Shown here: piece by piece, positions 1 through 64,000 of the stretch | Layout: every line of letters starts with the position of its first letter | Position numbering within the stretch: position 1 is the stretch's first letter | NCBI RefSeq assembly: GCF_900199205.1 | Contig: NZ_OBMJ01000001.1 | Location: forward strand, 3,661,001-3,725,000 | Direction: 5' to 3' | From: Streptomyces sp. 1331.2 | GTDB lineage: Bacteria; Actinomycetota; Actinomycetes; Streptomycetales; Streptomycetaceae | DNA: 64,000 nucleotides | Notes under the pieces: generated by a model | Database searches by the model: none | What the model saw: only the letters and a program-made list of their open reading frames with translations | What the model was told of the DNA's origin: nothing | Position numbers and translations under genes: made by a program

Positions 1-362
1 AGCTGGTCCGCGCGCACCTCAACCCCGAGCTGCACGTGTCGACCATCCTGCTCACCATGTACGACGCCCGGACCAGGCTGGCCGCCCAGGTCGCCGAAGA
101 GGTCCGGACCCACTTCCAGCAAGAGGTGCTGAGCACGGCGATCCCTCGCTCGGTGCGCATCTCGGAGGCGCCCAGCTACGGGCAGACGGTGCTCACCTAC
201 GACCCGGGTTCGACCGGGGCGCTGTCGTACCTGGAGGCCGCCCGTGAGCTCGCGCTGCGCGCCGCCGGCCGGGGCGGTTCGCTGGTGGGGCAGCAGCGGG
301 ACGGCCAGCAGGGGCACGGCGCCCCGGTGGTACAGCACGGCACGACGGAGGGTCATCAGTGA
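1..362 (+). CDS. parA: ParA chromosome-partitioning ATPase, C-terminal part (5' end outside window)
   Basis: The reading frame is open to the left edge and gives about 120 residues of the C-terminal part of a Walker-type ParA/Soj ATPase. The segment ..LNPELHVSTILLTMYDARTRLA.. followed by TAIPRSVRISEAPSYGQ is characteristic of the family. ParA uses ATP-dependent, nonspecific DNA binding to move ParB-parS complexes; in streptomycetes this acts during sporulation septation. The P-loop lies outside the window. The gene overlaps parB by four bases (GTGA), which implies translational coupling. The tail after about residue 75 of the visible part is low-complexity and Gly/Gln-rich, as often seen in streptomycetes. 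Identity is firm from family motifs and from the neighbouring parB and parS sites. Confidence 0.95.
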   Translation, partial: LVRAHLNPELHVSTILLTMYDARTRLAAQVAEEVRTHFQQEVLSTAIPRSVRISEAPSYGQTVLTYDPGSTGALSYLEAARELALRAAGRGGSLVGQQRDGQQGHGAPVVQHGTTEGHQ

Positions 363-1447
363 GCGCTCGCAGGGTTGGTCTGGGGAGGGGGCTCGGGGCA
401 CTGCTCCCGTCGGCTCCGCCGGAGGTCGGCGGGGCGGCGGCGCAGCCCGGGACGGCCGCGCCCGCACCGGCCTCGACGGTGACGGCCGGGGCGGTCTCGC
501 CGGCCGCCGTGCCGGTGCTGCCGTCCGGCCGGGGGACGGTGGCCGCCCGCGTCGGCGCGGGGAGCCTGCGGGAGAAGGCCGACCGCGCCTTCGAGCCGGC
601 CGAGGTCGCCGGGGCGCGCTTCGCCGAGCTGCCGCTGGACGCGATCACCCCCAACCCGCGCCAGCCGCGTGAGGTCTTCGACGAGGACAAGCTGGTCGAG
701 CTGGTCAACTCCATCAAGGAGGTGGGCCTGCTCCAGCCGATCGTGGTGCGCCAGACCGCGGCGGACGGCTATGAGCTGATCATGGGTGAGCGCCGTTGGC
801 GCGCCTCCCGGGAGGCCGGGCTGGAGCGGATCCCGGCGATCGTCCGGGCCACCGAGGACGACAAGCTGCTGCTGGACGCCCTCCTGGAGAACCTGCACCG
901 GGCCGAGCTGAACCCGCTGGAGGAGGCCGCCGCCTACGACCAGCTGCTGCGGGACTTCTCCTGCACCCACGAGGAGCTGGCCGAGCGGATCGGCCGCTCC
1001 CGCGAGCACGTCTCCAACACGCTGCGGCTGATGAAGCTCACGCCCTCCGTCCAGCGCCGGCTGGTGGCCGGAACGCTGATGGCCGGGCACGCCCGGGCCC
1101 TGCTCGGCGTGCCGGACGCCGAGGAGCAGGAGCGGCTGGCCAAGCGGATCATCGCGGAGGGTCTCACGGTGCGCAACATCGAGGAGATCGTGAAGGTGAT
1201 GAAGCTGGAGCAGAAGCCCGCGCGCCAGGCGCCGAAGGCGGGCAAGCTGATCTCCCCGGCCTTCAACGACCTGGCGAGCCGGCTGTCGGACCGCTTCGAC
1301 ACCCGGGTCAAGGTCGAGGTGTCGCAGCGCGGCGGCAAGCTGGGCAAGGGCAAGGTGGTGCTGGAGTTCGGTTCGGTCGAGGACCTCAACCGGATCCTGG
1401 ACAGCATGGCCCCGGGTGAGGACGGTCTGCGGTTGTCGCAGGGCTGA
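359..1447 (+). CDS. parB: ParB chromosome-partitioning CTPase/DNA-binding protein
   Basis: A 362-residue ParB/Spo0J family protein with the usual arrangement. An N-terminal low-complexity extension (about residues 1-85) precedes the CTP-binding ParB/Srx domain, which contains GERRWRAS near residue 143 and LLENLHRAELNPLEEA. A helix-turn-helix region (LAERIGRSREHVSNTLRLMKL) and a C-terminal dimerisation domain follow. It binds parS and spreads as a clamp, forming the nucleoprotein complex moved by ParA. The GTG start overlaps the parA stop. Several parS sites in this window are the likely local targets, the nearest just past its own stop codon. Confidence 0.97.
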   Translation: MSARRVGLGRGLGALLPSAPPEVGGAAAQPGTAAPAPASTVTAGAVSPAAVPVLPSGRGTVAARVGAGSLREKADRAFEPAEVAGARFAELPLDAITPNPRQPREVFDEDKLVELVNSIKEVGLLQPIVVRQTAADGYELIMGERRWRASREAGLERIPAIVRATEDDKLLLDALLENLHRAELNPLEEAAAYDQLLRDFSCTHEELAERIGRSREHVSNTLRLMKLTPSVQRRLVAGTLMAGHARALLGVPDAEEQERLAKRIIAEGLTVRNIEEIVKVMKLEQKPARQAPKAGKLISPAFNDLASRLSDRFDTRVKVEVSQRGGKLGKGKVVLEFGSVEDLNRILDSMAPGEDGLRLSQG

Positions 1448-1460
1448 CCCGGGCACCGAC

Positions 1461-1514
1461 CGATGGGTGCATGCTTCACGTGAGCGCTGTTTCACGTGGA
1501 ACATGCACCCATCG
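1461..1514. promoter_or_regulatory. Inverted repeat just after parB enclosing a near-perfect parS and a degenerate parS-like site
   Basis: A perfect 13-bp inverted repeat (1461-1473 with 1502-1514) frames 28 bases. The right arm begins inside a parS-like 14-mer at 1489-1502, GTTTCACGTGGAAC, one mismatch from consensus. A weaker site keeping the TTCACGTGA core lies at 1474-1487. The structure could be the parAB terminator, a ParB-loading site, or both. Confidence 0.7.
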
Positions 1515-1563
1515 GTGTTCGTGGGGGAATGCTCGCCCGTGAGGTGGAGGAGGAGGTACGGGC

Positions 1564-2181
1564 ATGGGACGCCGGATCGCTCCGCTGACGCTGGACAACC
1601 TCGGTGAGCTGCCGGACGGCTGCCGCTCCTGCGTGTTCTGGGAGCTGGACCCGGTCAGCGCCAAGGAGGCGGTGGAGGCCGGGAAGCCGGAGCTGGAGAA
1701 GGAGGGGTGGATCTCCACGGTGCTGCTGGAGTGGGGTTCCTGCGGCCGGATCGTCTACGTGGACGACCGGCCCGCCGGGTTCGTGCTCTACGCGCCGCCC
1801 GCGTACGTGCCCCGCTCGCAGTCCTTCCCGACCAGCCCGGTCTCGCCGGACGCCGTTCAGCTGATGGTCAGCCGGGTGCTGCCGGGCTACCAGCGGCAGG
1901 GGCTCGGCCGGGTGCTGGTGCAGACCGTGGCCAAGGACCTGATCGGGCGCGGGGTGCGGGCGATCGAGGCCTTCGGCTCGGTCGGGCGGCCGCCGACCAG
2001 CTGCGTGCTGCCGGCCGACCACCTGCTCGCGGTCGGCTTCAAGACCGTCCGGCCGCACCACCGCTACCCGCGGCTTCGGCTGGAGGCGCGGAGCACGCTC
2101 TCCTGGCGGGGGGACGTGGAGGGGGCGCTGGAGCGGCTGCTCGGCGGCGGGCGCAAGGAGCCGGCGCTGCGGCCGTTCTAG
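1564..2181 (+). CDS. GNAT family N-acetyltransferase
   Basis: A 205-residue protein with one GNAT acyl-CoA-binding core. The acetyl-CoA pyrophosphate loop is visible as VLPGYQRQGLGRVLVQ (Q/RxxGxG/A motif, about residues 105-120). An N-terminal CRSCVFWE segment is typical of the actinobacterial subfamily found next to parB. The substrate cannot be read from sequence. A strong GGAGGAGG ribosome site 7-8 bases before the ATG supports the start. The gene follows parB on the same strand and ends at a strong bidirectional terminator facing trxA. Confidence 0.85.
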   Translation: MGRRIAPLTLDNLGELPDGCRSCVFWELDPVSAKEAVEAGKPELEKEGWISTVLLEWGSCGRIVYVDDRPAGFVLYAPPAYVPRSQSFPTSPVSPDAVQLMVSRVLPGYQRQGLGRVLVQTVAKDLIGRGVRAIEAFGSVGRPPTSCVLPADHLLAVGFKTVRPHHRYPRLRLEARSTLSWRGDVEGALERLLGGGRKEPALRPF

Positions 2182-2209
2182 GAGGAGCCGGGAATCGGCC
2201 CGGGAAACG

Positions 2210-2249
2210 ACGGAGGCGGGGCTGCCCACGAGGGGAGCCCCGCCTCCGT
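2210..2249. terminator. Bidirectional intrinsic terminator between GNAT gene and trxA
   Basis: A perfect 14-bp GC-rich stem (2210-2223 with 2236-2249) and a 12-base loop lie between two convergent genes. Confidence 0.85.
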
Positions 2250-2269
2250 GCGGTCGGCGTCCTGACGAC

Positions 2270-2596
2270 CTAGATGAAGCCGTCCAGCTCGCGCAGCAGC
2301 GCGGCCTTCGGACGGGCACCGGTGATGGACTTCACCGGCTCGCCGCCCTTGTAGAGGATCAGGGTCGGGATCGAGATGACGCCGTACTGGGCGGCAGTCG
2401 CCTGGTTGGCGTCCACGTCGAGCTTGGCGATGGTCAGCTTGTCGCCGTGCTCGGCCGCGATCTCGTCGAGGATCGGGGCGACCTGGCGGCACGGGCCGCA
2501 CCAGGTGGCCCAGAAGTCGACCAGCACGGGCTTGTCGCTCTGCAGGACGTCGGTCTGGAAGGACGCGTCGGTGACGGTGGTGGTGGCGCCGGCCAC
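2270..2596 (-). CDS. trxA: Thioredoxin
   Basis: A 108-residue thioredoxin of normal length with the redox motif WCGPC (about residues 31-35) and the cis-Pro segment [10 protein letters not shown]. It is a cytosolic disulfide reductant regenerated by TrxB. The start is GTG, preceded by GAGGAG. It lies 135 bases downstream of trxB on the same strand. The two are likely cotranscribed from the sigma-R type promoter upstream of trxB, although a parS palindrome sits between them. Confidence 0.96.
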
Positions 2597-2678
2597 GGGA
2601 ACTCCTCGGGTTAGGACGGAGGGGGCTGCTGCCAGGTGAACAACGGGCGGGCCCGTTCTGTTTCGGCCTGGCCGGGAA

Positions 2679-2704
2679 GGGGGTGTTTCACGTGAAACAC
2701 CCCC
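2679..2704. promoter_or_regulatory. parS site (14-bp core 2685-2698) in a 26-bp perfect palindrome
   Basis: The core GTTTCACGTGAAAC matches the Streptomyces/Bacillus parS consensus exactly. The palindrome extends to 26 bp by flanking G5T/AC5 arms. It lies in the trxB-trxA intergenic region. Confidence 0.95.
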
Positions 2705-2731
2705 GTGGGGGTGGGTCGGGTGGCCCTGGGG

Positions 2732-3697
2732 TCAGACCGCGACGGCGGCGGCCTTGGCCTCCAGGTCGTCCAGCGCGGCGAGGTAGCGCTCGGCGTCCAG
2801 GGCGGAGGAGCAGCCGGTGCCGGCGGCGGTGATGGCCTGACGGTAGGTGTGGTCCACGACGTCGCCGGCGCCGAACACGCCGGGGATGTTGGTACGGGTG
2901 GAGGGGGCCTCGACCTTGAGGTAGCCCTCGGCGTCGAGGTCCAGCTGGCCCTTGAACAGCTCGGTGCGCGGGTCGTGGCCGATCGCGATGAACAGGCCGG
3001 TGACGGCCAGCTCGCGGGTCTCGCCGGTGGTGGTGTCGCGCAGGGTGACGCCGGTCAGCTTCGGGTCGCCGTGGATGGCCTCGACGGCGCTGTCCCACTC
3101 GAAGCGGATCTTCGGGTCGGCGAAGGCGCGCTCCTGCATGGCCTTGGAGGCGCGCAGGGTGTCGCGGCGGTGGATGATCGTGACGCTCTTGGCGAAGCGG
3201 GAGAGGAAGGTCGCCTCCTCCAGGGCGGTGTCGCCGCCGCCGACCACCGCGATGTCCTGGTCGCGGAAGAAGAAGCCGTCGCAGGTGGCGCACCAGGAGA
3301 CACCGCGGCCGGAGAGCTTGTCCTCGTTGGGCAGGCCGAGCTTGCGGTGCTGGGAGCCGGTGGTGACGATCACGGCGCGGGCGCGGTGGACGTTGCCCTC
3401 GGAGTCGGTGACGGTCTTGATGTCGCCGGTGAGGTCGACCGCGACGATGTCGTCCGGGATCAGCTCGGCGCCGAAGCGCTCGGCCTGGGCGCGCATGTTG
3501 TCCATCAGCTCGGGGCCCATGATGCCGTCCCGGAAGCCGGGGAAGTTCTCGACCTCGGTGGTGTTCATGAGCGCGCCACCGGCGGTGACGGCACCCTCGA
3601 AGACCAGCGGCTTCAGGGAGGCCCGGGCCGTGTAGAGAGCGGCCGTGTACCCGGCCGGGCCGGAACCGATGATGATCACGTTACGGACGTCGCTCAC
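2732..3697 (-). CDS. trxB: Thioredoxin-disulfide reductase
   Basis: A 321-residue low-molecular-weight thioredoxin reductase. It has an N-terminal FAD dinucleotide fold ([18 protein letters not shown]), a central NADPH fold ([15 protein letters not shown]) carrying the redox-active CATC, and the C-terminal FAD motif [10 protein letters not shown]. It transfers electrons from NADPH to TrxA in the cytosol. The GTG start has AGGAGA 5-6 bases upstream. A GGGAAT-N18-GTTG promoter upstream predicts induction by thiol-oxidative stress through sigma-R. Confidence 0.97.
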
Positions 3698-3766
3698 TGC
3701 ATCTCCTGGTTCGCATCGCGACCCGCGTTAGCTGCGGGGAGGGCGGTCCTGCTCCGCCGCCCGGGA

Positions 3767-3794
3767 CAACGACTGCCCAGTGTCTCGCATTCCC
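3767..3794 (-). promoter_or_regulatory. Sigma-R type (disulfide-stress) promoter of trxBA
   Basis: On the minus strand GGGAAT (3794-3789) and GTTG (3770-3767) are separated by exactly 18 bases. This matches the known SigR/SigH-type GGAAT-N18-GTT consensus. The predicted start lies about 60 bases before the trxB start codon. S. coelicolor trxBA is a classic sigma-R target, which supports the call. Confidence 0.85.
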
Positions 3795-3870
3795 AGGCGG
3801 ATCCGTACCAGGTGCCCGGACTCCGGAAGCGGCGTGCCGTGCTGGTCGTGGATCGCATGGGAACCGTCGG

Positions 3871-4869
3871 TCAACGGCTCGGAACGGTCTGCTGCAGGAC
3901 GATCGGGCCGCAGTCGGGGGAGCGCAGGTAGACCTCGACGAAGCCGGGTGTGCCGGGCGCCGGGTAGACCAGGACGTCGACCGGCGAGCCCCGGTAGGTG
4001 CCCCGGTCGGTGGCCAGCGGGACGCCGGAGGCGGGTGCCGGGCAGCTCGTGGAGGCGGACGGGGACGGGGCGGCGGAGGGCGAGGCGGAGGGGGAACCGG
4101 GGGAGGTGAGCTCCGGCCGGGCACCCTCGGCCGGGAGGGCGGCCTCGGACTTGGCGGGCCCGGTGGCCCGCAGCCCCGGAGCGGTCTCCGAGCGGGCCAG
4201 CAGCTGTTGCACCTGGGTGGCGAGCCGATCGGCCTCGTAGACCGTGCCGGGACTCGCCGCGTGCGGGGTACGGGCGCTCTGGTCGGCGGCGGCCGTGGTG
4301 CCGGCCGGGGCGGCTGCGGTGACCGCGGCGCCACCGGAGCGGTCGTCGGGGTGCAGCAGCAGCGCCCCACCGAGGCCGATGGCGGCCAGGGCGGCGGCGG
4401 TGCCGAGCAGCAGGGCGATCCGGCGCCGCTTGGGGCGGGGCCGGCCGGGGCCGGTGGCGGCGCCGGGCCGGGAGGGCGGCGCGGAGGGCCCCGTGGCGGT
4501 GCGGACGGTCGGGGCCGGGGTGGTGGCCCGGCGGGGGGCGGCGGGGGCCTCCTGGGGGCGGTCGGCGGGCTTGGGCGCGGCCTCGTGGTCGGACTGTTCG
4601 GCGTCGCGCCCGGCGGCGGCCGCGGCCAGGGCGGCGTCCAGCCGGGCGGCGACATCGGCGGGCATCGGCGGGGCCTCGACGGCGCCCAGCAGCTCCCGGA
4701 CCCCGGCGAGCGCCTCGACGGTCTCCCGGCACTCGACGCAGCCGGCCAGGTGCCGCCGCAGCGCCGCCACGGCGTCGGGGGAGTCGACCAGGTCCTCGGC
4801 GAGGTCGGCCAGCCGGTCGATCGACGGGTGGTCCCCGGCGTGGTCGGGGGAGGAGAGGTGGGCGCTCAT
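3871..4869 (-). CDS. Membrane anti-sigma factor with zinc-finger-type HxxxCxxC motif
   Basis: A 332-residue protein with an N-terminal anti-sigma domain containing H40-x3-C44-x2-C47, a long Ala/Pro-rich linker, one transmembrane helix (about residues 148-168) and an extracytoplasmic C-terminal part with three cysteines. It is predicted to sequester the ECF sigma factor encoded immediately upstream. Its ATG overlaps the sigma factor stop (ATGA), so the two should be made in balance. The place corresponds to the sigM/rsmA-type locus of S. coelicolor. Whether the cysteines bind zinc or an iron-sulfur cluster cannot be decided here. Confidence 0.8.
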   Translation of the reverse strand: MSAHLSSPDHAGDHPSIDRLADLAEDLVDSPDAVAALRRHLAGCVECRETVEALAGVRELLGAVEAPPMPADVAARLDAALAAAAAGRDAEQSDHEAAPKPADRPQEAPAAPRRATTPAPTVRTATGPSAPPSRPGAATGPGRPRPKRRRIALLLGTAAALAAIGLGGALLLHPDDRSGGAAVTAAAPAGTTAAADQSARTPHAASPGTVYEADRLATQVQQLLARSETAPGLRATGPAKSEAALPAEGARPELTSPGSPSASPSAAPSPSASTSCPAPASGVPLATDRGTYRGSPVDVLVYPAPGTPGFVEVYLRSPDCGPIVLQQTVPSR

Positions 4870-5600
4870 CGTGTGCTCGCGTCTCCTTCCAGAATCGTCC
4901 GACCGGTGCTCGGGCCTGTTCCTGTGACGGTGCGGGGCGCCTTCGGGTTCCCCGGGGCGTCCGGTCGCGGCGGCGGGGCCGAGCCGGGGGCGCCCGTTGT
5001 TTCACGTGAAACACCCGTCCCGCCGTCGCTCTCCCGCAGGTGCCGGACCAGCGGGAGCAGTCGGGCGCGGCCGCGCGCGCAGCGGCTCTTCACGGTGCCC
5101 ACCGCGACGCCGAGCAGTTCGGCGGCCTCGGCGACCGGGTAGCCCTGCATGTCGACCAGGACCAGCGCGGCCCGCTGTTCGGCGGGCAGGGCGGCGAGCG
5201 CGGCGGTCACCTCGCGGTGCAGCTCGGCCCGGACCACCGGGGAGTCGGCCGGCTCGGCGGCGCCGACCAGGGTGTCGAGCCGCTGCGGGTCCTCGTCGAG
5301 CGGGGTGGTGCGGCGGGTGGCGGTGCGCCGGGCGCGGTCCAGGCAGGCGTTGACCACGATCCGGTGCAGCCAGGTGGTGACCGCCGAGCGGCCCTGGAAC
5401 CCGGCGGCGGCGCGGAAGGCGGAGACCAGGGCGTCCTGGAGGGCGTCGGCGGCCTCCTCACGGTCGCCCAGGGTGCGCAGGGCGACCGCCCAGAGCCGGT
5501 CGCGGTGGCGGTTCACCAGCAGGCCGAAGGCCTCCCGGTCACCGGCGACGTGCCGGGCGAGCAGCGTCGCGTCGTCCGTCTGGTCCACGCCGTCCGTCAC
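4866..5600 (-). CDS. sigM: ECF-subfamily RNA polymerase sigma factor (SigM-like)
   Basis: A 244-residue ECF sigma factor. Region 2 (about residues 25-100) has GDREEAADALQDALVSAF and the RpoD-box-like TTWLHRIVVNACLD. Region 4 (about 130-190) has ALPAEQRAALVLVD and the helix-turn-helix VAEAAELLGVAVGTVKSR. The roughly 50-residue C-terminal tail is unusual for the group. It is encoded across a perfect parS site, which reads as the peptide VSRET. The GTG start follows AAGGAG. It is cotranscribed with the downstream anti-sigma gene. The gene symbol rests on gene order relative to S. coelicolor. Confidence 0.88.
   Translation of the reverse strand: MTDGVDQTDDATLLARHVAGDREAFGLLVNRHRDRLWAVALRTLGDREEAADALQDALVSAFRAAAGFQGRSAVTTWLHRIVVNACLDRARRTATRRTTPLDEDPQRLDTLVGAAEPADSPVVRAELHREVTAALAALPAEQRAALVLVDMQGYPVAEAAELLGVAVGTVKSRCARGRARLLPLVRHLRESDGGTGVSRETTGAPGSAPPPRPDAPGNPKAPRTVTGTGPSTGRTILEGDASTR
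4999..5012. promoter_or_regulatory. parS site inside the sigM coding sequence
   Basis: A perfect GTTTCACGTGAAAC lies in the 3' quarter of the sigma factor gene. It is translated in the unstructured tail rather than in a conserved domain. Confidence 0.95.
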
Positions 5601-5660
5601 CGCCGCTCCTTGGTCCTCGTCCGTTCGCGCGTCGCTCGACGGATCGCAGCGGCCGTCCGG

Positions 5661-7685
5661 TCAGCCGGAGACCTTGACCTCGGCGACGCCGCCCTGGAAG
5701 TTGCCCTCGGAATTCTTGGGCAGGGCGGTCAGCCAGATCAAGAGGTAGCGGGTGGTGACCGGGTTGTCCAGGGCGTACTCGACCGTGGTGCCGCTCTTCT
5801 TGCCGATGACGGTGAAGTCCTCCGGCTTGGACTGCATCGGCCTGGCGGCGGCGCCCGTGCCGGGCACCCGCAGCTCCGCGGTGTGCTCGCCGGCGAACTG
5901 GACGGTCACCGAGGAGACCGTCTGCTGCGAGCCGAGGTCGATCATCAGACCGGTGCCCGCCCGGCGTGCGGGCGGCTTGGGGCCGAACTGGTCGACGTAC
6001 CACTGGGTCTGCCAGACGGTGTTCGAATCGCCGTCGACGGCCTTGGCGGGGCTGTCCGACCCCTCGGAGGGGGTGCCCGGCGCGGTGTACGACTGCACGT
6101 CCTTGACGGCGATCGGCACCGGCGCGTGCGGCGTCGGGTGGGTGGCCGAGGGCGCGGCGCTGCTGACCGAGGGCAGCGGGGAGGCGACGGCGCCCCCGGT
6201 GTGGCGCAGGTTGTCGACGAACTGCCAGGAGGCGACGCCGATCGCGCCCAGGGCGACCGTCCAGGCGGTGGCCTTGACGACCCGGCGCAGCCGCCGCCGG
6301 GTGCGCCGGGCGGCGGCCGGGCGGGAGGAGGCCGGCAGCGGGGCGACCGTGGCGTCGGCCACCCGGGTCGGGGTGGGCGCGGTGGGCAGGGCGTGGGTGT
6401 TGTGCCGGGGCGGGGTGGGGAAGGCGGGCAGTTCCGGCTCGGGCTGGCGGATCCGGGGCAGCTGCGCGATCGCCCGGACCAGCTCCTCCGGGGTGGTGAT
6501 CGGCTCGGCGTGGTGCGGCGGGTGGTCGAACAGGGCCCGCGCGGCGAGCTCGGACAGGCCCTTGTGGACCCCGGCGCGGACCTGGTCCGGGGAGGCGTTC
6601 TGGAGGCCCCTCGGCAGGCCCTGGAGGTCGTAGCGGTCCTCCGGGTACGGCCAGCGGTGGGTGAGTGCGGCGAACAGCAGGGCGCCGATCGCGCGGGTGT
6701 CGGAGCGCTGGGGGTCCTCGGCGCTGTCCTCGGCGGGCAGCCCGCGCAGGGCGGCGTCCACCGCGATGCCGTTGATCCGGTACTGGCCGCTGTCGGTGCG
6801 CAGCACGCAGCGCGGGGTGAGCCGCAGGTGGGCCTGGCCGCGGCGGTGGGCGGCCGCGACGGCGTCGGCGACCTGGCGGACCATCTGGTACGCCTCGTGC
6901 GGCTCCATCGGGCCGTTGGCGAGCAGCCTGGCCAGGTCGGAGGAGTGCGGCAGCCACTCCCGCACGACGTAGACCAGCTCGCCCTCCTGGACGGCGTCCA
7001 GGACCTGGACGAAGCGCGGGTCGCCGAGCAGGGCGGCGGACTTGGCCGCGGCCAGCACCTTGCGGGCCCGCTGGTGGCCGGAGGCCATCAGGTGGACGCC
7101 GACGGCCCGGCGCAGCTTCTCGTCGACGGCGCGCCAGCTGCTGAAGGTCTCGGACTCGGAGATGCACTCCTCCAGCCGGTACCGGTGGCCGATCTTGTCG
7201 CCGCTGCGGCGCTGCGGGGCGGGGAGGGTGCGCGGGAGCGTGGCGGTGTCGCGCGGGTCGAAGGTGGGCTGCGGGTCGGTGGGGAGGCGCTTGGCGGGCG
7301 CGGGCGCGGCGGCGGGGGCCGGCTTCTTCCGGGGGGCGTCGGCGGTCAGCTCGGCGCGGATCTCCTGGACCGAGAGCGGAGCGGTGATCTCCGAGGTCTC
7401 CTCGGCGACGGAGTCCTCCGGTGCGGCGGAGGGCTCCGGTGCGGCGGAGGGCTCGCCGTCCTCGCCGTCCTCGCTGTCCTCGCTGTCCTCGGGAGTGTCC
7501 CCGGAGACGGGGTCTTCGGAGGCGGGGTCCTCGGAGCCGGTGGCCCCGGCCTCGGCGTCCGCGCGGGCGCGCCCGGGGGCGTCCTTCGCGACCGCGAGCC
7601 GGTCGATCGCCGCGGCCAGCGCGGCCTCGTCCGCCGCCGCGTCAGCTGTTGACGTGTCGACGACCGCCTTGGTGCCATCAGCCAC
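5661..7685 (-). CDS. Membrane protein with cytoplasmic pseudokinase and extracytoplasmic galactose-binding-like domain
   Basis: About 674 residues from a GTG start with GGGGAGG upstream (longer in-frame starts to 7907 lack support). An acidic low-complexity region with SED repeats (about residues 50-90) precedes a protein-kinase fold (about 163-410). Catalytic residues are lost: the HRD position reads HLRLTP, no DFG is seen and the ATP lysine is not evident. One transmembrane helix (about 468-490) is followed by an extracytoplasmic beta-rich domain resembling discoidin/F5-8C folds (about 530-674). It sits directly downstream of murJ. In mycobacteria the MurJ homologue carries a fused pseudokinase and similar extracellular domain, so this looks like the unfused counterpart, probably a regulator or scaffold of lipid II export. 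Confidence 0.8.
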   Translation of the reverse strand: MADGTKAVVDTSTADAAADEAALAAAIDRLAVAKDAPGRARADAEAGATGSEDPASEDPVSGDTPEDSEDSEDGEDGEPSAAPEPSAAPEDSVAEETSEITAPLSVQEIRAELTADAPRKKPAPAAAPAPAKRLPTDPQPTFDPRDTATLPRTLPAPQRRSGDKIGHRYRLEECISESETFSSWRAVDEKLRRAVGVHLMASGHQRARKVLAAAKSAALLGDPRFVQVLDAVQEGELVYVVREWLPHSSDLARLLANGPMEPHEAYQMVRQVADAVAAAHRRGQAHLRLTPRCVLRTDSGQYRINGIAVDAALRGLPAEDSAEDPQRSDTRAIGALLFAALTHRWPYPEDRYDLQGLPRGLQNASPDQVRAGVHKGLSELAARALFDHPPHHAEPITTPEELVRAIAQLPRIRQPEPELPAFPTPPRHNTHALPTAPTPTRVADATVAPLPASSRPAAARRTRRRLRRVVKATAWTVALGAIGVASWQFVDNLRHTGGAVASPLPSVSSAAPSATHPTPHAPVPIAVKDVQSYTAPGTPSEGSDSPAKAVDGDSNTVWQTQWYVDQFGPKPPARRAGTGLMIDLGSQQTVSSVTVQFAGEHTAELRVPGTGAAARPMQSKPEDFTVIGKKSGTTVEYALDNPVTTRYLLIWLTALPKNSEGNFQGGVAEVKVSG

Positions 7686-7988
7686 CGTGGTCCTGCCTCC
7701 CCTTGTGTCGCCCCGGCCTGAGAGAGTCGCTGGAGCCCTCGGGTTGGTGGCCCTGTGCTCCAGGACAATTGTGCCCACTCTTCTCCACCGGGTACGACCG
7801 CTGAAGGGTCCGCTCGGTTGCATCCGGGTGGAGAGATGTGGTGCAGAACCGACACCGGGTCGCCATCTCGCGGCCGGGCGTACCCGGACGGGCCGGTGGC
7901 CCAGCACTCGGCCGGACGAGCGGAGGAGCCGTGCGCTCCGGTTGACGCCCGGTCAGGGCGCCCGCTCGTCCGGCCGGTCGTCGGACGG
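7686..7988. other. Intergenic region between murJ and the pseudokinase gene
   Basis: The 303-base gap holds an inverted repeat at 7911-7923/7962-7974 that may terminate murJ transcription. The rest probably contains the pseudokinase gene promoter. Short open frames here, one encoding a CxxC peptide from 7866, show no ribosome-site or conservation evidence, so I do not call a gene. Confidence 0.5.
7911..7974 (-). terminator. Possible terminator after murJ
   Basis: A 13-bp perfect inverted repeat (7911-7923, 7962-7974) encloses a 38-base loop that can itself pair. It lies 15 bases past the murJ stop. Confidence 0.5.
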
Positions 7989-10508
7989 TCAGCGGCCCAG
8001 TCGGCCGCGGACCATGCCCAGCATGGCGTTCAGTTCCTCGATCCGCAGGCGCTTCGCGATCAGCACGAAGACGGCCAGTTGCAGGCCGCCGGCCACCACC
8101 AGCGCGGCCACGCTGCCCGGCCAGCCGCCGAGCACCTGCTGGACGCCGAGGGCGGCACCGAAGCCGACCAGTGCGGCCGGGACGCAGGCGGCGGCCAGCC
8201 GGCTGTAGGTCCTGCCGATCCGCTTGGTGTCCAGGCCGCCGATCTTCTTCTTCAGCTTCGGCACGGCCACCGTCACTCCGACGGCGTACGCGAGGCCGTA
8301 GCCGAAGGCCATGCCGACCACCGTCCACTGGGCGGGCAGCAGCAGCCAGCACAGCAGCGAGAAGCCGGCCTGGCAGACCGCGACCCAGACGGTGTTCGAG
8401 AACGGCGTCCGGGTGTCCTCGTAGGCGTAGAAGCCGCGCAGCATCACGTACTGGGCCGAGTACGGGATCAGGCCCAGGGCGAAGGCGGAGAGCATCAGGC
8501 CGACGTTGGTGGCGTCGTTCAGGACGGTCTGGTTGCCGCCGACCGCGTAGATCGAGCGGCCGATCACCGGGCCGAGCGAGAGGAACAGGAACGCGCCCGG
8601 GACGACCGCCACCGCCGTGGTGCGCAGGCCGTAGGAGATGTCGTCGCGGACGGCTCCGGCGTCCTCGTCGGCGGCCGCCCGGGAGAGCCGGGGGAGCACC
8701 GCGCTCATGATCGAGACGGTGATCACGGCCTGCGGGAGCTGCCAGATCAGCAGGGCGTTGGAGAACGCGGCCAGGCCGACACCGTTGTGGCCGGCCGCCG
8801 CGGCGGCCTCACCGGCCTTGGTGGACAGCTGGGTGATCACCAGGTAGCCGGCCTGGTTGGCGAGCACGAAGAAGAACGTCCACTTGGCCAGCCGGGCGGC
8901 CTTGCCCAGGCCGTGGCCGCGCCAGTCGAAGCGGGGCCGGAAGCGGAACTCGGCCGCCCGCAGGTACGGGACCATCGCCAGGGACTGGACGACCAGGCCG
9001 ACCAGGGTGCCCAGGCCGAGCAGCCGGACACCCTCGGGCGAGATGGACTCCGGGGAGACGTGGGTGGTGCCGAAGCCGCCGTAGACCCAGATGTAGGCGG
9101 AGAAGGTGAAGATCACCACGATGTTGTTGAGGACCGGGGTCCACATCATCGCGCCGAAGCGGCCGCGGGCGTTGAGGATCTGGCCCATCACCACGTGGAT
9201 GCCCATGAAGAAGATGGTGGGCAGGCAGTAGCGGGCCAGCGCGACCGTGGTGTCGGCGCGCTCCGGGTCCGTCATCATCGAGTGGGCGATCAGCTGGACC
9301 AGCACGGGTGCACCGAGCACCGCCAGGAACACCACGCCGCCGAGCCCGACCATCACCAGGGTGAGCAGCCGGTTGGCGTAGGCGGTCCCGCCGTCCTCGT
9401 CGTTCTTCATGCTGCGCACCAGCTGCGGCACGAAGACGGCGTTCAGCGCGCCGCCGCCGATCAGGATGTAGAGCAGGGTCGGCAGGGTGTTCGCCGCGTT
9501 GTACGAGTCACCCATCACGCCGACGCCGATGGCTGCGGTGATCACCATGGTCCGGACGAAGCCGGTGCCGCGGGAGACCAGCGTGCCGGCGGCCATGAGC
9601 GCGCTGGAGTTCAGCAGGTTGGCGACCTTGCCGCCACCACCGCCGCCGCCGCCACCGGCTGCCGGGGCGGGCGCGGCCGCGGGCTGCTGCCGGGCCGCCT
9701 CCTCCTCGGCGAGGACGTCGGCCCGCGGCTCGACCGCCGGCGGCACCGCGACGGCGGCCACCTGCATGGTGGCCTCCTCTTCGGAGAGCGGCGGGTCGAA
9801 CTCGATCGGCGGCACGAAGGGGCGCGGGGCGTCCGCGGCGAGGTGCTGCGGCTGCCCCGGGTAACCGCCCACCGGCGGGTACGGCGCGGGCGCGCCGGGC
9901 GGCACGGTGCCGGGGGCGCCGCCCTGGGCGGCCATCGGCGGGGCCGGGTGCTGGGTGGTGTGCGGGGCCGGGGCGGGCTGCGGCACCGGCTGCGGGGCCG
10001 CGGCCTCCGCCGGACGGTCGCCGAACAGCGCGTCCACGCCGACGTACTCGGTGGTCTCGCTGTCCCAGGCGGAGTGCGCCGGGCCGGGCTGCCACTGCTG
10101 CCGGGGCTGCTCGGCGCCGCCCCAGTGGTCGCCGGCCGGAGCCGGGGCCGGCTCCGGCTGCCAGCCGCCCTGCGCCGGGGCGTCCCAGCCGGACTGCACC
10201 GGCGGCACCGGGGGCGAGAACCGCTCCGCCGCCGGGTACGGGACCGGAGGCACCGGCGTCGGGTAGCCGCCGGCCTGCGGCGGCAGCTGCGGCGGCACGT
10301 CGTACGCGGCGGCCGGCGGCTGCGGGGCGGCCGGGCGACCGGCCTGCAGACCGTACGGGTCCTGGCCGTCCCGCTGGTTCCCGTAGGCGTCGGCCGCGTA
10401 CGGGTCCTGGGCGTAGGTGTCGGCCACGTACCAGTCGCCGGACGGCGACTCGGCGCCCGGCCGGCTCTCACCGCGGCCCGGCGGCCGCTCCTCGCTGCGC
10501 CCGGTCAT
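7989..10508 (-). CDS. murJ: MurJ/MviN lipid II flippase with long proline-rich N-terminal extension
   Basis: About 839 residues. The first ~280 are hydrophilic and rich in Pro, Gly, Ala, Gln and Tyr, ending in a run of nine glycines near residue 285. The remainder is a MviN-family transporter with about 14 membrane helices, starting NLLNSSALMAAGTLVSRGTG and containing the conserved GRFGAMMWTPVLNN. It flips the peptidoglycan precursor lipid II. The ATG at 10508 is chosen because AGAGGTG precedes it and upstream in-frame codons are unsupported. The gene follows the DUF6049 gene by 58 bases and precedes the pseudokinase gene. Confidence 0.95.
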   Translation of the reverse strand: MTGRSEERPPGRGESRPGAESPSGDWYVADTYAQDPYAADAYGNQRDGQDPYGLQAGRPAAPQPPAAAYDVPPQLPPQAGGYPTPVPPVPYPAAERFSPPVPPVQSGWDAPAQGGWQPEPAPAPAGDHWGGAEQPRQQWQPGPAHSAWDSETTEYVGVDALFGDRPAEAAAPQPVPQPAPAPHTTQHPAPPMAAQGGAPGTVPPGAPAPYPPVGGYPGQPQHLAADAPRPFVPPIEFDPPLSEEEATMQVAAVAVPPAVEPRADVLAEEEAARQQPAAAPAPAAGGGGGGGGGKVANLLNSSALMAAGTLVSRGTGFVRTMVITAAIGVGVMGDSYNAANTLPTLLYILIGGGALNAVFVPQLVRSMKNDEDGGTAYANRLLTLVMVGLGGVVFLAVLGAPVLVQLIAHSMMTDPERADTTVALARYCLPTIFFMGIHVVMGQILNARGRFGAMMWTPVLNNIVVIFTFSAYIWVYGGFGTTHVSPESISPEGVRLLGLGTLVGLVVQSLAMVPYLRAAEFRFRPRFDWRGHGLGKAARLAKWTFFFVLANQAGYLVITQLSTKAGEAAAAAGHNGVGLAAFSNALLIWQLPQAVITVSIMSAVLPRLSRAAADEDAGAVRDDISYGLRTTAVAVVPGAFLFLSLGPVIGRSIYAVGGNQTVLNDATNVGLMLSAFALGLIPYSAQYVMLRGFYAYEDTRTPFSNTVWVAVCQAGFSLLCWLLLPAQWTVVGMAFGYGLAYAVGVTVAVPKLKKKIGGLDTKRIGRTYSRLAAACVPAALVGFGAALGVQQVLGGWPGSVAALVVAGGLQLAVFVLIAKRLRIEELNAMLGMVRGRLGR

Positions 10509-10566
10509 GTCACCTCTTCGCTGTCGTGGGGGGAGGCCGGCCCGGCGTTGCGGGGGGTCGGCGGTA

Positions 10567-13074
10567 TCAAGGACCAACCTTCTCATCACTGGAGGCCCGA
10601 TCCCGGCCATCAGGGCTGCTCCCGCGCGGTGTCTGCGCAGGACCGTCACCGGTCTCGCCGCCCGCCGGTCCGTCCCCGTCGGCCGTGCCGGCGGCCTGGT
10701 CCGTGCCGTCCCCGCCCTCGTCCGTGCCGTCCGCGGTCGGCACCCGGGCCGCGGCCCCGCCCGTCGCCGGAGCGTCCCCGACCGGCTGGTCGCCGTCCTC
10801 GTGCGGCTGACCGCCGCGCCGCTTGCGCTGGCGCATGAAGCGCAGCGCGGCCAGCAGCAGCAGGAGGCCGGCGCCCGCGAAGACGTACAGCACGCCGTTG
10901 GTCACCGAGGTGACCTCCACGGTGAACGGCTGGGGGGCGCTGTACGGCCGCGGGTTGGGGCCGGTGGTCCACAGCTGGGCGGTCATGTTGACCGGCCCGT
11001 TGTTGTGCGCCTCGGCCTGGAAGCGGAGGGTGGCGCTCTGCGAGGCCGGGAGGACCAGCTCCTCCTCCTTGCCCACCCGCAGTCTGTTCGGCTGGGTCGA
11101 GGTGAGCACCAGCTTCAGGTTGGTCACCGTCTGGGTGAGGTCGTTGCGGACGCTGACCTGGAGCAGGCCGGTGTTGCCGGCCAGGGTGACCACCTTCTTC
11201 GGCGGCACCTGGACGGCGTTGGTCAGCTCGGTCAGGTACTTGGTGACACCGGTGCGGTAGGCGGCGCCGGCCGGGGCCTGGGTGCGCCACTCGGTGGAGA
11301 GCGAGCGGACCATGGCGGCGCTGAACGGGCCGCGCACCCGCTGGGGCAGGGTGAGCACCCGCATCAGCGTGTCCAGGCCGAACTGGATGTCGGCGGTGCC
11401 GGTGAGGTCGGAGGCCGACAGCTCGGAGGCCCGGACCTGGTTCGGGTAGTCGGCGGCCGCCGGGACGCCGGTGTTGGCCTTCGGGTCGGGCGCGGACTGC
11501 GCCACGGCGTCCAGCTTGACCGGGCTGATCCACTTGTCGGAGGCCGTCTGCAGGGCGTTGGCCAGCACCTTGGCGGTGTTGACGGTCAGGTCCCGCGGCG
11601 GCATGACCAGCAGGCTGCGCTGGTTCTGCGGCTGCTCGTGGGTGATCGCGTAGGTCTCGGCGAGGAAGCGCTGGGTCGCCTCGGTCTGGTCCTTCGGGGC
11701 GCCGAGGTCCCCGCGGAACAGCGCGGAGACCGTCTCGTCGGCGACCACGGCGCTCTGCCCGTTGCCGATCGGGCGGACCGCGGAGGGCGTGTAGTTGAGC
11801 GAGTCCGGCTCCGGCATGCTCGCCCCGTTGACCAGCAGCAGCCCGCTGCCCGCCTGCTGGGCGAGGCCGGCGATCTGCTGGTCGACGTAGCCCTGGTACG
11901 GCCAGGCGACGTCGGAGCGGGTGTCCACCGAGAGCCGGCCCTCGACGGTCAGCCGCCCGGCCGTGGCCGCCTTGCCCAGGCCGGTGGTCACCGCGGTCAG
12001 GTCGGCGCCGTTGTGCGCGATCGAGGCGAGGTCGGGGTCGGCGTACGGCAGCGAGACCACCTGGCTGCCCGGCTTGGCGACGGCGGCCCGCAGCTTGTCC
12101 AGCCAGGCGGTGGCGGCGGCCGAGCCGTTGACCAGGACGGTGTTGTCCTCCCGGGCCGGCTTGCCCGCGGACTCGGTGCCCGGGTTCTGCACCCGGTACG
12201 GCCTGGTCATCGCGAGTGCGGCGTCCAGCAGGTCCGGGTCGATCACCCAGGTCAGGCCGTTCAGTTTGGCGCCGGTGTCGACCAGCTCGTACAGCCGCCC
12301 GCCGGGGGCGAACTCGGTGGCGAGGCTGTCGTCGTGCAGCACCGGGACGGACTGGTCGTTGTCGGCGACGGTCTGCGCGGCCAGCACCGGCGCGTGCACC
12401 AGCGGCCAGATCGTGGCGACCTTGGTCGGCTGCGCCTCGGCGCCGCCGGGGTTGTACGGGAGGAAGGTCCGGGCGATGCCCAGCGGCCGGTCGTGCGCGT
12501 TGTCGGCGGTCGAGCCCCAGGCGTCCACCGCGAGCTCGTACACGCCGCTCGCGGACATCCCCAGGTCGTTCACCGCGACGCTCAGGGTGTACGGCAGGGT
12601 CTGGCCCGGGTTGAGCTCGGGCAGGGCGTACTGCGGGCTCTCCAGCTCCACGCCGTCCGCGGAGCTCGGCGTGGAGCGCCCGGCCACGCTGGTCAGGTCG
12701 CTGCGCCGGTCCAGCGGACGGCCGGGCTTGCGGACGGCCGCGTGGGCGCCCTTGAGCGCCGACTTGCCGCCGTTGGTGACGTGCCCGCTGATCGTCACGG
12801 TGCCGTTCGGGGCGGCGACCTGCGGGGCCAGCGTCTCGATGGTCAGGACCACCGGGAACTCGGCCGAGGCGGTGGAGTCGGCCGCCGACCGGACGTCGCC
12901 GCCGGCGGGCAGCGCACCGGCCGGGGCGGCCGCGAGGACGGTCAGGGCGGCCGCGCAGGCGGCGGCGAGGCGCAGGCCCGCACGACGGACGGGATGACGT
13001 CGTCCGGCGGGGCCGTCGGCCCGTCCAGGCTGTCGGTGCGCCCCCAGGCCCGAGTGCCGTGTCGGCTCACTCAC
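10567..13074 (-). CDS. DUF6049-type secreted membrane-anchored protein
   Basis: About 835 residues from a GTG start preceded by GAGGGCGAAG. A signal peptide (RLAAACAAALTVLAAAPAGA, about residues 33-53) precedes a large extracytoplasmic region with Ig-like segments and a central domain (EATQRFLAETYAITHEQP). One C-terminal transmembrane helix (YVFAGAGLLLLLAALRFM) precedes a charged, Gly/Asp-rich cytoplasmic tail. The function is unknown. The conserved position directly upstream of murJ in actinobacteria suggests a role in cell-wall assembly; this is inference from context. Confidence 0.8.
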   Translation of the reverse strand: MSEPTRHSGLGAHRQPGRADGPAGRRHPVRRAGLRLAAACAAALTVLAAAPAGALPAGGDVRSAADSTASAEFPVVLTIETLAPQVAAPNGTVTISGHVTNGGKSALKGAHAAVRKPGRPLDRRSDLTSVAGRSTPSSADGVELESPQYALPELNPGQTLPYTLSVAVNDLGMSASGVYELAVDAWGSTADNAHDRPLGIARTFLPYNPGGAEAQPTKVATIWPLVHAPVLAAQTVADNDQSVPVLHDDSLATEFAPGGRLYELVDTGAKLNGLTWVIDPDLLDAALAMTRPYRVQNPGTESAGKPAREDNTVLVNGSAAATAWLDKLRAAVAKPGSQVVSLPYADPDLASIAHNGADLTAVTTGLGKAATAGRLTVEGRLSVDTRSDVAWPYQGYVDQQIAGLAQQAGSGLLLVNGASMPEPDSLNYTPSAVRPIGNGQSAVVADETVSALFRGDLGAPKDQTEATQRFLAETYAITHEQPQNQRSLLVMPPRDLTVNTAKVLANALQTASDKWISPVKLDAVAQSAPDPKANTGVPAAADYPNQVRASELSASDLTGTADIQFGLDTLMRVLTLPQRVRGPFSAAMVRSLSTEWRTQAPAGAAYRTGVTKYLTELTNAVQVPPKKVVTLAGNTGLLQVSVRNDLTQTVTNLKLVLTSTQPNRLRVGKEEELVLPASQSATLRFQAEAHNNGPVNMTAQLWTTGPNPRPYSAPQPFTVEVTSVTNGVLYVFAGAGLLLLLAALRFMRQRKRRGGQPHEDGDQPVGDAPATGGAAARVPTADGTDEGGDGTDQAAGTADGDGPAGGETGDGPAQTPRGSSPDGRDRASSDEKVGP

Positions 13075-13403
13075 TCGCTTCGCCCTCGCCGTTCTCGATC
13101 GCGTGCCGCTGATGCTGGTCGCCCGGCGCGGTGCGCCCGGCGTTCTTCGCTTGGAACCCTTGGAAAATCTGAAATGCCTGGAACTCTGCTGGAACTCTTC
13201 GCCCGACGCCGTCGCCGCCGCACCGCTGCCGCGGGGTCCCGCAGGCCGTGGCGGCGCGCGACACCGCATCCCCTGTCCGGTGCCCGAGACTCGTCCACCG
13301 GCATGGTAACGATGCAGCCCGGGATGCAGTGTTGCGGGCTGTGGGATAGGACGCCCGAAACGCGCGGGCGGTTGACCTTCCGGGGCACGTACCCTTGTGA
13401 GCC
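13075..13403. other. Divergent promoter region between the DUF6049-murJ genes and the CCA-adding enzyme
   Basis: The 329 bases contain no credible gene. A run of 9-bp-spaced TTGGAA/CTGGAA repeats (13151-13194) is listed separately. I saw no promoter with convincing -35 and -10 spacing. Confidence 0.6.
13151..13194. repeat. Tandem YTGGAA repeats with 9-base period
   Basis: YTGGAA-type hexamers start at 13151, 13160, 13169 (degenerate CTGAAA), 13178 and 13189, giving spacings of 9, 9, 9 and 11 bases. The stretch is lower in GC than its surroundings and lies 77-120 bases before the DUF6049 start codon. Confidence 0.65.
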
Positions 13404-14900
13404 GTGTCCACTGCCAATGAGCCCACCGCGCGCACCGACCGTTCCAGCACCGCCGTCCAGGTCGTCCCAGGCCTGAGCGAGGCCCAGGCCCTGGGGCTGC
13501 AAGAGTTGCTGCGGGTGTCGCCGGTCGCCGACGAGATCGCCCGCCGTTTCCAGGCGGCCGGCCACCGGCTGGCGCTGGTCGGCGGCTCGGTGCGGGACGC
13601 GCTGCTCGGCCGGCTCGGCAACGACCTGGACTTCACCACCGACGCCCGCCCGCAGCAGGTGCTCAAGCTGGTCAAGGGCTGGGCGGACGCGGTCTGGGAC
13701 GTCGGCATCGCCTTCGGCACGGTCGGCGCCCGCAAGGACACCGCCGAGGGCTCCTTCCTGATCGAGATCACCACCTACCGCTCCGAGGCGTACGACCGCA
13801 CGTCCCGCAAGCCGGAGGTCACCTACGGCGACACCATCGAGCAGGACCTCGTCCGCCGGGACTTCACGGTCAACGCGATGGCCGTCGACCTGCCCGGCCG
13901 CGGCTTCGTCGACCCGCACCACGGCCTGGACGACCTGGAGGCCCGGGTGCTGCGCACCCCCGCCACCCCCGAGGAGTCCTTCTCCGACGACCCGCTGCGG
14001 ATGATGCGGGCCGCCCGCTTCGCCGCCCAGCTCGACTTCGACCCGGCGCCCGAGGTGGTCGCCGCGATGACCGCGATGGCCGAGCGGATCACCATCGTCT
14101 CCGCCGAGCGGGTCCAGGCCGAGCTGAACAAGCTGCTGCTGGCCAAGCACCCGGTGAAGGGCCTGCGGCTGCTGGTCGACACGGGCCTGGCCGACCACGT
14201 GCTGCCCGAGCTGCCCGCGCTGCGGCTGGAGCGCGACGAGCACCACCGGCACAAGGACGTCTACGAGCACTCGCTGACCGTCCTGGAGCAGGCCATCGCG
14301 CTGGAGCAGGACGGCCCGGACCTCACCCTGCGGCTGGCCGCGCTGCTGCACGACATCGGCAAGCCGCGCACCCGCCGCTTCGAGTCGGACGGCCGGGTCT
14401 CCTTCCACCACCACGAGGTGGTCGGCGCCAAGATGACCCGCAAGCGGATGCGCGACCTCAAGTACTCCAAGGAGCTCATCGAGGACGTCTCGCGCCTGGT
14501 CGAGCTGCACCTGCGCTTCCACGGCTACGGCGGAGGCGAGTGGACCGACTCCGCGGTGCGCCGCTACGTCACCGACGCCGGGCCGCTGCTGGAGCGCCTG
14601 CACAAGCTGACCCGCTCCGACTGCACCACCCGCAACCGCAAGAAGGCGGCCACGCTCTCGCGCACCTACGACTCCCTGGAGACGCGGATCGCCGAGCTGA
14701 AGGAGCAGGAGGAGCTGGACGCCGTCCGCCCGGCGCTGGACGGCAACCAGATCATGGAGCTGCTCGACCTCAAGCCGGGTCCGCAGGTCGGCAAGGCGTA
14801 CAAGCACATGCTCGAACTGCGGCTGGAGCACGGCCCGATGGAGCACGACGAGGCGGTCGCGGCGCTGCGGGCCTGGTGGGCGGAGCAGCAGCAGGGCTGA
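13404..14900 (+). CDS. cca: CCA-adding tRNA nucleotidyltransferase with HD domain
   Basis: A 498-residue class II nucleotidyltransferase. The head motif LVGGSVRDALLGRLGNDLDF lies near residues 57-76, with the catalytic DxD pair about residues 73-75. The RRDFTVNAMA motif and an RNA-binding region follow. An HD domain (LAALLHDIGKPRTRR, H316-D317) and C-terminal helices complete it. It adds or repairs the 3' CCA of tRNAs. The GTG start has no strong ribosome site, as is common here. The gene is divergent from the murJ group and convergent with the next gene across a strong terminator. The S. coelicolor homologue was first named pcnA. Confidence 0.93.
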   Translation: MSTANEPTARTDRSSTAVQVVPGLSEAQALGLQELLRVSPVADEIARRFQAAGHRLALVGGSVRDALLGRLGNDLDFTTDARPQQVLKLVKGWADAVWDVGIAFGTVGARKDTAEGSFLIEITTYRSEAYDRTSRKPEVTYGDTIEQDLVRRDFTVNAMAVDLPGRGFVDPHHGLDDLEARVLRTPATPEESFSDDPLRMMRAARFAAQLDFDPAPEVVAAMTAMAERITIVSAERVQAELNKLLLAKHPVKGLRLLVDTGLADHVLPELPALRLERDEHHRHKDVYEHSLTVLEQAIALEQDGPDLTLRLAALLHDIGKPRTRRFESDGRVSFHHHEVVGAKMTRKRMRDLKYSKELIEDVSRLVELHLRFHGYGGGEWTDSAVRRYVTDAGPLLERLHKLTRSDCTTRNRKKAATLSRTYDSLETRIAELKEQEELDAVRPALDGNQIMELLDLKPGPQVGKAYKHMLELRLEHGPMEHDEAVAALRAWWAEQQQG

Positions 14901-14921
14901 TCCCGGCCCCGGTCACGACGA

Positions 14922-14964
14922 CGCGAGGGGTGGTCCCGGCACTCGGCCGGGGCCACCCCTCGCG
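14922..14964. terminator. Bidirectional terminator between the CCA-adding enzyme and LppU-type genes
   Basis: A 12-bp perfect stem (14922-14933 with 14953-14964) has additional pairing inside the loop. It lies between convergent genes. Confidence 0.85.
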
Positions 14965-14975
14965 CGTGGGCCGGG

Positions 14976-16019
14976 CTACTTGAGCTTCTTCAGGCAGAGC
15001 ACGTAGTTCAGGGCCGGGAGGTTGGTGTAGGTGCGGGTGTACCAGCTGTCCGCCTTCGGCTGCTGCTCGCAGACCTTCTCGTCGGAGGTGGCCGGGTACT
15101 TGTAGACCACCTTGTACTGCGCCTTGGGGTCGGTGCAGGCCAGCACCGAGACCTTGGGGTGGGTGTCCGTGGTCGCGCCGGTGGTGCCGTTCTCGTTGCG
15201 CAGGCAATCGCCGGCCTTGGCCGAGTCGACGCCGTCGGCCGGGTCGCTCGGGGTGGTGACCGGCGGCAGGGTGATGCTCGGCACCACCGGCAGCGTGAAG
15301 GTCGGCGAGGGGAAGGCCGGCGGGGGCGTGAAGGTGAAGGTGGAGGCCGCCGGCGAGGGTGCGGCGATGATCGGGTCGGAGGGGTTGTCGGTCTTCGTCG
15401 GGCCGAGCACCCCGGTGGCGGCCAGCACCACGGTGACCGCCAGCGAGGCCGGGACCACCAGCATGGCGATGTGCGGGCGGCGGGTCAGCGGCACGCCCGG
15501 GTCGAGCTGCGGGCCGTGGGTGCCCGGGACGGGCGGCGGCAGCTGCTTGAACTTGTTGTGCGGTATCAGGTTCAGCAGCAGGGTGATCGGGGTCAGCAGC
15601 CACGACACCAGGCTCCACCAGCCCTGGACCAGGGTCCGGGCGGACATGTCGCGGACGGTGGCCGTGCCGCAGGTGCGGCAGAACGGGCCGGACATCCGCA
15701 GCATCCGGTAGGCCACCAGCAGGCCCTGGTGGCCGCGGACGGTGGTCTGCACCGCCGGGTAGCCGCCGCAGAACCGGCAGGTCACGCCGTCCGTCGGGCC
15801 CGGCGGCGGGTACCCGTACCCGTAGCCGGGCGCGGCCTGCTGGTAGCCGTAGGCCTGCTCGGGCGGCGGCGGGGGGCTCGGGTAGCCGTAGCCGGGCGGC
15901 GGCGGGCCGGGCTGGCCGGGCGGCGGGGGCGGTGCGCCGTAGGCGCCGCCGGAGGAGTACGGGTTGCCGTCGCCGGGTGGCGGACCGTACGGCATCTGGG
16001 GCGGTGGCGGAACGGACAA
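14976..16019 (-). CDS. LppU/SCO3897-type membrane protein with zinc-ribbon-like motif
   Basis: A 347-residue protein in four parts. Residues 1-75 are Pro/Tyr/Gly-rich. A paired CxxC zinc-ribbon-like segment (CRFC...CRTC, about 80-117) follows, then two hydrophobic segments (WWSLVSWLLTPITLLLNLIP and the helix at about 190-210). The extracytoplasmic domain has conserved cysteines (GDCLRNE, LACTDPKA, VCEQQ, YVLCLKK). The same Cys-rich domain is present in the adjacent gene, so the two are paralogues. The function is unknown. The ATG lies 32 bases after the preceding gene's stop, consistent with an operon. Confidence 0.75.
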   Translation of the reverse strand: MSVPPPPQMPYGPPPGDGNPYSSGGAYGAPPPPPGQPGPPPPGYGYPSPPPPPEQAYGYQQAAPGYGYGYPPPGPTDGVTCRFCGGYPAVQTTVRGHQGLLVAYRMLRMSGPFCRTCGTATVRDMSARTLVQGWWSLVSWLLTPITLLLNLIPHNKFKQLPPPVPGTHGPQLDPGVPLTRRPHIAMLVVPASLAVTVVLAATGVLGPTKTDNPSDPIIAAPSPAASTFTFTPPPAFPSPTFTLPVVPSITLPPVTTPSDPADGVDSAKAGDCLRNENGTTGATTDTHPKVSVLACTDPKAQYKVVYKYPATSDEKVCEQQPKADSWYTRTYTNLPALNYVLCLKKLK

Positions 16020-16051
16020 GGTGGTCCCCCGGGAAGGAGTGGCGGAAGAGT

Positions 16052-16693
16052 TCAGGACTTCTTCACCGGCGGGACGCCGGTGGTGGTGGGCGTCATCGGA
16101 CCGAGGCAGAGCACGTACCGCTTCTTGTTCCAGCGGCGGCCGCTCTTGCCGGAGACGGCACTCGTGGTCTGCGGGGTCTGCTTGCAGCGGTTCACGTCGG
16201 TGGTGCCTTCGAACTTCGACAGCACGCGGTAATTCGCCTTGGAATCAGTGCACTTGACGATCTCGACATCACGGGAGCCGCTCACCCGCACACAGTCGCC
16301 GGGCTTGGCGCTGCTGACGCTCGGCCCGGCGACGAAGTACCCGACCGCCAGGGCTATGCCGCCGCCGACCAGGCCGACGGCCTTCAGCTTGGACTTGGTG
16401 CCGAGCTTCTTCGCGGGTGCGGCCGGTGCCGGAGCGGCGGGCTGCGGGTGGCCGTAGGGCCCGGCGGGCGGCTGCTGGCCGTACGGTGCCTGCCCGTACG
16501 GCGACTGCCCGTGCGGCGGTTGGCCGTACGGCTGCTGCCCGTACGCCGGCGGTGGCCCGTAGCCGGGCGGGGCCGGCTGCGGGGGCTGCCCGTAGGACGG
16601 GGGAGGTCCGTAGGGCGCGGCCGGCGGGGGGACGGGCGCACCGTACGGCGATGCGCCGGGCGGCGGCCCGTACGGGTTGGGTGGTGTGCTCAT
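16052..16693 (-). CDS. LppU/SCO3897-type membrane protein, short paralogue
   Basis: A 213-residue protein. The N-terminal ~95 residues are repetitive (PYGQ/PPxYG units), followed by one membrane helix (LKAVGLVGGGIALAVGYFVAG). The C-terminal domain shares the pattern AKPGDCVRV, VKCTDSKANYRV, NRCKQT and YVLCLGP with the downstream neighbour. The likely role is an envelope protein of unknown function; the four cysteines may form two disulfides outside the membrane. The start at 16693 is preferred over an upstream in-frame ATG because GGGGGA lies 8-13 bases before it. Confidence 0.72.
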   Translation of the reverse strand: MSTPPNPYGPPPGASPYGAPVPPPAAPYGPPPSYGQPPQPAPPGYGPPPAYGQQPYGQPPHGQSPYGQAPYGQQPPAGPYGHPQPAAPAPAAPAKKLGTKSKLKAVGLVGGGIALAVGYFVAGPSVSSAKPGDCVRVSGSRDVEIVKCTDSKANYRVLSKFEGTTDVNRCKQTPQTTSAVSGKSGRRWNKKRYVLCLGPMTPTTTGVPPVKKS

Positions 16694-16801
16694 CAGTTCG
16701 TCCCCCGAGACAGAGTGCTGTCGCTCCGACAGGTCTGACACCTTAGCGACTCGGTCCGACGCCATTCGTCCCGAGTCCCGGGGGATTTCCGGGATCGCTG
16801 G

Positions 16802-18121
16802 TCAGGGCAGCGGGCGGCGGCGGGCGGCGCGCAGGTAGAGGGCCGCGGTGAGGGCGTACACGGCGGCGACCCCGACGACCACCGTGACCGAGCGTCCGGA
16901 CAGCGGCAGCACCAGCGCGGTGACCAGGGCGGCGGCGACGAAGGCGACGTTGAACAGCACGTCGTAGATGGCGAAGACCCGGCCGCGGAACTCGTCCTCG
17001 ACCGTCTCCTGCACCACGGTGTCGGCGCAGATCTTGGTGCCCTGGGTGACCACCCCGAGCAGCAGGGCGGCGATCAGGCAGGGCACCAGGGTGAAGCTCA
17101 GGCCGAGCGCCGGGACGAAGACCACCGGGGCGACCAGGCAGACCGTCATCCAGCCGGTCAGGCCGAGCCGGCGGGTGCACCAGGGGCTGACCACCGCGGC
17201 GACGAAGAACCCGGCGGCGGAGAGGCCGACCGCCTGGCCGAGGGTGACGAGACCGGCCGCGCTGTCGGCCGGGTCGTTGAAGGTGTACCGGGCGAGCATC
17301 ACCACGACCACGATCAGCACGCCGTAGCAGAACCGGGCCGCGGTGACGGCGGCCAGCGCGTGCACGGCGGGCCGGCAGTCCCGCACCAGGTGGCGCACCG
17401 CAGCGCCCAGTTCGACTGCGGCCCGGACCAGTGCCTGGCCGAGCGCCGGGCGGTCGGCGTGCTGGTCCGGGCCGAGCAGGTCGCGGTCCATCCGCCGGGC
17501 GGCCAGCGCGGCCGACAGGTAGAGCAGCGAGGCGACCGTGACCAGCGCGGCGTCCGCCTTCGGCCCGGGGGCCATCACCTGGTGCAGCAGGAAGCCGATG
17601 CCGCCGCCCGAGGCGGCGGCGACCGTCCCGAGGGTGGGGGAGAGCGCGTTGGCGGTGACCAGCTGATCCTGCTCCACCACCCGGGGCAGCGCGGCGGACA
17701 GGCCGGCCAGGATGAACCGGTTGAGCGCGGTGACCAGCAGGGCGGAGGCGAAGAACAGCCAGGTCGGCGCCTCGGCCAGGAGCAGCGCGCCGGTGCCCAG
17801 GCCCAGCCCGAAGCGGGCCAGGTTGCCGACGTAGAGCACCTGCCGGCGGCGCCAGCGGTCCAGCAGCACCCCGGCGAACGGGCCGATCACCGAGAACGGC
17901 AGCAGCATCACGGCCAGCACCGAGGCGATGTCGGCGGGGGAGGACTGCTTCTCGGGGGAGAAGACCACGTACGCGGCGAGCGAGACCTGGAAGACGCCGT
18001 CCGAGAGTTGGGAGAGCACCCGGGCGGTCAGCAGCCGCCGGAAGTCGCGGCCCCGGAGCAGATCGAGGAGCGTGGCGCGGTGCGCGGACTGGTGGGTGCT
18101 GCCGTTCTCGGTGATCGCCAC
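16802..18121 (-). CDS. MFS transporter
   Basis: About 439 residues (454 if it starts at 18166) with twelve predicted membrane helices and the MFS loop motif LDRWRRRQVLYVGNLARFG. It resembles macrolide/enterobactin-type exporters of the MFS_3 group; no substrate can be assigned. Two starts are possible: ATG at 18166, whose first codons MFHVKH are the translation of a parS site, or GTG at 18121 giving VAITENGSTH. The shorter form is preferred because parS-derived residues are unlikely to be conserved, but neither start has a clear ribosome site. Confidence 0.82.
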   Translation of the reverse strand: MAITENGSTHQSAHRATLLDLLRGRDFRRLLTARVLSQLSDGVFQVSLAAYVVFSPEKQSSPADIASVLAVMLLPFSVIGPFAGVLLDRWRRRQVLYVGNLARFGLGLGTGALLLAEAPTWLFFASALLVTALNRFILAGLSAALPRVVEQDQLVTANALSPTLGTVAAASGGGIGFLLHQVMAPGPKADAALVTVASLLYLSAALAARRMDRDLLGPDQHADRPALGQALVRAAVELGAAVRHLVRDCRPAVHALAAVTAARFCYGVLIVVVVMLARYTFNDPADSAAGLVTLGQAVGLSAAGFFVAAVVSPWCTRRLGLTGWMTVCLVAPVVFVPALGLSFTLVPCLIAALLLGVVTQGTKICADTVVQETVEDEFRGRVFAIYDVLFNVAFVAAALVTALVLPLSGRSVTVVVGVAAVYALTAALYLRAARRRPLP

Positions 18122-18150
18122 CCGCCCAGGGTGCCATGGAACCGGTCGAT

Positions 18151-18164
18151 GTTTCACGTGAAAC
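18151..18164. promoter_or_regulatory. parS site at the 5' end of the MFS gene
   Basis: A perfect GTTTCACGTGAAAC overlaps the potential ATG start of the minus-strand transporter gene by one base. Confidence 0.95.
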
Positions 18165-18181
18165 ATTGGCCGCGAAACGGT

Positions 18182-18215
18182 GAAGTGCCCACGATCCGGG
18201 GATCGTGGGCACTTC
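18182..18215 (-). terminator. Strong terminator after the inositol-phosphate synthase gene
   Basis: A 16-bp perfect inverted repeat (18182-18197, 18200-18215) with a 2-base centre lies 41 bases downstream of the minus-strand ino1 stop and just upstream of the MFS gene. Confidence 0.8.
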
Positions 18216-18255
18216 CGGAGAGCTACGGGCGGTCAGTCGCCCGGGCGCTCAGCGC

Positions 18256-19338
18256 TCAGCGCTCGACCTCACCGCGGATGAACTTCTCGACGTTCTCCTT
18301 GGCCTCGTCGTCGAAGTACTGCACCGGCGGGGACTTCATGAAGTACGAGGAGGCCGACAGGATCGGGCCGCCGATGCCGCGGTCCTTGGCGATCTTCGCG
18401 GCGCGGACGGCGTCGATGATGACACCGGCGGAGTTCGGGGAGTCCCAGACCTCCAGCTTGTACTCCAGGTTCAGCGGGACGTCGCCGAACGCGCGACCCT
18501 CCAGGCGGACGTAGGCCCACTTGCGGTCGTCCAGCCAGGCCACGTAGTCCGAGGGGCCGATGTGGACGTTCTTGGCGCCCAGCTCGCGGTCGCGGATCTG
18601 CGAGGTGACGGCCTGGGTCTTGGAGATCTTCTTGGACTCCAGGCGCTCGCGCTCCAGCATGTTCTTGAAGTCCATGTTGCCGCCGACGTTCAGCTGCATG
18701 GTGCGCTCAAGGATGACACCGCGGTCCTCGAACAGCTTGGCCATCACGCGGTGCGTGATGGTGGCGCCGACCTGGGACTTGATGTCGTCACCGACGATCG
18801 GCACGCCGGCCTCGGTGAACTTGTCCGCCCACTCCTTGGTGCCCGCGATGAACACCGGCAGGGCGTTCACGAAGGCGACCTTGGCGTCGATGGCGCACTG
18901 GGCGTAGAACTTGGCGGCGTTCTCGGAGCCCACCGGCAGGTAGCAGACCAGGACGTCGACCTGCTGGTCCTTGAGGACCTGGACGACGTCGACCGGGGCC
19001 TCGTCCGACTCCTCGATGGTCTCCAGGTAGTACTTGCCCAGGCCGTCGAGGGTGTGGCCGCGCTGCACGGTGACGCCGGTCGGCGGCACGTCGCAGATCT
19101 TGATGGTGTTGTTCTCGCTGTTGCCGATGGCGTCGGCCAGGTCGAAACCGACCTTCTTGGCGTCGACGTCGAAGGCGGCGACGAACTCCACGTCACGGAC
19201 GTGGTAGTCACCGAACTGGACGTGCATCAGCCCGGGGACCTTGCCGGCCGGGTCGGCGTCCTTGTAGTACTCGACACCCTGCACCAGCGACGCGGCGCAG
19301 TTGCCCACGCCCACGATGGCTACGCGAACCGAACCCAT
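18256..19338 (-). CDS. ino1: myo-Inositol-1-phosphate synthase
   Basis: A 360-residue actinobacterial Ino1. It has an N-terminal NAD-binding fold ([22 protein letters not shown]) and the conserved segments [15 protein letters not shown] and [12 protein letters not shown]. It converts glucose-6-phosphate to inositol-3-phosphate, the precursor of phosphatidylinositol and of mycothiol. AGGGAG lies about 10 bases before the ATG. The divergently placed PadR gene is not on another strand: it is just upstream on the same strand, separated by about 125 bases, so joint transcription is possible. Confidence 0.96.
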
Positions 19339-19464
19339 TTCCGGTTGCTCCCTGTGATCTCATGAGGGCCGCCGGGGGCGGCGGCACTCGTCCTGCTTCT
19401 TCGATGACTGTTTGCGGGGCGCGAGGCGCCCACTCCTTCCGCGCGGCACAGGGCTGGCGCGGTG

Positions 19465-20178
19465 TCAGCGCTCCTCGGCGGAGCGCCCCGGGCGGTCGTA
19501 CGGTGGCCCGGACGGGTCCGAGGACCCGGTCTCCTGGCCACGGCCGTCCGAAGTCTTGTGGGGTACGGCGGTGCTGCCGGGGCCGCCGGCGGCGGCGGCG
19601 GCGGCCCCGGTCCGGCCGGTGCGGTTGGACCGCTCGGTCTCGATCAGCTCGTTGAGCCAGCGGACCTCGCGCTCGACCGACTCCAGTCCGTGCCGCTGGA
19701 GTTCGACGGTGTAGTCGTCGAACCGTTCGCGGGCGCGGGCCAGCGAGTTGCGCATCCGCTCCAGGCGCTCCTCCAGCCGGCTGCGGCGGCCCTCCAGGAC
19801 GCGCATCCGGACGGCCCGGTCGGTCTGACCGAAGAACGCGAAGTGGACGCCGAAGTGTTCGTCCTCCCAGGCGTCGGGGCCGGAGTCGGCGAGCAGCTCC
19901 TCGAAGCGCTGCTTCCCCTCGGCGGAGAGCCGGTAGACGATCTTGGACCGCTTGCCGTTGAGCGCGGTGGCCGGGACGTACTCGACGTCCGGGTTGTCCT
20001 CGACCAGGAAGCCCTGGGCGACCAGGCTCTTCAGGCAGGGGTAGAGCGTTCCGTAGGACAGTGCCCGGAACGTGCCGAGCAGGATGTTGAGCCGTTTGCG
20101 CAGCTCGTAGCCATGCATCGGGGCGTCGTGGAGCAGGCCGAGAACGGCGAACTCCAGCACCCCTGAGCGCCTGCCCAC
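19465..20178 (-). CDS. PadR-family transcriptional regulator
   Basis: A 237-residue PadR regulator. The N-terminal winged helix (LEFAVLGLLHDAPMHGYELRKRL ... SYGTLYPCLKSLVAQGFL) lies at about residues 7-75, followed by a basic wing and a coiled-coil dimerisation region (about 130-195). The C-terminal tail is Gly/Ala-rich and disordered. The GTG at 20178 has GGGAGGA about 11 bases upstream; the longer frame to 20346 is unsupported. Paired palindromes about 60-85 bases upstream are likely autoregulatory operators, also placed to act on the divergent PBP gene. Confidence 0.88.
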   Translation of the reverse strand: MGRRSGVLEFAVLGLLHDAPMHGYELRKRLNILLGTFRALSYGTLYPCLKSLVAQGFLVEDNPDVEYVPATALNGKRSKIVYRLSAEGKQRFEELLADSGPDAWEDEHFGVHFAFFGQTDRAVRMRVLEGRRSRLEERLERMRNSLARARERFDDYTVELQRHGLESVEREVRWLNELIETERSNRTGRTGAAAAAAGGPGSTAVPHKTSDGRGQETGSSDPSGPPYDRPGRSAEER

Positions 20179-20238
20179 TGTCGTCGTCCTCCTCCCTGTC
20201 GGCCTTCGTCCGGCCGCTGCATCCGGCGGTATTCCGCT

Positions 20239-20264
20239 TCGATGTATCGGCTCGATATATCGAG
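20239..20264. promoter_or_regulatory. Tandem palindromic operators, probable PadR binding sites
   Basis: A perfect 14-bp palindrome CTCGATATATCGAG (20251-20264) is immediately preceded by a related imperfect one, TCGATGTATCGG (20239-20250). Similar TATCGA-type inverted repeats are typical of PadR operators. Confidence 0.65.
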
Positions 20265-20344
20265 AACAGTAAACCCGACCCCGGGAACCGGCAAGGGGGG
20301 CACGCGTGAATGTGATCACAAGCCGACTCGCGGGTGGGCTTGGC

Positions 20345-20366
20345 AACGGGCGTGTAATGATCTGTC
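20345..20366 (+). promoter_or_regulatory. Candidate sigma-E-like promoter of the PBP gene
   Basis: GCAAC ending at 20347 is followed, after exactly 16 bases, by GTCG at 20364. This fits the AAC-N16-GTC pattern described for streptomycete sigma-E. The pattern is short and could occur by chance. Confidence 0.35.
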
Positions 20367-20530
20367 GCCGTTTTGCGGTTATTGGCGACTGATGCCCGAT
20401 TAGTTGTATTTCAGTGCTGCGTACGCTGTCGCGTGTGCACGAGGACCACCTCCGGGGTTAGGGCGGTTTGCGGGCATCGGACGTGAACCCTGCCTTCAGG
20501 CCGGAAACGCCTGACGAGGAGTGCTGGAAG

Positions 20531-23146
20531 ATGAGCGAGCGACGGCGAAGGACGCCCAACCCGGGCGGCGACGGGCAGCAGCCCCCGGGAGGCGGCGGCC
20601 GTCCAGGAGGGCCGGGGCCCGACGAGCTGCGCTCCGACGGGGTCGGCCGCCGGCGCCCGCCGGGCATGCGGGAGACCGCCCAGCAACCGCGGATGGGCCG
20701 GGCGGAGATGCGCAAGGCCGCCCAGAAGAAGGGCAAGGGTGGCCGGGGTGATGCCGCGGCCGCCGCGGCGACGGCCGGACCGGGCAAGAAGCGCTTCATC
20801 GACTACCCGCGGTTCGGCAAGACCGGGATCCGGCGCTGGCTGCCGTCCTGGAAGCAGTGGCTGAGCGGCTTCCTGCTGGTCTTCGGCTGCTTCGTCGGCC
20901 TGGTGTTCTACCTGTACCAGACCACCCAGGTCCCCTCGCTGAACTCGCTGGTCAAGGACCAGAACACGATCTACTACTGGGCCGACGGCTCCGAGATGAC
21001 CCGCAAGGGCACGACCAACCGTCAGATCGTCGAGCTCCAGGACATCAGCCCCAACCTGCAGAACGCCGTCATCGCCGCGGAGAACCAGGACTTCCGCACC
21101 GACCACGGCATCGACCCCAAGGGCATGCTCCGCGCCGTCTACAACATGGCGAAGGGCGGTGAGACCCAGGGCGCCTCGACGATCACCCAGCAGTACGTGA
21201 AGAACGCCTACCTGAGCCAGGAGCAGACGATCAGCCGCAAGGTGAAGGAGTTCTTCATCACGCTGAAGATCGACCAGTCGCAGGGCAAGGACGAGATCCT
21301 CAAGGGCTACCTCAACACCAGCTGGTTCGGCCGCGGTGCCAACGGCGCCCAGGCCGCCGCGCAGGCGTACTACGGGGTGGACGCCAAGGACCTCAACGTC
21401 TGTCAGAGCGCCATGCTGGCCGGACTCCTGAAGGGTGCGGCGTACTACGACCCCACCAACCCGGCCAACAAGGAGCGGGCCCAGGGGCGTTGGTCGTGGA
21501 TCCTCGACAACATGGTGAAGATCAAGGCCATCTCGCCGGAGGAGCGCGCCAAGTGCACCGCGTTCCCGGACCCGATCCCGCTGAAGCCCAGCTCCAACAT
21601 GAACGGTGAGATCAGCTACCTGGTCGACACCGCCAACAAGTACGTCCTGAACAACGACAAGGCGATCACCCAGCAGGTGATCGACAAGGGCGGCCTGAAG
21701 ATCTACACGACCTTCGAGAAGGACAAGGTCGACGCCCTGAAGAAGGCCGTGGACGACGTCAAGGCGGAGAACCTCAACCCGCAGAAGCGTCCGGACAACG
21801 ACACCAACATCCAGTTCGGCTCCGCCAGCATCCGCCCCGGCGACGGCGCGATCATCGCCCTCTACGGCGGTGACGGCGTGGAGAACGGACACTTCGACAA
21901 CAACGCCGACGCCTCCGGCGTCCAGGTCGGCTCGACCTTCAAGCCCTTCGTGCTGGCCACCGCCATGCAGACCGGCGTGCAGACCGCCAAGGGCGACGAC
22001 GGCAAGCCGAAGCGGATCAACGCCGACAGCCGCTACCTGGCCGACGACCTGTCCGAGATCCGCAAGCCGGACGGCTCGCTGGTGATCGGCGACGACGGCA
22101 AGCCCTACCGGCAGAAGAACGAGGACTCCAGCAAGCACGGCTACGTCTCGCTGCGGCAGGCCATGCAGTACTCCTACAACGTGCCCTTCGTCCAGCTCAA
22201 CCAGGACGTCGGCGGCCAGAACGTGGCCGACATGGCGGTCCAGATGGGCGTCAAGAAGGAGAGCCTGGCCGACCCGAAGACCGCGACCTTCCCGCTCGGC
22301 ACCTCCACCATCAGCCCGATCCGGATGGCCACCGCCTACGGCACCCTGGCGGCCAGCGGCAAGGAGGCCGAGCCGTACTCGGTCACCAAGGTCGAGCTGA
22401 ACGGCGTGGAGCGCCCGGGCTTCGGCAAGAAGGACCCCAAGGTCGCGCTGGAGCCGGCCGTCGCCGACAACGTCACCGACGTCCTGGTGAACGTGGTGAA
22501 GAACGGTACCGGTACCAAGGCCAAGGACCTGGGCCGCCCGGTGGCCGGCAAGACCGGTACCACCGACCAGAACAAGTCGGCCTGGTGGGTCGGTTACACC
22601 CCGCAGCTGGTGACCAGCGTCGCGATGTGGCGCGAGGACCCGACCAAGCACGAGCGGCTGTCGCTCAACGGCACCGCCGGCCAGGAGTCCATCCACGGTG
22701 GTGCCCTCCCGACCGACGTCTTCACCCGGTACATGAAGGCCGCGCTGGCCAACGAGAAGAAGATGGACTTCCCGAGCCCGCAGCCGGTCGGCAGCGAGGT
22801 CGACTCCTCCGGTGCGCCGTCCACGGCCACGGCGGCGCCGACGCCGACCACGACCGACACCCCGTCGGCCCCCGCGCAGACCCAGGCGCCGCAGCCCAAC
22901 CAGCCGCAGCCGCCGCAGCCCACCCAGAACTGCGTGCCCGGCGTGGACTGCCCCGGCGACCAGCCGACCCACTCGCCGACGAAGAACCCGAAACCGACCA
23001 GCAGCTGCATCCCGCTGATCAACTGCCCGACGCAGCCGACGCCCACCGACACCACCACACCGGGCGGCGGGGGCAAGCCGACCGGCGGCGGCAAGCCGAC
23101 ACCGAGCTCCACCGGCGGCGCGCAGGGCGCCGCGGCGGGGCAGTAG
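20531..23146 (+). CDS. Bifunctional transglycosylase/transpeptidase (class A penicillin-binding protein)
   Basis: About 871 residues. A basic Gly/Arg-rich cytoplasmic N terminus precedes one membrane helix (about 110-130). The GT51 domain has its putative catalytic Glu184 in AAENQDF, where the usual E-D-R motif is changed to E-N-Q, and GASTITQQYVKN. The transpeptidase domain has S468-TFK, S548-YN and K674-TGT. The tail is Pro/Thr-rich with four cysteines. It polymerises and cross-links peptidoglycan at the outer face of the membrane. The ATG at 20531 is chosen for GAGGAG/GGAAG upstream. A strong terminator follows. Confidence 0.95.
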   Translation: MSERRRRTPNPGGDGQQPPGGGGRPGGPGPDELRSDGVGRRRPPGMRETAQQPRMGRAEMRKAAQKKGKGGRGDAAAAAATAGPGKKRFIDYPRFGKTGIRRWLPSWKQWLSGFLLVFGCFVGLVFYLYQTTQVPSLNSLVKDQNTIYYWADGSEMTRKGTTNRQIVELQDISPNLQNAVIAAENQDFRTDHGIDPKGMLRAVYNMAKGGETQGASTITQQYVKNAYLSQEQTISRKVKEFFITLKIDQSQGKDEILKGYLNTSWFGRGANGAQAAAQAYYGVDAKDLNVCQSAMLAGLLKGAAYYDPTNPANKERAQGRWSWILDNMVKIKAISPEERAKCTAFPDPIPLKPSSNMNGEISYLVDTANKYVLNNDKAITQQVIDKGGLKIYTTFEKDKVDALKKAVDDVKAENLNPQKRPDNDTNIQFGSASIRPGDGAIIALYGGDGVENGHFDNNADASGVQVGSTFKPFVLATAMQTGVQTAKGDDGKPKRINADSRYLADDLSEIRKPDGSLVIGDDGKPYRQKNEDSSKHGYVSLRQAMQYSYNVPFVQLNQDVGGQNVADMAVQMGVKKESLADPKTATFPLGTSTISPIRMATAYGTLAASGKEAEPYSVTKVELNGVERPGFGKKDPKVALEPAVADNVTDVLVNVVKNGTGTKAKDLGRPVAGKTGTTDQNKSAWWVGYTPQLVTSVAMWREDPTKHERLSLNGTAGQESIHGGALPTDVFTRYMKAALANEKKMDFPSPQPVGSEVDSSGAPSTATAAPTPTTTDTPSAPAQTQAPQPNQPQPPQPTQNCVPGVDCPGDQPTHSPTKNPKPTSSCIPLINCPTQPTPTDTTTPGGGGKPTGGGKPTPSSTGGAQGAAAGQ

Positions 23147-23174
23147 CGCCGGGCACGGCCCCGGCAGACCCGTG

Positions 23175-23217
23175 ACGGCGGTGGCGGTCCTCCCCGGAGG
23201 ACCGCCACCGCCGTTTT
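23175..23217 (+). terminator. Strong Rho-independent terminator after the PBP gene
   Basis: A 19-bp perfect stem (23175-23193, 23196-23214) is followed by a short T run, 28 bases after the stop codon. Confidence 0.92.
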
Positions 23218-23311
23218 CGTCACGATTCGCGGACCCGGCCGCCGCACAGCTCCGCAGGCCGTCGCGGGGGCCTCCTCGTTCCGGCGCGGATGGTGCGGCA
23301 GGATGTCCGGC

Positions 23312-24886
23312 ATGACGTCGAGCGATCGTGACGAAACCGCCGGCCCGGTCGGGTCCGGCGCCGCCGCAGGGCCCTCCCCGGCAGCCGTCGCCACGGCCGC
23401 GCCCGCGGCCGACACCGTGGTCGTCCCGGCCGACGAGGACCCGGTCGCGGCGGCCGGCAGCGAGGTGATCGGCGGGCCGCCCGGACGCCGGGCGCTGCTC
23501 GGCGTCTCCTGGTGGATCCCGGCGCGCTTCCTGGCGCTCGCGGTGATCGTGGTCTCGGTGCTCGGCATGGTGCAGAAGCTGCCCTGCTACGAGCAGGCCT
23601 GGTTCCAGCCGGGCTCGCCGCAGTACATCCACGCCTGCTACAGCGACATCCCGCACCTGTACTCCGGACGCGGTTTCGCCGCCGGGCTGCACCCCTACGT
23701 GGACCGGATCCCGGGCTCCTCGGGGGACCTGCAGTACCTGGAGTACCCGGTGCTGACCGGCCTGTTCATGCAGGTCGCGGCCTGGCTGACGCCCGGAGGG
23801 AACCAGCAGAGCCAGGAGCAGTGGTTCTGGGCGGTCAACGCCGGGCTGCTGATGGCCTGCGCGGTGGTCGCCGCCGTGGCGCTCTCGCGCACCCACCGCC
23901 GCCGGCCCTGGGACGCGGTGCTGTTCGCGCTCTCGCCCGTCCTGCTGCTCAACGGCACGGTCAACTGGGACCTGCTCGCGGTCGCCCTGGCCGCCGTGGC
24001 GATGGCCTGGTGGGCCCGTTCCAGGCCGGGCTGGGCCGGCGTCTTCATCGGCCTGGCCACCGCCGCCAAGCTCTACCCGGTGCTGCTGATCGGCCCGCTG
24101 CTGGTGCTCTGCTGGCGGGCCGGCAAGTGGCGCGAGTTCCGGCTGATGCTGGGCGGCGCGGTGGGCTCCTGGCTGCTGGTCGACCTGCCGGTCATGCTGG
24201 CCAACTGGCAGGGCTGGTCGACGTTCTACGTGTTCAGCAAGCACCGCGGCGAGGACTACGGCTCGGTCTGGCTGATCCTGATGCAGACCCGCGGCGTCGG
24301 CCTGGCCGACCTCGACGTCTACATCGGCGTGCTGATGGTGCTGGGCTGCGCGGCCATAGCGTGGCTCGGCCTCTCGGCGCCCCGCCGCCCGCGCTTCGCG
24401 CAGCTGGCGTTCCTGGTGGTCGCCCTGTTCGTACTGGTCAACAAGGTGTACTCGCCGCAGTACGCGCTCTGGCTGCTGCCGCTGGCGGCGCTGGCCCGGC
24501 CGCGCTGGCGGGACGTCCTCATCTGGCAGGGCTGCGAGGTGCTGTACACCCTCGGCATCTGGTCCCACCTGGGCTTCGTCACCGGGCCCAAGCAGCACGG
24601 GATCGGCGAGGCCTGGTACCACTTCGCGATCGGGCTGCACCTGATCGGCACGCTCTACCTGGTCACCCTCGTCGTCCGCGACGTCCTGTACCCGGACCGC
24701 GACCCGGTCCGCTGGGACGGCAGCGACGACCCCTCCGGCGGGGTGCTGGACCGCGCCCCGGACGTGTTCGTGCTGGGCACCGCCCGACGGCTGCGCGAGG
24801 AGGAGACCTACGCCGCGTACGCGCCGGCCGGACCCGAGCAGTGGCTGGACGAGCCCGAACTGCCGGAGCCGGCCGAGCGGCCGTAG
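23312..24886 (+). CDS. GT87-type (DUF2029) integral-membrane glycosyltransferase
   Basis: About 524 residues. A disordered N terminus of about 55 residues leads to about ten membrane helices, with conserved WDLLAVALAA and LYPVLLIGPLLVL segments typical of polyprenol-phosphate-mannose-dependent GT87/GT-C enzymes. The likely role is transfer of mannose or arabinose to envelope glycans or proteins; the acceptor is unknown. ATG 23312 has AGGA eight bases upstream, and the alternative ATG at 23303 does not. It lies between the PBP and FemX operons, consistent with envelope work. A polyprenol-phosphate-mannose synthase gene lies at 36 kb. Confidence 0.8.
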   Translation: MTSSDRDETAGPVGSGAAAGPSPAAVATAAPAADTVVVPADEDPVAAAGSEVIGGPPGRRALLGVSWWIPARFLALAVIVVSVLGMVQKLPCYEQAWFQPGSPQYIHACYSDIPHLYSGRGFAAGLHPYVDRIPGSSGDLQYLEYPVLTGLFMQVAAWLTPGGNQQSQEQWFWAVNAGLLMACAVVAAVALSRTHRRRPWDAVLFALSPVLLLNGTVNWDLLAVALAAVAMAWWARSRPGWAGVFIGLATAAKLYPVLLIGPLLVLCWRAGKWREFRLMLGGAVGSWLLVDLPVMLANWQGWSTFYVFSKHRGEDYGSVWLILMQTRGVGLADLDVYIGVLMVLGCAAIAWLGLSAPRRPRFAQLAFLVVALFVLVNKVYSPQYALWLLPLAALARPRWRDVLIWQGCEVLYTLGIWSHLGFVTGPKQHGIGEAWYHFAIGLHLIGTLYLVTLVVRDVLYPDRDPVRWDGSDDPSGGVLDRAPDVFVLGTARRLREEETYAAYAPAGPEQWLDEPELPEPAERP

Positions 24887-24925
24887 CCCGTCCCTCGTGA
24901 GGGACGGGTCACGGTCGGGCCTTCC

Positions 24926-25960
24926 TCAGCGGTCCACCACGCGGTCGAAGTGCGTGGTGGTGTGCCGGACCTGGAGGCCGAGCTCCTCGCCGATCGCGGG
25001 GGGCGTGGTCTCGCCGTCCAGGAACAGCAGCGACACCTGCATGTGCGGGGGCTCGGCGAACCAGAGCTGCTTGCCGGACCAGTGGAACGGCGACTTGGTC
25101 TTGTTGACGGTCGCCAGACCGGCCCGGGCGATGCCCTTGGCCCGCGAGGCCATGCTCTGCACGTACTTGGGCGCCTCCAGGCCGATGCCGTGCGCGGTGC
25201 CGCCGGCGACCACCAGGATGTGGCCGTCGGTCGGCGCCGGGTGCTGGCGGTAGCCGTAGCGGTCGCCCTTCTTCACCGGGGTGACGTCCAGGACGGTGGC
25301 CCGGACCTCCAGCGCGGCGTGGTCGCCCAGCCAGAGCCGGGTGCCGATCCGGGCCCGGAAGACGGTCTCCGGGTAGCGCTGGGCCAGCTGCTCCATGCCG
25401 GCCGCGCCGAGGTGGCTGACGAACACGGTGTGCACCGGGATGCCGGCGGCCCGGGCGGTGTCCACCCAGTACGCGACCTCCTCGACCGGGCTGGAGCCGT
25501 CCGGCCGGTCCATCGGCAGGTGCAGCGCCAGGCCCTCGAAGCCGACGCCGTCCAGCTCGGCGGCGACGGTCCGCAGGTCATCGGCGCTCACGCCGTGCCG
25601 GCGCATGGTGGTCATGCACTCCAGCACCACCCGGGCGCCGCGCAGCGCCCGCAGCGCGTCCACGCTCGCCACCGTGCGGATCACCCGGGCGTGCGGCAGC
25701 GGCAGCACCTCCTCGCCGACCCGGTACGGGGTGAGCACCAGCAGCTCGCCGCCGTACCACTCGGCGGCGTCGGCCGCCTCGTAGGCGGTGCCGACGGCGA
25801 GCACCCCGGTGCCCAGCAGCGTCGCCTCCTCGGCCAGCCGGTGGTTGCCCAGGCCGTAGCCGTTCCCCTTGGCGACCGGCACCAGGCCGGGGAACTCGGC
25901 GAGGACGGAGCGCTGGTGGGTGCGCCAGCGTTCGGTGTCGAGGTAGAGCGACAGCGTCAT
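24926..25960 (-). CDS. Alanine-racemase-fold PLP enzyme in the femX operon
   Basis: A 344-residue protein with the fold-III PLP barrel. The Schiff-base lysine K31 is in PVAKGNGYG, matching the family PxxKANxYG. The racemase catalytic tyrosine appears to be kept as Y235 in RYGY. The usual GYADG stretch is replaced by GGTAHG, so the active-site entrance should differ from housekeeping Alr. The gene lies 13 bases downstream of femX, which suggests supply or editing of D-alanine or another amino acid in peptidoglycan. Racemase activity is inferred, not certain. Confidence 0.72.
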   Translation of the reverse strand: MTLSLYLDTERWRTHQRSVLAEFPGLVPVAKGNGYGLGNHRLAEEATLLGTGVLAVGTAYEAADAAEWYGGELLVLTPYRVGEEVLPLPHARVIRTVASVDALRALRGARVVLECMTTMRRHGVSADDLRTVAAELDGVGFEGLALHLPMDRPDGSSPVEEVAYWVDTARAAGIPVHTVFVSHLGAAGMEQLAQRYPETVFRARIGTRLWLGDHAALEVRATVLDVTPVKKGDRYGYRQHPAPTDGHILVVAGGTAHGIGLEAPKYVQSMASRAKGIARAGLATVNKTKSPFHWSGKQLWFAEPPHMQVSLLFLDGETTPPAIGEELGLQVRHTTTHFDRVVDR

Positions 25961-25973
25961 CGGGTCAGCCTCC

Positions 25974-27092
25974 TCAGCGGCGGGACATGTAGAGGTCGAG
26001 GGCCTTGTGCAGCAGCTTGTTGAGCGGGAAGTCCCACTCGCCGAGGTACTCGGCCGCCTGGCCGCCGGTGCCGACCTTGAACTGGATCAGGCCGAACAGG
26101 TGGTCGTTCTCGTCCAGGGTGTCACTGATGCCGCGCAGGTCGTACACCCCGCCGCCGAGGGCGTAGGAGTCGCGCATCATCCGCCACTGGATGGCGTTGG
26201 ACGGCTTGACCTCGCGCTTGTGGTTGGCCGAGGCGCCGTAGGAGTACCAGACGTGCTCGCCGACCACCAGCATCGTGGTCGCGGCCAGCGGCTCGCCCTC
26301 GTGGTAGGCGATGTAGAGCCGCATCCGGTTCGGGTCCTCGGCGGTGAGGGCCTTCCACATCCGCTGGAAGTAGGACAGCGGGCGCGGGGTGAACTTGTCG
26401 CGCTCGGCGGTGACCAGGTAGAGCTGGTGGAAGATCGGCAGCTCGTCGTAGCCGCCCTGGAACACCTCGACGCCGCTCTTCTCGGCCTTCTTGATGTTGC
26501 GGCGCCACAGCTGGTTGAAGTTCTTGTGGATGTCGTCCAGCGAGCGGTTGGCCAGCGGCACCTGGAAGACGTAGCGGGGCTGGACGTCGCCGAAGCCGGC
26601 GCCGCCGTCCTCGCCCTGCAGCCAGCCCGCCTTGCGCAGCCGGTCGGCCACCTCGAAGGCGCGCGCCTCGTACCAGTCGGCCTCGACGTCGCGCAGGCGC
26701 TTGGCCTGCTTCGCGGCGATGGCCTCCTTGATGGTGGGGGCGTTCCAGCGGCGGATGACCACCGGCGGGCCCATCTTCACCGAGAACGCGCCCTGCGACT
26801 TGAGGTGGGCGAGCATCGGGGAGAGCCAGCGGTCGAGGTCGCGGTCGAACCAGTCGATGACCGGGCCCTCGGGCAGGTAGGCGAGGTAGCGCTTGACCTT
26901 GGGCAGCTGGCGGTAGAGCACCAGGCCGGCGCCGACGAGCTGGTCGGCGTCGTCGAACCAGCCGATCGACTCGGACCGCCACTCGGCCTTGACGTCGCCC
27001 CACGACGGCACCTGCATGTGGCTGGCCGAGGCACGGCTCCTGATGAAGGCGAGGTGCTCCTCGCGGGTGATCGTCCTCAGGCGCAGGCTCAT
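25974..27092 (-). CDS. femX: FemX-type peptidoglycan interpeptide-bridge aminoacyltransferase
   Basis: A 372-residue FemABX-family protein with tandem GNAT-like domains, containing MSLRLRTITREEHLAF, ASASHMQVPSWGDVK, LWRRNIKKAEKSGVEVF and the C-terminal AIQWRMMRDSYALGGGVYDLRG. These enzymes use aminoacyl-tRNA to add the first bridge residue (Gly in streptomycetes) to lipid II at the cytoplasmic membrane. The ATG at 27092 follows GAGGAG. The position matches the FemX locus SCO3904 of S. coelicolor. Confidence 0.9.
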   Translation of the reverse strand: MSLRLRTITREEHLAFIRSRASASHMQVPSWGDVKAEWRSESIGWFDDADQLVGAGLVLYRQLPKVKRYLAYLPEGPVIDWFDRDLDRWLSPMLAHLKSQGAFSVKMGPPVVIRRWNAPTIKEAIAAKQAKRLRDVEADWYEARAFEVADRLRKAGWLQGEDGGAGFGDVQPRYVFQVPLANRSLDDIHKNFNQLWRRNIKKAEKSGVEVFQGGYDELPIFHQLYLVTAERDKFTPRPLSYFQRMWKALTAEDPNRMRLYIAYHEGEPLAATTMLVVGEHVWYSYGASANHKREVKPSNAIQWRMMRDSYALGGGVYDLRGISDTLDENDHLFGLIQFKVGTGGQAAEYLGEWDFPLNKLLHKALDLYMSRR

Positions 27093-27191
27093 TGCTCGGT
27101 GCTCCTCGTCGGTCGGGCTGCGGTGGCCCCAGGTTTTCGGGCTCGACCCTATCGTCCGGGGCCCGGGCACCCGCCGTGGCGGGCACGACGA

Positions 27192-27238
27192 CGCCCCCGT
27201 CGCGTACCTGTCTCCTCTGCAGATACGCGACGGGGGCG
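27192..27238 (-). terminator. Terminator between the small membrane protein gene and femX
   Basis: A 15-bp perfect inverted repeat (27192-27206, 27224-27238) lies just past the small membrane gene stop on the minus strand. Confidence 0.85.
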
Positions 27239-27269
27239 CCGAGGGTTCCTGGGTGGCCGCTCCCGGGGC

Positions 27270-27569
27270 TCAGCCCCAGAGGCCGCCGCGGGCGATTCCG
27301 AGGTAGAAGCCGATCGCGGAGGCGCCGAGCGTGATCATCAGGACGAAGCGCTCGGCGGTGGTGACCGAGACGAACATGCCCCACAGGCCCGTGACGATGC
27401 CGGCCAAACCGGTCCACGAGGTCAGCAGGTGGAGGTTGTAGAAGAACGAGGTGGTGAAGGCGATCACGCCCAGGACGGCGGTGAGTGCCACCAGGGTGTT
27501 CTCGCGGGGGTGCGGGTGGCCGTCGGTGTTCAGCGTGAGCGCGGGCATGCGGTGGACGGACTGGGCCAT
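27270..27569 (-). CDS. Small integral-membrane protein (99 residues, three predicted helices)
   Basis: It starts MAQSVHRMPALTLN with an ideal GGAGGTGGG ribosome site eight bases upstream. Three hydrophobic helices span about residues 28-47, 50-68 and 74-94. There are no recognised catalytic motifs. It is conserved, as I recall, at this place beside rpsF in streptomycetes. The function is unknown. The gene is divergent from the rpsF operon. Confidence 0.78.
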   Translation of the reverse strand: MAQSVHRMPALTLNTDGHPHPRENTLVALTAVLGVIAFTTSFFYNLHLLTSWTGLAGIVTGLWGMFVSVTTAERFVLMITLGASAIGFYLGIARGGLWG

Positions 27570-27661
27570 GAGTCCCACCTCCTGGCGTGGAGACGAACGG
27601 GCAGGAATCCCGTTCCGTCCAGATTGCGGCGGTTGGGTCGGTCTCACAACCCCTATGCGTT

Positions 27662-27690
27662 TTGTTCGGCCGTCCGGGTGCGGGTAGGCT
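27662..27690 (+). promoter_or_regulatory. Vegetative-type promoter of the rpsF-ssb-rpsR-rplI operon
   Basis: TTGTTC (27662-27667), a 17-base spacer and TAGGCT (27685-27690) fit the streptomycete housekeeping consensus. The implied leader is about 190 bases. Confidence 0.6.
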
Positions 27691-27836
27691 GTGCCGTCTG
27701 CACTGGTGTAGTTGTGCCCCCCTGCGCCCTCTTCCGGGTGACACCCCCTTCCGGGTGGTGCGGGGCCCGACTGTCCGACCCGGCCGCTACGGTGGGCCGG
27801 AGTCGTCACCGCACCGGTGCCGACGCTACGCACAAC

Positions 27837-27879
27837 CCTCCTGCCACGGAGAGACCGTGGCCGTTGAGTCCAAAGGAGG
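27837..27879 (+). promoter_or_regulatory. Possible S6/S18-type autoregulatory leader structure of rpsF
   Basis: CCTCCT (27837-27842) is the exact complement of the rpsF Shine-Dalgarno AGGAGG (27874-27879). Between them lies a six-base-pair hairpin (27844-27849 with 27855-27860), followed by an unpaired CCG. Such folding would sequester the ribosome site. Known rpsF leaders bind the S6:S18 complex through a CCG bulge, so autoregulation is plausible. Confidence 0.4.
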
Positions 27880-27889
27880 TGGGTTACCC

Positions 27890-28180
27890 ATGCGTCACTA
27901 CGAGGTCATGGTGATCCTCGACCCGTCGGTCGAGGAGCGCGCTGTCTCCCCCCTGATCGAGAACTTCCTCACTGTCGTCCGCAACGGCGGCGGCAAGGTG
28001 GAGAAGGTCGACACCTGGGGTCGTCGCCGTCTGGCTTACGAGATCAACAAGCAGTCCGAGGGCATCTACTCGGTCATCGACCTGAAGGCCACGCCTGAGG
28101 TCGTCAAGGAGCTCGACCGCCAGATGGGCCTGAGCGAGTCGGTTCTGCGGACCAAGGTCCTGCGCCCGGACACCCACTGA
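27890..28180 (+). CDS. rpsF: 30S ribosomal protein S6
   Basis: A 96-residue S6 with the expected [16 protein letters not shown] start and the [10 protein letters not shown] core. The ATG at 27890 has an ideal AAAGGAGGTGG site; the open frame extends further upstream but is untranslated leader. It is the first gene of the rpsF-ssb-rpsR-rplI operon. Confidence 0.98.
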
Positions 28181-28218
28181 GCCACCTCTGAGGCCTTCGG
28201 GTCTCGGGTAGCTCGCGT

Positions 28219-28242
28219 CCGCTGTTTCACGTGAAACAGCGG
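28219..28242. promoter_or_regulatory. parS site (core 28224-28237) in a 24-bp palindrome between rpsF and ssb
   Basis: A perfect GTTTCACGTGAAAC is extended by CCGCT/AGCGG arms within the ribosomal-protein operon. The palindrome could also form a hairpin in the operon mRNA. Confidence 0.95.
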
Positions 28243-28276
28243 TGAACGGACATCTTCCCGAGAGGTCATCACCACC

Positions 28277-28879
28277 ATGGCAGGCGAGACCGTCATCACC
28301 CTCGTCGGCAATCTCGTCGACGACCCCGAGCTGCGCTTCACCCCGTCGGGTGCGGCGGTCGCGAAGTTCCGTATCGCGTCCACCCCCCGCACCTTCGACC
28401 GTCAGACGAACGAGTGGAAGGACGGCGAGAGCCTCTTCCTCACGTGCAACGTCTGGCGGCAGCCGGCGGAGAACGTGGCCGAGTCGCTGCAGCGCGGCAT
28501 GCGCGTCATCGTGCAGGGCCGACTGCGCCAGCGGTCTTACGAGACCAAGGAAGGCGAGAAGCGGACGGTCTTCGAGGTCGAGGTCGACGAGGTCGGCCCG
28601 AGCCTGCGCTCGGCGACCGCCAAGGTCACCCGGGCCAACCGGTCCGGCGGCCAGGGCGGCCCCGGCGGCGGCTTCGGCGGCCAGCAGGGTGGCGGCCAGG
28701 GCGGTTGGAGCGGCGGTGGCGGCCAGCAGGGCGGCGGCTGGGGTGGAAACTCCGGCGGCCAGTCCGGCCCCTCCGACGACCCGTGGGCGTCCAGCGCCCC
28801 GTCCGGCGGCAACCAGGGCGGTGGCGGCTGGGGTGCCGCGCCGTCGGGTGGCGGCTACTCGGAAGAGCCCCCGTTCTAA
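28277..28879 (+). CDS. ssb: Single-stranded DNA-binding protein
   Basis: A 200-residue SSB with an N-terminal OB fold (about residues 1-115), a long Gly/Gln-rich linker and the acidic C-terminal tail ending EEPPF, which recruits replication and repair proteins. It coats single-stranded DNA at forks. GAGAGG precedes the ATG. It lies in the operon with rpsF, rpsR and rplI; many actinobacteria keep this order. Confidence 0.97.
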
Positions 28880-28959
28880 AGAGCTGACAGATTTCGTGCG
28901 GCCCGGCCGTGGGCGTCCCCGGACGCCCGCCGGGCCGTGAACCCCAAATGGAGCACACA

Positions 28960-29196
28960 ATGGCGAAGCCGCCTGCTCGCAAGCCGAAGAAGAAGGTTTG
29001 CGTCTTCTGCAAGGACAAGGTCAACTACGTTGACTACAAGGACACGAACCTGCTGCGGAAGTACATCTCCGACCGCGGCAAGATCCGTGCCCGCCGGGTC
29101 ACCGGCAACTGCACCCAGCACCAGCGTGACGTCGCCACGGCCGTGAAGAACAGCCGTGAGATGGCGCTGCTGCCCTACACCAGCACCGCGCGCTAA
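28960..29196 (+). CDS. rpsR: 30S ribosomal protein S18, zinc-binding (C+) form
   Basis: 78 residues starting [17 protein letters not shown]. The CxxC plus downstream NCTQHQRD cysteine/histidine mark the zinc-ligand form; streptomycetes often have a second, zinc-independent copy elsewhere under Zur control. GGAG precedes the ATG at 28960. The longer frame from 28909 is not supported. Confidence 0.96.
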
Positions 29197-29213
29197 GAGA
29201 GGGTGACCAAGTA

Positions 29214-29660
29214 ATGAAGATCATCCTCACGCACGAGGTGCCGGGTCTCGGCTCCGCCGGCGAGGTCGTCGAGGTCAAGGACGGCTACGCCCGCAACTAC
29301 CTGGTTCCGCGTGGCTACGCCATCCGCTGGACCAAGGGTGGTCAGAAGGACGTCGACGCCATCCGTCGCGCCCGCAAGATCCACGAGATCCAGACCCTCG
29401 ACGCCGCCAACGACGTCAAGGGCAAGCTGGAGGGCGTCCAGGTCAAGCTGGCCGTTCGCTCGGGTGAGGCCGGCCGTCTGTTCGGCTCGGTGACCCAGGC
29501 CGACGTCGTCGAGGCCATCAAGGCCGCCGGCGGCCCGGCGGTCGACAAGCGCGCCGTCGCGATCGCCTCGCCGATCAAGACCGTGGGCACCCACAAGGTC
29601 TCGGTCAAGCTGCACTCCGACGTCCAGGCCAACCTGGACATCGCGGTCGTCGCTGCCTGA
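29214..29660 (+). CDS. rplI: 50S ribosomal protein L9
   Basis: A 148-residue L9 with the N-terminal signature [36 protein letters not shown], a connecting helix and a C-terminal domain ([20 protein letters not shown]). It is the last gene of the rpsF operon and is followed by a strong terminator. Confidence 0.97.
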
Positions 29661-29678
29661 GTTCCGTAGCAGTGGCCT

Positions 29679-29710
29679 GAGGGCCGGACTCCTCCGGGAG
29701 TCCGGCCCTC
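29679..29710. terminator. Bidirectional terminator after rplI
   Basis: A 14-bp perfect stem (29679-29692, 29697-29710) with a TCCG loop lies between convergent rplI and the MATE gene. Confidence 0.9.
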
Positions 29711-29738
29711 GGTCGTTCCCGGGGGCAGGCACGAGTGT

Positions 29739-31079
29739 CTACGCGCGCACGGCTCCGGTGACCAGCCACCGGCCGCCGCGGGCCCGCCGTACCAGGAAGG
29801 CGGCGCGGACCAGCATGAACAGGTTCATCGCCCACCAGAGCCCGGCCAGCCCGGCGCCGGTGGCCGGCACCGCGAGGGCCGCCGGGGCGAACACCGCCAG
29901 GGTCGCCAGCGCCGCCCAGGCCAGGTACGGGCCGTCCCCGGCGCCCATCAGCACCCCGTCCAGCACGAAGACCAGGCCGGCGACCGGCTGGCTGAGCGCG
30001 AGCAGCAGCAGCGCGGTGGACAACTGCGAGCGCACGGCCGGATCGGGCGTGAACAGCGGGACGTACAGCGGGCGGGCGACCACCACCAGCACGCCGAGCA
30101 CCACTCCGGAGCCGATGCCCCACTCGACCATCCGCCGGGTGGCGGCCCTGGCCCCCGGGACGTCCGAGGCGCCCAGGTAGCGGCCGATGATGGCCTGGCC
30201 GGCGATCGCGATGGCGTCCAGCGCGAAGGCCAGGAAGCTGAACAGCGTCATGGTGATCTGGTGCGCAGCCACCTGGTCGTCGCCCAGCCGGGCGGCCACC
30301 GCGGTGGCGATCATCAGCACCGCGCGCAGGCTGATCGTCCGGACCAGCAGCGGGCCGCCGGCCCGGGCACTGGCCCGAATGCCGGTCGCGTCCGGCCGCA
30401 GCGAGGCGCGCTCCCGGCGGGCGCCGCGGACCACCACGACCAGGTAGACGGCGGCCATCCCGGTCTGCGCGATCACGGTGCCCCAGGCGGAGCCGGCCAC
30501 CCCGAGCCCGGCGCCGTACACCAGTCCGGCGTTCAGGCCGATGTTGGCGGCGAAGCCCGCGACGGCCACCAGCAGGGGCGTCCGGGTGTCCTGGAGCCCG
30601 CGCAGCACACCGGTGGCAGCCAGCACCATGAGCATCGCCGGGATCCCCAGCGAGCTGATCCGCAGGTACGTCACGGCGTAGGGCGCCGCAGTCGGGGAGG
30701 CGCCCAGCACCTCGGCCACCCCGGGGGCGGCCAGCACGGTCAGCAGCACCACCGGGACGGCCAGGCCGAACGCGAGCCAGATGCCGTCGATGCCCTGCTG
30801 CACGGCGCCCCGGCGGTCCCCGGCGCCGATCCGGCGGGCGACCGCCGCGGTGGTGGCGTAGGCGAGGAAGACGAACACCCCGGTCGCGGTGGTGAGCGCG
30901 GCGGAGGCGACGCCGACCCCGGCCAGCTGCGGGGTGCCGAGGTGGCCGACGATCGCCGAGTCGGCCATCAGGAAGAGCGGCTCGGCGACCAGGGCGCCGA
31001 AGGCCGGGACGGCCAGGGCGAGGATCTCCCGGTCGTGGCGGCGTCCGGCGGGGACGGGGGTCGGGGACGGGGCGGTCAT
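29739..31079 (-). CDS. MATE family efflux transporter (DinF-like)
   Basis: About 446 residues with twelve predicted helices and the two-fold MatE architecture (EILALAVPAFGALVAEPLFLMADSAIVGHLG at the N terminus). It likely exports cationic or other small molecules using an ion gradient. The start is uncertain: ATG 31079 has GGA upstream, while ATG 31097 overlaps a DnaA-box-like sequence and lacks a ribosome site. It is conserved between rplI and dnaB in streptomycetes. Confidence 0.88.
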   Translation of the reverse strand: MTAPSPTPVPAGRRHDREILALAVPAFGALVAEPLFLMADSAIVGHLGTPQLAGVGVASAALTTATGVFVFLAYATTAAVARRIGAGDRRGAVQQGIDGIWLAFGLAVPVVLLTVLAAPGVAEVLGASPTAAPYAVTYLRISSLGIPAMLMVLAATGVLRGLQDTRTPLLVAVAGFAANIGLNAGLVYGAGLGVAGSAWGTVIAQTGMAAVYLVVVVRGARRERASLRPDATGIRASARAGGPLLVRTISLRAVLMIATAVAARLGDDQVAAHQITMTLFSFLAFALDAIAIAGQAIIGRYLGASDVPGARAATRRMVEWGIGSGVVLGVLVVVARPLYVPLFTPDPAVRSQLSTALLLLALSQPVAGLVFVLDGVLMGAGDGPYLAWAALATLAVFAPAALAVPATGAGLAGLWWAMNLFMLVRAAFLVRRARGGRWLVTGAVRA

Positions 31080-31531
31080 GGGGTCCAGGCTACTCATCCA
31101 CAGGTAATGGATGTAAGAGGGCTGAGCCCATTACTCGAAATCCTGAGCGGTGTCGTTCGTCCGCTCTGCGCCCACAGCCGTTCGGAGGCGTGTGAAGAAT
31201 TTCTCATGCACAGGCCTCGGAAGAGGTAATCCCAGGTCAGCAGGTTGACGGTGGGGCGATCGTCGGGTTATCCACAGGGACGTCCACAGGGGTGTCCACA
31301 GCTTTGCGGCAGTTCTCCACAGGACGCGGGCGGTCATCCACACCCCCTGTGGATAACCGCCTTGGCGCAAGGGTGTCCGGCGCTTTAGCGTGGGCTCTCC
31401 GCCCGACACTCCCACCGCCCCCGGCGTCCGATTTGTCGGAGCCGTGGCGTACAAAGAGGAGCGGATCCGCTCCACCCAGCCACCGGCAAGGCCCGCTCCA
31501 ACTCGCACCACTCGCTGATCGGGGAACACGC
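31080..31531. other. dnaB upstream region with DnaA-box cluster
   Basis: The 452-base gap holds no credible gene. Its main content is the DnaA-box cluster at 31268-31356 and one further near-box at 31094-31102. A TTGACG at 31245-31250 lies 17 bases before the first box and may be the -35 of a dnaB promoter. Confidence 0.6.
31268..31356. promoter_or_regulatory. Cluster of DnaA boxes upstream of dnaB
   Basis: Perfect TTATCCACA boxes occur at 31268-31276 (+) and 31348-31356 (-). One-mismatch boxes occur at 31292-31300 (GTGTCCACA, against TTGTCCACA), 31313-31321 (TTCTCCACA) and 31334-31342 (TCATCCACA), with a two-mismatch site at 31280-31288. That is six boxes within 89 bp. Confidence 0.85.
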
Positions 31532-33184
31532 GTGACCGGCCCCCAGTACGACGACCACGACGCCCCGCCGCCGGAGGAGGACTGGCAGACCGCCGAGGAT
31601 CCCTTCCCGGCCGGCGCCTTCGACGACGCACCCTTCCCGGACGGCCCCGGCGACCGGCTCCCGGTCCCCCGCGGCCGCGGCGGCCAGGGCGGTCAGGGGG
31701 GCGGCCAGGGCGGCAACCGCGACGGCAACCGCGACGGCTTCCAGAAGGGCGGCTTCCAGGGCGGCAAGGGCGGCCGCAACGGCTCCGGTCGTGAGGGCGG
31801 CCAGCGGGACGGCGGCTGGCAGCGCCGTGGCGAGGGCGACGGCGAGGGCGGCGCGGACGGCTTCGAGCGCGTCCCCCCGCAGGACCTCGCCGCCGAGCAG
31901 TCCGTCCTCGGCGGCATGCTGCTCTCCAAGGACGCCATCGCCGACGTGGTCGAGGTGCTCAAGCCCGCCGACTACTACCGGCCCGCGCACGAGCTGATCC
32001 ACGGCGCGATCCTCGACCTCTACGCCCGCGGCGAGCCGGCCGACCCGATCACCGTGGCCGGCGAGCTGACCAAGCGCGGCGAACTGCAGCGGGTCGGCGG
32101 CGCCCCGTACCTGCACACCCTGGTCAACTCCGTCCCGACCGCGGCCAACGCCGAGTACTACGCCCAGATCGTCCACGAGCGCGCGGTGCTGCGCCGCCTC
32201 GTCGAGGCCGGCACCCGGATCGCCGGGATGGGCTACGCGGCCGAGGGCGACGTGGACGAGATCGTCAACGCCGCCCAGGCCGAGATCTACGCGGTCACCG
32301 AGCAGCGCACCAACGAGGACTACGCCCCGCTCGCCGACATCATGGAGGGCGCCCTCGACGAGATCGAGTCGATCGGCTCCCGCAACGGCCAGATGTCCGG
32401 CGTGCCGACCGGCTTCGCCGACTTCGACCAGCTCACCAACGGGCTGCACCCCGGCCAGATGATCGTCATCGCGGCCCGTCCCGCGATGGGCAAGTCCACG
32501 CTCGCGCTGGACTTCGCCCGGGCCTGCTCGATCCACCACAAGCTACCGAGCGTGATCTTCTCGCTCGAAATGGGGCGCAACGAGATCGCCATGCGCCTGC
32601 TGTCCGCCGAGGCCCGGGTGGCGCTGCACCACATGCGCTCCGGCAGCATGACGGACGACGACTGGACCAGGGTCGCCCGCCGGATGCCGGACGTCAGCGA
32701 GGCACCGCTGTTCATCGACGACTCGCCCAACCTGTCGATGATGGAGATCCGCGCCAAGTGCCGCCGGCTCAAGCAGCGCAACGACATCAAGCTGATCGTC
32801 ATCGACTACCTCCAGCTGATGCAGTCCGGCGGCTCCCGCCGGGCCGAGAACCGCCAGCAGGAGGTCTCGGACATGTCCCGAAACCTCAAGCTGCTGGCCA
32901 AGGAGCTGGAAGTCCCCGTCATCGCGCTCTCCCAGCTGAACCGTGGCCCCGAGCAGCGCACCGACAAGCGGCCGATGGTCTCCGACCTGCGCGAGTCCGG
33001 CTCGATCGAGCAGGACGCCGACATGGTCATCCTGCTGCACCGCGAGGACGCCTACGAGAAGGAGTCCCCGCGGGCGGGCGAGGCCGACCTGATCGTCGCC
33101 AAGCACCGTAACGGTCCCACCGCGACCATCACGGTGGCCTTCCAGGGCCACTACTCGCGCTTCGTCGACATGACCCGGGACTGA
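31532..33184 (+). CDS. dnaB: Replicative DNA helicase
   Basis: About 550 residues from a GTG with GGGGA upstream. A poorly conserved N terminus contains a Gly/Arg/Gln/Asn-rich insertion (about residues 45-105, with GGNRDGN and GGFQGG repeats). Next come the DnaB N-terminal primase-interacting domain (VPPQDLAAEQSVLGGMLL) and the RecA-like motor with Walker A RPAMGKST (K321), Walker B VIDYLQL (D425) and DMVILLHRED. No intein is present. It is longer than the roughly 490 residues I recall for S. coelicolor, owing to the insertion. The ORF extends upstream through the DnaA boxes, but that part is not coding. Confidence 0.96.
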   Translation: MTGPQYDDHDAPPPEEDWQTAEDPFPAGAFDDAPFPDGPGDRLPVPRGRGGQGGQGGGQGGNRDGNRDGFQKGGFQGGKGGRNGSGREGGQRDGGWQRRGEGDGEGGADGFERVPPQDLAAEQSVLGGMLLSKDAIADVVEVLKPADYYRPAHELIHGAILDLYARGEPADPITVAGELTKRGELQRVGGAPYLHTLVNSVPTAANAEYYAQIVHERAVLRRLVEAGTRIAGMGYAAEGDVDEIVNAAQAEIYAVTEQRTNEDYAPLADIMEGALDEIESIGSRNGQMSGVPTGFADFDQLTNGLHPGQMIVIAARPAMGKSTLALDFARACSIHHKLPSVIFSLEMGRNEIAMRLLSAEARVALHHMRSGSMTDDDWTRVARRMPDVSEAPLFIDDSPNLSMMEIRAKCRRLKQRNDIKLIVIDYLQLMQSGGSRRAENRQQEVSDMSRNLKLLAKELEVPVIALSQLNRGPEQRTDKRPMVSDLRESGSIEQDADMVILLHREDAYEKESPRAGEADLIVAKHRNGPTATITVAFQGHYSRFVDMTRD

Positions 33185-33221
33185 CCCGGACCAGCGTTTC
33201 CGCAGGTCGGGCGGGCCGCCG

Positions 33222-34442
33222 TCAGAACCAGTGCAGGCAGTGCGGGGGGCGCTCGGCGCGGAAGAGGGCGTCGGCGCGGGCGGCCGCGTCGGGGCGGTGG
33301 GCCCGGATGTGGCCGGCCCGCACGAGGGTGCTCGGGGCGGTGCCGCCGAGGTAGATCGTGCCCAGGTCGCGCACGTCCAGGGAGAGGTCGGGCTCCCGGT
33401 CCGTCGGGACGAAGTCGGCCTTGCCGTCCCGGACGGTCAGCAGGTGGCGGCCGTGCTCGGCGAGGAACGGGTCGTCGACGTCCAGGACCAGCTCGCCGTC
33501 GGTGAGCCAGCCGCGCGCGGTCAGTGCGCGCGGGACGTCCAGCAGCCGCACCCAGAGCCAGTCACGGTGGTCGCTCAGGGATCCGGCGCCGAAGTCCGCG
33601 AGCTGCCAGCGCAGCGGGTGCTCGGGCGGGACGTGCTTGAAGACGACCTGGGTGACCAGGTCGTGGCCGAGCGCGAACCGGGCCAGGGCGGTGTGGACCG
33701 TGTCGTCGACGGCGATGATCTCGTCCACCGTCAGGGTGTCGCCGTCGCGCGAGTAGCAGGCGTAGCCGTCCGCGGCGCCGTCCGGGTCCCGGTGGACCGC
33801 GATGTAGCGCGGGGCCCGGGCGACCGGCGGCTGGCCCGCGCCCAGGGCCCACCAGCGGTGCGGCCGGGAGAGCGCACCGGGCTGGGCACGGCGGTAGCGG
33901 TCGTAGACCTGCTCCAGGACCTCGCCGCAGTCGGCCCGCTTCAGTACCTCGACCGAGCCGGCCGCCCCGGCGTCGTCCGCTCCGTGCGCCCGGGGCCGGT
34001 CGAAGGCCGCCCGGTGGCGCTGGACCGTCAGCCGCTGGGTGTAGGTCGCCGGTCCGTAGCCGAACCTGCCGTAGATCGTGGCCTCGGAGGCCAGCAGGAC
34101 GGAGAGGAACTCGCCGCGGGCCCGCAGGTCGGTGAGCTGGTGCCGCTTCATCGCGGTGAGCGCGCCCTGGCGCCGGTGCGAGGGCAGCACGCCGACGTTG
34201 CTCACCCCGGCGACCGGGACGACGGCCTCGCCGGGCAGGGTGAGCTCGAAGGCGTGCGAGGTGGCGGTGCCGACGGGCCGTCCGTCCGCAGTGACGGCGA
34301 GCAGGCTGCGGTCCATCTCGGTCGCCGCCCACCAGACCCCGCCGCCGTCCTCGTTCGGGGTCTCCGGGACGAACCCGAACGCGGTGTGCAGGGTGTCGAC
34401 GAAGACGCCGAGGTCCTGGTCGGTCGTGGGACGGATTTCCAT
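33222..34442 (-). CDS. Eis-family N-acetyltransferase
   Basis: A 406-residue protein with two GNAT-like domains and a C-terminal SCP2-like sterol-carrier fold, the Eis architecture. The acetyl-CoA loop GVLPSHRRQGALTAMKR and the family's C-terminal phenylalanine (…HWF), whose carboxylate serves as general base in Eis, are both present. Eis enzymes acetylate amines such as aminoglycosides or peptides; the natural substrate here is unknown. The ATG at 34442 has GGGGAGG about 12 bases upstream. Confidence 0.87.
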   Translation of the reverse strand: MEIRPTTDQDLGVFVDTLHTAFGFVPETPNEDGGGVWWAATEMDRSLLAVTADGRPVGTATSHAFELTLPGEAVVPVAGVSNVGVLPSHRRQGALTAMKRHQLTDLRARGEFLSVLLASEATIYGRFGYGPATYTQRLTVQRHRAAFDRPRAHGADDAGAAGSVEVLKRADCGEVLEQVYDRYRRAQPGALSRPHRWWALGAGQPPVARAPRYIAVHRDPDGAADGYACYSRDGDTLTVDEIIAVDDTVHTALARFALGHDLVTQVVFKHVPPEHPLRWQLADFGAGSLSDHRDWLWVRLLDVPRALTARGWLTDGELVLDVDDPFLAEHGRHLLTVRDGKADFVPTDREPDLSLDVRDLGTIYLGGTAPSTLVRAGHIRAHRPDAAARADALFRAERPPHCLHWF

Positions 34443-34563
34443 TGCTGCCGCAGCCTCCCCTGGATCACGGCACCACGGACCCGCGGCGCCCGCCACAGTG
34501 CAGCGGCGAACCGGGGGAGGGGTCAACCGAATTACGGCCGGACCAGGGGAGGTTGACCGCCGG

Positions 34564-35742
34564 TCAGACGGTGACGGTGGCGCGGAAGAGCGTGGTGCCG
34601 CTGCCCGAGAGGCGGGTCGGGGCGCCGGTGGCGGGGAGGAAGGCGGACTGGCCGCGGGCGAGGTCCAGGACGGTGCCGTCGGCGGCGGTCAGCCGGGCGG
34701 CGCCCTCCGTGCAGAGCAGGATCTGCGGGGTACGGCCGTCGATCTCGCGCTCCACGCCGTCCAGCGCGAAGCGGGACAGCCGGAACTCGTCGATCGGGAC
34801 GGGGTAGAGCTCCTCGCCCGGAGTGTCCTCGACCCCGACGGGGGCCATAGGCTCGGGGGCACCGGCCTCGAAGACCACGACCTTCAGCAGCTCCGGCAGG
34901 TCTATGTGCTTCGGGGTGAGGCCGGCCCGCAGCACGTTGTCGGAGTTGGCCTGCAGCTCGACGCAGACGCCGGACAGGTAGGCGTGCGGCACCCCGGCGC
35001 CCAGGTAGAGCGCCTCGCCGGCCCGCAGCCGGACGTGGTTGAGCAGCATGCCGGCGATCACGCCGCGGTCGTCCGGGAAGTCCTTGGCGATCCGGGCGTA
35101 CGGGGCGTAGTCACTCTCCGGGAGGGCGCCGGCCAGCGCCTCGACGGTGTGCCGGACGGTGTCCCCGTCCAGGGCGAGGGCCGCGGCCAGGGCGCCGCGC
35201 AGCGCCTCCGACTCGTCCTCGACGGCCAGCAGGGCGATCAGCGGGTCGAGCCCGGGCACCGCGAGCCCGGCCAGCAGGGCGGCCGCCTCCGCGGGCCGGC
35301 GGAAGCCGCACAGGCCCTCGAACTCGCCCAGCGCGCAGACCATTTCGGGCTTGTGGTTGGCGTCCCGGTAGCTGCGCTCGGGGGCGTCCACGGGGATGCC
35401 GAGGGCGTTCTCGGCGGCGAAGCCGGCGCGGGCCTGGTCGAGCGTGGGGTGGGCCTGGATCGACAGCGGGATGCCCGCGGCGAGGACCTTGAAGAGGAAC
35501 GGCAGGGTCGGGCCGAACCTGGCCACCGAGGCCGCGCCCAGTTCGCCCTCCGGGTCGGCCGCGATCAGGTCGTCCAGTCGGCGCGGGCCGTCCCCGCGGT
35601 CGGCGCGGGACGGGTCGCCCGGGTGGGCGCCCATCCACAGCTCGGCCTGCGGTTCACCGGTCGGCTGCTGCCCGAGCAGCTCGGGCAGGGCCGTGAGCGA
35701 CCCCCAGGCGTACGGGCGGACGGTGTTGAGGAGCCTGTCCAT
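34564..35742 (-). CDS. manA: Mannose-6-phosphate isomerase, class I
   Basis: A 392-residue cupin-type isomerase. Zn-binding elements are visible as IQAHP (Gln/His), the NHKPEM segment (Glu) and AGVPHAYLSG (His). It interconverts fructose-6-phosphate and mannose-6-phosphate, feeding GDP-mannose. The AAGGAG site lies before the ATG. It is divergent from the polyprenol-phosphate-mannose synthase gene, which would use GDP-mannose, so the two fit one mannosylation pathway. Confidence 0.92.
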   Translation of the reverse strand: MDRLLNTVRPYAWGSLTALPELLGQQPTGEPQAELWMGAHPGDPSRADRGDGPRRLDDLIAADPEGELGAASVARFGPTLPFLFKVLAAGIPLSIQAHPTLDQARAGFAAENALGIPVDAPERSYRDANHKPEMVCALGEFEGLCGFRRPAEAAALLAGLAVPGLDPLIALLAVEDESEALRGALAAALALDGDTVRHTVEALAGALPESDYAPYARIAKDFPDDRGVIAGMLLNHVRLRAGEALYLGAGVPHAYLSGVCVELQANSDNVLRAGLTPKHIDLPELLKVVVFEAGAPEPMAPVGVEDTPGEELYPVPIDEFRLSRFALDGVEREIDGRTPQILLCTEGAARLTAADGTVLDLARGQSAFLPATGAPTRLSGSGTTLFRATVTV

Positions 35743-36071
35743 GCGCGCGGTCCTACTCCTTCGCTGACGGGGCGGGTGTGCCGGATCGCCGGGGGCGGGC
35801 CCGGCGGTGCTGGCGGTCCGGGCACAGGCAAGGGCATCGACCCTAGCCGAACGGCGTCACCTACGGGGAAACGGTGGGCATCCGGTGGGAGTGCCATGGG
35901 CGGACCGGCGGGTCCCGGGCGCGGTAGTAGAATGCCAGGACGCAGAAGTGTCCGCCCTGTGCGCAGTTCTCCACCGTGGTCACCCCGTCGGAGGGCTGCC
36001 GGTGGAGCCGCGTTCCGGAGTGCGGGCGACGGTGTTCTGAGATTCCCCGCCATCGGCCGAGAGGTTTGTAC
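35743..36071. other. Divergent region between manA and the polyprenol-phosphate mannosyltransferase gene
   Basis: The 329-base gap shows no gene. A TAGAAT -10-like hexamer lies at 35928-35933 on the plus strand without a convincing -35. The leader to the downstream GTG would be about 135 bases. Confidence 0.45.
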
Positions 36072-36833
36072 GTGACCGTGAACCAGCAGAGTTTTGCTGA
36101 TCTCGGCAGGGTCCTCGTGATCATCCCGACCTACAACGAGGCGGAGAACGTCGAGCGGATCATCGGCCGGGTCCGCGCCGCGGTGCCCGAGGCCCACGTG
36201 CTGGTCGCCGACGACAACAGCCCCGACGGCACCGGCGAGCTGGCCGACAAGCTGGCCGCCGAGGACCCGAACGTGCACGTCATGCACCGCAAGGGCAAGG
36301 AAGGCCTGGGCGCGGCCTACCTCGCGGGCTTCCGCTGGGGCATCGACAACGGCTACGACGTCCTGGTCGAGATGGACGCGGACGGCTCGCACCAGCCCGA
36401 GGAGCTGGACCGGCTGCTCGGCGCGCTGCGCGGCGCCGACCTGGTCCTGGGCTCGCGCTGGGTACCCGGCGGCCGGGTCGTGAACTGGCCGAAGTCGCGG
36501 CTGCTGCTCTCCCGCGGCGGCTCGACCTACTCCCGGCTGATGCTGGGCGTGCCGATCAGGGACGTCACCGGCGGCTACCGCGCGTTCCGCAAGGAGACCC
36601 TGCTGGGCCTGGGCATGGACGAGGTCGCCTCCGCCGGGTACTGCTTCCAGGTCGACCTCGCCTGGCGCACCGTGAAGGCCGGGTTCAAGGTCGCCGAGGT
36701 GCCGATCACCTTCGTCGAGCGCGAGCTGGGCGCCTCCAAGATGAGCCGCAACATCGTGGTCGAGGCGCTGTGGCGGGTGACCTCCTGGGGTCTGGCCGAC
36801 CGGCTGGCCCGGCTGCGCGGCGCGAAGCGCTGA
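36072..36833 (+). CDS. Polyprenol monophosphomannose synthase
   Basis: A 253-residue GT2 enzyme of the dolichol-phosphate-mannose synthase group. N-terminal [31 protein letters not shown] and the catalytic DxD in [13 protein letters not shown] are all visible. It transfers mannose from GDP-mannose to polyprenyl phosphate, the donor for GT-C enzymes such as protein O-mannosyltransferase or GT87. It lacks a C-terminal membrane domain, as in the single-domain actinobacterial Ppm1 catalytic unit. The GTG at 36072 follows GAGAGG. Confidence 0.92.
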
Positions 36834-36866
36834 CCGCCGGCCGTCGGGCCGCGGTGTGACGTGAGC

Positions 36867-36897
36867 CGGAAGGCGTGCCCGCCGGGCGCGCCTTCCG
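36867..36897 (+). terminator. Terminator after the polyprenol-phosphate mannosyltransferase gene
   Basis: A 13-bp stem with one G-U pair (36868-36880, 36884-36896) and a three-base loop lies 34 bases past the stop. Confidence 0.75.
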
Positions 36898-36969
36898 TCG
36901 AATCGGGCACCGGTACTCCCATGCTGTAGGGCGCAGGAAATCCGACCGCCGAGCAGAGGGAGCAAGCCC

Positions 36970-37926
36970 GTGACGTCGTCCCCGCCCGAGGACAGCGCCG
37001 GTGCGGAGCGTGCGGACGCCTCACCCGCCGCGCCCCCGGACGCCGAGCACCAGGCCCGGCCGCTGGAGGTCGCCGTCTTCACCGGGCCCGAGTCGGCCTT
37101 CTTCGCCACCTCCACGCTGATCCTCGGCGAGCGGACCGCGATCCTGGTGGATGCCCAGCTGACCCGCAGCGCCGGGCGGGAACTCGCCGAGTGGGTCGCG
37201 GGCAAGGGCCGCCGGCTGCTCGCCATCGTGGTCACCCATCAGCACCCGGACCACTACTTCGGCGCCGAGGAGGTGCTGAAGCTCTTCCCCGACGCGCAGC
37301 TGCTGGCCGCCCCGGCGGTGGTCGAGGGCATCCTGCGCACCGCCGCCGCCAAGGTCGCCCAGTGGAAGCCGGTGTACGGCGACGACATCCCCGACCACCC
37401 GCTGGTCCCCGCCCCGCTGCTGCCGCAGCCGCTCATGCTGGACCGCCAGGTGATCCCCGTCCTGCTGCTCGGCCAGGGCGACTGCGGGAACTCCACCGTC
37501 GTCCACGTGCCGAGCATCCGGACCGTGATCGCCGGGGACTTCGCCTACAACGGCACCCACGTCTGGACCGCCGACACCACCCCGGCCCAGCGCACCACCT
37601 GGGGGCACAACCTCGGCCGGATCGCCGATCTCGGCGTGGACCGGGTGATCGCCGGGCACCGGGCCCCCGGCCAGGGCGACGACGCCGCCCGGGTGCTGGC
37701 TTTCACCGAGGAGTACCTCCGGGACTTCGACCGGCTGCTGGCCGTGCACCCGGACGACCCGGAAGCCCTGGCCACCGCGATGAACGAGCGGTACGGGGAG
37801 CTGACCCTGCCGGCCATCCTCGAACTCGGCGCGGAGGCCAACACCGCCCGCGCGGCGGTGCAGCACGAGACCGACGACGCGGAGATCGTGGACGCGGAGA
37901 TCGTCGAGGACGACCCGGCCGACTGA
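36970..37926 (+). CDS. Metallo-beta-lactamase-fold hydrolase
   Basis: A 318-residue MBL-fold protein with the metal motif H90-Q-H92-P-D94-H95 (VVTHQHPDHYFG), a second region IRTVIAGDFAYNGTHVW and VIAGHRAPG. The fold is shared by glyoxalase II-like and lactonase-like hydrolases; the substrate is not identifiable. GAGGGAGC lies before the GTG. The C-terminal tail is acidic. It heads a plus-strand run leading to the Mo-cofactor genes. Confidence 0.82.
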   Translation: MTSSPPEDSAGAERADASPAAPPDAEHQARPLEVAVFTGPESAFFATSTLILGERTAILVDAQLTRSAGRELAEWVAGKGRRLLAIVVTHQHPDHYFGAEEVLKLFPDAQLLAAPAVVEGILRTAAAKVAQWKPVYGDDIPDHPLVPAPLLPQPLMLDRQVIPVLLLGQGDCGNSTVVHVPSIRTVIAGDFAYNGTHVWTADTTPAQRTTWGHNLGRIADLGVDRVIAGHRAPGQGDDAARVLAFTEEYLRDFDRLLAVHPDDPEALATAMNERYGELTLPAILELGAEANTARAAVQHETDDAEIVDAEIVEDDPAD

Positions 37927-37978
37927 GGGACGTCGGGGACCGGCCCGGGTCCGCCCCGGCAGGGCCGATACTGGCCGC

Positions 37979-38560
37979 ATGACGCCGTACGACGTGATCG
38001 TCCCGGCGGGCGGGGCCGCGCGGCGCCTCGGCGGGGCCGACAAGCCCGGGCTGACCGTCGGCGAGACCACCCTGCTCGACCGGGTGCTCGCCGCCTGCGC
38101 GGGCGCCCGCACCACCGTCGTGGTCGGACCGGCCCGGCCGACCGGGCGCACCGGCGTCCACTGGACCAGGGAGCAGCCGCCCGGCGGCGGGCCGGTGGCC
38201 GCCGTCGCCGCCGGGCTCGACCTGGTCACCGCGGACACCGTGCTGCTGCTCGCGGCCGACCTGCCGTTCCTGGACCGGCGGACGGTGGAACGGTTGGCCG
38301 CCGCCCTGGACGAGGCCGGGCCGGCCGTGGACGCCGCCGTGCTGGTCGACGCCGGCGGGCGCGACCAGCCGCTCGCCGCCGCCTACCGCACCGCGCCGCT
38401 GCGCGCCGCCCTGGCCGCCCTCGGCGACCCGGCGGGGCAGCCGCTGCGCCGGCTGGTCGGCGGGCTGCCCCGGCTGCTGGTCGCCGACACCGACAACGTC
38501 GCGTACGACTGCGACACCTGGGAGGACCTGGAGCAGGCCAGGGAGCGCGACCGGAGCTGA
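37979..38560 (+). CDS. mobA: MobA-like nucleotidyltransferase (molybdenum cofactor guanylyltransferase)
   Basis: A 193-residue Rossmann-like NTP transferase with the N-terminal VIVPAGGAARRLGGADKPGLTV loop and a LLLAADLPFLD metal-binding motif. The family links GMP to molybdopterin. Assignment to MobA rather than another nucleotidyltransferase is supported by moeA two genes downstream. Confidence 0.8.
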   Translation: MTPYDVIVPAGGAARRLGGADKPGLTVGETTLLDRVLAACAGARTTVVVGPARPTGRTGVHWTREQPPGGGPVAAVAAGLDLVTADTVLLLAADLPFLDRRTVERLAAALDEAGPAVDAAVLVDAGGRDQPLAAAYRTAPLRAALAALGDPAGQPLRRLVGGLPRLLVADTDNVAYDCDTWEDLEQARERDRS

Positions 38561-38657
38561 CCCTCACCGCATCCCCCGCGGGTCTGTGAGCGAAACGACG
38601 CGCCCCGCACACGGGGTGAGCACCTCCGGGTAACCGCCGATCAGGCAGCATGGGCGC

Positions 38658-38945
38658 ATGGAGCGCACGCTGGATGACTGGATCGCCGAGGTCAAGGCCG
38701 ACCTGGGCATCGACCTGGACGTGGACGTTCGAGGTCTGCTCGACACGGCCCGGGTGGTCGCGCACGGGGTGGCCCGGCCGGCCGCGCCGCTGACCGCCTT
38801 CCTGATCGGCTACGCGGCCGCCCAGCAGGGCGGCGGCGCCCAGGCCGTCGCCGAGGCCGCCCGCCGGACCGAGGCGCTGGCCGAGAGGTGGGGCGCCGGC
38901 GGTCCGGCCGCTGCGGACGCGCAGCAGCGGCCGGGCGAGCGGTGA
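38658..38945 (+). CDS. DUF6457-type small protein
   Basis: A 95-residue protein beginning MERTLDDWIAEVKADLGID, with a helical domain (LLDTARVVAHGVARPAAPLTAFLIGYAAA). Proteins of this type are regularly found beside mobA and moeA in actinobacteria. The function is unknown. Its stop overlaps the moeA GTG by four bases, which strongly suggests coupled expression. Confidence 0.75.
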   Translation: MERTLDDWIAEVKADLGIDLDVDVRGLLDTARVVAHGVARPAAPLTAFLIGYAAAQQGGGAQAVAEAARRTEALAERWGAGGPAAADAQQRPGER

Positions 38946-40150
38946 GCGCGGTCGGGCAGACCACCGTGGCCGCCCCGACCACCGGCCCCGGCGTGCTGAG
39001 CTGGCCCCGGGCCCGGGAGGCCGCCCGCCGGGCCGGGCTGCGCCCGCTGCCCGCGGTCGCGCTGGCGCCGGTCGAGGCCCTGGGCCACACCCTCGCCGAG
39101 CCGCTGGGTGCGCTGATCGACCTGCCCGCCTTCGACACCTCCGCGATGGACGGCTGGGCGGTCGCCGGGCCCGGCCCGTGGCGGGTCACCGGGCGGCTGC
39201 TGGCCGGGCCGGCCGAGCCGGCGCCGCTGGCCGACGGCACCGCGGTGGAGATCGCCACCGGTGCCCAACTGCCGCCCGGTGCCACCGCCGTGCTGCGCCG
39301 CGAGCACGGGCGGGCGGACGGCACGCTGCTGCACGACCGCGGACCGTGCCCGTTGACCACCGGCCAGGACGTCCGTCCGCGCGGCCAGGAGTGCCGCCGG
39401 GGCGAGGAGTTGCTGCCGGCCGGCGTGCCGGTCGGGCCGGCCGTGCTCGGCCTGGCCGCCGCCTGCGGCCACGACTGGCTGCTGGTACACCGCCGCCCGG
39501 TCGTCCAACTGCTCGTCCTGGGGGATGAGTTGCTGGCCTCCGGGATCCCCGGGCCGGGCCTGGTGCGGGACGCGCTGGGGCCGCTGCTGCCGCCCTGGCT
39601 GCAGGCGGCCGGCGCCGAGGTGGCCGAAGTGCGGTACGTCCGCGACGACTTCGGGCTGCTCCGGGACGCGCTGCGGCACTCCACCGCGGACGTCGTGGTC
39701 ACCACCGGCGGAACGGCCGCCGGGCCGGTCGACTTCCTGCACCGGGCGCTCGCCGAGGCCGGTGCCCGGCTGGTGGTGGACGGTGTCGCGGTCCGGCCCG
39801 GGCACCCGATGCTGCTGGCCGAACTCCCCGGCGGGCGCCACCTGGTCGGCCTGCCGGGCAACCCGCTCGCCGCCGTCGCCGGGACGGTCACGCTCGCCCT
39901 TCCGCTGCTGCACGCCCGCAGCGGACGGGCCGTCGGCGCCCCCGCTCTCGCGCCCGCCGCGGCGGCGCTGCCCGGGCACCCGTCGGACACCCGGCTGCAG
40001 CCGGTCCGGCGGACGGCCGCGGGCGTCGTGCCGCTCGCCTTCGACGGGCCGGCGATGCTGCGCGGACTCGCCCGGGCCGAGGCGCTGGCCGTGGTCCCGC
40101 CCGGCGGGGCGGCGCCGGGGGAGACGGTCGAGCTGCTGGAGGTGCCGTGA
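38942..40150 (+). CDS. moeA: Molybdopterin molybdenumtransferase
   Basis: A 402-residue MoeA with FDTSAMDGWAV, VEIATGAQLPPGATAVLRREH, the MoCF domain VVTTGGTAAGPVDFLHRAL and HPMLLAELPGGRHLVGLPGNPLAA. It inserts molybdenum into molybdopterin-AMP. The GTG start overlaps the preceding stop, and its own stop overlaps the channel gene start, so four genes (mobA to the channel) appear to form an operon. Confidence 0.9.
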   Translation: MSAVGQTTVAAPTTGPGVLSWPRAREAARRAGLRPLPAVALAPVEALGHTLAEPLGALIDLPAFDTSAMDGWAVAGPGPWRVTGRLLAGPAEPAPLADGTAVEIATGAQLPPGATAVLRREHGRADGTLLHDRGPCPLTTGQDVRPRGQECRRGEELLPAGVPVGPAVLGLAAACGHDWLLVHRRPVVQLLVLGDELLASGIPGPGLVRDALGPLLPPWLQAAGAEVAEVRYVRDDFGLLRDALRHSTADVVVTTGGTAAGPVDFLHRALAEAGARLVVDGVAVRPGHPMLLAELPGGRHLVGLPGNPLAAVAGTVTLALPLLHARSGRAVGAPALAPAAAALPGHPSDTRLQPVRRTAAGVVPLAFDGPAMLRGLARAEALAVVPPGGAAPGETVELLEVP

Positions 40151-41202
40151 GCGAGCGCGGCCGGCTGCGGCGTGCCTCGGCGCCGGGGACCGAGCCGTGG
40201 GCGGACGCCGGGATCGTGCTGCCGGCCCGCCGGGCCGAGCCCGCGGTGCGGCAGGTCGGCTCGCGGCTGCTGCTGGCGCTCGCCGTCCTGGTCGCCACCA
40301 CGCTGATCGTCTACGTCGACCGGGACGGCTACAACGACAACGCCGGGGGCGGGCTCAGCTTCCTGGACGCGGCGTACTACGCCACCGTGACGCTCTCCAC
40401 CACCGGGTACGGGGACATCACCCCGTTCAGCGACAGTGCCCGGCTCGGCAACATCTTCCTGATCACCCCGCTGCGCGTGGTGTTCCTGATCATCCTGGTC
40501 GGTACCACCCTGGAGGTGCTCACCGAACGGACTCGCCTGCAATGGCGGTTGAACCGCTGGAGGTCCACCGTGCGCGAGCACACCGTCGTCATCGGGTACG
40601 GGACGAAGGGCCGCAGTGCCATCGACACCCTGCTCGGCCAGGGGGTGAAGAAGGAGGAGATCGTCGTCGTCGACCCACAGCGCAAGGTGGTCGACCAGGC
40701 CGCGCAGCACGGCCTGGTCGGGGTGGTCGGCGACGCCACCCGCACCGACACGCTGATGCGGGCCGCCCTGCCCACGGCGGCCCGGGTGGTGGTCGCGCCG
40801 GAACGCGACGACACCGCCGTCCTGATCACGCTGACGGCACGCCAGTTGAACAAGGGCGCCACCGTGGTCGCCGCCGTGCGGGAGGACGAGAACGCGCCGC
40901 TGCTGCGGCAGAGCGGCGCCGACGTCGTGGTCACCAGCTCCAGTTCGGCCGGGCGGCTGCTCGGGCTGTCGATGCTCAGCCCGCACGCCGGGGCGGTGAT
41001 GGAGAACCTGCTGACGTACGGCACCGGGCTGGACGTGGTGGAGCGCCCGGTCACCCGCTCCGAGGCCGGGCACGGTCCGCGCGAGTGCGAGGACCTGGTG
41101 GTCGCGGTGGTCCGGGGCCGACGGGTGATCAACTACGCCGAGCCGGAGGCCGCCGTGCTGCAGCTCACCGACCGGGTGATCGTCATCAAGTCGACCGGCT
41201 GA
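40147..41202 (+). CDS. Two-helix potassium channel with RCK/TrkA-N domain
   Basis: A 351-residue protein. The first membrane helix lies at about residues 38-55, the pore loop has the K+ selectivity filter T-G87-Y-G-D90, and the second helix is at about 105-125. A cytoplasmic RCK domain has the Rossmann motif IGYGTKG (149-155), followed by a C-terminal RCK lobe. It forms a tetrameric K+ channel gated by nucleotide or ions. The start GTG overlaps the moeA stop. No functional link with Mo cofactor is known; the coupling is noted as odd. Confidence 0.88.
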   Translation: MSERGRLRRASAPGTEPWADAGIVLPARRAEPAVRQVGSRLLLALAVLVATTLIVYVDRDGYNDNAGGGLSFLDAAYYATVTLSTTGYGDITPFSDSARLGNIFLITPLRVVFLIILVGTTLEVLTERTRLQWRLNRWRSTVREHTVVIGYGTKGRSAIDTLLGQGVKKEEIVVVDPQRKVVDQAAQHGLVGVVGDATRTDTLMRAALPTAARVVVAPERDDTAVLITLTARQLNKGATVVAAVREDENAPLLRQSGADVVVTSSSSAGRLLGLSMLSPHAGAVMENLLTYGTGLDVVERPVTRSEAGHGPRECEDLVVAVVRGRRVINYAEPEAAVLQLTDRVIVIKSTG

Positions 41203-41251
41203 TGCGGGCCCTGCCCCTCGCACGGCCCTGACGGGCAGTAGGTTCGGAGCC

Positions 41252-42229
41252 ATGTATGCGATGACGATTCCCGTACCCGGCGGCCCCGAGGCCCTGGTCT
41301 GGGCCGAGGTTCCCGATCCGGTGCCCGGCGAGGGCGAGGTCCTGGTCGAGGTGGCGGCCACCGCCGTCAACCGTGCCGACCTGCTCCAGCGGCAGGGCTT
41401 CTACAACCCGCCGCTCGGCTCCTCGCCGTACCCGGGGCTGGAGTGCGCCGGGCGGATCGTCGCCCTCGGGCCGGGCGTGTCCGGCTGGGCGGTCGGCGAC
41501 GAGGTGTGCGCCCTGCTGGCCGGCGGCGGCTACGCGCAGCGGGTCGCGGTACCGACCGGGCAGCTGCTGCCGGTGCCCGCGGGGCTGTCCGTCGAGCAGG
41601 CCGCGGCGCTGCCGGAGGTCGCCTGCACGGTGTGGTCCAACGTCTTCCTCACCGCGCACCTGCGGCCCGGCGAGACCGTCCTGCTGCACGGCGGCGCGAG
41701 CGGCATCGGGACCATGGCGATCCAGCTGGCCAAGGCGGTCGGGGCGCGGGTCGCGGTCACCGCGGGCAGCGCCGAGAAGCTCGCCCGGTGCACCGAGCTG
41801 GGCGCGGACATCGCGATCGACTACCGGAAGCAGGACTTCGTCGAGGCGATCGGGGAGGCCACCGGCGGGGCCGGGGCGGACGTGATCCTGGACATCATGG
41901 GGGCCAAGTACCTGCAGCGGAACGTGGACGCGCTGGCGGTCAACGGGCGGCTGGTGATCATCGGGCTGCAGGGCGGGGTGAAGGGCGAGCTCGACCTCAA
42001 CGCGCTGCTGCGCAAGCGCGCCGCGGTGATCGCCACCAATCTGCGCGGGCGGCCGCTCGCCGAGAAGGCGGCGATCGTGGCGGCGGTGCGGGAGCACGTG
42101 TGGCCGCTGGTCGAGTCGGGGGTGGTGAAGCCGGTGGTGGACCGGGTGCTGCCGCTGACGGACGCGGGCGAGGGACACCGGGTGCTGGAGGCCGGGGAGC
42201 AGGTCGGGAAGGTCGTGCTGCGGGCCTGA
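41252..42229 (+). CDS. NAD(P)H-quinone oxidoreductase (PIG3/zeta-crystallin family)
   Basis: A 325-residue medium-chain reductase without zinc ligands. It has AVNRADLLQRQGFYNPP, the GVSGWAVGDEV core and the NADP-binding loop LLHGGASGIGTMAIQLAKA (about 146-164). This subfamily performs one- or two-electron reduction of quinones. The gene stands alone between the K+ channel and an unrecognised protein gene. Confidence 0.88.
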   Translation: MYAMTIPVPGGPEALVWAEVPDPVPGEGEVLVEVAATAVNRADLLQRQGFYNPPLGSSPYPGLECAGRIVALGPGVSGWAVGDEVCALLAGGGYAQRVAVPTGQLLPVPAGLSVEQAAALPEVACTVWSNVFLTAHLRPGETVLLHGGASGIGTMAIQLAKAVGARVAVTAGSAEKLARCTELGADIAIDYRKQDFVEAIGEATGGAGADVILDIMGAKYLQRNVDALAVNGRLVIIGLQGGVKGELDLNALLRKRAAVIATNLRGRPLAEKAAIVAAVREHVWPLVESGVVKPVVDRVLPLTDAGEGHRVLEAGEQVGKVVLRA

Positions 42230-42368
42230 GGCCGGACAGGCCGTGGTCGCGGCCGGTGAGGCGAGTGTCCGAAATGCCTGGATTGCCGGATCGTGCGAGG
42301 CTGGTCCGGAGCTGTCCCGCCGCCGACCCCGCCCCCGGGCGCGGCCGGCCGTCGGAAGGACTCCGACC

Positions 42369-43121
42369 GTGGCTGCATCACCGCACGCACTCCTCGGACC
42401 GCTGCCCGCGGCGCCGCACCGCCGTCGTACCCGATGCCTCCCGTCCGGGGGCCGTGCCCGCCGGCTGATCGCGGCGGCCGTGCTGGGACTCACGCTCCCG
42501 CTGGCCGCCGCCACGGCGGCGGTGGCACTGCCGGGGCCCTCGGCCGGGGTGTCGCCCCAGCCCTCCCCGTGGGCGGTCCCGTCCCCGGCCGCGTCGTCCT
42601 GGTTCCCGTCGCCGTCGCCCTCCTCCTCGGTCGGGACGGAGACGGAAGCGTCCGTCGCTCCGAGTGCCGAGGCGGGTGCGGAGCCGACGGCCGCGGCCTC
42701 CACGGCGGCGCACCCGCCCGCGGCCGCGCCGCCGCAGCGCCCGGTGCCCCGCCCGTACGTGGACGGCGGCTTCCCGCCGGCGCACCGGCACCGCCCGGCC
42801 TCGCTGCCGGAGCGCCCCGACGCCGCCGTGGAACAGGCCCCGGACCAGGTTCCCGACCGGACCGTCGACCAGGCGCCCGAGCAGGCCGCCGACCAGAGCG
42901 TCGAGGCCGACCGGCCGCATGCCGACCCGTCCGCCCCGGACCCGGCGGCCCCCGGAGACGCCGTCGCCGGTGCACCGGCCAGCGTCGCGGCGGGCACCGC
43001 GCCCCTGGTCTTCCCGGCCCGCTGGCAGGACGCCTCCACGACCCAGCTGCCGCTGGGCGTCGGCCTGGGGCTGATCGGCTGCGGCCTGGGCCTGGTGGGC
43101 CTGCGGCTGCGGAAGGGCTGA
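42369..43121 (+). CDS. Pro/Ala-rich membrane-anchored protein of unknown function
   Basis: About 250 residues from a GTG with GGAAGGA upstream. A hydrophobic N-terminal segment (LIAAAVLGLTLPLAAATAAVAL) may be a signal peptide or anchor. A long low-complexity Pro/Ala/Ser/Asp/Gln-rich middle follows, then a C-terminal hydrophobic helix (LGVGLGLIGCGLGLVGLRLRKG) with a basic end. No sortase motif is seen before the helix. Composition alone cannot assign a role; it may be an envelope spacer protein. Confidence 0.6.
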   Translation: MAASPHALLGPLPAAPHRRRTRCLPSGGRARRLIAAAVLGLTLPLAAATAAVALPGPSAGVSPQPSPWAVPSPAASSWFPSPSPSSSVGTETEASVAPSAEAGAEPTAAASTAAHPPAAAPPQRPVPRPYVDGGFPPAHRHRPASLPERPDAAVEQAPDQVPDRTVDQAPEQAADQSVEADRPHADPSAPDPAAPGDAVAGAPASVAAGTAPLVFPARWQDASTTQLPLGVGLGLIGCGLGLVGLRLRKG

Positions 43122-43361
43122 GCCGGGACGGCAGGGCCGGGCACGGCAGAGAAGTGGAGGCCCGGTGCGGGTCGTGGGGCCGTACCGGCGAGGGACCGTG
43201 CGGGTTCCGGTGGCGGCGGTCGCTCGGCGGGGCGCGGGATCTGAGTACCCGTACGGATTCCCGCGCCGCGCCTGGAGGCGTACCTTCGTCACGGGTGGCG
43301 CAGGCCGGCGGGACGAACGGGGGTTCCGCCCGACCAACCCCAGTGAGAGAGAATGTTGTTC

Positions 43362-43976
43362 ATGACGAATCCGATGAACGAGCGCTCGTCGCAGGAGCCG
43401 TACCAGGCCGCCGGCGGGCAGTCGCACGACGGCCAGAAGGTGCTGATCGTCGGACCGGACGGGCTGCCCGTGGGCCAGGGCTTCGCCGGTCCGATGGGTG
43501 AAGAGGACGACGAGGCCGATGCGCCGCGTGAGCTCCCGGTGACCGAGATGGTCGAGCAGCCCGCCAAGGTCATGCGCATCGGCAGCATGATCAAGCAGCT
43601 GCTGGAGGAGGTCCGGGCGGCGCCCCTCGACGAGGCGAGCCGGGTGCGGCTGAAGGACATCCACGCGAGCTCGATCAAGGAACTCGAACTCGGCCTGGCG
43701 CCGGAACTGGTCGCCGAACTGGAGCGGCTCTCGCTGCCGTTCACCGAGGACACCATTCCGACCGAGGCCGAGCTGCGGATCGCCCAGGCCCAGCTGGTGG
43801 GCTGGCTGGAGGGCCTGTTCCACGGCATCCAGACCGCGCTGTTCGCCCAGCAGATGGCGGCGCGGGCCCAGCTGGAGCAGATGCGGCGGGCGCTGCCGCC
43901 CGGTCTGCACGGCGGCGACCAGGACGAGGACGAGCCCGGCCAGGGCCGCGGAATCCGCTCCGGCCCGTACCTGTAG
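43362..43976 (+). CDS. bpa: Bacterial proteasome activator Bpa (DUF2587)
   Basis: About 204 residues. The conserved core (EMVEQPAKVMRIGSMIKQLLEEVRAAPLDE … KELELGLAPELVAELERLSLPF) forms the four-helix ring subunit known from mycobacterial Bpa. The C terminus ends GPYL, a variant of the GQYL proteasome-docking motif. It stimulates ATP-independent degradation by the 20S proteasome. The start is uncertain between ATG 43353 and 43362; the latter has better spacing from GAGAGA. Confidence 0.9.
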   Translation: MTNPMNERSSQEPYQAAGGQSHDGQKVLIVGPDGLPVGQGFAGPMGEEDDEADAPRELPVTEMVEQPAKVMRIGSMIKQLLEEVRAAPLDEASRVRLKDIHASSIKELELGLAPELVAELERLSLPFTEDTIPTEAELRIAQAQLVGWLEGLFHGIQTALFAQQMAARAQLEQMRRALPPGLHGGDQDEDEPGQGRGIRSGPYL

Positions 43977-44121
43977 CCACACCGGGCGGCGGGGACGGGC
44001 GGCCGCCCGACCGGACGTACCACGACGATCCGCCCCGGGCCGCGCCGCCGCGATCCGGTGCCGGCGGCCCGGGGCCAGGATCGGCCCTGGGCCGATCACC
44101 GTCGGCGCGAGCCGATACCCT

Positions 44122-44162
44122 GACCCCTGTCGCAGGCCGGTCGAGCCGCCGCGACAGGGGTC
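44122..44162. terminator. Strong hairpin between bpa and the first kinase gene
   Basis: A 12-bp perfect stem (44122-44133, 44151-44162) with a 17-base loop lies 146 bases after bpa and 93 bases before the kinase ATG. It could terminate bpa or act as a leader structure for the kinase. Confidence 0.55.
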
Positions 44163-44254
44163 CGCCAGGCCCGCGGGCCGGGCCCACCACGCACGGACGA
44201 GACCGAACGTCACGGCGGCGGCAGCACGGCCGCGCCGAGGGGGAGCAGAGGACC

Positions 44255-45682
44255 ATGAGCGAGCACGGCAACGCGGCGGTCGAGGGCTTCTCCCTGGGCA
44301 ACGGCCGCTATGTGCTGCAGCGGCTGCTGGGCGAGGGCGGCATGGCCTCCGTGCACCTCGCCTACGACAGCGTGCTGGACCGGCAGGTCGCGCTGAAGAG
44401 CATGCACAGCGAGCTGGGCCGGGACGACTCGTTCAAGGAGCGGTTCCGCCGCGAGGCCCAGGCGGTGGCCCGGCTGGAGCACCCGAACATCGTCACGGTG
44501 TACGACAGCGGCGAGGACATCGCCCCGGACGGCTCCAGCACGCCGTACATCGTCATGCAGCTGATCGACGGCCAGGGCCTGCGCGAGGCGATCAACGAGG
44601 CGATCGGCCAGTACGGCGCGATGCCGACCGAGGCGGCCCTGCGGGTCACCGTCGGCGTGCTGAACGCGCTGGAGGCCTCGCACGACATGGGCCTGGTGCA
44701 CCGCGACATCAAGCCCGGCAACGTCATGTTCGACCGCAAGGGCAATGTCAAGGTCATGGACTTCGGCATCGCCCGGGCGCTGGAATCCGGCGTCACCTCG
44801 ATGACGCAGACCGGCATGGTGGTCGGCACCCCGCAGTACCTCTCGCCCGAGCAGGCGCTCGGCAAGCCGGTCGACGCCCGCTCCGACCTCTACTCGGTCG
44901 GCGTGATGCTCTTCGAGATGCTCACCGGGCAGCTCGTCTTCGACGGCGACTCGGCGTTCTCGATCGCCTACAAGCACGTCCAGGAGGAGCCGCCGGCGCC
45001 CTCCACCGTCAACCGCTCGATCACCCCCGAGGTGGACGCCTTCGTCGCCCAGGCGCTGCGCAAGGACCCGGCGCACCGCTTCCAGAGCGCGGCGGCGATG
45101 CGGGACGAGGCGGAGCGGCTGATCGAGGCCGCCAAGGGCGGCGGCAGCGGGCACAAGCTCCAGGCCAGCACCCCGCTGGTGATCAACGAGGGCCCGCGCT
45201 CGGTGCACGCCGCCCCGCAGGCCCCGCAGACGCCGCAGCCGCAGTACCCCCAGCAGGGCGGGCAGCCGCAGCCGCAGTACCAGACCCCGCCGCCCGCGTA
45301 CCGTACGCCGCCGCCGACCCCGCAGCCGCAGTACCTCCAGCAGGGCGGGCAGCCGCAGCCGCAGTACCAGACCCCGCCGCCGGCCTACCGGACGCCGCCG
45401 CCGGCCCCGCACACCCCGCACCCCTTCCCGCAGCAGCAGCCGATGCCGCAGCCGATGCCGCCGTACCAGCAGCCGAAGGCGCCCAGCGGCGGCGGCTGCT
45501 CGACCGCGGTGGTCGTGGTCGGGATCATCATCGGCGTGCTCGTGCTGGCCGGCATCATCATCGCGATCGTGGTCAACAACGCGGACAAGAAGACCAACGG
45601 CAAGTTCAGTCACGCCGGCGGCGAGCGCCCCGCCGACGTGCGCGTACTCGACCTCCCGGCCGACCGGAACGGCCTGGTCTGA
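44255..45682 (+). CDS. Membrane Ser/Thr protein kinase with repetitive Pro/Gln linker
   Basis: A 475-residue kinase. The active Hanks-type domain (about residues 18-290) has GEGGMASVHLA, catalytic HRDIKPGN, DFGIAR and TGMVVGTPQYLSPEQ. A Pro/Gln/Tyr-rich juxtamembrane linker with two 29-residue tandem repeats follows. One helix (VVVVGIIIGVLVLAGIIIAIVV) and a short extracytoplasmic tail of about 40 residues complete it; there are no PASTA domains. It phosphorylates Ser/Thr substrates in response to an unknown signal. It is paired with the similar kinase downstream. Confidence 0.9.
   Translation: MSEHGNAAVEGFSLGNGRYVLQRLLGEGGMASVHLAYDSVLDRQVALKSMHSELGRDDSFKERFRREAQAVARLEHPNIVTVYDSGEDIAPDGSSTPYIVMQLIDGQGLREAINEAIGQYGAMPTEAALRVTVGVLNALEASHDMGLVHRDIKPGNVMFDRKGNVKVMDFGIARALESGVTSMTQTGMVVGTPQYLSPEQALGKPVDARSDLYSVGVMLFEMLTGQLVFDGDSAFSIAYKHVQEEPPAPSTVNRSITPEVDAFVAQALRKDPAHRFQSAAAMRDEAERLIEAAKGGGSGHKLQASTPLVINEGPRSVHAAPQAPQTPQPQYPQQGGQPQPQYQTPPPAYRTPPPTPQPQYLQQGGQPQPQYQTPPPAYRTPPPAPHTPHPFPQQQPMPQPMPPYQQPKAPSGGGCSTAVVVVGIIIGVLVLAGIIIAIVVNNADKKTNGKFSHAGGERPADVRVLDLPADRNGLV
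45233..45406 (+). repeat. Two 87-bp tandem repeats in the kinase linker
   Basis: Copies at 45233-45319 and 45320-45406 are nearly identical, in frame, and encode Pro/Gln/Tyr-rich 29-residue units. Confidence 0.85.
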
Positions 45683-45793
45683 CGTCCTCCGGCCGGTTCG
45701 CGGGTGCCACGGTCGCGCCGGGAAGCGGTAGCGTTCGGGGATACGTAAGCGACAGGGCACCGCGATCCGAGCGAACGCCCGGGGCGAGGAGCG

Positions 45794-47452
<1,659 letters not shown>

Positions 47453-47466
47453 CGCGGGCGGCCTGC

Positions 47467-47500
47467 CGCGGCCGGCCGGGCCCGCGACCGGCCGGCGGCG
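47467..47500. terminator. Possible terminator between convergent kinase and phosphotransferase genes
   Basis: A 7-bp perfect stem (47471-47477, 47490-47496) is extended by three further pairs past a mismatch. Confidence 0.5.
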
Positions 47501-47519
47501 CGGTGCGTCGATGCGGTGG

Positions 47520-48620
47520 TCAGTTGGCGAAGGCGTCCAGGACCTGCTCGTACTCCTGGCACCACCACGCCAACTGGCCCGCCGAGGCGGGGTAGAGCGG
47601 GTCGGCCCGGTGGTCGCCCCGCTGGTAGCGCCACTGCAGCATCCAGAAGTCGTTCAGCCGCTCCCACCAGACCCGGTGGGCGGCGGCGGCCAGGTGCTCG
47701 GCGGTGGCGGCGCCGGAGGCCCGGTAGGCCTGCGAGTAGTGGCGCACCCGGACCAGGTCGAGGGCGCCGGAGTCCCGGTCGTTGAAGAGCAGCGTGGCGG
47801 CGCGGACGGCCTCCTCGGCGCGCGGCTGCGGGCCGAGCTTGTCCCAGTCCAGGACGGCGGTGAGCCGGCCGTCCTGCGGGCCCTCGCCGTACAGCAGGTT
47901 GAGGCCGTGGAAGTCGCCGTGGGTCCAGCCGGTGGGCGGGGCGGCCTGCGGGGCGGGGCGGCGGTGGGCGTGGTCGGCGAGCAGTTCCAGCCGTTCCGTG
48001 AGCCGTCGCTCGACGAGCGCGTCGAGTTCGCCGTACGGGCGGTGCTCGCGGGCGCTGCGCCGCAGGTCGCGGGCGAGGCCGGCGCTGTCGGCGGGGTCGG
48101 CGCTGCGGTAGCCGGCGGGCTGTTCGAAGGGGGCGCAGATGTCGTCGAGTGCGCCGTGCAGCCGGCCGAGCAGCGCGCCGAGGGCGTCGCACTGCGAGAG
48201 GTCGAGCTCGGTGCCGTGCCGGTGCCGGCCGTCGACCCAGGGGAAGAGGGCGAACATCCGGCCGCTCGCGGCGGCCACCGTGTTCGACCTTTCGGCGCAG
48301 GTCAGCGGTGGTACGACGGGCAGTCCGAGGGTGTTCAGCGCGGCCATCGCGCGGTGGTGGGCGAGGATCTTCGGACGGCTGGCGGTGGCGGTGTCGACGT
48401 AGCACTTCAGGAAGTACGGGCCGGCCTCGGTGGTGACCCGGTACCCCCGGTTCAGCAGGCCTTCGGCGACCGGTTCGGCGGTCAGCAGGCGCCCCACCGG
48501 GTAGCGGGCCAGGACCTCGGCGAGCGCGTGGTGCGGGACGGGCGGGCTGAGGGTCCCCATCGGCGGTGCGGAGAGATCGGGGCGGGCCGGGGCGCAGGCG
48601 AGGGTCTGGCTGAAAGTCAC
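47520..48620 (-). CDS. Aminoglycoside-phosphotransferase-fold protein
   Basis: A 366-residue APH-family kinase-like protein with the catalytic loop THGDFHGLNLLY and the metal-binding VLDWDKLG. An FLKCYVD segment may carry the ATP lysine. The substrate is unknown; such proteins phosphorylate small molecules. The GTG start has no ribosome site, but on the minus strand TAACCT lies six bases before it, as expected for a leaderless message. A start at 48560 is a weaker alternative. Confidence 0.75.
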   Translation of the reverse strand: MTFSQTLACAPARPDLSAPPMGTLSPPVPHHALAEVLARYPVGRLLTAEPVAEGLLNRGYRVTTEAGPYFLKCYVDTATASRPKILAHHRAMAALNTLGLPVVPPLTCAERSNTVAAASGRMFALFPWVDGRHRHGTELDLSQCDALGALLGRLHGALDDICAPFEQPAGYRSADPADSAGLARDLRRSAREHRPYGELDALVERRLTERLELLADHAHRRPAPQAAPPTGWTHGDFHGLNLLYGEGPQDGRLTAVLDWDKLGPQPRAEEAVRAATLLFNDRDSGALDLVRVRHYSQAYRASGAATAEHLAAAAHRVWWERLNDFWMLQWRYQRGDHRADPLYPASAGQLAWWCQEYEQVLDAFAN

Positions 48621-48626
48621 AGCCAG

Positions 48627-48632
48627 AGGTTA
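48627..48632 (-). promoter_or_regulatory. Candidate -10 element for a leaderless phosphotransferase mRNA
   Basis: TAACCT on the minus strand fits TAnnnT and ends six bases before the GTG. A TTGTCA farther upstream is too distant (21 bases) to be a convincing -35. Confidence 0.35.
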
Positions 48633-48685
48633 TGGCCAACTGGCGGGGTCCCTTGACAAACCGTCAGGTCTGTGCAGTCTTCGGA

Positions 48686-49345
48686 TCAGTACTGGTGGTC
48701 GGCCTGGTGCCGCGCCACGTAGGCGGCCGCTTGGGTGCGTCGCTCCATGCCCATCTTGGCGAGCAGACTGGAGACGTAGTTCTTCACCGTCTTCTCGGCC
48801 AGGTGCAACTCGTTGCCGATCTGACGATTGGTCATCCCCTCGCCGATCAGATCGAGGATCCGCCGCTCCTGCTTGGTGAGTTGGGCCAGCCGTTCGTCCT
48901 CCTTCTCGCCGCCGTCGCGCAGCCTGGCGAGCACCCGGCTGGTGGCGACCGGGTCGAGCAGCGAGCGACCGGCCGCGACGTCGCGGACGGCGGTGATCAG
49001 GTCGGTGCCGCGGATCGCCTTCAGGGCGTAGCCGGAGGCGCCCGCCATGATCGAGTCGAACAGCGCCTCGTCGTCCGAGAACGAGGTCAGCATCAGGCAC
49101 TTGATCTCCGGCAGCCGGGAGCGGATCTCGCGGCAGACCTCGACCCCGTTGCCGTCCGGCAGCCGGACGTCGAGGACCGCGACGTCGGGGTGGACCGCCG
49201 GGATCCGGGTGAGCGCCTCGGCGGCGGTACCGGCCTCGCCGACCACGTCGATGTCGTCCTCGACCGACAGCAGGTCGTGCACGCCCCTCCGGACGACCTC
49301 GTGATCATCGAGCAGGAATACCCTGATTCGTCCGTTATCAGTCAC
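48686..49345 (-). CDS. NarL/FixJ-family response regulator resembling DevR/DosR
   Basis: A 219-residue regulator. The receiver domain has the acidic pair D13-D14, phosphoacceptor D59 (VLDVRLPDG) and switch lysine in GYALKAIRG. The LuxR-type helix-turn-helix ([52 protein letters not shown]) is very close in pattern to DevR. No histidine kinase gene is adjacent, so it appears to be an orphan. The position next to bkdA matches SCO3818 as I recall it. GGGAGG lies before the GTG at 49345; the ORF extends seven codons further. Confidence 0.88.
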
Positions 49346-49771
49346 GACCAAAGCCTCCCATAACACCGTAGGAAAGACCTATCGCTCGCATCGCCGTAAA
49401 GACGTGATCCGGCCAGGCCCAGCCCAAACCGATACCGGGAACCCCCTTACGTACGGGCGTCCGCCCGGATAACGTGCGCTGGTGTCCTGAAGGCGCTCGA
49501 ATTGAGAGCTGCGTCACGCCGTCCGTCACCCCCACCCTTCCGACGACGACCCGAACGCGGCACCCTCGGGGTTGTAGGCCCTGAACAAGTAGGACGTCCT
49601 AGCGCAAGCGCGCCGAGGGCGGACGCTGGGTAACGTTCTCGTGAGGGACGCCGTCGGAACAGGATCACCACCTGCCCCGCAGTAGGTGCGCACACCCACG
49701 CGCGCCCCGCGAGGCGGTGACCGGACCGGTCACCGGCGACCCCGGGCGGCCGGACAGACCGAGGAGTGAAC
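49346..49771. other. Divergent region between the response regulator and bkdA
   Basis: The 426 bases contain no gene. A 12-bp palindrome TAGGACGTCCTA (49590-49601) lies about 170 bases before bkdA. No classical DevR box could be confirmed. Confidence 0.5.
49590..49601. promoter_or_regulatory. Palindrome TAGGACGTCCTA upstream of bkdA
   Basis: A perfect 12-bp palindrome in the divergent promoter region is a candidate operator for the adjacent response regulator or another bkd regulator. Confidence 0.4.
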
Positions 49772-50926
49772 GTGACCGTCAAAAGCACGGCGAGGGCTCG
49801 CAAGAAGGCGGCCCCCGCTGTCCCTGACACCCTCCGCGCCGCGGGTACGGACGCCCAGCCGGAGCTCGTCCAACTGCTCACGCCGGAAGGCGAGCGGGTC
49901 GAGCACCCGGACTACCCCCTCACCACCACTCCGGAGGAGCTGCGCTCCCTCTACCGCGACCTGGTGCTGGTGCGCCGGTTCGACGGCGAGGCCACCGCGC
50001 TGCAGCGCCAGGGCGAGCTGGGCCTGTGGGCCTCGCTGCTCGGCCAGGAGGCCGCCCAGGTCGGCTCCGGCCGCGCCATGCGCACCGGCGACTACGCCTT
50101 CCCGACCTACCGCGAGCACGGCGTGGCCTGGTGCCGCGACGTCGACCCGCTGAACCTGCTCGGCATGTTCCGCGGCGTGAACCACGGCGGCTGGGACCCG
50201 AACGAGAAGAACTTCCACCTGTACACCATCGTGATCGGCGCGCAGACCCTGCACGCCACCGGATACGCGATGGGCATCAGCAAGGACGGCGCCGACGACG
50301 CGGTCATCGCGTACTTCGGCGACGGCGCCTCCAGCCAGGGCGACGTCAACGAGGCCTTCACCTTCGCCTCGGTCTACAACGCGCCGGTCGTGTTCTTCTG
50401 CCAGAACAACCAGTGGGCGATCTCCGAGCCCACCACCACCCAGACCAAGATCCCGCTGTACCGCCGCGCCTCCGGCTTCGGCTTCCCCGGCGTGCGGGTC
50501 GACGGCAACGACGTGCTGGCCTGCCTGGCGGTCACCCGCTGGGCGCTCGACCACGCCCGCAGCGGCAACGGCCCGGTGCTGATCGAGGCGTTCACCTACC
50601 GGATGGGCGCCCACACCACCTCCGACGACCCCACCCGCTACCGGCACAACGAGGAGACCGAGGCCTGGAAGGCCAAGGACCCGATCTCCCGGCTCCGCGC
50701 CCACCTGGAGAAGGAGGGCCTGGCCGACGAGGAGTTCTTCGCCGCCGTCGACGCCGAGAGCGAGAAGCTGGGGCTGCGGGTGCGCGAGGGCGTGCGCAGC
50801 ATGCCGGACCCGGACCCGACGCTGATCTTCGACCACGTGTACAGCGAGCCGCACGCGTTGGTCGATGAGGAACGGGCCGAGTACGTCGAGTACGCGGCCT
50901 CCTTCGAGGCGGGGGAGAACCACTGA
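49772..50926 (+). CDS. bkdA: Branched-chain 2-oxoacid dehydrogenase E1 component, alpha subunit
   Basis: A 384-residue E1-alpha. The thiamine-diphosphate motif GDGASSQGDVNEAF…QNN lies near residue 180; FPTYREHGVAW and RMGAHTTSDDPTRYR are typical of BkdA. With BkdB it decarboxylates branched-chain 2-oxoacids to give acyl-CoA starter units for branched fatty acids. The GTG at 49772 has GAGGAG five bases away, better than GTG 49766. It overlaps bkdB by one base. Confidence 0.93.
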   Translation: MTVKSTARARKKAAPAVPDTLRAAGTDAQPELVQLLTPEGERVEHPDYPLTTTPEELRSLYRDLVLVRRFDGEATALQRQGELGLWASLLGQEAAQVGSGRAMRTGDYAFPTYREHGVAWCRDVDPLNLLGMFRGVNHGGWDPNEKNFHLYTIVIGAQTLHATGYAMGISKDGADDAVIAYFGDGASSQGDVNEAFTFASVYNAPVVFFCQNNQWAISEPTTTQTKIPLYRRASGFGFPGVRVDGNDVLACLAVTRWALDHARSGNGPVLIEAFTYRMGAHTTSDDPTRYRHNEETEAWKAKDPISRLRAHLEKEGLADEEFFAAVDAESEKLGLRVREGVRSMPDPDPTLIFDHVYSEPHALVDEERAEYVEYAASFEAGENH

Positions 50927-51900
50927 TGGCCGGTCAGCTGAGCATCGCCAAGGCGCTGAACGGGGCGCTGCGCAAGTCGCTGGAGAACGACCCGAAGACC
51001 CTCCTCATGGGCGAGGACATCGGCAAGCTCGGTGGCGTCTTCCGGATCACCGACGGCCTGCAGAAGGACTTCGGCGAGGGCCGGGTGATCGACTCCCCAC
51101 TGGCCGAGTCCGGCATCGTCGGCACCGCGATCGGCCTGGCGCTGCGCGGCTACCGCCCGGTGGTGGAGATCCAGTTCGACGGCTTCGTCTACCCGGCCTT
51201 CGACCAGATCGTCTCCCAGCTGGCGAAGATGCACGCCCGCGCCCTCGGCCACGTCAAGATGCCCGTCACCATCCGCATCCCGTACGCGGGCGGCATCGGC
51301 GCCGTCGAGCACCACAGCGAGTCGCACGAGGCGTACTTCGCGCACACCGCCGGTCTGCGCGTGGTCACCCCGTCCAGCGCGCACGACGCGCACTGGATGC
51401 TGCGGCAGGCGATCGAGTCGGACGACCCGGTCATCTTCCTGGAGCCCAAGCGCCGTTACTGGGACAAGGGCGAGGTCGGCGACGCCGCCGACCTGGGCCT
51501 GCACGACGCCCGGATCGTCCGGCCCGGCACCGACGCGACGCTGATCGCGTACGGCCCGATGGTCAAGGTCTGCCTTGAGGCCGCCGCGGCCGCCGAGGAG
51601 GACGGCCGCCGGCTGGAGGTCGTCGACCTGCGCTCGCTCTCCCCGGTGGACTTCACCACCCTGGAGGAGTCGGTCAAGCGCACCGGCCGCGCCGTCGTGG
51701 TGCACGAGGCACCGGTCTTCCTGGGCATGGGCGCCGAACTGGCCGCCCGGCTCACGGAGAAGTGCTTCTACCACTTGGAGGCACCCGTCCTCCGGGTCGG
51801 CGGCTACTACGCGCCGTACCCGCCGTCCCGCGTCGAGGAGGCCTTCCTCCCCGACCTGGACCGCGTGCTCGACGCCGTCGACCGCGCGCTCGCGTACTGA
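50926..51900 (+). CDS. bkdB: Branched-chain 2-oxoacid dehydrogenase E1 component, beta subunit
   Basis: A 324-residue transketolase-type E1-beta with MGEDIGKLGGVFRITDGL, SPLAESGIVGTAIGLALRG and VVHEAPVFLGMGAELAARL. It pairs with BkdA in the E1 heterotetramer. TGATG coupling with bkdA and 15 bases to bkdC indicate one operon. Confidence 0.95.
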   Translation: MAGQLSIAKALNGALRKSLENDPKTLLMGEDIGKLGGVFRITDGLQKDFGEGRVIDSPLAESGIVGTAIGLALRGYRPVVEIQFDGFVYPAFDQIVSQLAKMHARALGHVKMPVTIRIPYAGGIGAVEHHSESHEAYFAHTAGLRVVTPSSAHDAHWMLRQAIESDDPVIFLEPKRRYWDKGEVGDAADLGLHDARIVRPGTDATLIAYGPMVKVCLEAAAAAEEDGRRLEVVDLRSLSPVDFTTLEESVKRTGRAVVVHEAPVFLGMGAELAARLTEKCFYHLEAPVLRVGGYYAPYPPSRVEEAFLPDLDRVLDAVDRALAY

Positions 51901-51915
51901 TTCCGGGGAGCGAAG

Positions 51916-53382
51916 ATGACCACCGAAGTTCGCTCGCTCCGCGAGTTCAAGATGCCCGATGTGGGCGAGGGCCTCACCGAGGCCGAGATCCTCAGCTGGT
52001 ACGTCAAGCCCGGTGACACCGTCACCGACGGGCAGGTCGTCTGCGAGGTGGAGACCGCCAAGGCCGCCGTGGAGCTGCCCATCCCGTTCAACGGGGTGGT
52101 CGAGCAGCTGTTCTTCCCCGAGGGCGCGACGGTCGACGTCGGCACCGTGATCATCTCCGTTGCGGTCGCCGGGGAGGCGGGGGCTGCGGCTCCGGCCGCT
52201 TCGGCCGCTGCTCCGGCGCCGGTTGCTGCGGCTGCGGTCGCCGTCGCGGAGGAGGAGGTCGTGCCGGAGCGCCGCGAGGTGCTGGTCGGGTACGGCCCGC
52301 GCACCGGCGGCACCCAGCGCCGGGCGCGACGGACGACCACCACCAAGGTCGCCGCGACGGCGCCGGCTCCGGCTGCACCTGCTCCGGTCGCCCCGGCTGT
52401 TCCTGCTGCGCCGGTCGCTCCGGTCGCTGAAGTTCCCTCCGGGGAAAGGCCGTTGGCGAAGCCTCCGGTGCGCAAGCTGGCCAAGGACCTCGGCGTCGAC
52501 CTGCGCGCGGTGACGCCGACCGGCCGCGACGGCGTGATCACCCGCGAGGACGTGCACGCGTACGCCGCCGCCCAGGCCGCTCCGGTGGCCCCGGCTGCGG
52601 CAGCCCCGGCGGCCCAGGCCGTCGCGGTCGAGGCGGTCGCGGGCGAGGCGGTCGTGGCGCCGGTGCCCGTGCCCACCGCGGGCGACGTCCGGGTGCCGGT
52701 CAAGGGCGTCCGCAAGGCGACCGCGCAGGCGATGGTGGCCTCGGCCTTCACCGCCCCGCACGTCACCGAGTTCGTCCAGGTCGACGTGACCCGCACGATG
52801 AAGTTCGTCCGCCGGCTCAAGGAGAGCGGCGAGCTGGGCCGGGACGTCCGGGTCAGCCCGCTGCTGATCGTCGCCAAGGCGCTGCTCACCGCGATCAAGC
52901 GGCACCCCGAGATCAACGCGCAGTGGGACGAGGCGGCCCAGGAGATCGTCATCAAGGGCCAGGTGAACCTCGGCATCGCCGCGGCCACCCCGCGCGGCCT
53001 GATCGTCCCGAACATCAAGGACGCCGGGTCCAAGACCCTGGCGGGGCTGGCCACTTCGCTCGGCGAGCTGGTCGAGACCGCCCGTCAGGGCAAGACCTCC
53101 CCGGCCGACATGCAGGGCGGGACGGTCACCATCACCAATGTCGGCGTCTTCGGCGTCGACACCGGCACCCCGATCCTCAACCCGGGTGAGGCCGCCATCC
53201 TGGCCTTCGGCGCGGTCCGGGAACTGCCGTGGGTGCACAAGGGCAAGGTCGTCCCGCGCCAGGTCACCACGCTGGCGCTCTCCTTCGACCACCGCCTGGT
53301 GGACGGGGAGTTGGGCTCCAAGGTGCTGGCCGACGTGGCCGCCCTGCTGGAGCAGCCGAAGCGCCTGATCACCTGGGGCTGA
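51916..53382 (+). CDS. bkdC: Branched-chain 2-oxoacid dehydrogenase E2 (dihydrolipoyl acyltransferase)
   Basis: A 488-residue E2. The lipoyl domain has lipoylated K49 in ETAKAAVE. An Ala/Pro-rich linker leads to a peripheral subunit-binding domain (VRKLAKDLGVDLRAVTPTGRDG…ITREDV). A second linker and the acyltransferase core follow, with catalytic H459-R-L-V-D463-G. It transfers the acyl group to CoA. No E3 gene is nearby, so a shared lipoamide dehydrogenase is likely. Confidence 0.95.
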   Translation: MTTEVRSLREFKMPDVGEGLTEAEILSWYVKPGDTVTDGQVVCEVETAKAAVELPIPFNGVVEQLFFPEGATVDVGTVIISVAVAGEAGAAAPAASAAAPAPVAAAAVAVAEEEVVPERREVLVGYGPRTGGTQRRARRTTTTKVAATAPAPAAPAPVAPAVPAAPVAPVAEVPSGERPLAKPPVRKLAKDLGVDLRAVTPTGRDGVITREDVHAYAAAQAAPVAPAAAAPAAQAVAVEAVAGEAVVAPVPVPTAGDVRVPVKGVRKATAQAMVASAFTAPHVTEFVQVDVTRTMKFVRRLKESGELGRDVRVSPLLIVAKALLTAIKRHPEINAQWDEAAQEIVIKGQVNLGIAAATPRGLIVPNIKDAGSKTLAGLATSLGELVETARQGKTSPADMQGGTVTITNVGVFGVDTGTPILNPGEAAILAFGAVRELPWVHKGKVVPRQVTTLALSFDHRLVDGELGSKVLADVAALLEQPKRLITWG

Positions 53383-53421
53383 CGTCCCGTCGTCCGGCTC
53401 GTCCGGCCTGAGACGGAAGAA

Positions 53422-53460
53422 GGGGCCCTCCACCGCACTCGCCGTGCGGGGGAGGGCCCC
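53422..53460. terminator. Bidirectional terminator after bkdC
   Basis: A 10-bp outer stem (53422-53431, 53451-53460) and a 6-bp inner stem (53433-53438, 53444-53449) lie between convergent genes. Confidence 0.88.
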
Positions 53461-53477
53461 TCCTTCGTGTGCCGGCC

Positions 53478-54419
53478 CTACCGCCGGGGGCGGAGGCGAC
53501 GGACGGCGATCAGGACGCCGGCCCCGAGGGCGAGCAGGGCGGCGGAGGAGACGGCGAGGAAGGTGTTGCGGGAGGAGGCGCCGGTGTGGGCCAGCTCGGG
53601 GGTGCCGGCGGGCGCGGTGGTGGCCGGCGCGGCGGTGGTCGGTGCGGCGGTGGTCGGTGCGGCGGTCGGGGTCGACGGCTTGGGAGCCTCGGCGGCCGGG
53701 GCGGCGTCCTTGGTCCGGTCGGCGGCCGGCTCGGTGTCCTTGGAGGGTGCAGGCTTGGCCGTGGTGGTCGGCTTGGCGGGCGACGCCGGGTGCACGACCT
53801 TGACGTCGGTGCTCACGCCCCGGCCCTCGCTCGGCGTGACGGTGACCTGGAGCCCGTCGATGCCCTTGGCCACGTCGGCGGAGAGCCCGACCCGGAAGCG
53901 GTAGCGGACGGCGTGACCGTCGGCGAGGGGCCCGCCGGCGGACGGGACGGCGCCGCCGATCGCCGGGTCGCAGCCGTTGTGCAGCGTCACGCGCGTCCAC
54001 GTGCCGTTCGCCATCACCTCGGCGGTGACCTGCGAGGGCTTCGGGGTGGCCCCCTTCGTGTTGAAGAACGAGATGCCCGGGAAGATCCGGTGGTAGTCGG
54101 CGCCGGTCCCGTTGAAGAACTGGACGTCGAACTCCACCTTGGGGCCGCCGGCGGTGATCGCGCCGGGGGCGGCGAGGAACGTGCTGGTGGCGCCCTGGCC
54201 GTGCAGTTCGACGGACTGGTCCTGCTCGGCGGCGGCGGAGGGCTTCGCCGGAGCGGTGACGGGGGCGTCGTCCGGGGCGCCGCAGGCCCAGGCGGTGTCG
54301 GTGGCGAGGAGCTGGAGGCCGCCGGCGAGGACGGTGGCGGCGGCGAGGGTGGCGATGCGGCGGCGGGCGGAGAAGGCGCGGTCGTTCTTCGCAAAACGGG
54401 TGATAACGGACGTACGCAT
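53478..54419 (-). CDS. Sortase-anchored secreted surface protein (LAHTG signal)
   Basis: A 313-residue protein. The signal peptide (RRIATLAAATVLAGGLQLLATDTAWA) is followed by a globular domain of about 160 residues with two cysteines and a Thr/Pro/Ala-rich wall-spanning stretch. The C-terminal sorting signal is LAHTG (276-280), a hydrophobic helix and RRLRPRR. LAxTG is the class E sortase signal used in streptomycetes. The likely fate is covalent attachment to peptidoglycan; the function of the globular domain is unknown. The ATG at 54419 follows GGGGAG. Confidence 0.85.
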   Translation of the reverse strand: MRTSVITRFAKNDRAFSARRRIATLAAATVLAGGLQLLATDTAWACGAPDDAPVTAPAKPSAAAEQDQSVELHGQGATSTFLAAPGAITAGGPKVEFDVQFFNGTGADYHRIFPGISFFNTKGATPKPSQVTAEVMANGTWTRVTLHNGCDPAIGGAVPSAGGPLADGHAVRYRFRVGLSADVAKGIDGLQVTVTPSEGRGVSTDVKVVHPASPAKPTTTAKPAPSKDTEPAADRTKDAAPAAEAPKPSTPTAAPTTAAPTTAAPATTAPAGTPELAHTGASSRNTFLAVSSAALLALGAGVLIAVRRLRPRR

Positions 54420-54623
54420 GACGTGACTCCCCAAGGTCATGTGACTGACGGTGTGTTGGTGAAGACGACCGGCTCCGCTCCTCGTGAGCGGAAGCGCCCC
54501 CCGGCTCTGCCGGTCTCGCTCTCCGTGCCTTCATCTGTATGGACGCGCATCCCCCGCGGGGGTTGCAGGTGAGTTCAAAAGTTTTTTCGGGAGCCTTCCG
54601 GCGGGCTTCGGGATACTGCCGGA

Positions 54624-55847
54624 ATGACGGATGAGCTGACAGTCCGACCGGAGACGGCGCCGGTCGGGAGCGGGGAACGCCGGTCGTTGCGGCGGGACGT
54701 GTCGGGGCCGGCGCTGCTGGCGGGGCTGGTGTGCGTCGCGGTGTCCTTCTCGGGGCCGCTGGTGGTGGTGCTCGCGGCGGCGGCCGCCGGACGGCTGGAC
54801 GCGGCGCACACGGCGTCCTGGATCTGGGCGGTGGCGATCGGCAGCGGGGTGAGCGGCTTCGCGCTGAGCTGGTGGACCCGGACACCGGTGATCACCGCCT
54901 GGTCCACCCCGGGAGCCGCGCTGCTGGTGACCAGCCTGGGTGACTACCCGTACCGGGACGCCATCGGTGCGTTCCTGGTGAGCGCGGCGGTGGTGGCCCT
55001 GTTCGGGGTGACCGGCTGGTTCGGCCGGCTGATCGCGGCGGTGCCGGTGGGGATCGTGAACGCGATGCTGGCGGGCATCCTGTTCTCCTTCGGCGCCGGG
55101 ATCTTCGGCGCCGTGCACAGCGCGCCGGTGCTGGTGGTCGGCAGCTTCGCGGCCTTCCTGCTGGCCAAGCGGTTCGCCCCGCGGTACGCCGTGCCGGTCG
55201 CGCTGGCGGTCGGCGGGGTGCTGGCGGCGCTCACCGTCGGACTGCCGTTGCACCTCGGCTCGGGCGGGCCGACCGTCCCGGTGCTGACGGTGCCGTCATT
55301 CTCCTGGGCCGCCCTGGTGGGGCTGGCGCTGCCGCTCACGATCGTCACGCTGGCCTCGCAGAACGCGCCGGGCCTCGGGGTGATGCGGGCCTTCGGCTAC
55401 CGGGCGGACGACCGGCTGCTGATCGGCTCGACCGGCGCGGTGTCGATGCTGCTGGCACCGTTCGGCTCGCCCGGGGTGAACCTGGCGGCGATCACGGCGG
55501 CGATCTGCTCGGGCCCGGAGGCCCATCCGGACCCGCGCCGCCGGTACGTCGCGGGGATGTCCTCCGGGGTGCTCTACGTGCTGGTGGGCAGCTTCGGCGG
55601 GGTGCTGGTGAGCCTGTTCACCGGGCTGCCGAAGGAACTGATCGCGGTGATCGCCGGGGTCGCGCTGCTCGCCTCGTTGCAGGGCAGCCTGGCGGCGGCG
55701 GTCGCGGCGGAGCGCGGGCGGGACGCGGCAGTGGTGACCTTCCTGGCCAGCGCCTCGGGGATGAGCCTGTTCGGGATCGGCTCGGCCTTCTGGGGGCTGC
55801 TCTTCGGGCTGGGCACCCATCTGCTGCTGGACTTCCGGAGGAGCTGA
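54624..55847 (+). CDS. BenE family (benzoate/H+ symporter-like) transporter
   Basis: A 407-residue protein with about 12 membrane helices. The N-terminal LLAGLVCVAVSFSGPLVVVLAAA, the STPGAALL motif and ASQNAPGLGVMRAFGY are typical of BenE. It probably imports an aromatic acid by proton symport; no catabolic genes are adjacent, so the substrate is uncertain. No clear ribosome site precedes the ATG. Confidence 0.88.
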   Translation: MTDELTVRPETAPVGSGERRSLRRDVSGPALLAGLVCVAVSFSGPLVVVLAAAAAGRLDAAHTASWIWAVAIGSGVSGFALSWWTRTPVITAWSTPGAALLVTSLGDYPYRDAIGAFLVSAAVVALFGVTGWFGRLIAAVPVGIVNAMLAGILFSFGAGIFGAVHSAPVLVVGSFAAFLLAKRFAPRYAVPVALAVGGVLAALTVGLPLHLGSGGPTVPVLTVPSFSWAALVGLALPLTIVTLASQNAPGLGVMRAFGYRADDRLLIGSTGAVSMLLAPFGSPGVNLAAITAAICSGPEAHPDPRRRYVAGMSSGVLYVLVGSFGGVLVSLFTGLPKELIAVIAGVALLASLQGSLAAAVAAERGRDAAVVTFLASASGMSLFGIGSAFWGLLFGLGTHLLLDFRRS

Positions 55848-56052
55848 GGAGGAGTAGCCATTGGAGTAGTCATTGGTATGGCATGGATGATCCGCATGGT
55901 CCGGGTGGCTCGTATGGCTGGGAGGATGCGGATCGTTCGGCCAGGTCGGTGACATTTGCGGACGCCGGTGGGGGCGACACGCCGGTCCGGGTACGTCTCC
56001 GCTCCACCACCCGGGCGACGCCGGGTGACCGGAGCCCCGAGGACGCACCCGA

Positions 56053-57285
56053 ATGCCACCTGGCAACCCTGGCCGTCTCGTTCGGAGTCTGGCCGCGCTC
56101 GTGCTGGTGTCCACCGCCGTACTCCCCGCCGCCCTGGAGCTGGTCGGCCCCTCGCCGTTCGGTGTGATCGGCCCCGGGGCCCCGGCCGACCGGGCGGTGC
56201 CGCCGCACACCGCCCTCCGCGCCGACCAGCGGATACCCGTCGCCGCCCCCACCGTCGACATACGCCGCACCGGCGACCCGGCCAACCGGATCACCCTGGT
56301 CCTGCTCGGCGACGGCTACACGGCCGGCGAACAGGACCTGTTCCGGCAGCAGGCCGACAAGGCCTGGCACGCACTGATGGACATCGAGCCCTTCCGCACC
56401 TACCAGGGCTTCTTCAACATAAGGCGGGTCGAGGTCGTCTCCCCGTCCTCCGGGATAGCCGAGACCGAGAGCCGCGGCCGCAACCCGGCCACCCCGCTCG
56501 GCATGCACTTCTGGTGCGAGGGCACCGCCCGGCTGCTCTGCGCCGACGAGGCCGCCACCGCCCGCTACGCGGGGGACGGCGCCGGGCCGCAGTACCTGAT
56601 CGCGCTGGCCAACTCCACGGAGTACGGCGGCGCCGGCGGCACCGGGGTGACCACCCTGGCCGGCGGCAGCCCCGACGCCGGGCGGATCATCCAGCACGAG
56701 ATCGGGCACACCGTCGGGGACCTCGGCGACGAGTACGACAGCGCCCCGGACGACGCCGACTACCCGAACCTCTCCACCCTCAACGCCGACGACATGCGCA
56801 AGAAGCAGACCAAGTGGTGGCGTTGGCTGGGCGCCGAGTCCCCGGACGGCGCCGGCAAGGTCGGGGCGTACCGCAGCGCCAACGGCCTCTACCGGCCCAC
56901 GCCCGACTCCGTGATGCGCACCCTGGGCAGCGCGTACAACCTCCCCTCGCGCGAGGCGATCGTCGAGGAGCTGTACCGAAAGGTCCGCCCGACCGACCCC
57001 CCGCTGCCGTCGCCCGGTGAGGTCACCGGGCGGCCCCGGCTCGATGTCCGCCCGCTGCCGCTGACCGGTCCGCGGCAGCTGAAGGTGGAGTGGAAGGTGA
57101 ACGGCGTCCCGGTCACGCCGCAGTCCGCCGACGGCTCCTGGCTGGACACCGCGCAGCTGGACCTCCCCGCCGGCCGGACGGCCACCGTGACGGCGACCGT
57201 CCGGGACACCACCGACTGGGTACGGGACGAGGGCTTCCGGGACCGCTACATGACCCGGTCGGTGTCCTGGACGCTGACCGGCTGA
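56053..57285 (+). CDS. Secreted M64-family zinc metallopeptidase
   Basis: A 410-residue protein with an N-terminal signal peptide (LVRSLAALVLVSTAVLPAALELV), an M64 catalytic domain with LVLLGDGYTAGEQDLF and the zinc motif H215-E-I-G-H219-TVGDLGDEY, and a C-terminal beta-rich domain (about 320-410) of Ig-like type. M64 includes IgA peptidase of Clostridium, but actinobacterial members have unknown substrates. GAGGAC lies about ten bases before the ATG. Confidence 0.88.
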   Translation: MPPGNPGRLVRSLAALVLVSTAVLPAALELVGPSPFGVIGPGAPADRAVPPHTALRADQRIPVAAPTVDIRRTGDPANRITLVLLGDGYTAGEQDLFRQQADKAWHALMDIEPFRTYQGFFNIRRVEVVSPSSGIAETESRGRNPATPLGMHFWCEGTARLLCADEAATARYAGDGAGPQYLIALANSTEYGGAGGTGVTTLAGGSPDAGRIIQHEIGHTVGDLGDEYDSAPDDADYPNLSTLNADDMRKKQTKWWRWLGAESPDGAGKVGAYRSANGLYRPTPDSVMRTLGSAYNLPSREAIVEELYRKVRPTDPPLPSPGEVTGRPRLDVRPLPLTGPRQLKVEWKVNGVPVTPQSADGSWLDTAQLDLPAGRTATVTATVRDTTDWVRDEGFRDRYMTRSVSWTLTG

Positions 57286-57394
57286 GGCCGGGGGAGGTCG
57301 GTTGCGGCTGGACGCTGACCGGCTGCGGCCCGGGGAGACCGTCACGGGCTCCGGGCGACCGAGCCCCGCCCAGACCATCCGATCATGGGATGAC

Positions 57395-57400
57395 TAGTCT
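57395..57400 (+). promoter_or_regulatory. Candidate -10 element for a leaderless MFS mRNA
   Basis: TAGTCT fits TAnnnT and ends ten bases before the MFS ATG, which has no ribosome site. The -35 region is weak. Confidence 0.3.
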
Positions 57401-57410
57401 GGGTCGCACT

Positions 57411-58760
57411 ATGCCCGTGGAGCCCGCCCGTTCAGTCCTGCCCCTGTCCGTCCCCGCTCCCCGCACCACTGCCGAGCCCGTTCCGGCCCTCCCGTCGCCG
57501 CCCGGTGGCCGCGCGGCCTGGCTGGCCTGGGCCATCGGCGCCAGCGTCTACATCCTGGCCGTCATCCACCGCACCAGCCTCGGGGTGGCCGGCCTGGACG
57601 CCGCGGACCGCTTCGGCATCGGCGCCTCGGCGCTCTCCACCTTCTCCATCCTCCAGGTGCTGGTCTACGCGGCCATGCAGATCCCGGTCGGCCTGCTGGT
57701 GGACCGCTTCGGGCCGCGCCGGGTGCTGCTGATCGGCATCGTGCTGCTCAGCACCGGCCAGCTGGCCTTCGCGTTCAGCTCCTCCTTCGCCCCCGCACTG
57801 GGCTCCCGGGCGGTGCTCGGCTGCGGCGACGCGATGACCTTCATCAGCGTGCTGCGGATCGCCGCCCGCTGGTTCCCGGCCGCGAAGAACCCGTTCGTGG
57901 CGCAGCTGACCGGCCTGGCCGGCATGGGCGGCAACCTGATCACCACCGTGGTGCTCGCCGAGGCGTTGCACAGCGAGGGCTGGACGCCCACCTTCACCGC
58001 GATCGCGGTGCTGGGCGTCGCGGTGTTCGCGCTGGTCGCCCTCTTCCTGAAGGAGGCGCCGGCGACTGCCGTACGGCCGGTGGATCAGGTGGCGGCTGCG
58101 GCCGTGGCCCGGCCGAAGGTCGGGCGGCAGGTGCTCGCCTGCTGGCGGGAACCGGGTACCCGGCTCGGTCTCTGGGTGCACTTCACCACCCAGTTCCCCG
58201 GCAACGCCTTCGGCCTGCTCTGGGGACTGCCCTACCTCGTCGAGGCGCAGGGCATGTCCCGCGCCGGAGCCGGCGGGCTGCTGACCCTGCTGGTGCTCAG
58301 CAACATGACCTTCGGCTTCCTCTTCGGGCGACTGCTCTCCGCCTCGGCCCGCGCCCGGATGCCGATCGTGCTCACCACCATCGGGACCACCGCGCTCGGC
58401 TGGGCCCTGGTGCTGGCCTGGCCCGGCGGGCACCCGCCGATGTGGCTGCTCGTCGGGATCATCCTGGTCATGGGCAGCAACGGCCCGGCCTCCCTGGTCG
58501 GCCTGGACTACGCCCGCTCCCGGAACCCGGCGGAACGCCTCGGCACCGCCTCCGGCATCGTCAACATGGGCGGCTTCATCGGCACGATGATCACGCTCTT
58601 CGGCATCGGCGTCCTGCTCGACGCCCTCTCCCCGGCCGGCGCGGGAGCCTACTCGGCCGGCGCCTTCCGCTGGGCGTTCTGCTGGCAGTACGTCCCGCTG
58701 GCAGTGGGGACGGCGATGATCCTGCGGCTGCGGCGGAAGGTTGCGGCGGCGGCGCCGTAG
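57411..58760 (+). CDS. MFS transporter (nitrate/sugar-phosphate-like antiporter group)
   Basis: A 449-residue protein with twelve predicted helices and the MFS loop LLVDRFGPRRVLLIG between helices 2 and 3. The N-terminal WLAWAIGASVYILAVIHRTSLGVAGL is typical of actinobacterial MFS_1 proteins of unassigned substrate. The ATG at 57411 is chosen because upstream frame residues overlap the previous gene's shadow. Its stop codon lies at the edge of a 38-bp element that is repeated inside the next gene. Confidence 0.85.
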   Translation: MPVEPARSVLPLSVPAPRTTAEPVPALPSPPGGRAAWLAWAIGASVYILAVIHRTSLGVAGLDAADRFGIGASALSTFSILQVLVYAAMQIPVGLLVDRFGPRRVLLIGIVLLSTGQLAFAFSSSFAPALGSRAVLGCGDAMTFISVLRIAARWFPAAKNPFVAQLTGLAGMGGNLITTVVLAEALHSEGWTPTFTAIAVLGVAVFALVALFLKEAPATAVRPVDQVAAAAVARPKVGRQVLACWREPGTRLGLWVHFTTQFPGNAFGLLWGLPYLVEAQGMSRAGAGGLLTLLVLSNMTFGFLFGRLLSASARARMPIVLTTIGTTALGWALVLAWPGGHPPMWLLVGIILVMGSNGPASLVGLDYARSRNPAERLGTASGIVNMGGFIGTMITLFGIGVLLDALSPAGAGAYSAGAFRWAFCWQYVPLAVGTAMILRLRRKVAAAAP

Positions 58761-58793
58761 GGTTTCCGGCCTGTGGAAATGCCGCAACCCTCA
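58756..58793. repeat. 38-bp dispersed repeat, copy A (end of MFS gene and intergenic)
   Basis: It matches copy B (59391-59428) at 30 of 38 positions in the same orientation, including CGTAGGGTTTC and ACCCTCA ends. It runs into the hairpin at 58785-58809. Confidence 0.75.
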
Positions 58794-58813
58794 CGTCAAG
58801 TGAGGGTTGGCGG
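58782..58813. terminator. Bidirectional terminator between the MFS and BRO-N genes
   Basis: A 10-bp perfect stem (58785-58794, 58800-58809) with a five-base loop and three further pairs past a bulge lies between convergent genes. Confidence 0.8.
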
Positions 58814-58818
58814 TGGCA

Positions 58819-59643
58819 TCAGCGGCCGTACTCCCGCATGAAGGCGGCCATCTGCAGCGGTGTCCCGAAGAGCCGGGCGCCGTGCAGTTCCGCGTACATC
58901 GGTCCGTGCTCCGGAATGGGCTCGGTACTGGGGGCGTGCTGCGCTTCGCGGCGCAGGCGCATCAGGTCCACCAGCTTCAGCTTCGGGCAGCCGGGGACGA
59001 CCCGGCTGCCCCGGATGCCGACCCGCTCGTCGCTCGGGCAGGCGAAGTACGGGCCGAACGGTGGTCCGCTGTCCTCCTCCCGGCTCGGCAGGTAGAGGAT
59101 CATTTCCCCGTGCCGGCAGTGGACCGTCCCATCCGAGTGGACGGTCAGGCCGGGCCAGTCCTCGTGGTCGATCTCCGCGACGATCTGCACCTGCTGCCCG
59201 ATCGCCTCGGCCAGGGTCTCCGCCATCCGCCGCTGCTGGGTCGGGACGTCGGTGTCGCCGCGGCGGATGGAGGGGAGGAGGTCGCGGGTGACCCATTCCT
59301 GAAAGGGTTGGGCGTTGGGTTTCGTCGACCTCATGATCAAGGTGTAGAGACCGCTCTCGCTCAGGACGCCAAGGATCGGGTTCCCCCGCACGTAGGGTTT
59401 CTGACCTGCGGAAACGTCATTACCCTCAGAATTTCTGAGGCTAATCGAGCGCAGGTTGACCGTCCGCACGTCCACGGGATTCACGATCTTGAGGGCTTCG
59501 CTCGGGTTGCCTCGTCCGAGGATCCGGCACACGTCCGCCGTGACGAACCACGGCACCCCGTCGATCATCACGACCCTGATCGGCTGACCCGTGACCGGGA
59601 AGCTCGACCGGACCAGCACCATCGATTTCTCTTCGTCGTCCAT
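58819..59643 (-). CDS. BRO-N domain protein, phage antirepressor-like
   Basis: A 274-residue protein. The BRO-N domain (about residues 15-125) reads IRVVMIDGVPWFVTADVCRILGRGN … ESGLYTLIMRST … EWVTRDLLPSIRRG. The C-terminal half lacks a known Ant/KilA domain and contains a cysteine/histidine-containing segment (TVHCRHGEM, FACPSDERV, PGCPKLKLVDLMRLRR). BRO-N proteins bind DNA and act as antirepressors in phages. No other phage genes are adjacent, so this is probably domesticated or a remnant. GGAGGAGG precedes the ATG at 59643. A 38-bp repeat is embedded in codons near 72-85. Confidence 0.85.
   Translation of the reverse strand: MDDEEKSMVLVRSSFPVTGQPIRVVMIDGVPWFVTADVCRILGRGNPSEALKIVNPVDVRTVNLRSISLRNSEGNDVSAGQKPYVRGNPILGVLSESGLYTLIMRSTKPNAQPFQEWVTRDLLPSIRRGDTDVPTQQRRMAETLAEAIGQQVQIVAEIDHEDWPGLTVHSDGTVHCRHGEMILYLPSREEDSGPPFGPYFACPSDERVGIRGSRVVPGCPKLKLVDLMRLRREAQHAPSTEPIPEHGPMYAELHGARLFGTPLQMAAFMREYGR
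59391..59428. repeat. 38-bp dispersed repeat, copy B (inside the BRO-N gene)
   Basis: It matches copy A at 30 of 38 positions and is likewise followed by a small hairpin (59424-59429 with 59435-59440). In the gene it encodes the segment around SEGNDVSAGQKPYV. Confidence 0.75.
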
Positions 59644-59803
59644 AGGGACGTCCTCCTCCTCTTCCGGGTGATGGCAGGACTGCCCGGAACAACGAGGCCG
59701 AACAGGTGAGGTGACTGGTGCTGGGTTGACGCATGGGTGCACGAGTGGTGCCGACCCGGCGCGCACTCGTTCGTGCACGCCGGGTGGTGCGCGCCCGGGG
59801 ACG

Positions 59804-60625
59804 TCAGATGGTGACGGCGAAGTTGGCGAGCACCCGTTCGGCCAGTTCCTGGTCGCCCTCGGCGGTCACCGGGCCGGGACGGCCGCGGCCGCAGGCGAGC
59901 CGGAGGTACGTCTCCCAGTCCATGGTGAGCTGGACGTCGGGGGCCAGGCTGATCGACTCGTCCACGGTGCCGTGGCCGGTGGCGTCGACCCGGACGGTGC
60001 GCAGGAACTCGACCGGCCCGGTGACGTCCAGCACCAGGGTCGTCCCGGCCGGGGCGCCGGCCTTGTTGGCGACGGCCTTGGGCAGCAGCTCCAGCAGCAG
60101 GTCCCGGGCGATCAGGGCGGCCGGGGCGTCGAGGTTGCCGGGGATGCCCAGGGCGCGACGCAGGTCCTGCTCGTGCGCCCAGACGTCGAAGGCCCGCATC
60201 CGCAGCAGCTGGTGGTACGGGACGTCCCTGGCGAGCGGACCGCCCGGCCAGCGCACCGGCTCCTCGGGCGTCTGCTTGGCGTTCCGCAGCGCGCGGGAGC
60301 GGCGGATGATCGTGTACTCCAGCTCGCTGGTCATCTCCAGCGCGGTGTGGCAGCGGCGCTTGTCGACGGGCAGTTCGACGTAGCGGGCGAACTCGCTGGC
60401 CACGTGGCGCAGGTCACGCGGCAGCGAGTGGATCGGGCGGGGGTCGCCGAGCAGTTCGGACTCGACGGCGATGACGTGCGAGACGACGTCCCGGACGGAC
60501 CAGCCGGGGCACTCGGTGGCCCGGTTCCAGGAGTCCTCGGGGAGGGGGGCGACCAGCTCCGATATGGACTCGATGCTCTGGGTCCACGCCTCGGTGTAAG
60601 CCTGCACGGTCTGGTTGTCCGTCAC
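59804..60625 (-). CDS. Maleylpyruvate isomerase family mycothiol-dependent enzyme
   Basis: A 273-residue DinB/MDMPI-fold protein. The first helix bundle contains ATECPGWSVRDVVSHVIAVE and the second MRAFDVWAHEQDLRRALG, which together supply the usual metal ligands (His in VSHV, Asp/His in DVWAHEQ). A C-terminal SCP2-like domain follows (about 180-270). The family uses mycothiol, made from the inositol pathway, as cofactor or target; the actual reaction is unknown. GGAGAA precedes the GTG at 60625. Confidence 0.85.
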   Translation of the reverse strand: MTDNQTVQAYTEAWTQSIESISELVAPLPEDSWNRATECPGWSVRDVVSHVIAVESELLGDPRPIHSLPRDLRHVASEFARYVELPVDKRRCHTALEMTSELEYTIIRRSRALRNAKQTPEEPVRWPGGPLARDVPYHQLLRMRAFDVWAHEQDLRRALGIPGNLDAPAALIARDLLLELLPKAVANKAGAPAGTTLVLDVTGPVEFLRTVRVDATGHGTVDESISLAPDVQLTMDWETYLRLACGRGRPGPVTAEGDQELAERVLANFAVTI

Positions 60626-60785
60626 GGGAATTCTCCGGCCCTCCGTCAGCTTCCTTGCCCGTTCGCGCCCTGCCGTCACGGCCGGCCGGGATGGTCCGGC
60701 TTCCGGGCGCGCACGCTAACCGCACGTTACGCTGCCGGGAGACAGCTGGGCAGCGCTTTCGGGTGACGATCGTAGGACTCTTGCC

Positions 60786-61598
60786 GTGGACGGTGGTACT
60801 GTGCGCGCTTCATTGATCCAACTCGCGGTTTCCGACGCCGAGCCGCCCGCCGAACGGCGGGCCAGGGCGGCGGCGTTGGTACGGGCGCAGCAGGGCGCCG
60901 ACCTGGTGGTGCTGCCGGAGCTGTGGCCGCTCGGCGGTTTCGCGTACGACCTCTGGTCGGACGGCGCGGAGACGCTGGACGGGCCCACCTCGGACGCGAT
61001 GGCGGCCGCCGCCCGGGCCGCCGGGGTCTGGCTGCACGCGGGGTCGATCGTCGAGCGGGATCCGGACGGGCCGATCTACAACACGTCGATGCTGTTCGCC
61101 CCGGACGGCGAGCTGGTGCACACCTACCGCAAGATCCACCGCTTCGGCTTCGACAGCGGTGAGGCGGTGGTGATGGGCGCCGGCCAGGAGATCGTCACCG
61201 CGCCGACCGACTTCGCCACGCTGGGCCTGGCCACCTGCTACGACCTGCGCTTCCCGGAGCTGTTCCGGGCGCTGCTGGACGCCGGCGCGCAGCTGCTGGT
61301 GGTCCCGGCGGCCTGGCCGGCCAGGCGGCGGGAGCACTGGACGCTGCTGGCCCGGGCGCGGGCGGTGGAGGAGCAGGCGTTCGTGCTGGCCTGCAACACC
61401 GCCGGGACGCACGCCGGGGTGGAGCAGGCCGGGCACAGCGTCGTGGTGGACCCGTGGGGCAGGGTGCTGGCCGAGGCGGGGATGACGGAGGAGGTGCTGA
61501 CGGTCGAGTTCGACCCGGCCGAGGTGGCCAGGGCACGCGAGGAATTCCCGGTGCTGCGGGACCGCCTGCTGGGGATTCCGGCACCGGTCCAGCGCTAG
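60786..61598 (+). CDS. Carbon-nitrogen hydrolase (nitrilase superfamily amidase)
   Basis: A 270-residue nitrilase-fold enzyme with the catalytic triad E45 (VVLPELW), K116 (TYRKIHRF) and C151 (ATCYDLRFPEL). Its length and context resemble omega-amidase/Nit2-type hydrolases of small amides. Two starts are plausible: GTG 60786 with AGGA upstream, and GTG 60801 with GGTGG upstream. It is divergent from the mycothiol-dependent enzyme gene. Confidence 0.9.
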   Translation: MDGGTVRASLIQLAVSDAEPPAERRARAAALVRAQQGADLVVLPELWPLGGFAYDLWSDGAETLDGPTSDAMAAAARAAGVWLHAGSIVERDPDGPIYNTSMLFAPDGELVHTYRKIHRFGFDSGEAVVMGAGQEIVTAPTDFATLGLATCYDLRFPELFRALLDAGAQLLVVPAAWPARRREHWTLLARARAVEEQAFVLACNTAGTHAGVEQAGHSVVVDPWGRVLAEAGMTEEVLTVEFDPAEVARAREEFPVLRDRLLGIPAPVQR

Positions 61599-61735
61599 GG
61601 ACAAGCCCTGGGTGCATCGACCACGGAGGGTTGGTTCGTACCTGGCGCGCACGGGTTTGAGAAGATGAGCACTCGTCGTGTTCCCGCCGGTCCGTGAGGA
61701 CCGGCCCGGTCGGCCCGCCCGAGGAGGTCGCGCCC

Positions 61736-62827
61736 ATGCCTGGCGACGGTGCAGGCCCCACCCCGCGCCCCGTCATCCACCGCAACAGCCTGCGCGAGCA
61801 GATCGCCGGCGCGCTGCGCGAGGAGATGATGGCCGGCCGACTCGAAGCCGGCCGCAACTTCACCGTCAAGGAGATCGCCGAGCTGTACGGCGTCTCCGCG
61901 ACCCCGGCCCGGGAGGCGCTGGTCGACCTCGGCGCCCAGGGCCTGCTGCGGACCGAGCACCACCGCGGCTTCACCGTGCCCGAGCTGTGCTGGGACGACT
62001 TCCTGGAGATCTTCGAGTCCCGGGTGCTGCTCACGGACAGCTTCCACCGCCAGTTCACCACCCGCCGGGCGCTGCCCGACCTCAGCCGGCTGCCCTCGCT
62101 GCACCGCCGGGCCGACGCGGCGGTCCGGGCCGCCCGGGCCGGGAACCTGGACGTGATGGTGGGCTGCGACCGCCGCTTCTGGCAGGAGGTCGCCGGGCTG
62201 CTCGGCAACCGCCGGATCGCCGACTACCTGGACTGGCTGCGGGTGCAGTCCTGGATGTTCGCCGCCCCCTACCTGCGGGAGGTGTCCACCCTGGCCGGGG
62301 TCTGCTGGGACCGCCACCTGGACCTGGTCGGGGCGATCGAGGCGCACGACCTGGCCGGCGCGCACCGGATCATCTGCGAGTACAACCTGTACACGGCCCG
62401 GCTGTTGGCGGGGCTGGCCGGGCAGCCGCTGGAGTCGGTGACGGTCCTGGGCCTGCTCACCGAGACGACCGGGACGCCCGGAATGGCCGGGACGGCCGAG
62501 GCGACCGGGACGGCGGAGGCGACCGGGGCGCAACAGCCGCCGGCCGCCGAACCCGCCCCGGAGCCTTCGCCCGGGCCCGCGACGTCAGCCACGTCGGAGC
62601 CCGAGACCTCGTCCGGGCCGGAGCCCGTGCCCGGTGCGACCGGTGCCGGGCGGGCCCGGCGGGGCGACGAGGTCGGCCGTGAGCTGGGTCGTGAGCTGGG
62701 GCTGGGCCTCGGCCTGGTGCCGCAGCCCCGCTCGCTGTCGTACGGCCGGTTCGGCCGCCGGCTGCCCGAACCCGCCCCCGAGGCTCCGCGGGGACGGCCC
62801 GACCCGCACGCCGCCCCGGGCCGGTAG
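61736..62827 (+). CDS. GntR-family regulator with FCD domain and long disordered tail
   Basis: About 363 residues from an ATG with GAGGAGG upstream. The N-terminal winged helix (LREQIAGALREEMMAGRLEAGRNFTVKEIAELYGVSATPAREAL, about 20-80) is followed by an FCD effector-binding domain (about 90-235). A tail of about 120 residues is rich in Ala, Pro, Gly and Glu, with a repeated GTAEATG unit. FCD regulators respond to organic acids; the target is not apparent. The tail is far longer than usual for the family (about 230-250 residues). Confidence 0.87.
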   Translation: MPGDGAGPTPRPVIHRNSLREQIAGALREEMMAGRLEAGRNFTVKEIAELYGVSATPAREALVDLGAQGLLRTEHHRGFTVPELCWDDFLEIFESRVLLTDSFHRQFTTRRALPDLSRLPSLHRRADAAVRAARAGNLDVMVGCDRRFWQEVAGLLGNRRIADYLDWLRVQSWMFAAPYLREVSTLAGVCWDRHLDLVGAIEAHDLAGAHRIICEYNLYTARLLAGLAGQPLESVTVLGLLTETTGTPGMAGTAEATGTAEATGAQQPPAAEPAPEPSPGPATSATSEPETSSGPEPVPGATGAGRARRGDEVGRELGRELGLGLGLVPQPRSLSYGRFGRRLPEPAPEAPRGRPDPHAAPGR

Positions 62828-62947
62828 GGTGGCGGGCGTCGAACCGGGCGCCCGCGAAAGGGCCGTCCGGGTACCGACCCCCCGCCCCCTGTCGTCGCCC
62901 CGCCCCCCGGCGGGCGATCCCCGCCGCCCGGAGAGGAACTGCCGGCC

Positions 62948-63595
62948 ATGGCCTGCGACCTCTGGCTCGTCCCGCTGGTGGACGTGCTGAGCCACAGTCC
63001 CGACAACCCCTTCCGGGACGACCTCGCGCTCTACAACGCGGTGTTGACCTCACACGGGCTGCCCCAGGTGCCGGTCTACGAGTACGTCCCGGGCATCAGC
63101 GGGGCGGTCGAGCCGATAGCCGCCTTCGACTACGACTCGCTGCACTTCCTGCGCCGCGCCTACCTGTTGGGCCTCACCGGCCTGGACATCACCCCGGTCG
63201 ACGCGCTCGGCGGCGACTACGAGCAGTTGCTGGAGATGTTCGAGAGCAGCGCCGAACAGTCGCACCTGGTCTGGCACTTCGACCACGCCGGGGCGTACGT
63301 GCCGGTCGAGTTCCAGGTGCCGCTGGTGGACGACGCGCTGCTCGCCTCCGGCGGCCCGCTCGGCTCCAGCCACGGGCTGCTGCGCGAACTCCAGGCGGTG
63401 GCACCGGCCCTGGGCATCGACCCGCTCAACCCCCCGGACCCGACCCGGCCGCTCGGCCCGACCGGGCTGGAGCAGCCGTTCGGGCCGCCGATCGACGACG
63501 TGCACCCCTTCGCCCGCGAGCGGCACGCCTGGTCGGGCCTGTACGCGGCGGCCGCCAGGAGCGTCACCCAGGGGTCGATGATCGTCTTCGCCTGA
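62948..63595 (+). CDS. Conserved hypothetical protein
   Basis: A 215-residue soluble protein, MACDLWLVPLVDVLSHSPDNPF…, with no motif I recognise. It has no signal peptide and no membrane helix. The N-terminal two-thirds look globular (acidic, Tyr/Asp-rich) and the last 60 residues are Pro-rich. GAGAGGA precedes the ATG by about 11 bases. It lies between the GntR gene and a convergent gene of unknown function. Confidence 0.65.
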   Translation: MACDLWLVPLVDVLSHSPDNPFRDDLALYNAVLTSHGLPQVPVYEYVPGISGAVEPIAAFDYDSLHFLRRAYLLGLTGLDITPVDALGGDYEQLLEMFESSAEQSHLVWHFDHAGAYVPVEFQVPLVDDALLASGGPLGSSHGLLRELQAVAPALGIDPLNPPDPTRPLGPTGLEQPFGPPIDDVHPFARERHAWSGLYAAAARSVTQGSMIVFA

Positions 63596-63621
63596 GCCAG
63601 GACGGTCCCCACCGCGGCGCC

Positions 63622-64000
63622 CTACCGCAGCGGCCCCTCCGGCGGCCGCTGGCGCGGCATCGTGGGCCGGGTGCCCGGCGGCGGCAGCACCCGCACCTGG
63701 GCGCCCACCCCCGGTTCGGAGCGCCCGCCCCAGCTGCCGGGGGCCTGGGTGGGCAGCTGGGTCATCGAGGCGCGGAACTCCAGCATCCACTCCGCGGTCT
63801 CGGTGCGGACCATGTCCGAGATGTCCTCGCAGAACCGGCGCAGCACGCCCAGGCAGCGCTCGGCGGCCTCGCCCGCGGTGCCCTCGGTCGGGCCGAGCAC
63901 CTCGCGCACGCACTCCGACGCCCAGTCGAACTGGAAGGCCTCCAGCCGGCGTTGCAGCGCCTGGCCGGTGGAGACGTCCCGCATCCAGCCGGAGGTCAGG
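63622..64000 (-). CDS. Hypothetical protein, C-terminal part (5' end outside window)
   Basis: The frame is open to the right window edge, with an internal ATG at 63984. The visible 125 residues include a helical part (LQRRLEAFQFDWASECVREVLG…TAGEAAERCLGVLRRFCEDISDM) and a Pro/Arg-rich C terminus. I do not recognise the family. It converges on the preceding gene with a 26-base gap. Confidence 0.6.
   Translation of the reverse strand, partial: LTSGWMRDVSTGQALQRRLEAFQFDWASECVREVLGPTEGTAGEAAERCLGVLRRFCEDISDMVRTETAEWMLEFRASMTQLPTQAPGSWGGRSEPGVGAQVRVLPPPGTRPTMPRQRPPEGPLR

Follow-up and report, generated by a model that had tools for sequence, protein, structure and literature searches.

A conserved array of predicted DnaA boxes at the dnaB promoter of Streptomyces and its likely role as a DnaA operator

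The control of replication initiation outside oriC is poorly known in actinomycetes. In the 64,000-nucleotide stretch of the Streptomyces sp. 1331.2 chromosome analyzed here (the window), sequences resembling binding sites for the initiator DnaA are crowded into the non-coding DNA that precedes dnaB, the gene for the replicative DNA helicase. This raises the question of whether these sites serve dnaB itself, the neighboring gene, or the chromosome at large, either as a store for DnaA or as an origin. DnaB loci were compared across the genus (31 genomes) and the family (81 genomes, 17 genera), together with further regions.

The dnaB gene occupies 31532..33184 on the plus strand, with a GTG start at about 31532 that we infer; its product matches the Pfam DnaB N and C domains with E values of 3.9e-34 and 3.7e-108. 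A divergent MATE transporter gene begins at or before 31097, so that the array region is non-coding. Within 31268-31356 (89 bp), five sites match TTRTCCACA exactly or differ from it at one base, and a sixth differs at two. Five predicted boxes lie on the plus strand: box 1, a perfect TTATCCACA (31268..31276); box 2, the weak ACGTCCACA (31280..31288; acgTCCACA, two mismatches); box 3, GTGTCCACA (31292..31300; gTGTCCACA, one mismatch); box 4, TTCTCCACA (31313..31321); and box 5, TCATCCACA (31334..31342). Box 6, on the minus strand at 31348..31356, is again TTATCCACA and is the box closest to the dnaB promoter. Boxes 5 and 6 form an inverted pair, 14 bp start to start, which is also found in the order and in part of the class. 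These positions bear out the preliminary description, which reported six boxes, two of them perfect and opposite in orientation.

The same description held that such a density is not due to chance, and the simulations agree. The whole window has eight sites with at most one mismatch to TTRTCCACA, five of which fall in the array, and in 150 simulated windows (first-order Markov, with the window's composition) no 89-bp segment held more than two. The exact motif occurs 41 times in the 8.43-Mb genome, and its dense groups (three or more boxes, or two with several near-matches) are at oriC, upstream of dnaB and at two other places; this count considers exact matches only, with the groups picked by inspecting the match list.

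Conservation in relatives points the same way, and the boxes keep a near-fixed register across the family, at 0, 12, 24, 45 and 66 bp on the plus strand and 80 bp on the minus strand. Allowing up to two mismatches in strict register, box 1 is present in 91/107 family loci, box 2 in 53/107, box 3 in 82/107, box 4 in all 107, box 5 in 104/107 and box 6 in 102/107, the last being perfect in 97. The strict register is missed in 24 of the 107 loci, owing in some to 1-bp shifts and in two genera to a layout of their own. Across the alignment of 102 family loci, the mean major-base frequency is 0.96 for the four strong boxes and 0.80 for the two weak ones, compared with 0.68 for the DNA between boxes and 0.56 for the upstream non-coding DNA; the alignment was anchored on the inverted box, which favors that box in this measure, whereas the other boxes were not anchors.

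Outside the array, three more box-like sequences were noted. The first, TCATCCACA at 31094..31102 (plus strand), lies in the conserved block TCATCCACAGGTAA, overlaps the start of the MATE gene and is present in nearly all genus loci (mean major-base frequency 0.95 over 31094-31107). The second, TTCTTCACA at 31191..31199 (minus strand), is found in most genus loci, and the third, TCATGCACA at 31204..31212 (plus strand), is part of the conserved block TTTCTCATGCACAG (0.90 over 31200-31213). In addition, a third family-conserved block, CCCAGGTCAG at 31231-31240, falls in the stretch that separates the MATE gene from the array and is not a DnaA box.

Immediately downstream of the array, two conserved column blocks have the appearance of a promoter. 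A predicted -35 element, TTGGCG, lies at 31362..31367 and a predicted -10 element, TAGCGT, at 31386..31391, both on the plus strand and separated by an 18-bp spacer. In 25/28 loci from genera of the family, TTGn lies at an offset of 14 from the inverted box. Counted from the start of that box, the -10 pattern TAnnnT follows at 37 or 38 bp in 27 of these 28 loci and in 12/13 loci from the order's other families, and is nearly absent from the rest of the 90 bp examined in both sets; outside the order it has this distance in 5 of the 14 loci having the inverted pair. In the family alignment, the mean major-base frequency of the -35 and -10 elements is 0.86, against 0.61 for the spacer. A generic sigma-70 scan gave no promoter above its cut-off here, and the predicted promoter is based on conservation. 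A different promoter had been proposed at the outset, in which TTGACG (31245-31250), which 17 nt separate from box 1, would be the -35 and box 1 would coincide with the -10. That candidate was rejected, as the hexamer is poorly conserved (0.57); the conserved promoter instead lies 5 bp beyond box 6.

The boxes stop about 5 bp upstream of the predicted -35, clear of both conserved promoter elements. If transcription starts about 12 bp after the beginning of the -10, the inverted box would span about -50 to -42, a region where activators commonly sit, and its distance from the predicted -10 is activator-like. We favor, with moderate confidence, the reading that the array serves the dnaB promoter as an operator through which DnaA raises dnaB transcription. 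Here, DnaA would first occupy the two perfect boxes, and the weaker boxes that lie evenly phased between these would allow a short DnaA nucleoprotein complex to form. This complex would terminate at the inverted box and, when free DnaA is plentiful, touch RNA polymerase and increase transcription of dnaB. Helicase supply would thereby be tied to initiation capacity.

Support for this comes from mycobacteria, where DnaA binds upstream of dnaB both in vitro and in vivo, and where this region is among the five most strongly DnaA-bound in M. tuberculosis and M. smegmatis (PMC7738170). Moreover, the I282T variant of M. tuberculosis DnaA shows reduced binding upstream of dnaB, and this mutant is unique in under-expressing dnaB (PMC7738170). 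The mycobacterial site (Rv0057 region; PMC7738170) resembles the present one as a DnaA-binding region upstream of dnaB within the same class, and most class loci examined here have box clusters at this place. They differ in that DnaA binding has been demonstrated there, whereas in the window's family it is predicted; the regular six-box array of the family, and the constant spacing of the inverted pair from the -10 in family and order, are described here. A more distant likeness is provided by Caulobacter, from another phylum, where dnaB is described as having predicted DnaA boxes upstream, as DnaA-dependent in expression and as a member of the DnaA regulon (Hottes 2005, as cited in PMC8203912).

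The same operator could also work with the opposite sign, so that DnaA would repress dnaB and provide negative feedback on helicase supply. DnaA does act as a repressor of dnaA itself in several bacteria (PMC8203912), and the inverted box is so near the -35 that DnaA bound there could get in the way of RNA polymerase. However, the boxes stop short of the -35 and leave the conserved promoter elements clear, and in M. tuberculosis lower DnaA binding accompanies lower, not higher, dnaB mRNA (PMC7738170). Repression is consequently considered unlikely. The activating sign is itself taken from a single mycobacterial mutant whose effect on dnaB may be indirect. In this organism we infer it, as we do the occupancy of the boxes by DnaA, the sequence in which they fill and any role of ATP. 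The earlier suggestion that helicase supply is coupled to DnaA-ATP is supported as regards DnaA, through promoter geometry, conservation and the mycobacterial binding and expression data; its ATP component is conjectural.

Beyond the family, the exact array gives way to boxes that vary in number and spacing. In 40 loci outside the order, the mean is 2.9 boxes per 600 bp, where 0.12 would be expected; two or more boxes lie upstream of dnaB in 32 of these loci and fewer than two in the other eight. Continuity from family to class is provided by these boxes and by the inverted pair and the TAnnnT distance, which the family shares with its order and with some of the class. As controls, dnaB paralogues (n=17, mostly on other contigs) had no boxes in the 700 bp scanned except for one stray box at one locus, and the nearly box-free serS loci outside the family show that the background of the box scan is low. 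When the exact pair TTRTCCACA-N5-TGTGGAYAA was sought in the genomes of all species, the matches listed were mostly from Proteobacteria, where the pair is frequent and generally intergenic, with flanking genes of varied kinds. The inverted pair alone is not diagnostic, since the Proteobacterial pairs among the matches listed are not beside dnaB. With DnaA boxes conserved at dnaB across the class, DnaA very probably controls helicase supply, as the mycobacterial data on binding and expression also suggest.

As the MATE gene diverges from the same intergenic region, the boxes might be thought to act for it and not for dnaB, and the conserved box-like sequence at 31094 does overlap its start. Yet boxes are kept whether the upstream neighbor is the MATE gene, rplI or neither, and at least 20 class and order loci retain them with no MATE gene detected upstream. 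In addition, the fixed geometry of the boxes is relative to the dnaB promoter, making a role for the transporter gene very improbable.

These findings also bear on the proposal that the cluster is a DnaA reservoir near oriC, of the kind represented by datA, the clusters of B. subtilis or D78 of S. coelicolor, with its adjacency to dnaB incidental. Several consensus boxes outside oriC are what such a site would have, and several strong boxes are indeed predicted 38 kb from oriC. Chromosomal DnaA-box clusters of S. coelicolor repress untimely initiation (PMC5742627), and the array could serve as operator and titration site at once. A pure titration site, however, needs no tie to any one promoter, whereas throughout the family and the order this cluster keeps a constant spacing from the promoter of dnaB. 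The cluster is also indifferent to the identity of the upstream neighbor and follows dnaB when it moves: in one genome (G107) dnaB is 369 kb from dnaA and four boxes are still present. E. coli datA likewise is a DnaA-box cluster outside oriC, but it is not the promoter operator of a replication gene and hydrolyzes DnaA-ATP with IHF (PMC5742627). Titration as the main function thus appears unlikely.

Box number and density had also suggested an origin-like function, that is, a secondary replication origin or a helicase-loading site. The A + T content of the intergenic region (0.364) is close to that of oriC (0.362), its best 30-bp A + T window is similar to that of oriC, and GC skew at the dnaB site is too weak to inform on a second origin. 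Against this, the dnaA-dnaN context is absent, and there are six boxes in 89 bp, not many boxes over several hundred bp beside dnaA or dnaN. For comparison, about 18 sites within one mismatch are spread over oriC, 38 kb away. An origin at dnaB is accordingly very unlikely.

As an operator, the array would have consequences beyond this locus. A class-conserved DnaA operator at dnaB with a defined promoter geometry would turn a single mycobacterial observation into a general, testable circuit, and the array supplies the exact bases to change in non-pathogenic laboratory strains of Streptomyces.

Besides oriC (dnaA at C1:3654284 in contig coordinates) and the dnaB site 38 kb from it, dense groups of boxes occur beside crgA and between pheA and serS. 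The first (C1:3638587-3638803) lies between crgA and a convergent rhomboid gene, just 3' of crgA. Of 30 loci sampled over the class, 20 have two or more boxes in the 700 bp that follow crgA, as against 2 of 30 upstream. The mycobacterial DnaA site between Rv0010c and Rv0011c appears to have a counterpart here, because Rv0011c is crgA and boxes downstream of crgA are widespread; the crgA-proximal boxes are the probable counterpart. That site had been stated to be without an obvious one (PMC7738170), and the crgA-linked boxes offer a model for it.

The pheA-serS cluster (C1:3502254-3502634) has a different distribution: all four loci from the window's family have it, and the 26 remaining loci lack it. 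In the sample examined it is confined to the family, in contrast to the dnaB cluster, which is a further point against a titration site at dnaB. S. coelicolor is likewise said to have non-oriC DnaA-box clusters near oriC, named H69, H24 and D78, of which D78 has a published function and reportedly limits initiation; the present genome has three such clusters too. From the cosmid names, we presume that H69 corresponds to the crgA-rhomboid site, H24 to dnaB and D78 to the pheA-serS cluster, which is probably D78. If H24 is indeed the dnaB cluster, the cluster itself has already been reported in a relative.

A wider reading, offered tentatively, joins the dnaB operator with the boxes near crgA: both would be ancestral elements of a single DnaA circuit in Actinomycetes. 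One would set helicase supply at dnaB and the other DnaA availability or division timing at crgA, with dnaB serving as a readout of free DnaA by way of the fixed box-promoter geometry.

Several further observations were made along the way. Upstream of dnaA, two DnaA boxes 12 bp apart (C1:3656139-3656159) read TTGTCCACA on the plus strand and TTACCCACA on the minus strand, an arrangement that would fit autoregulation of dnaA. Far from oriC, two exact boxes in the same orientation and exactly 18 bp apart occur at four places (C1:2415891, 3065524, 5035507 and 5146088). Finally, dnaB carries an in-frame insert in several relatives within the genus (four loci), all of which keep DnaA boxes near dnaB. 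The insert is probably an intein, and in the one locus tested (L041) it matches a LAGLIDADG domain.
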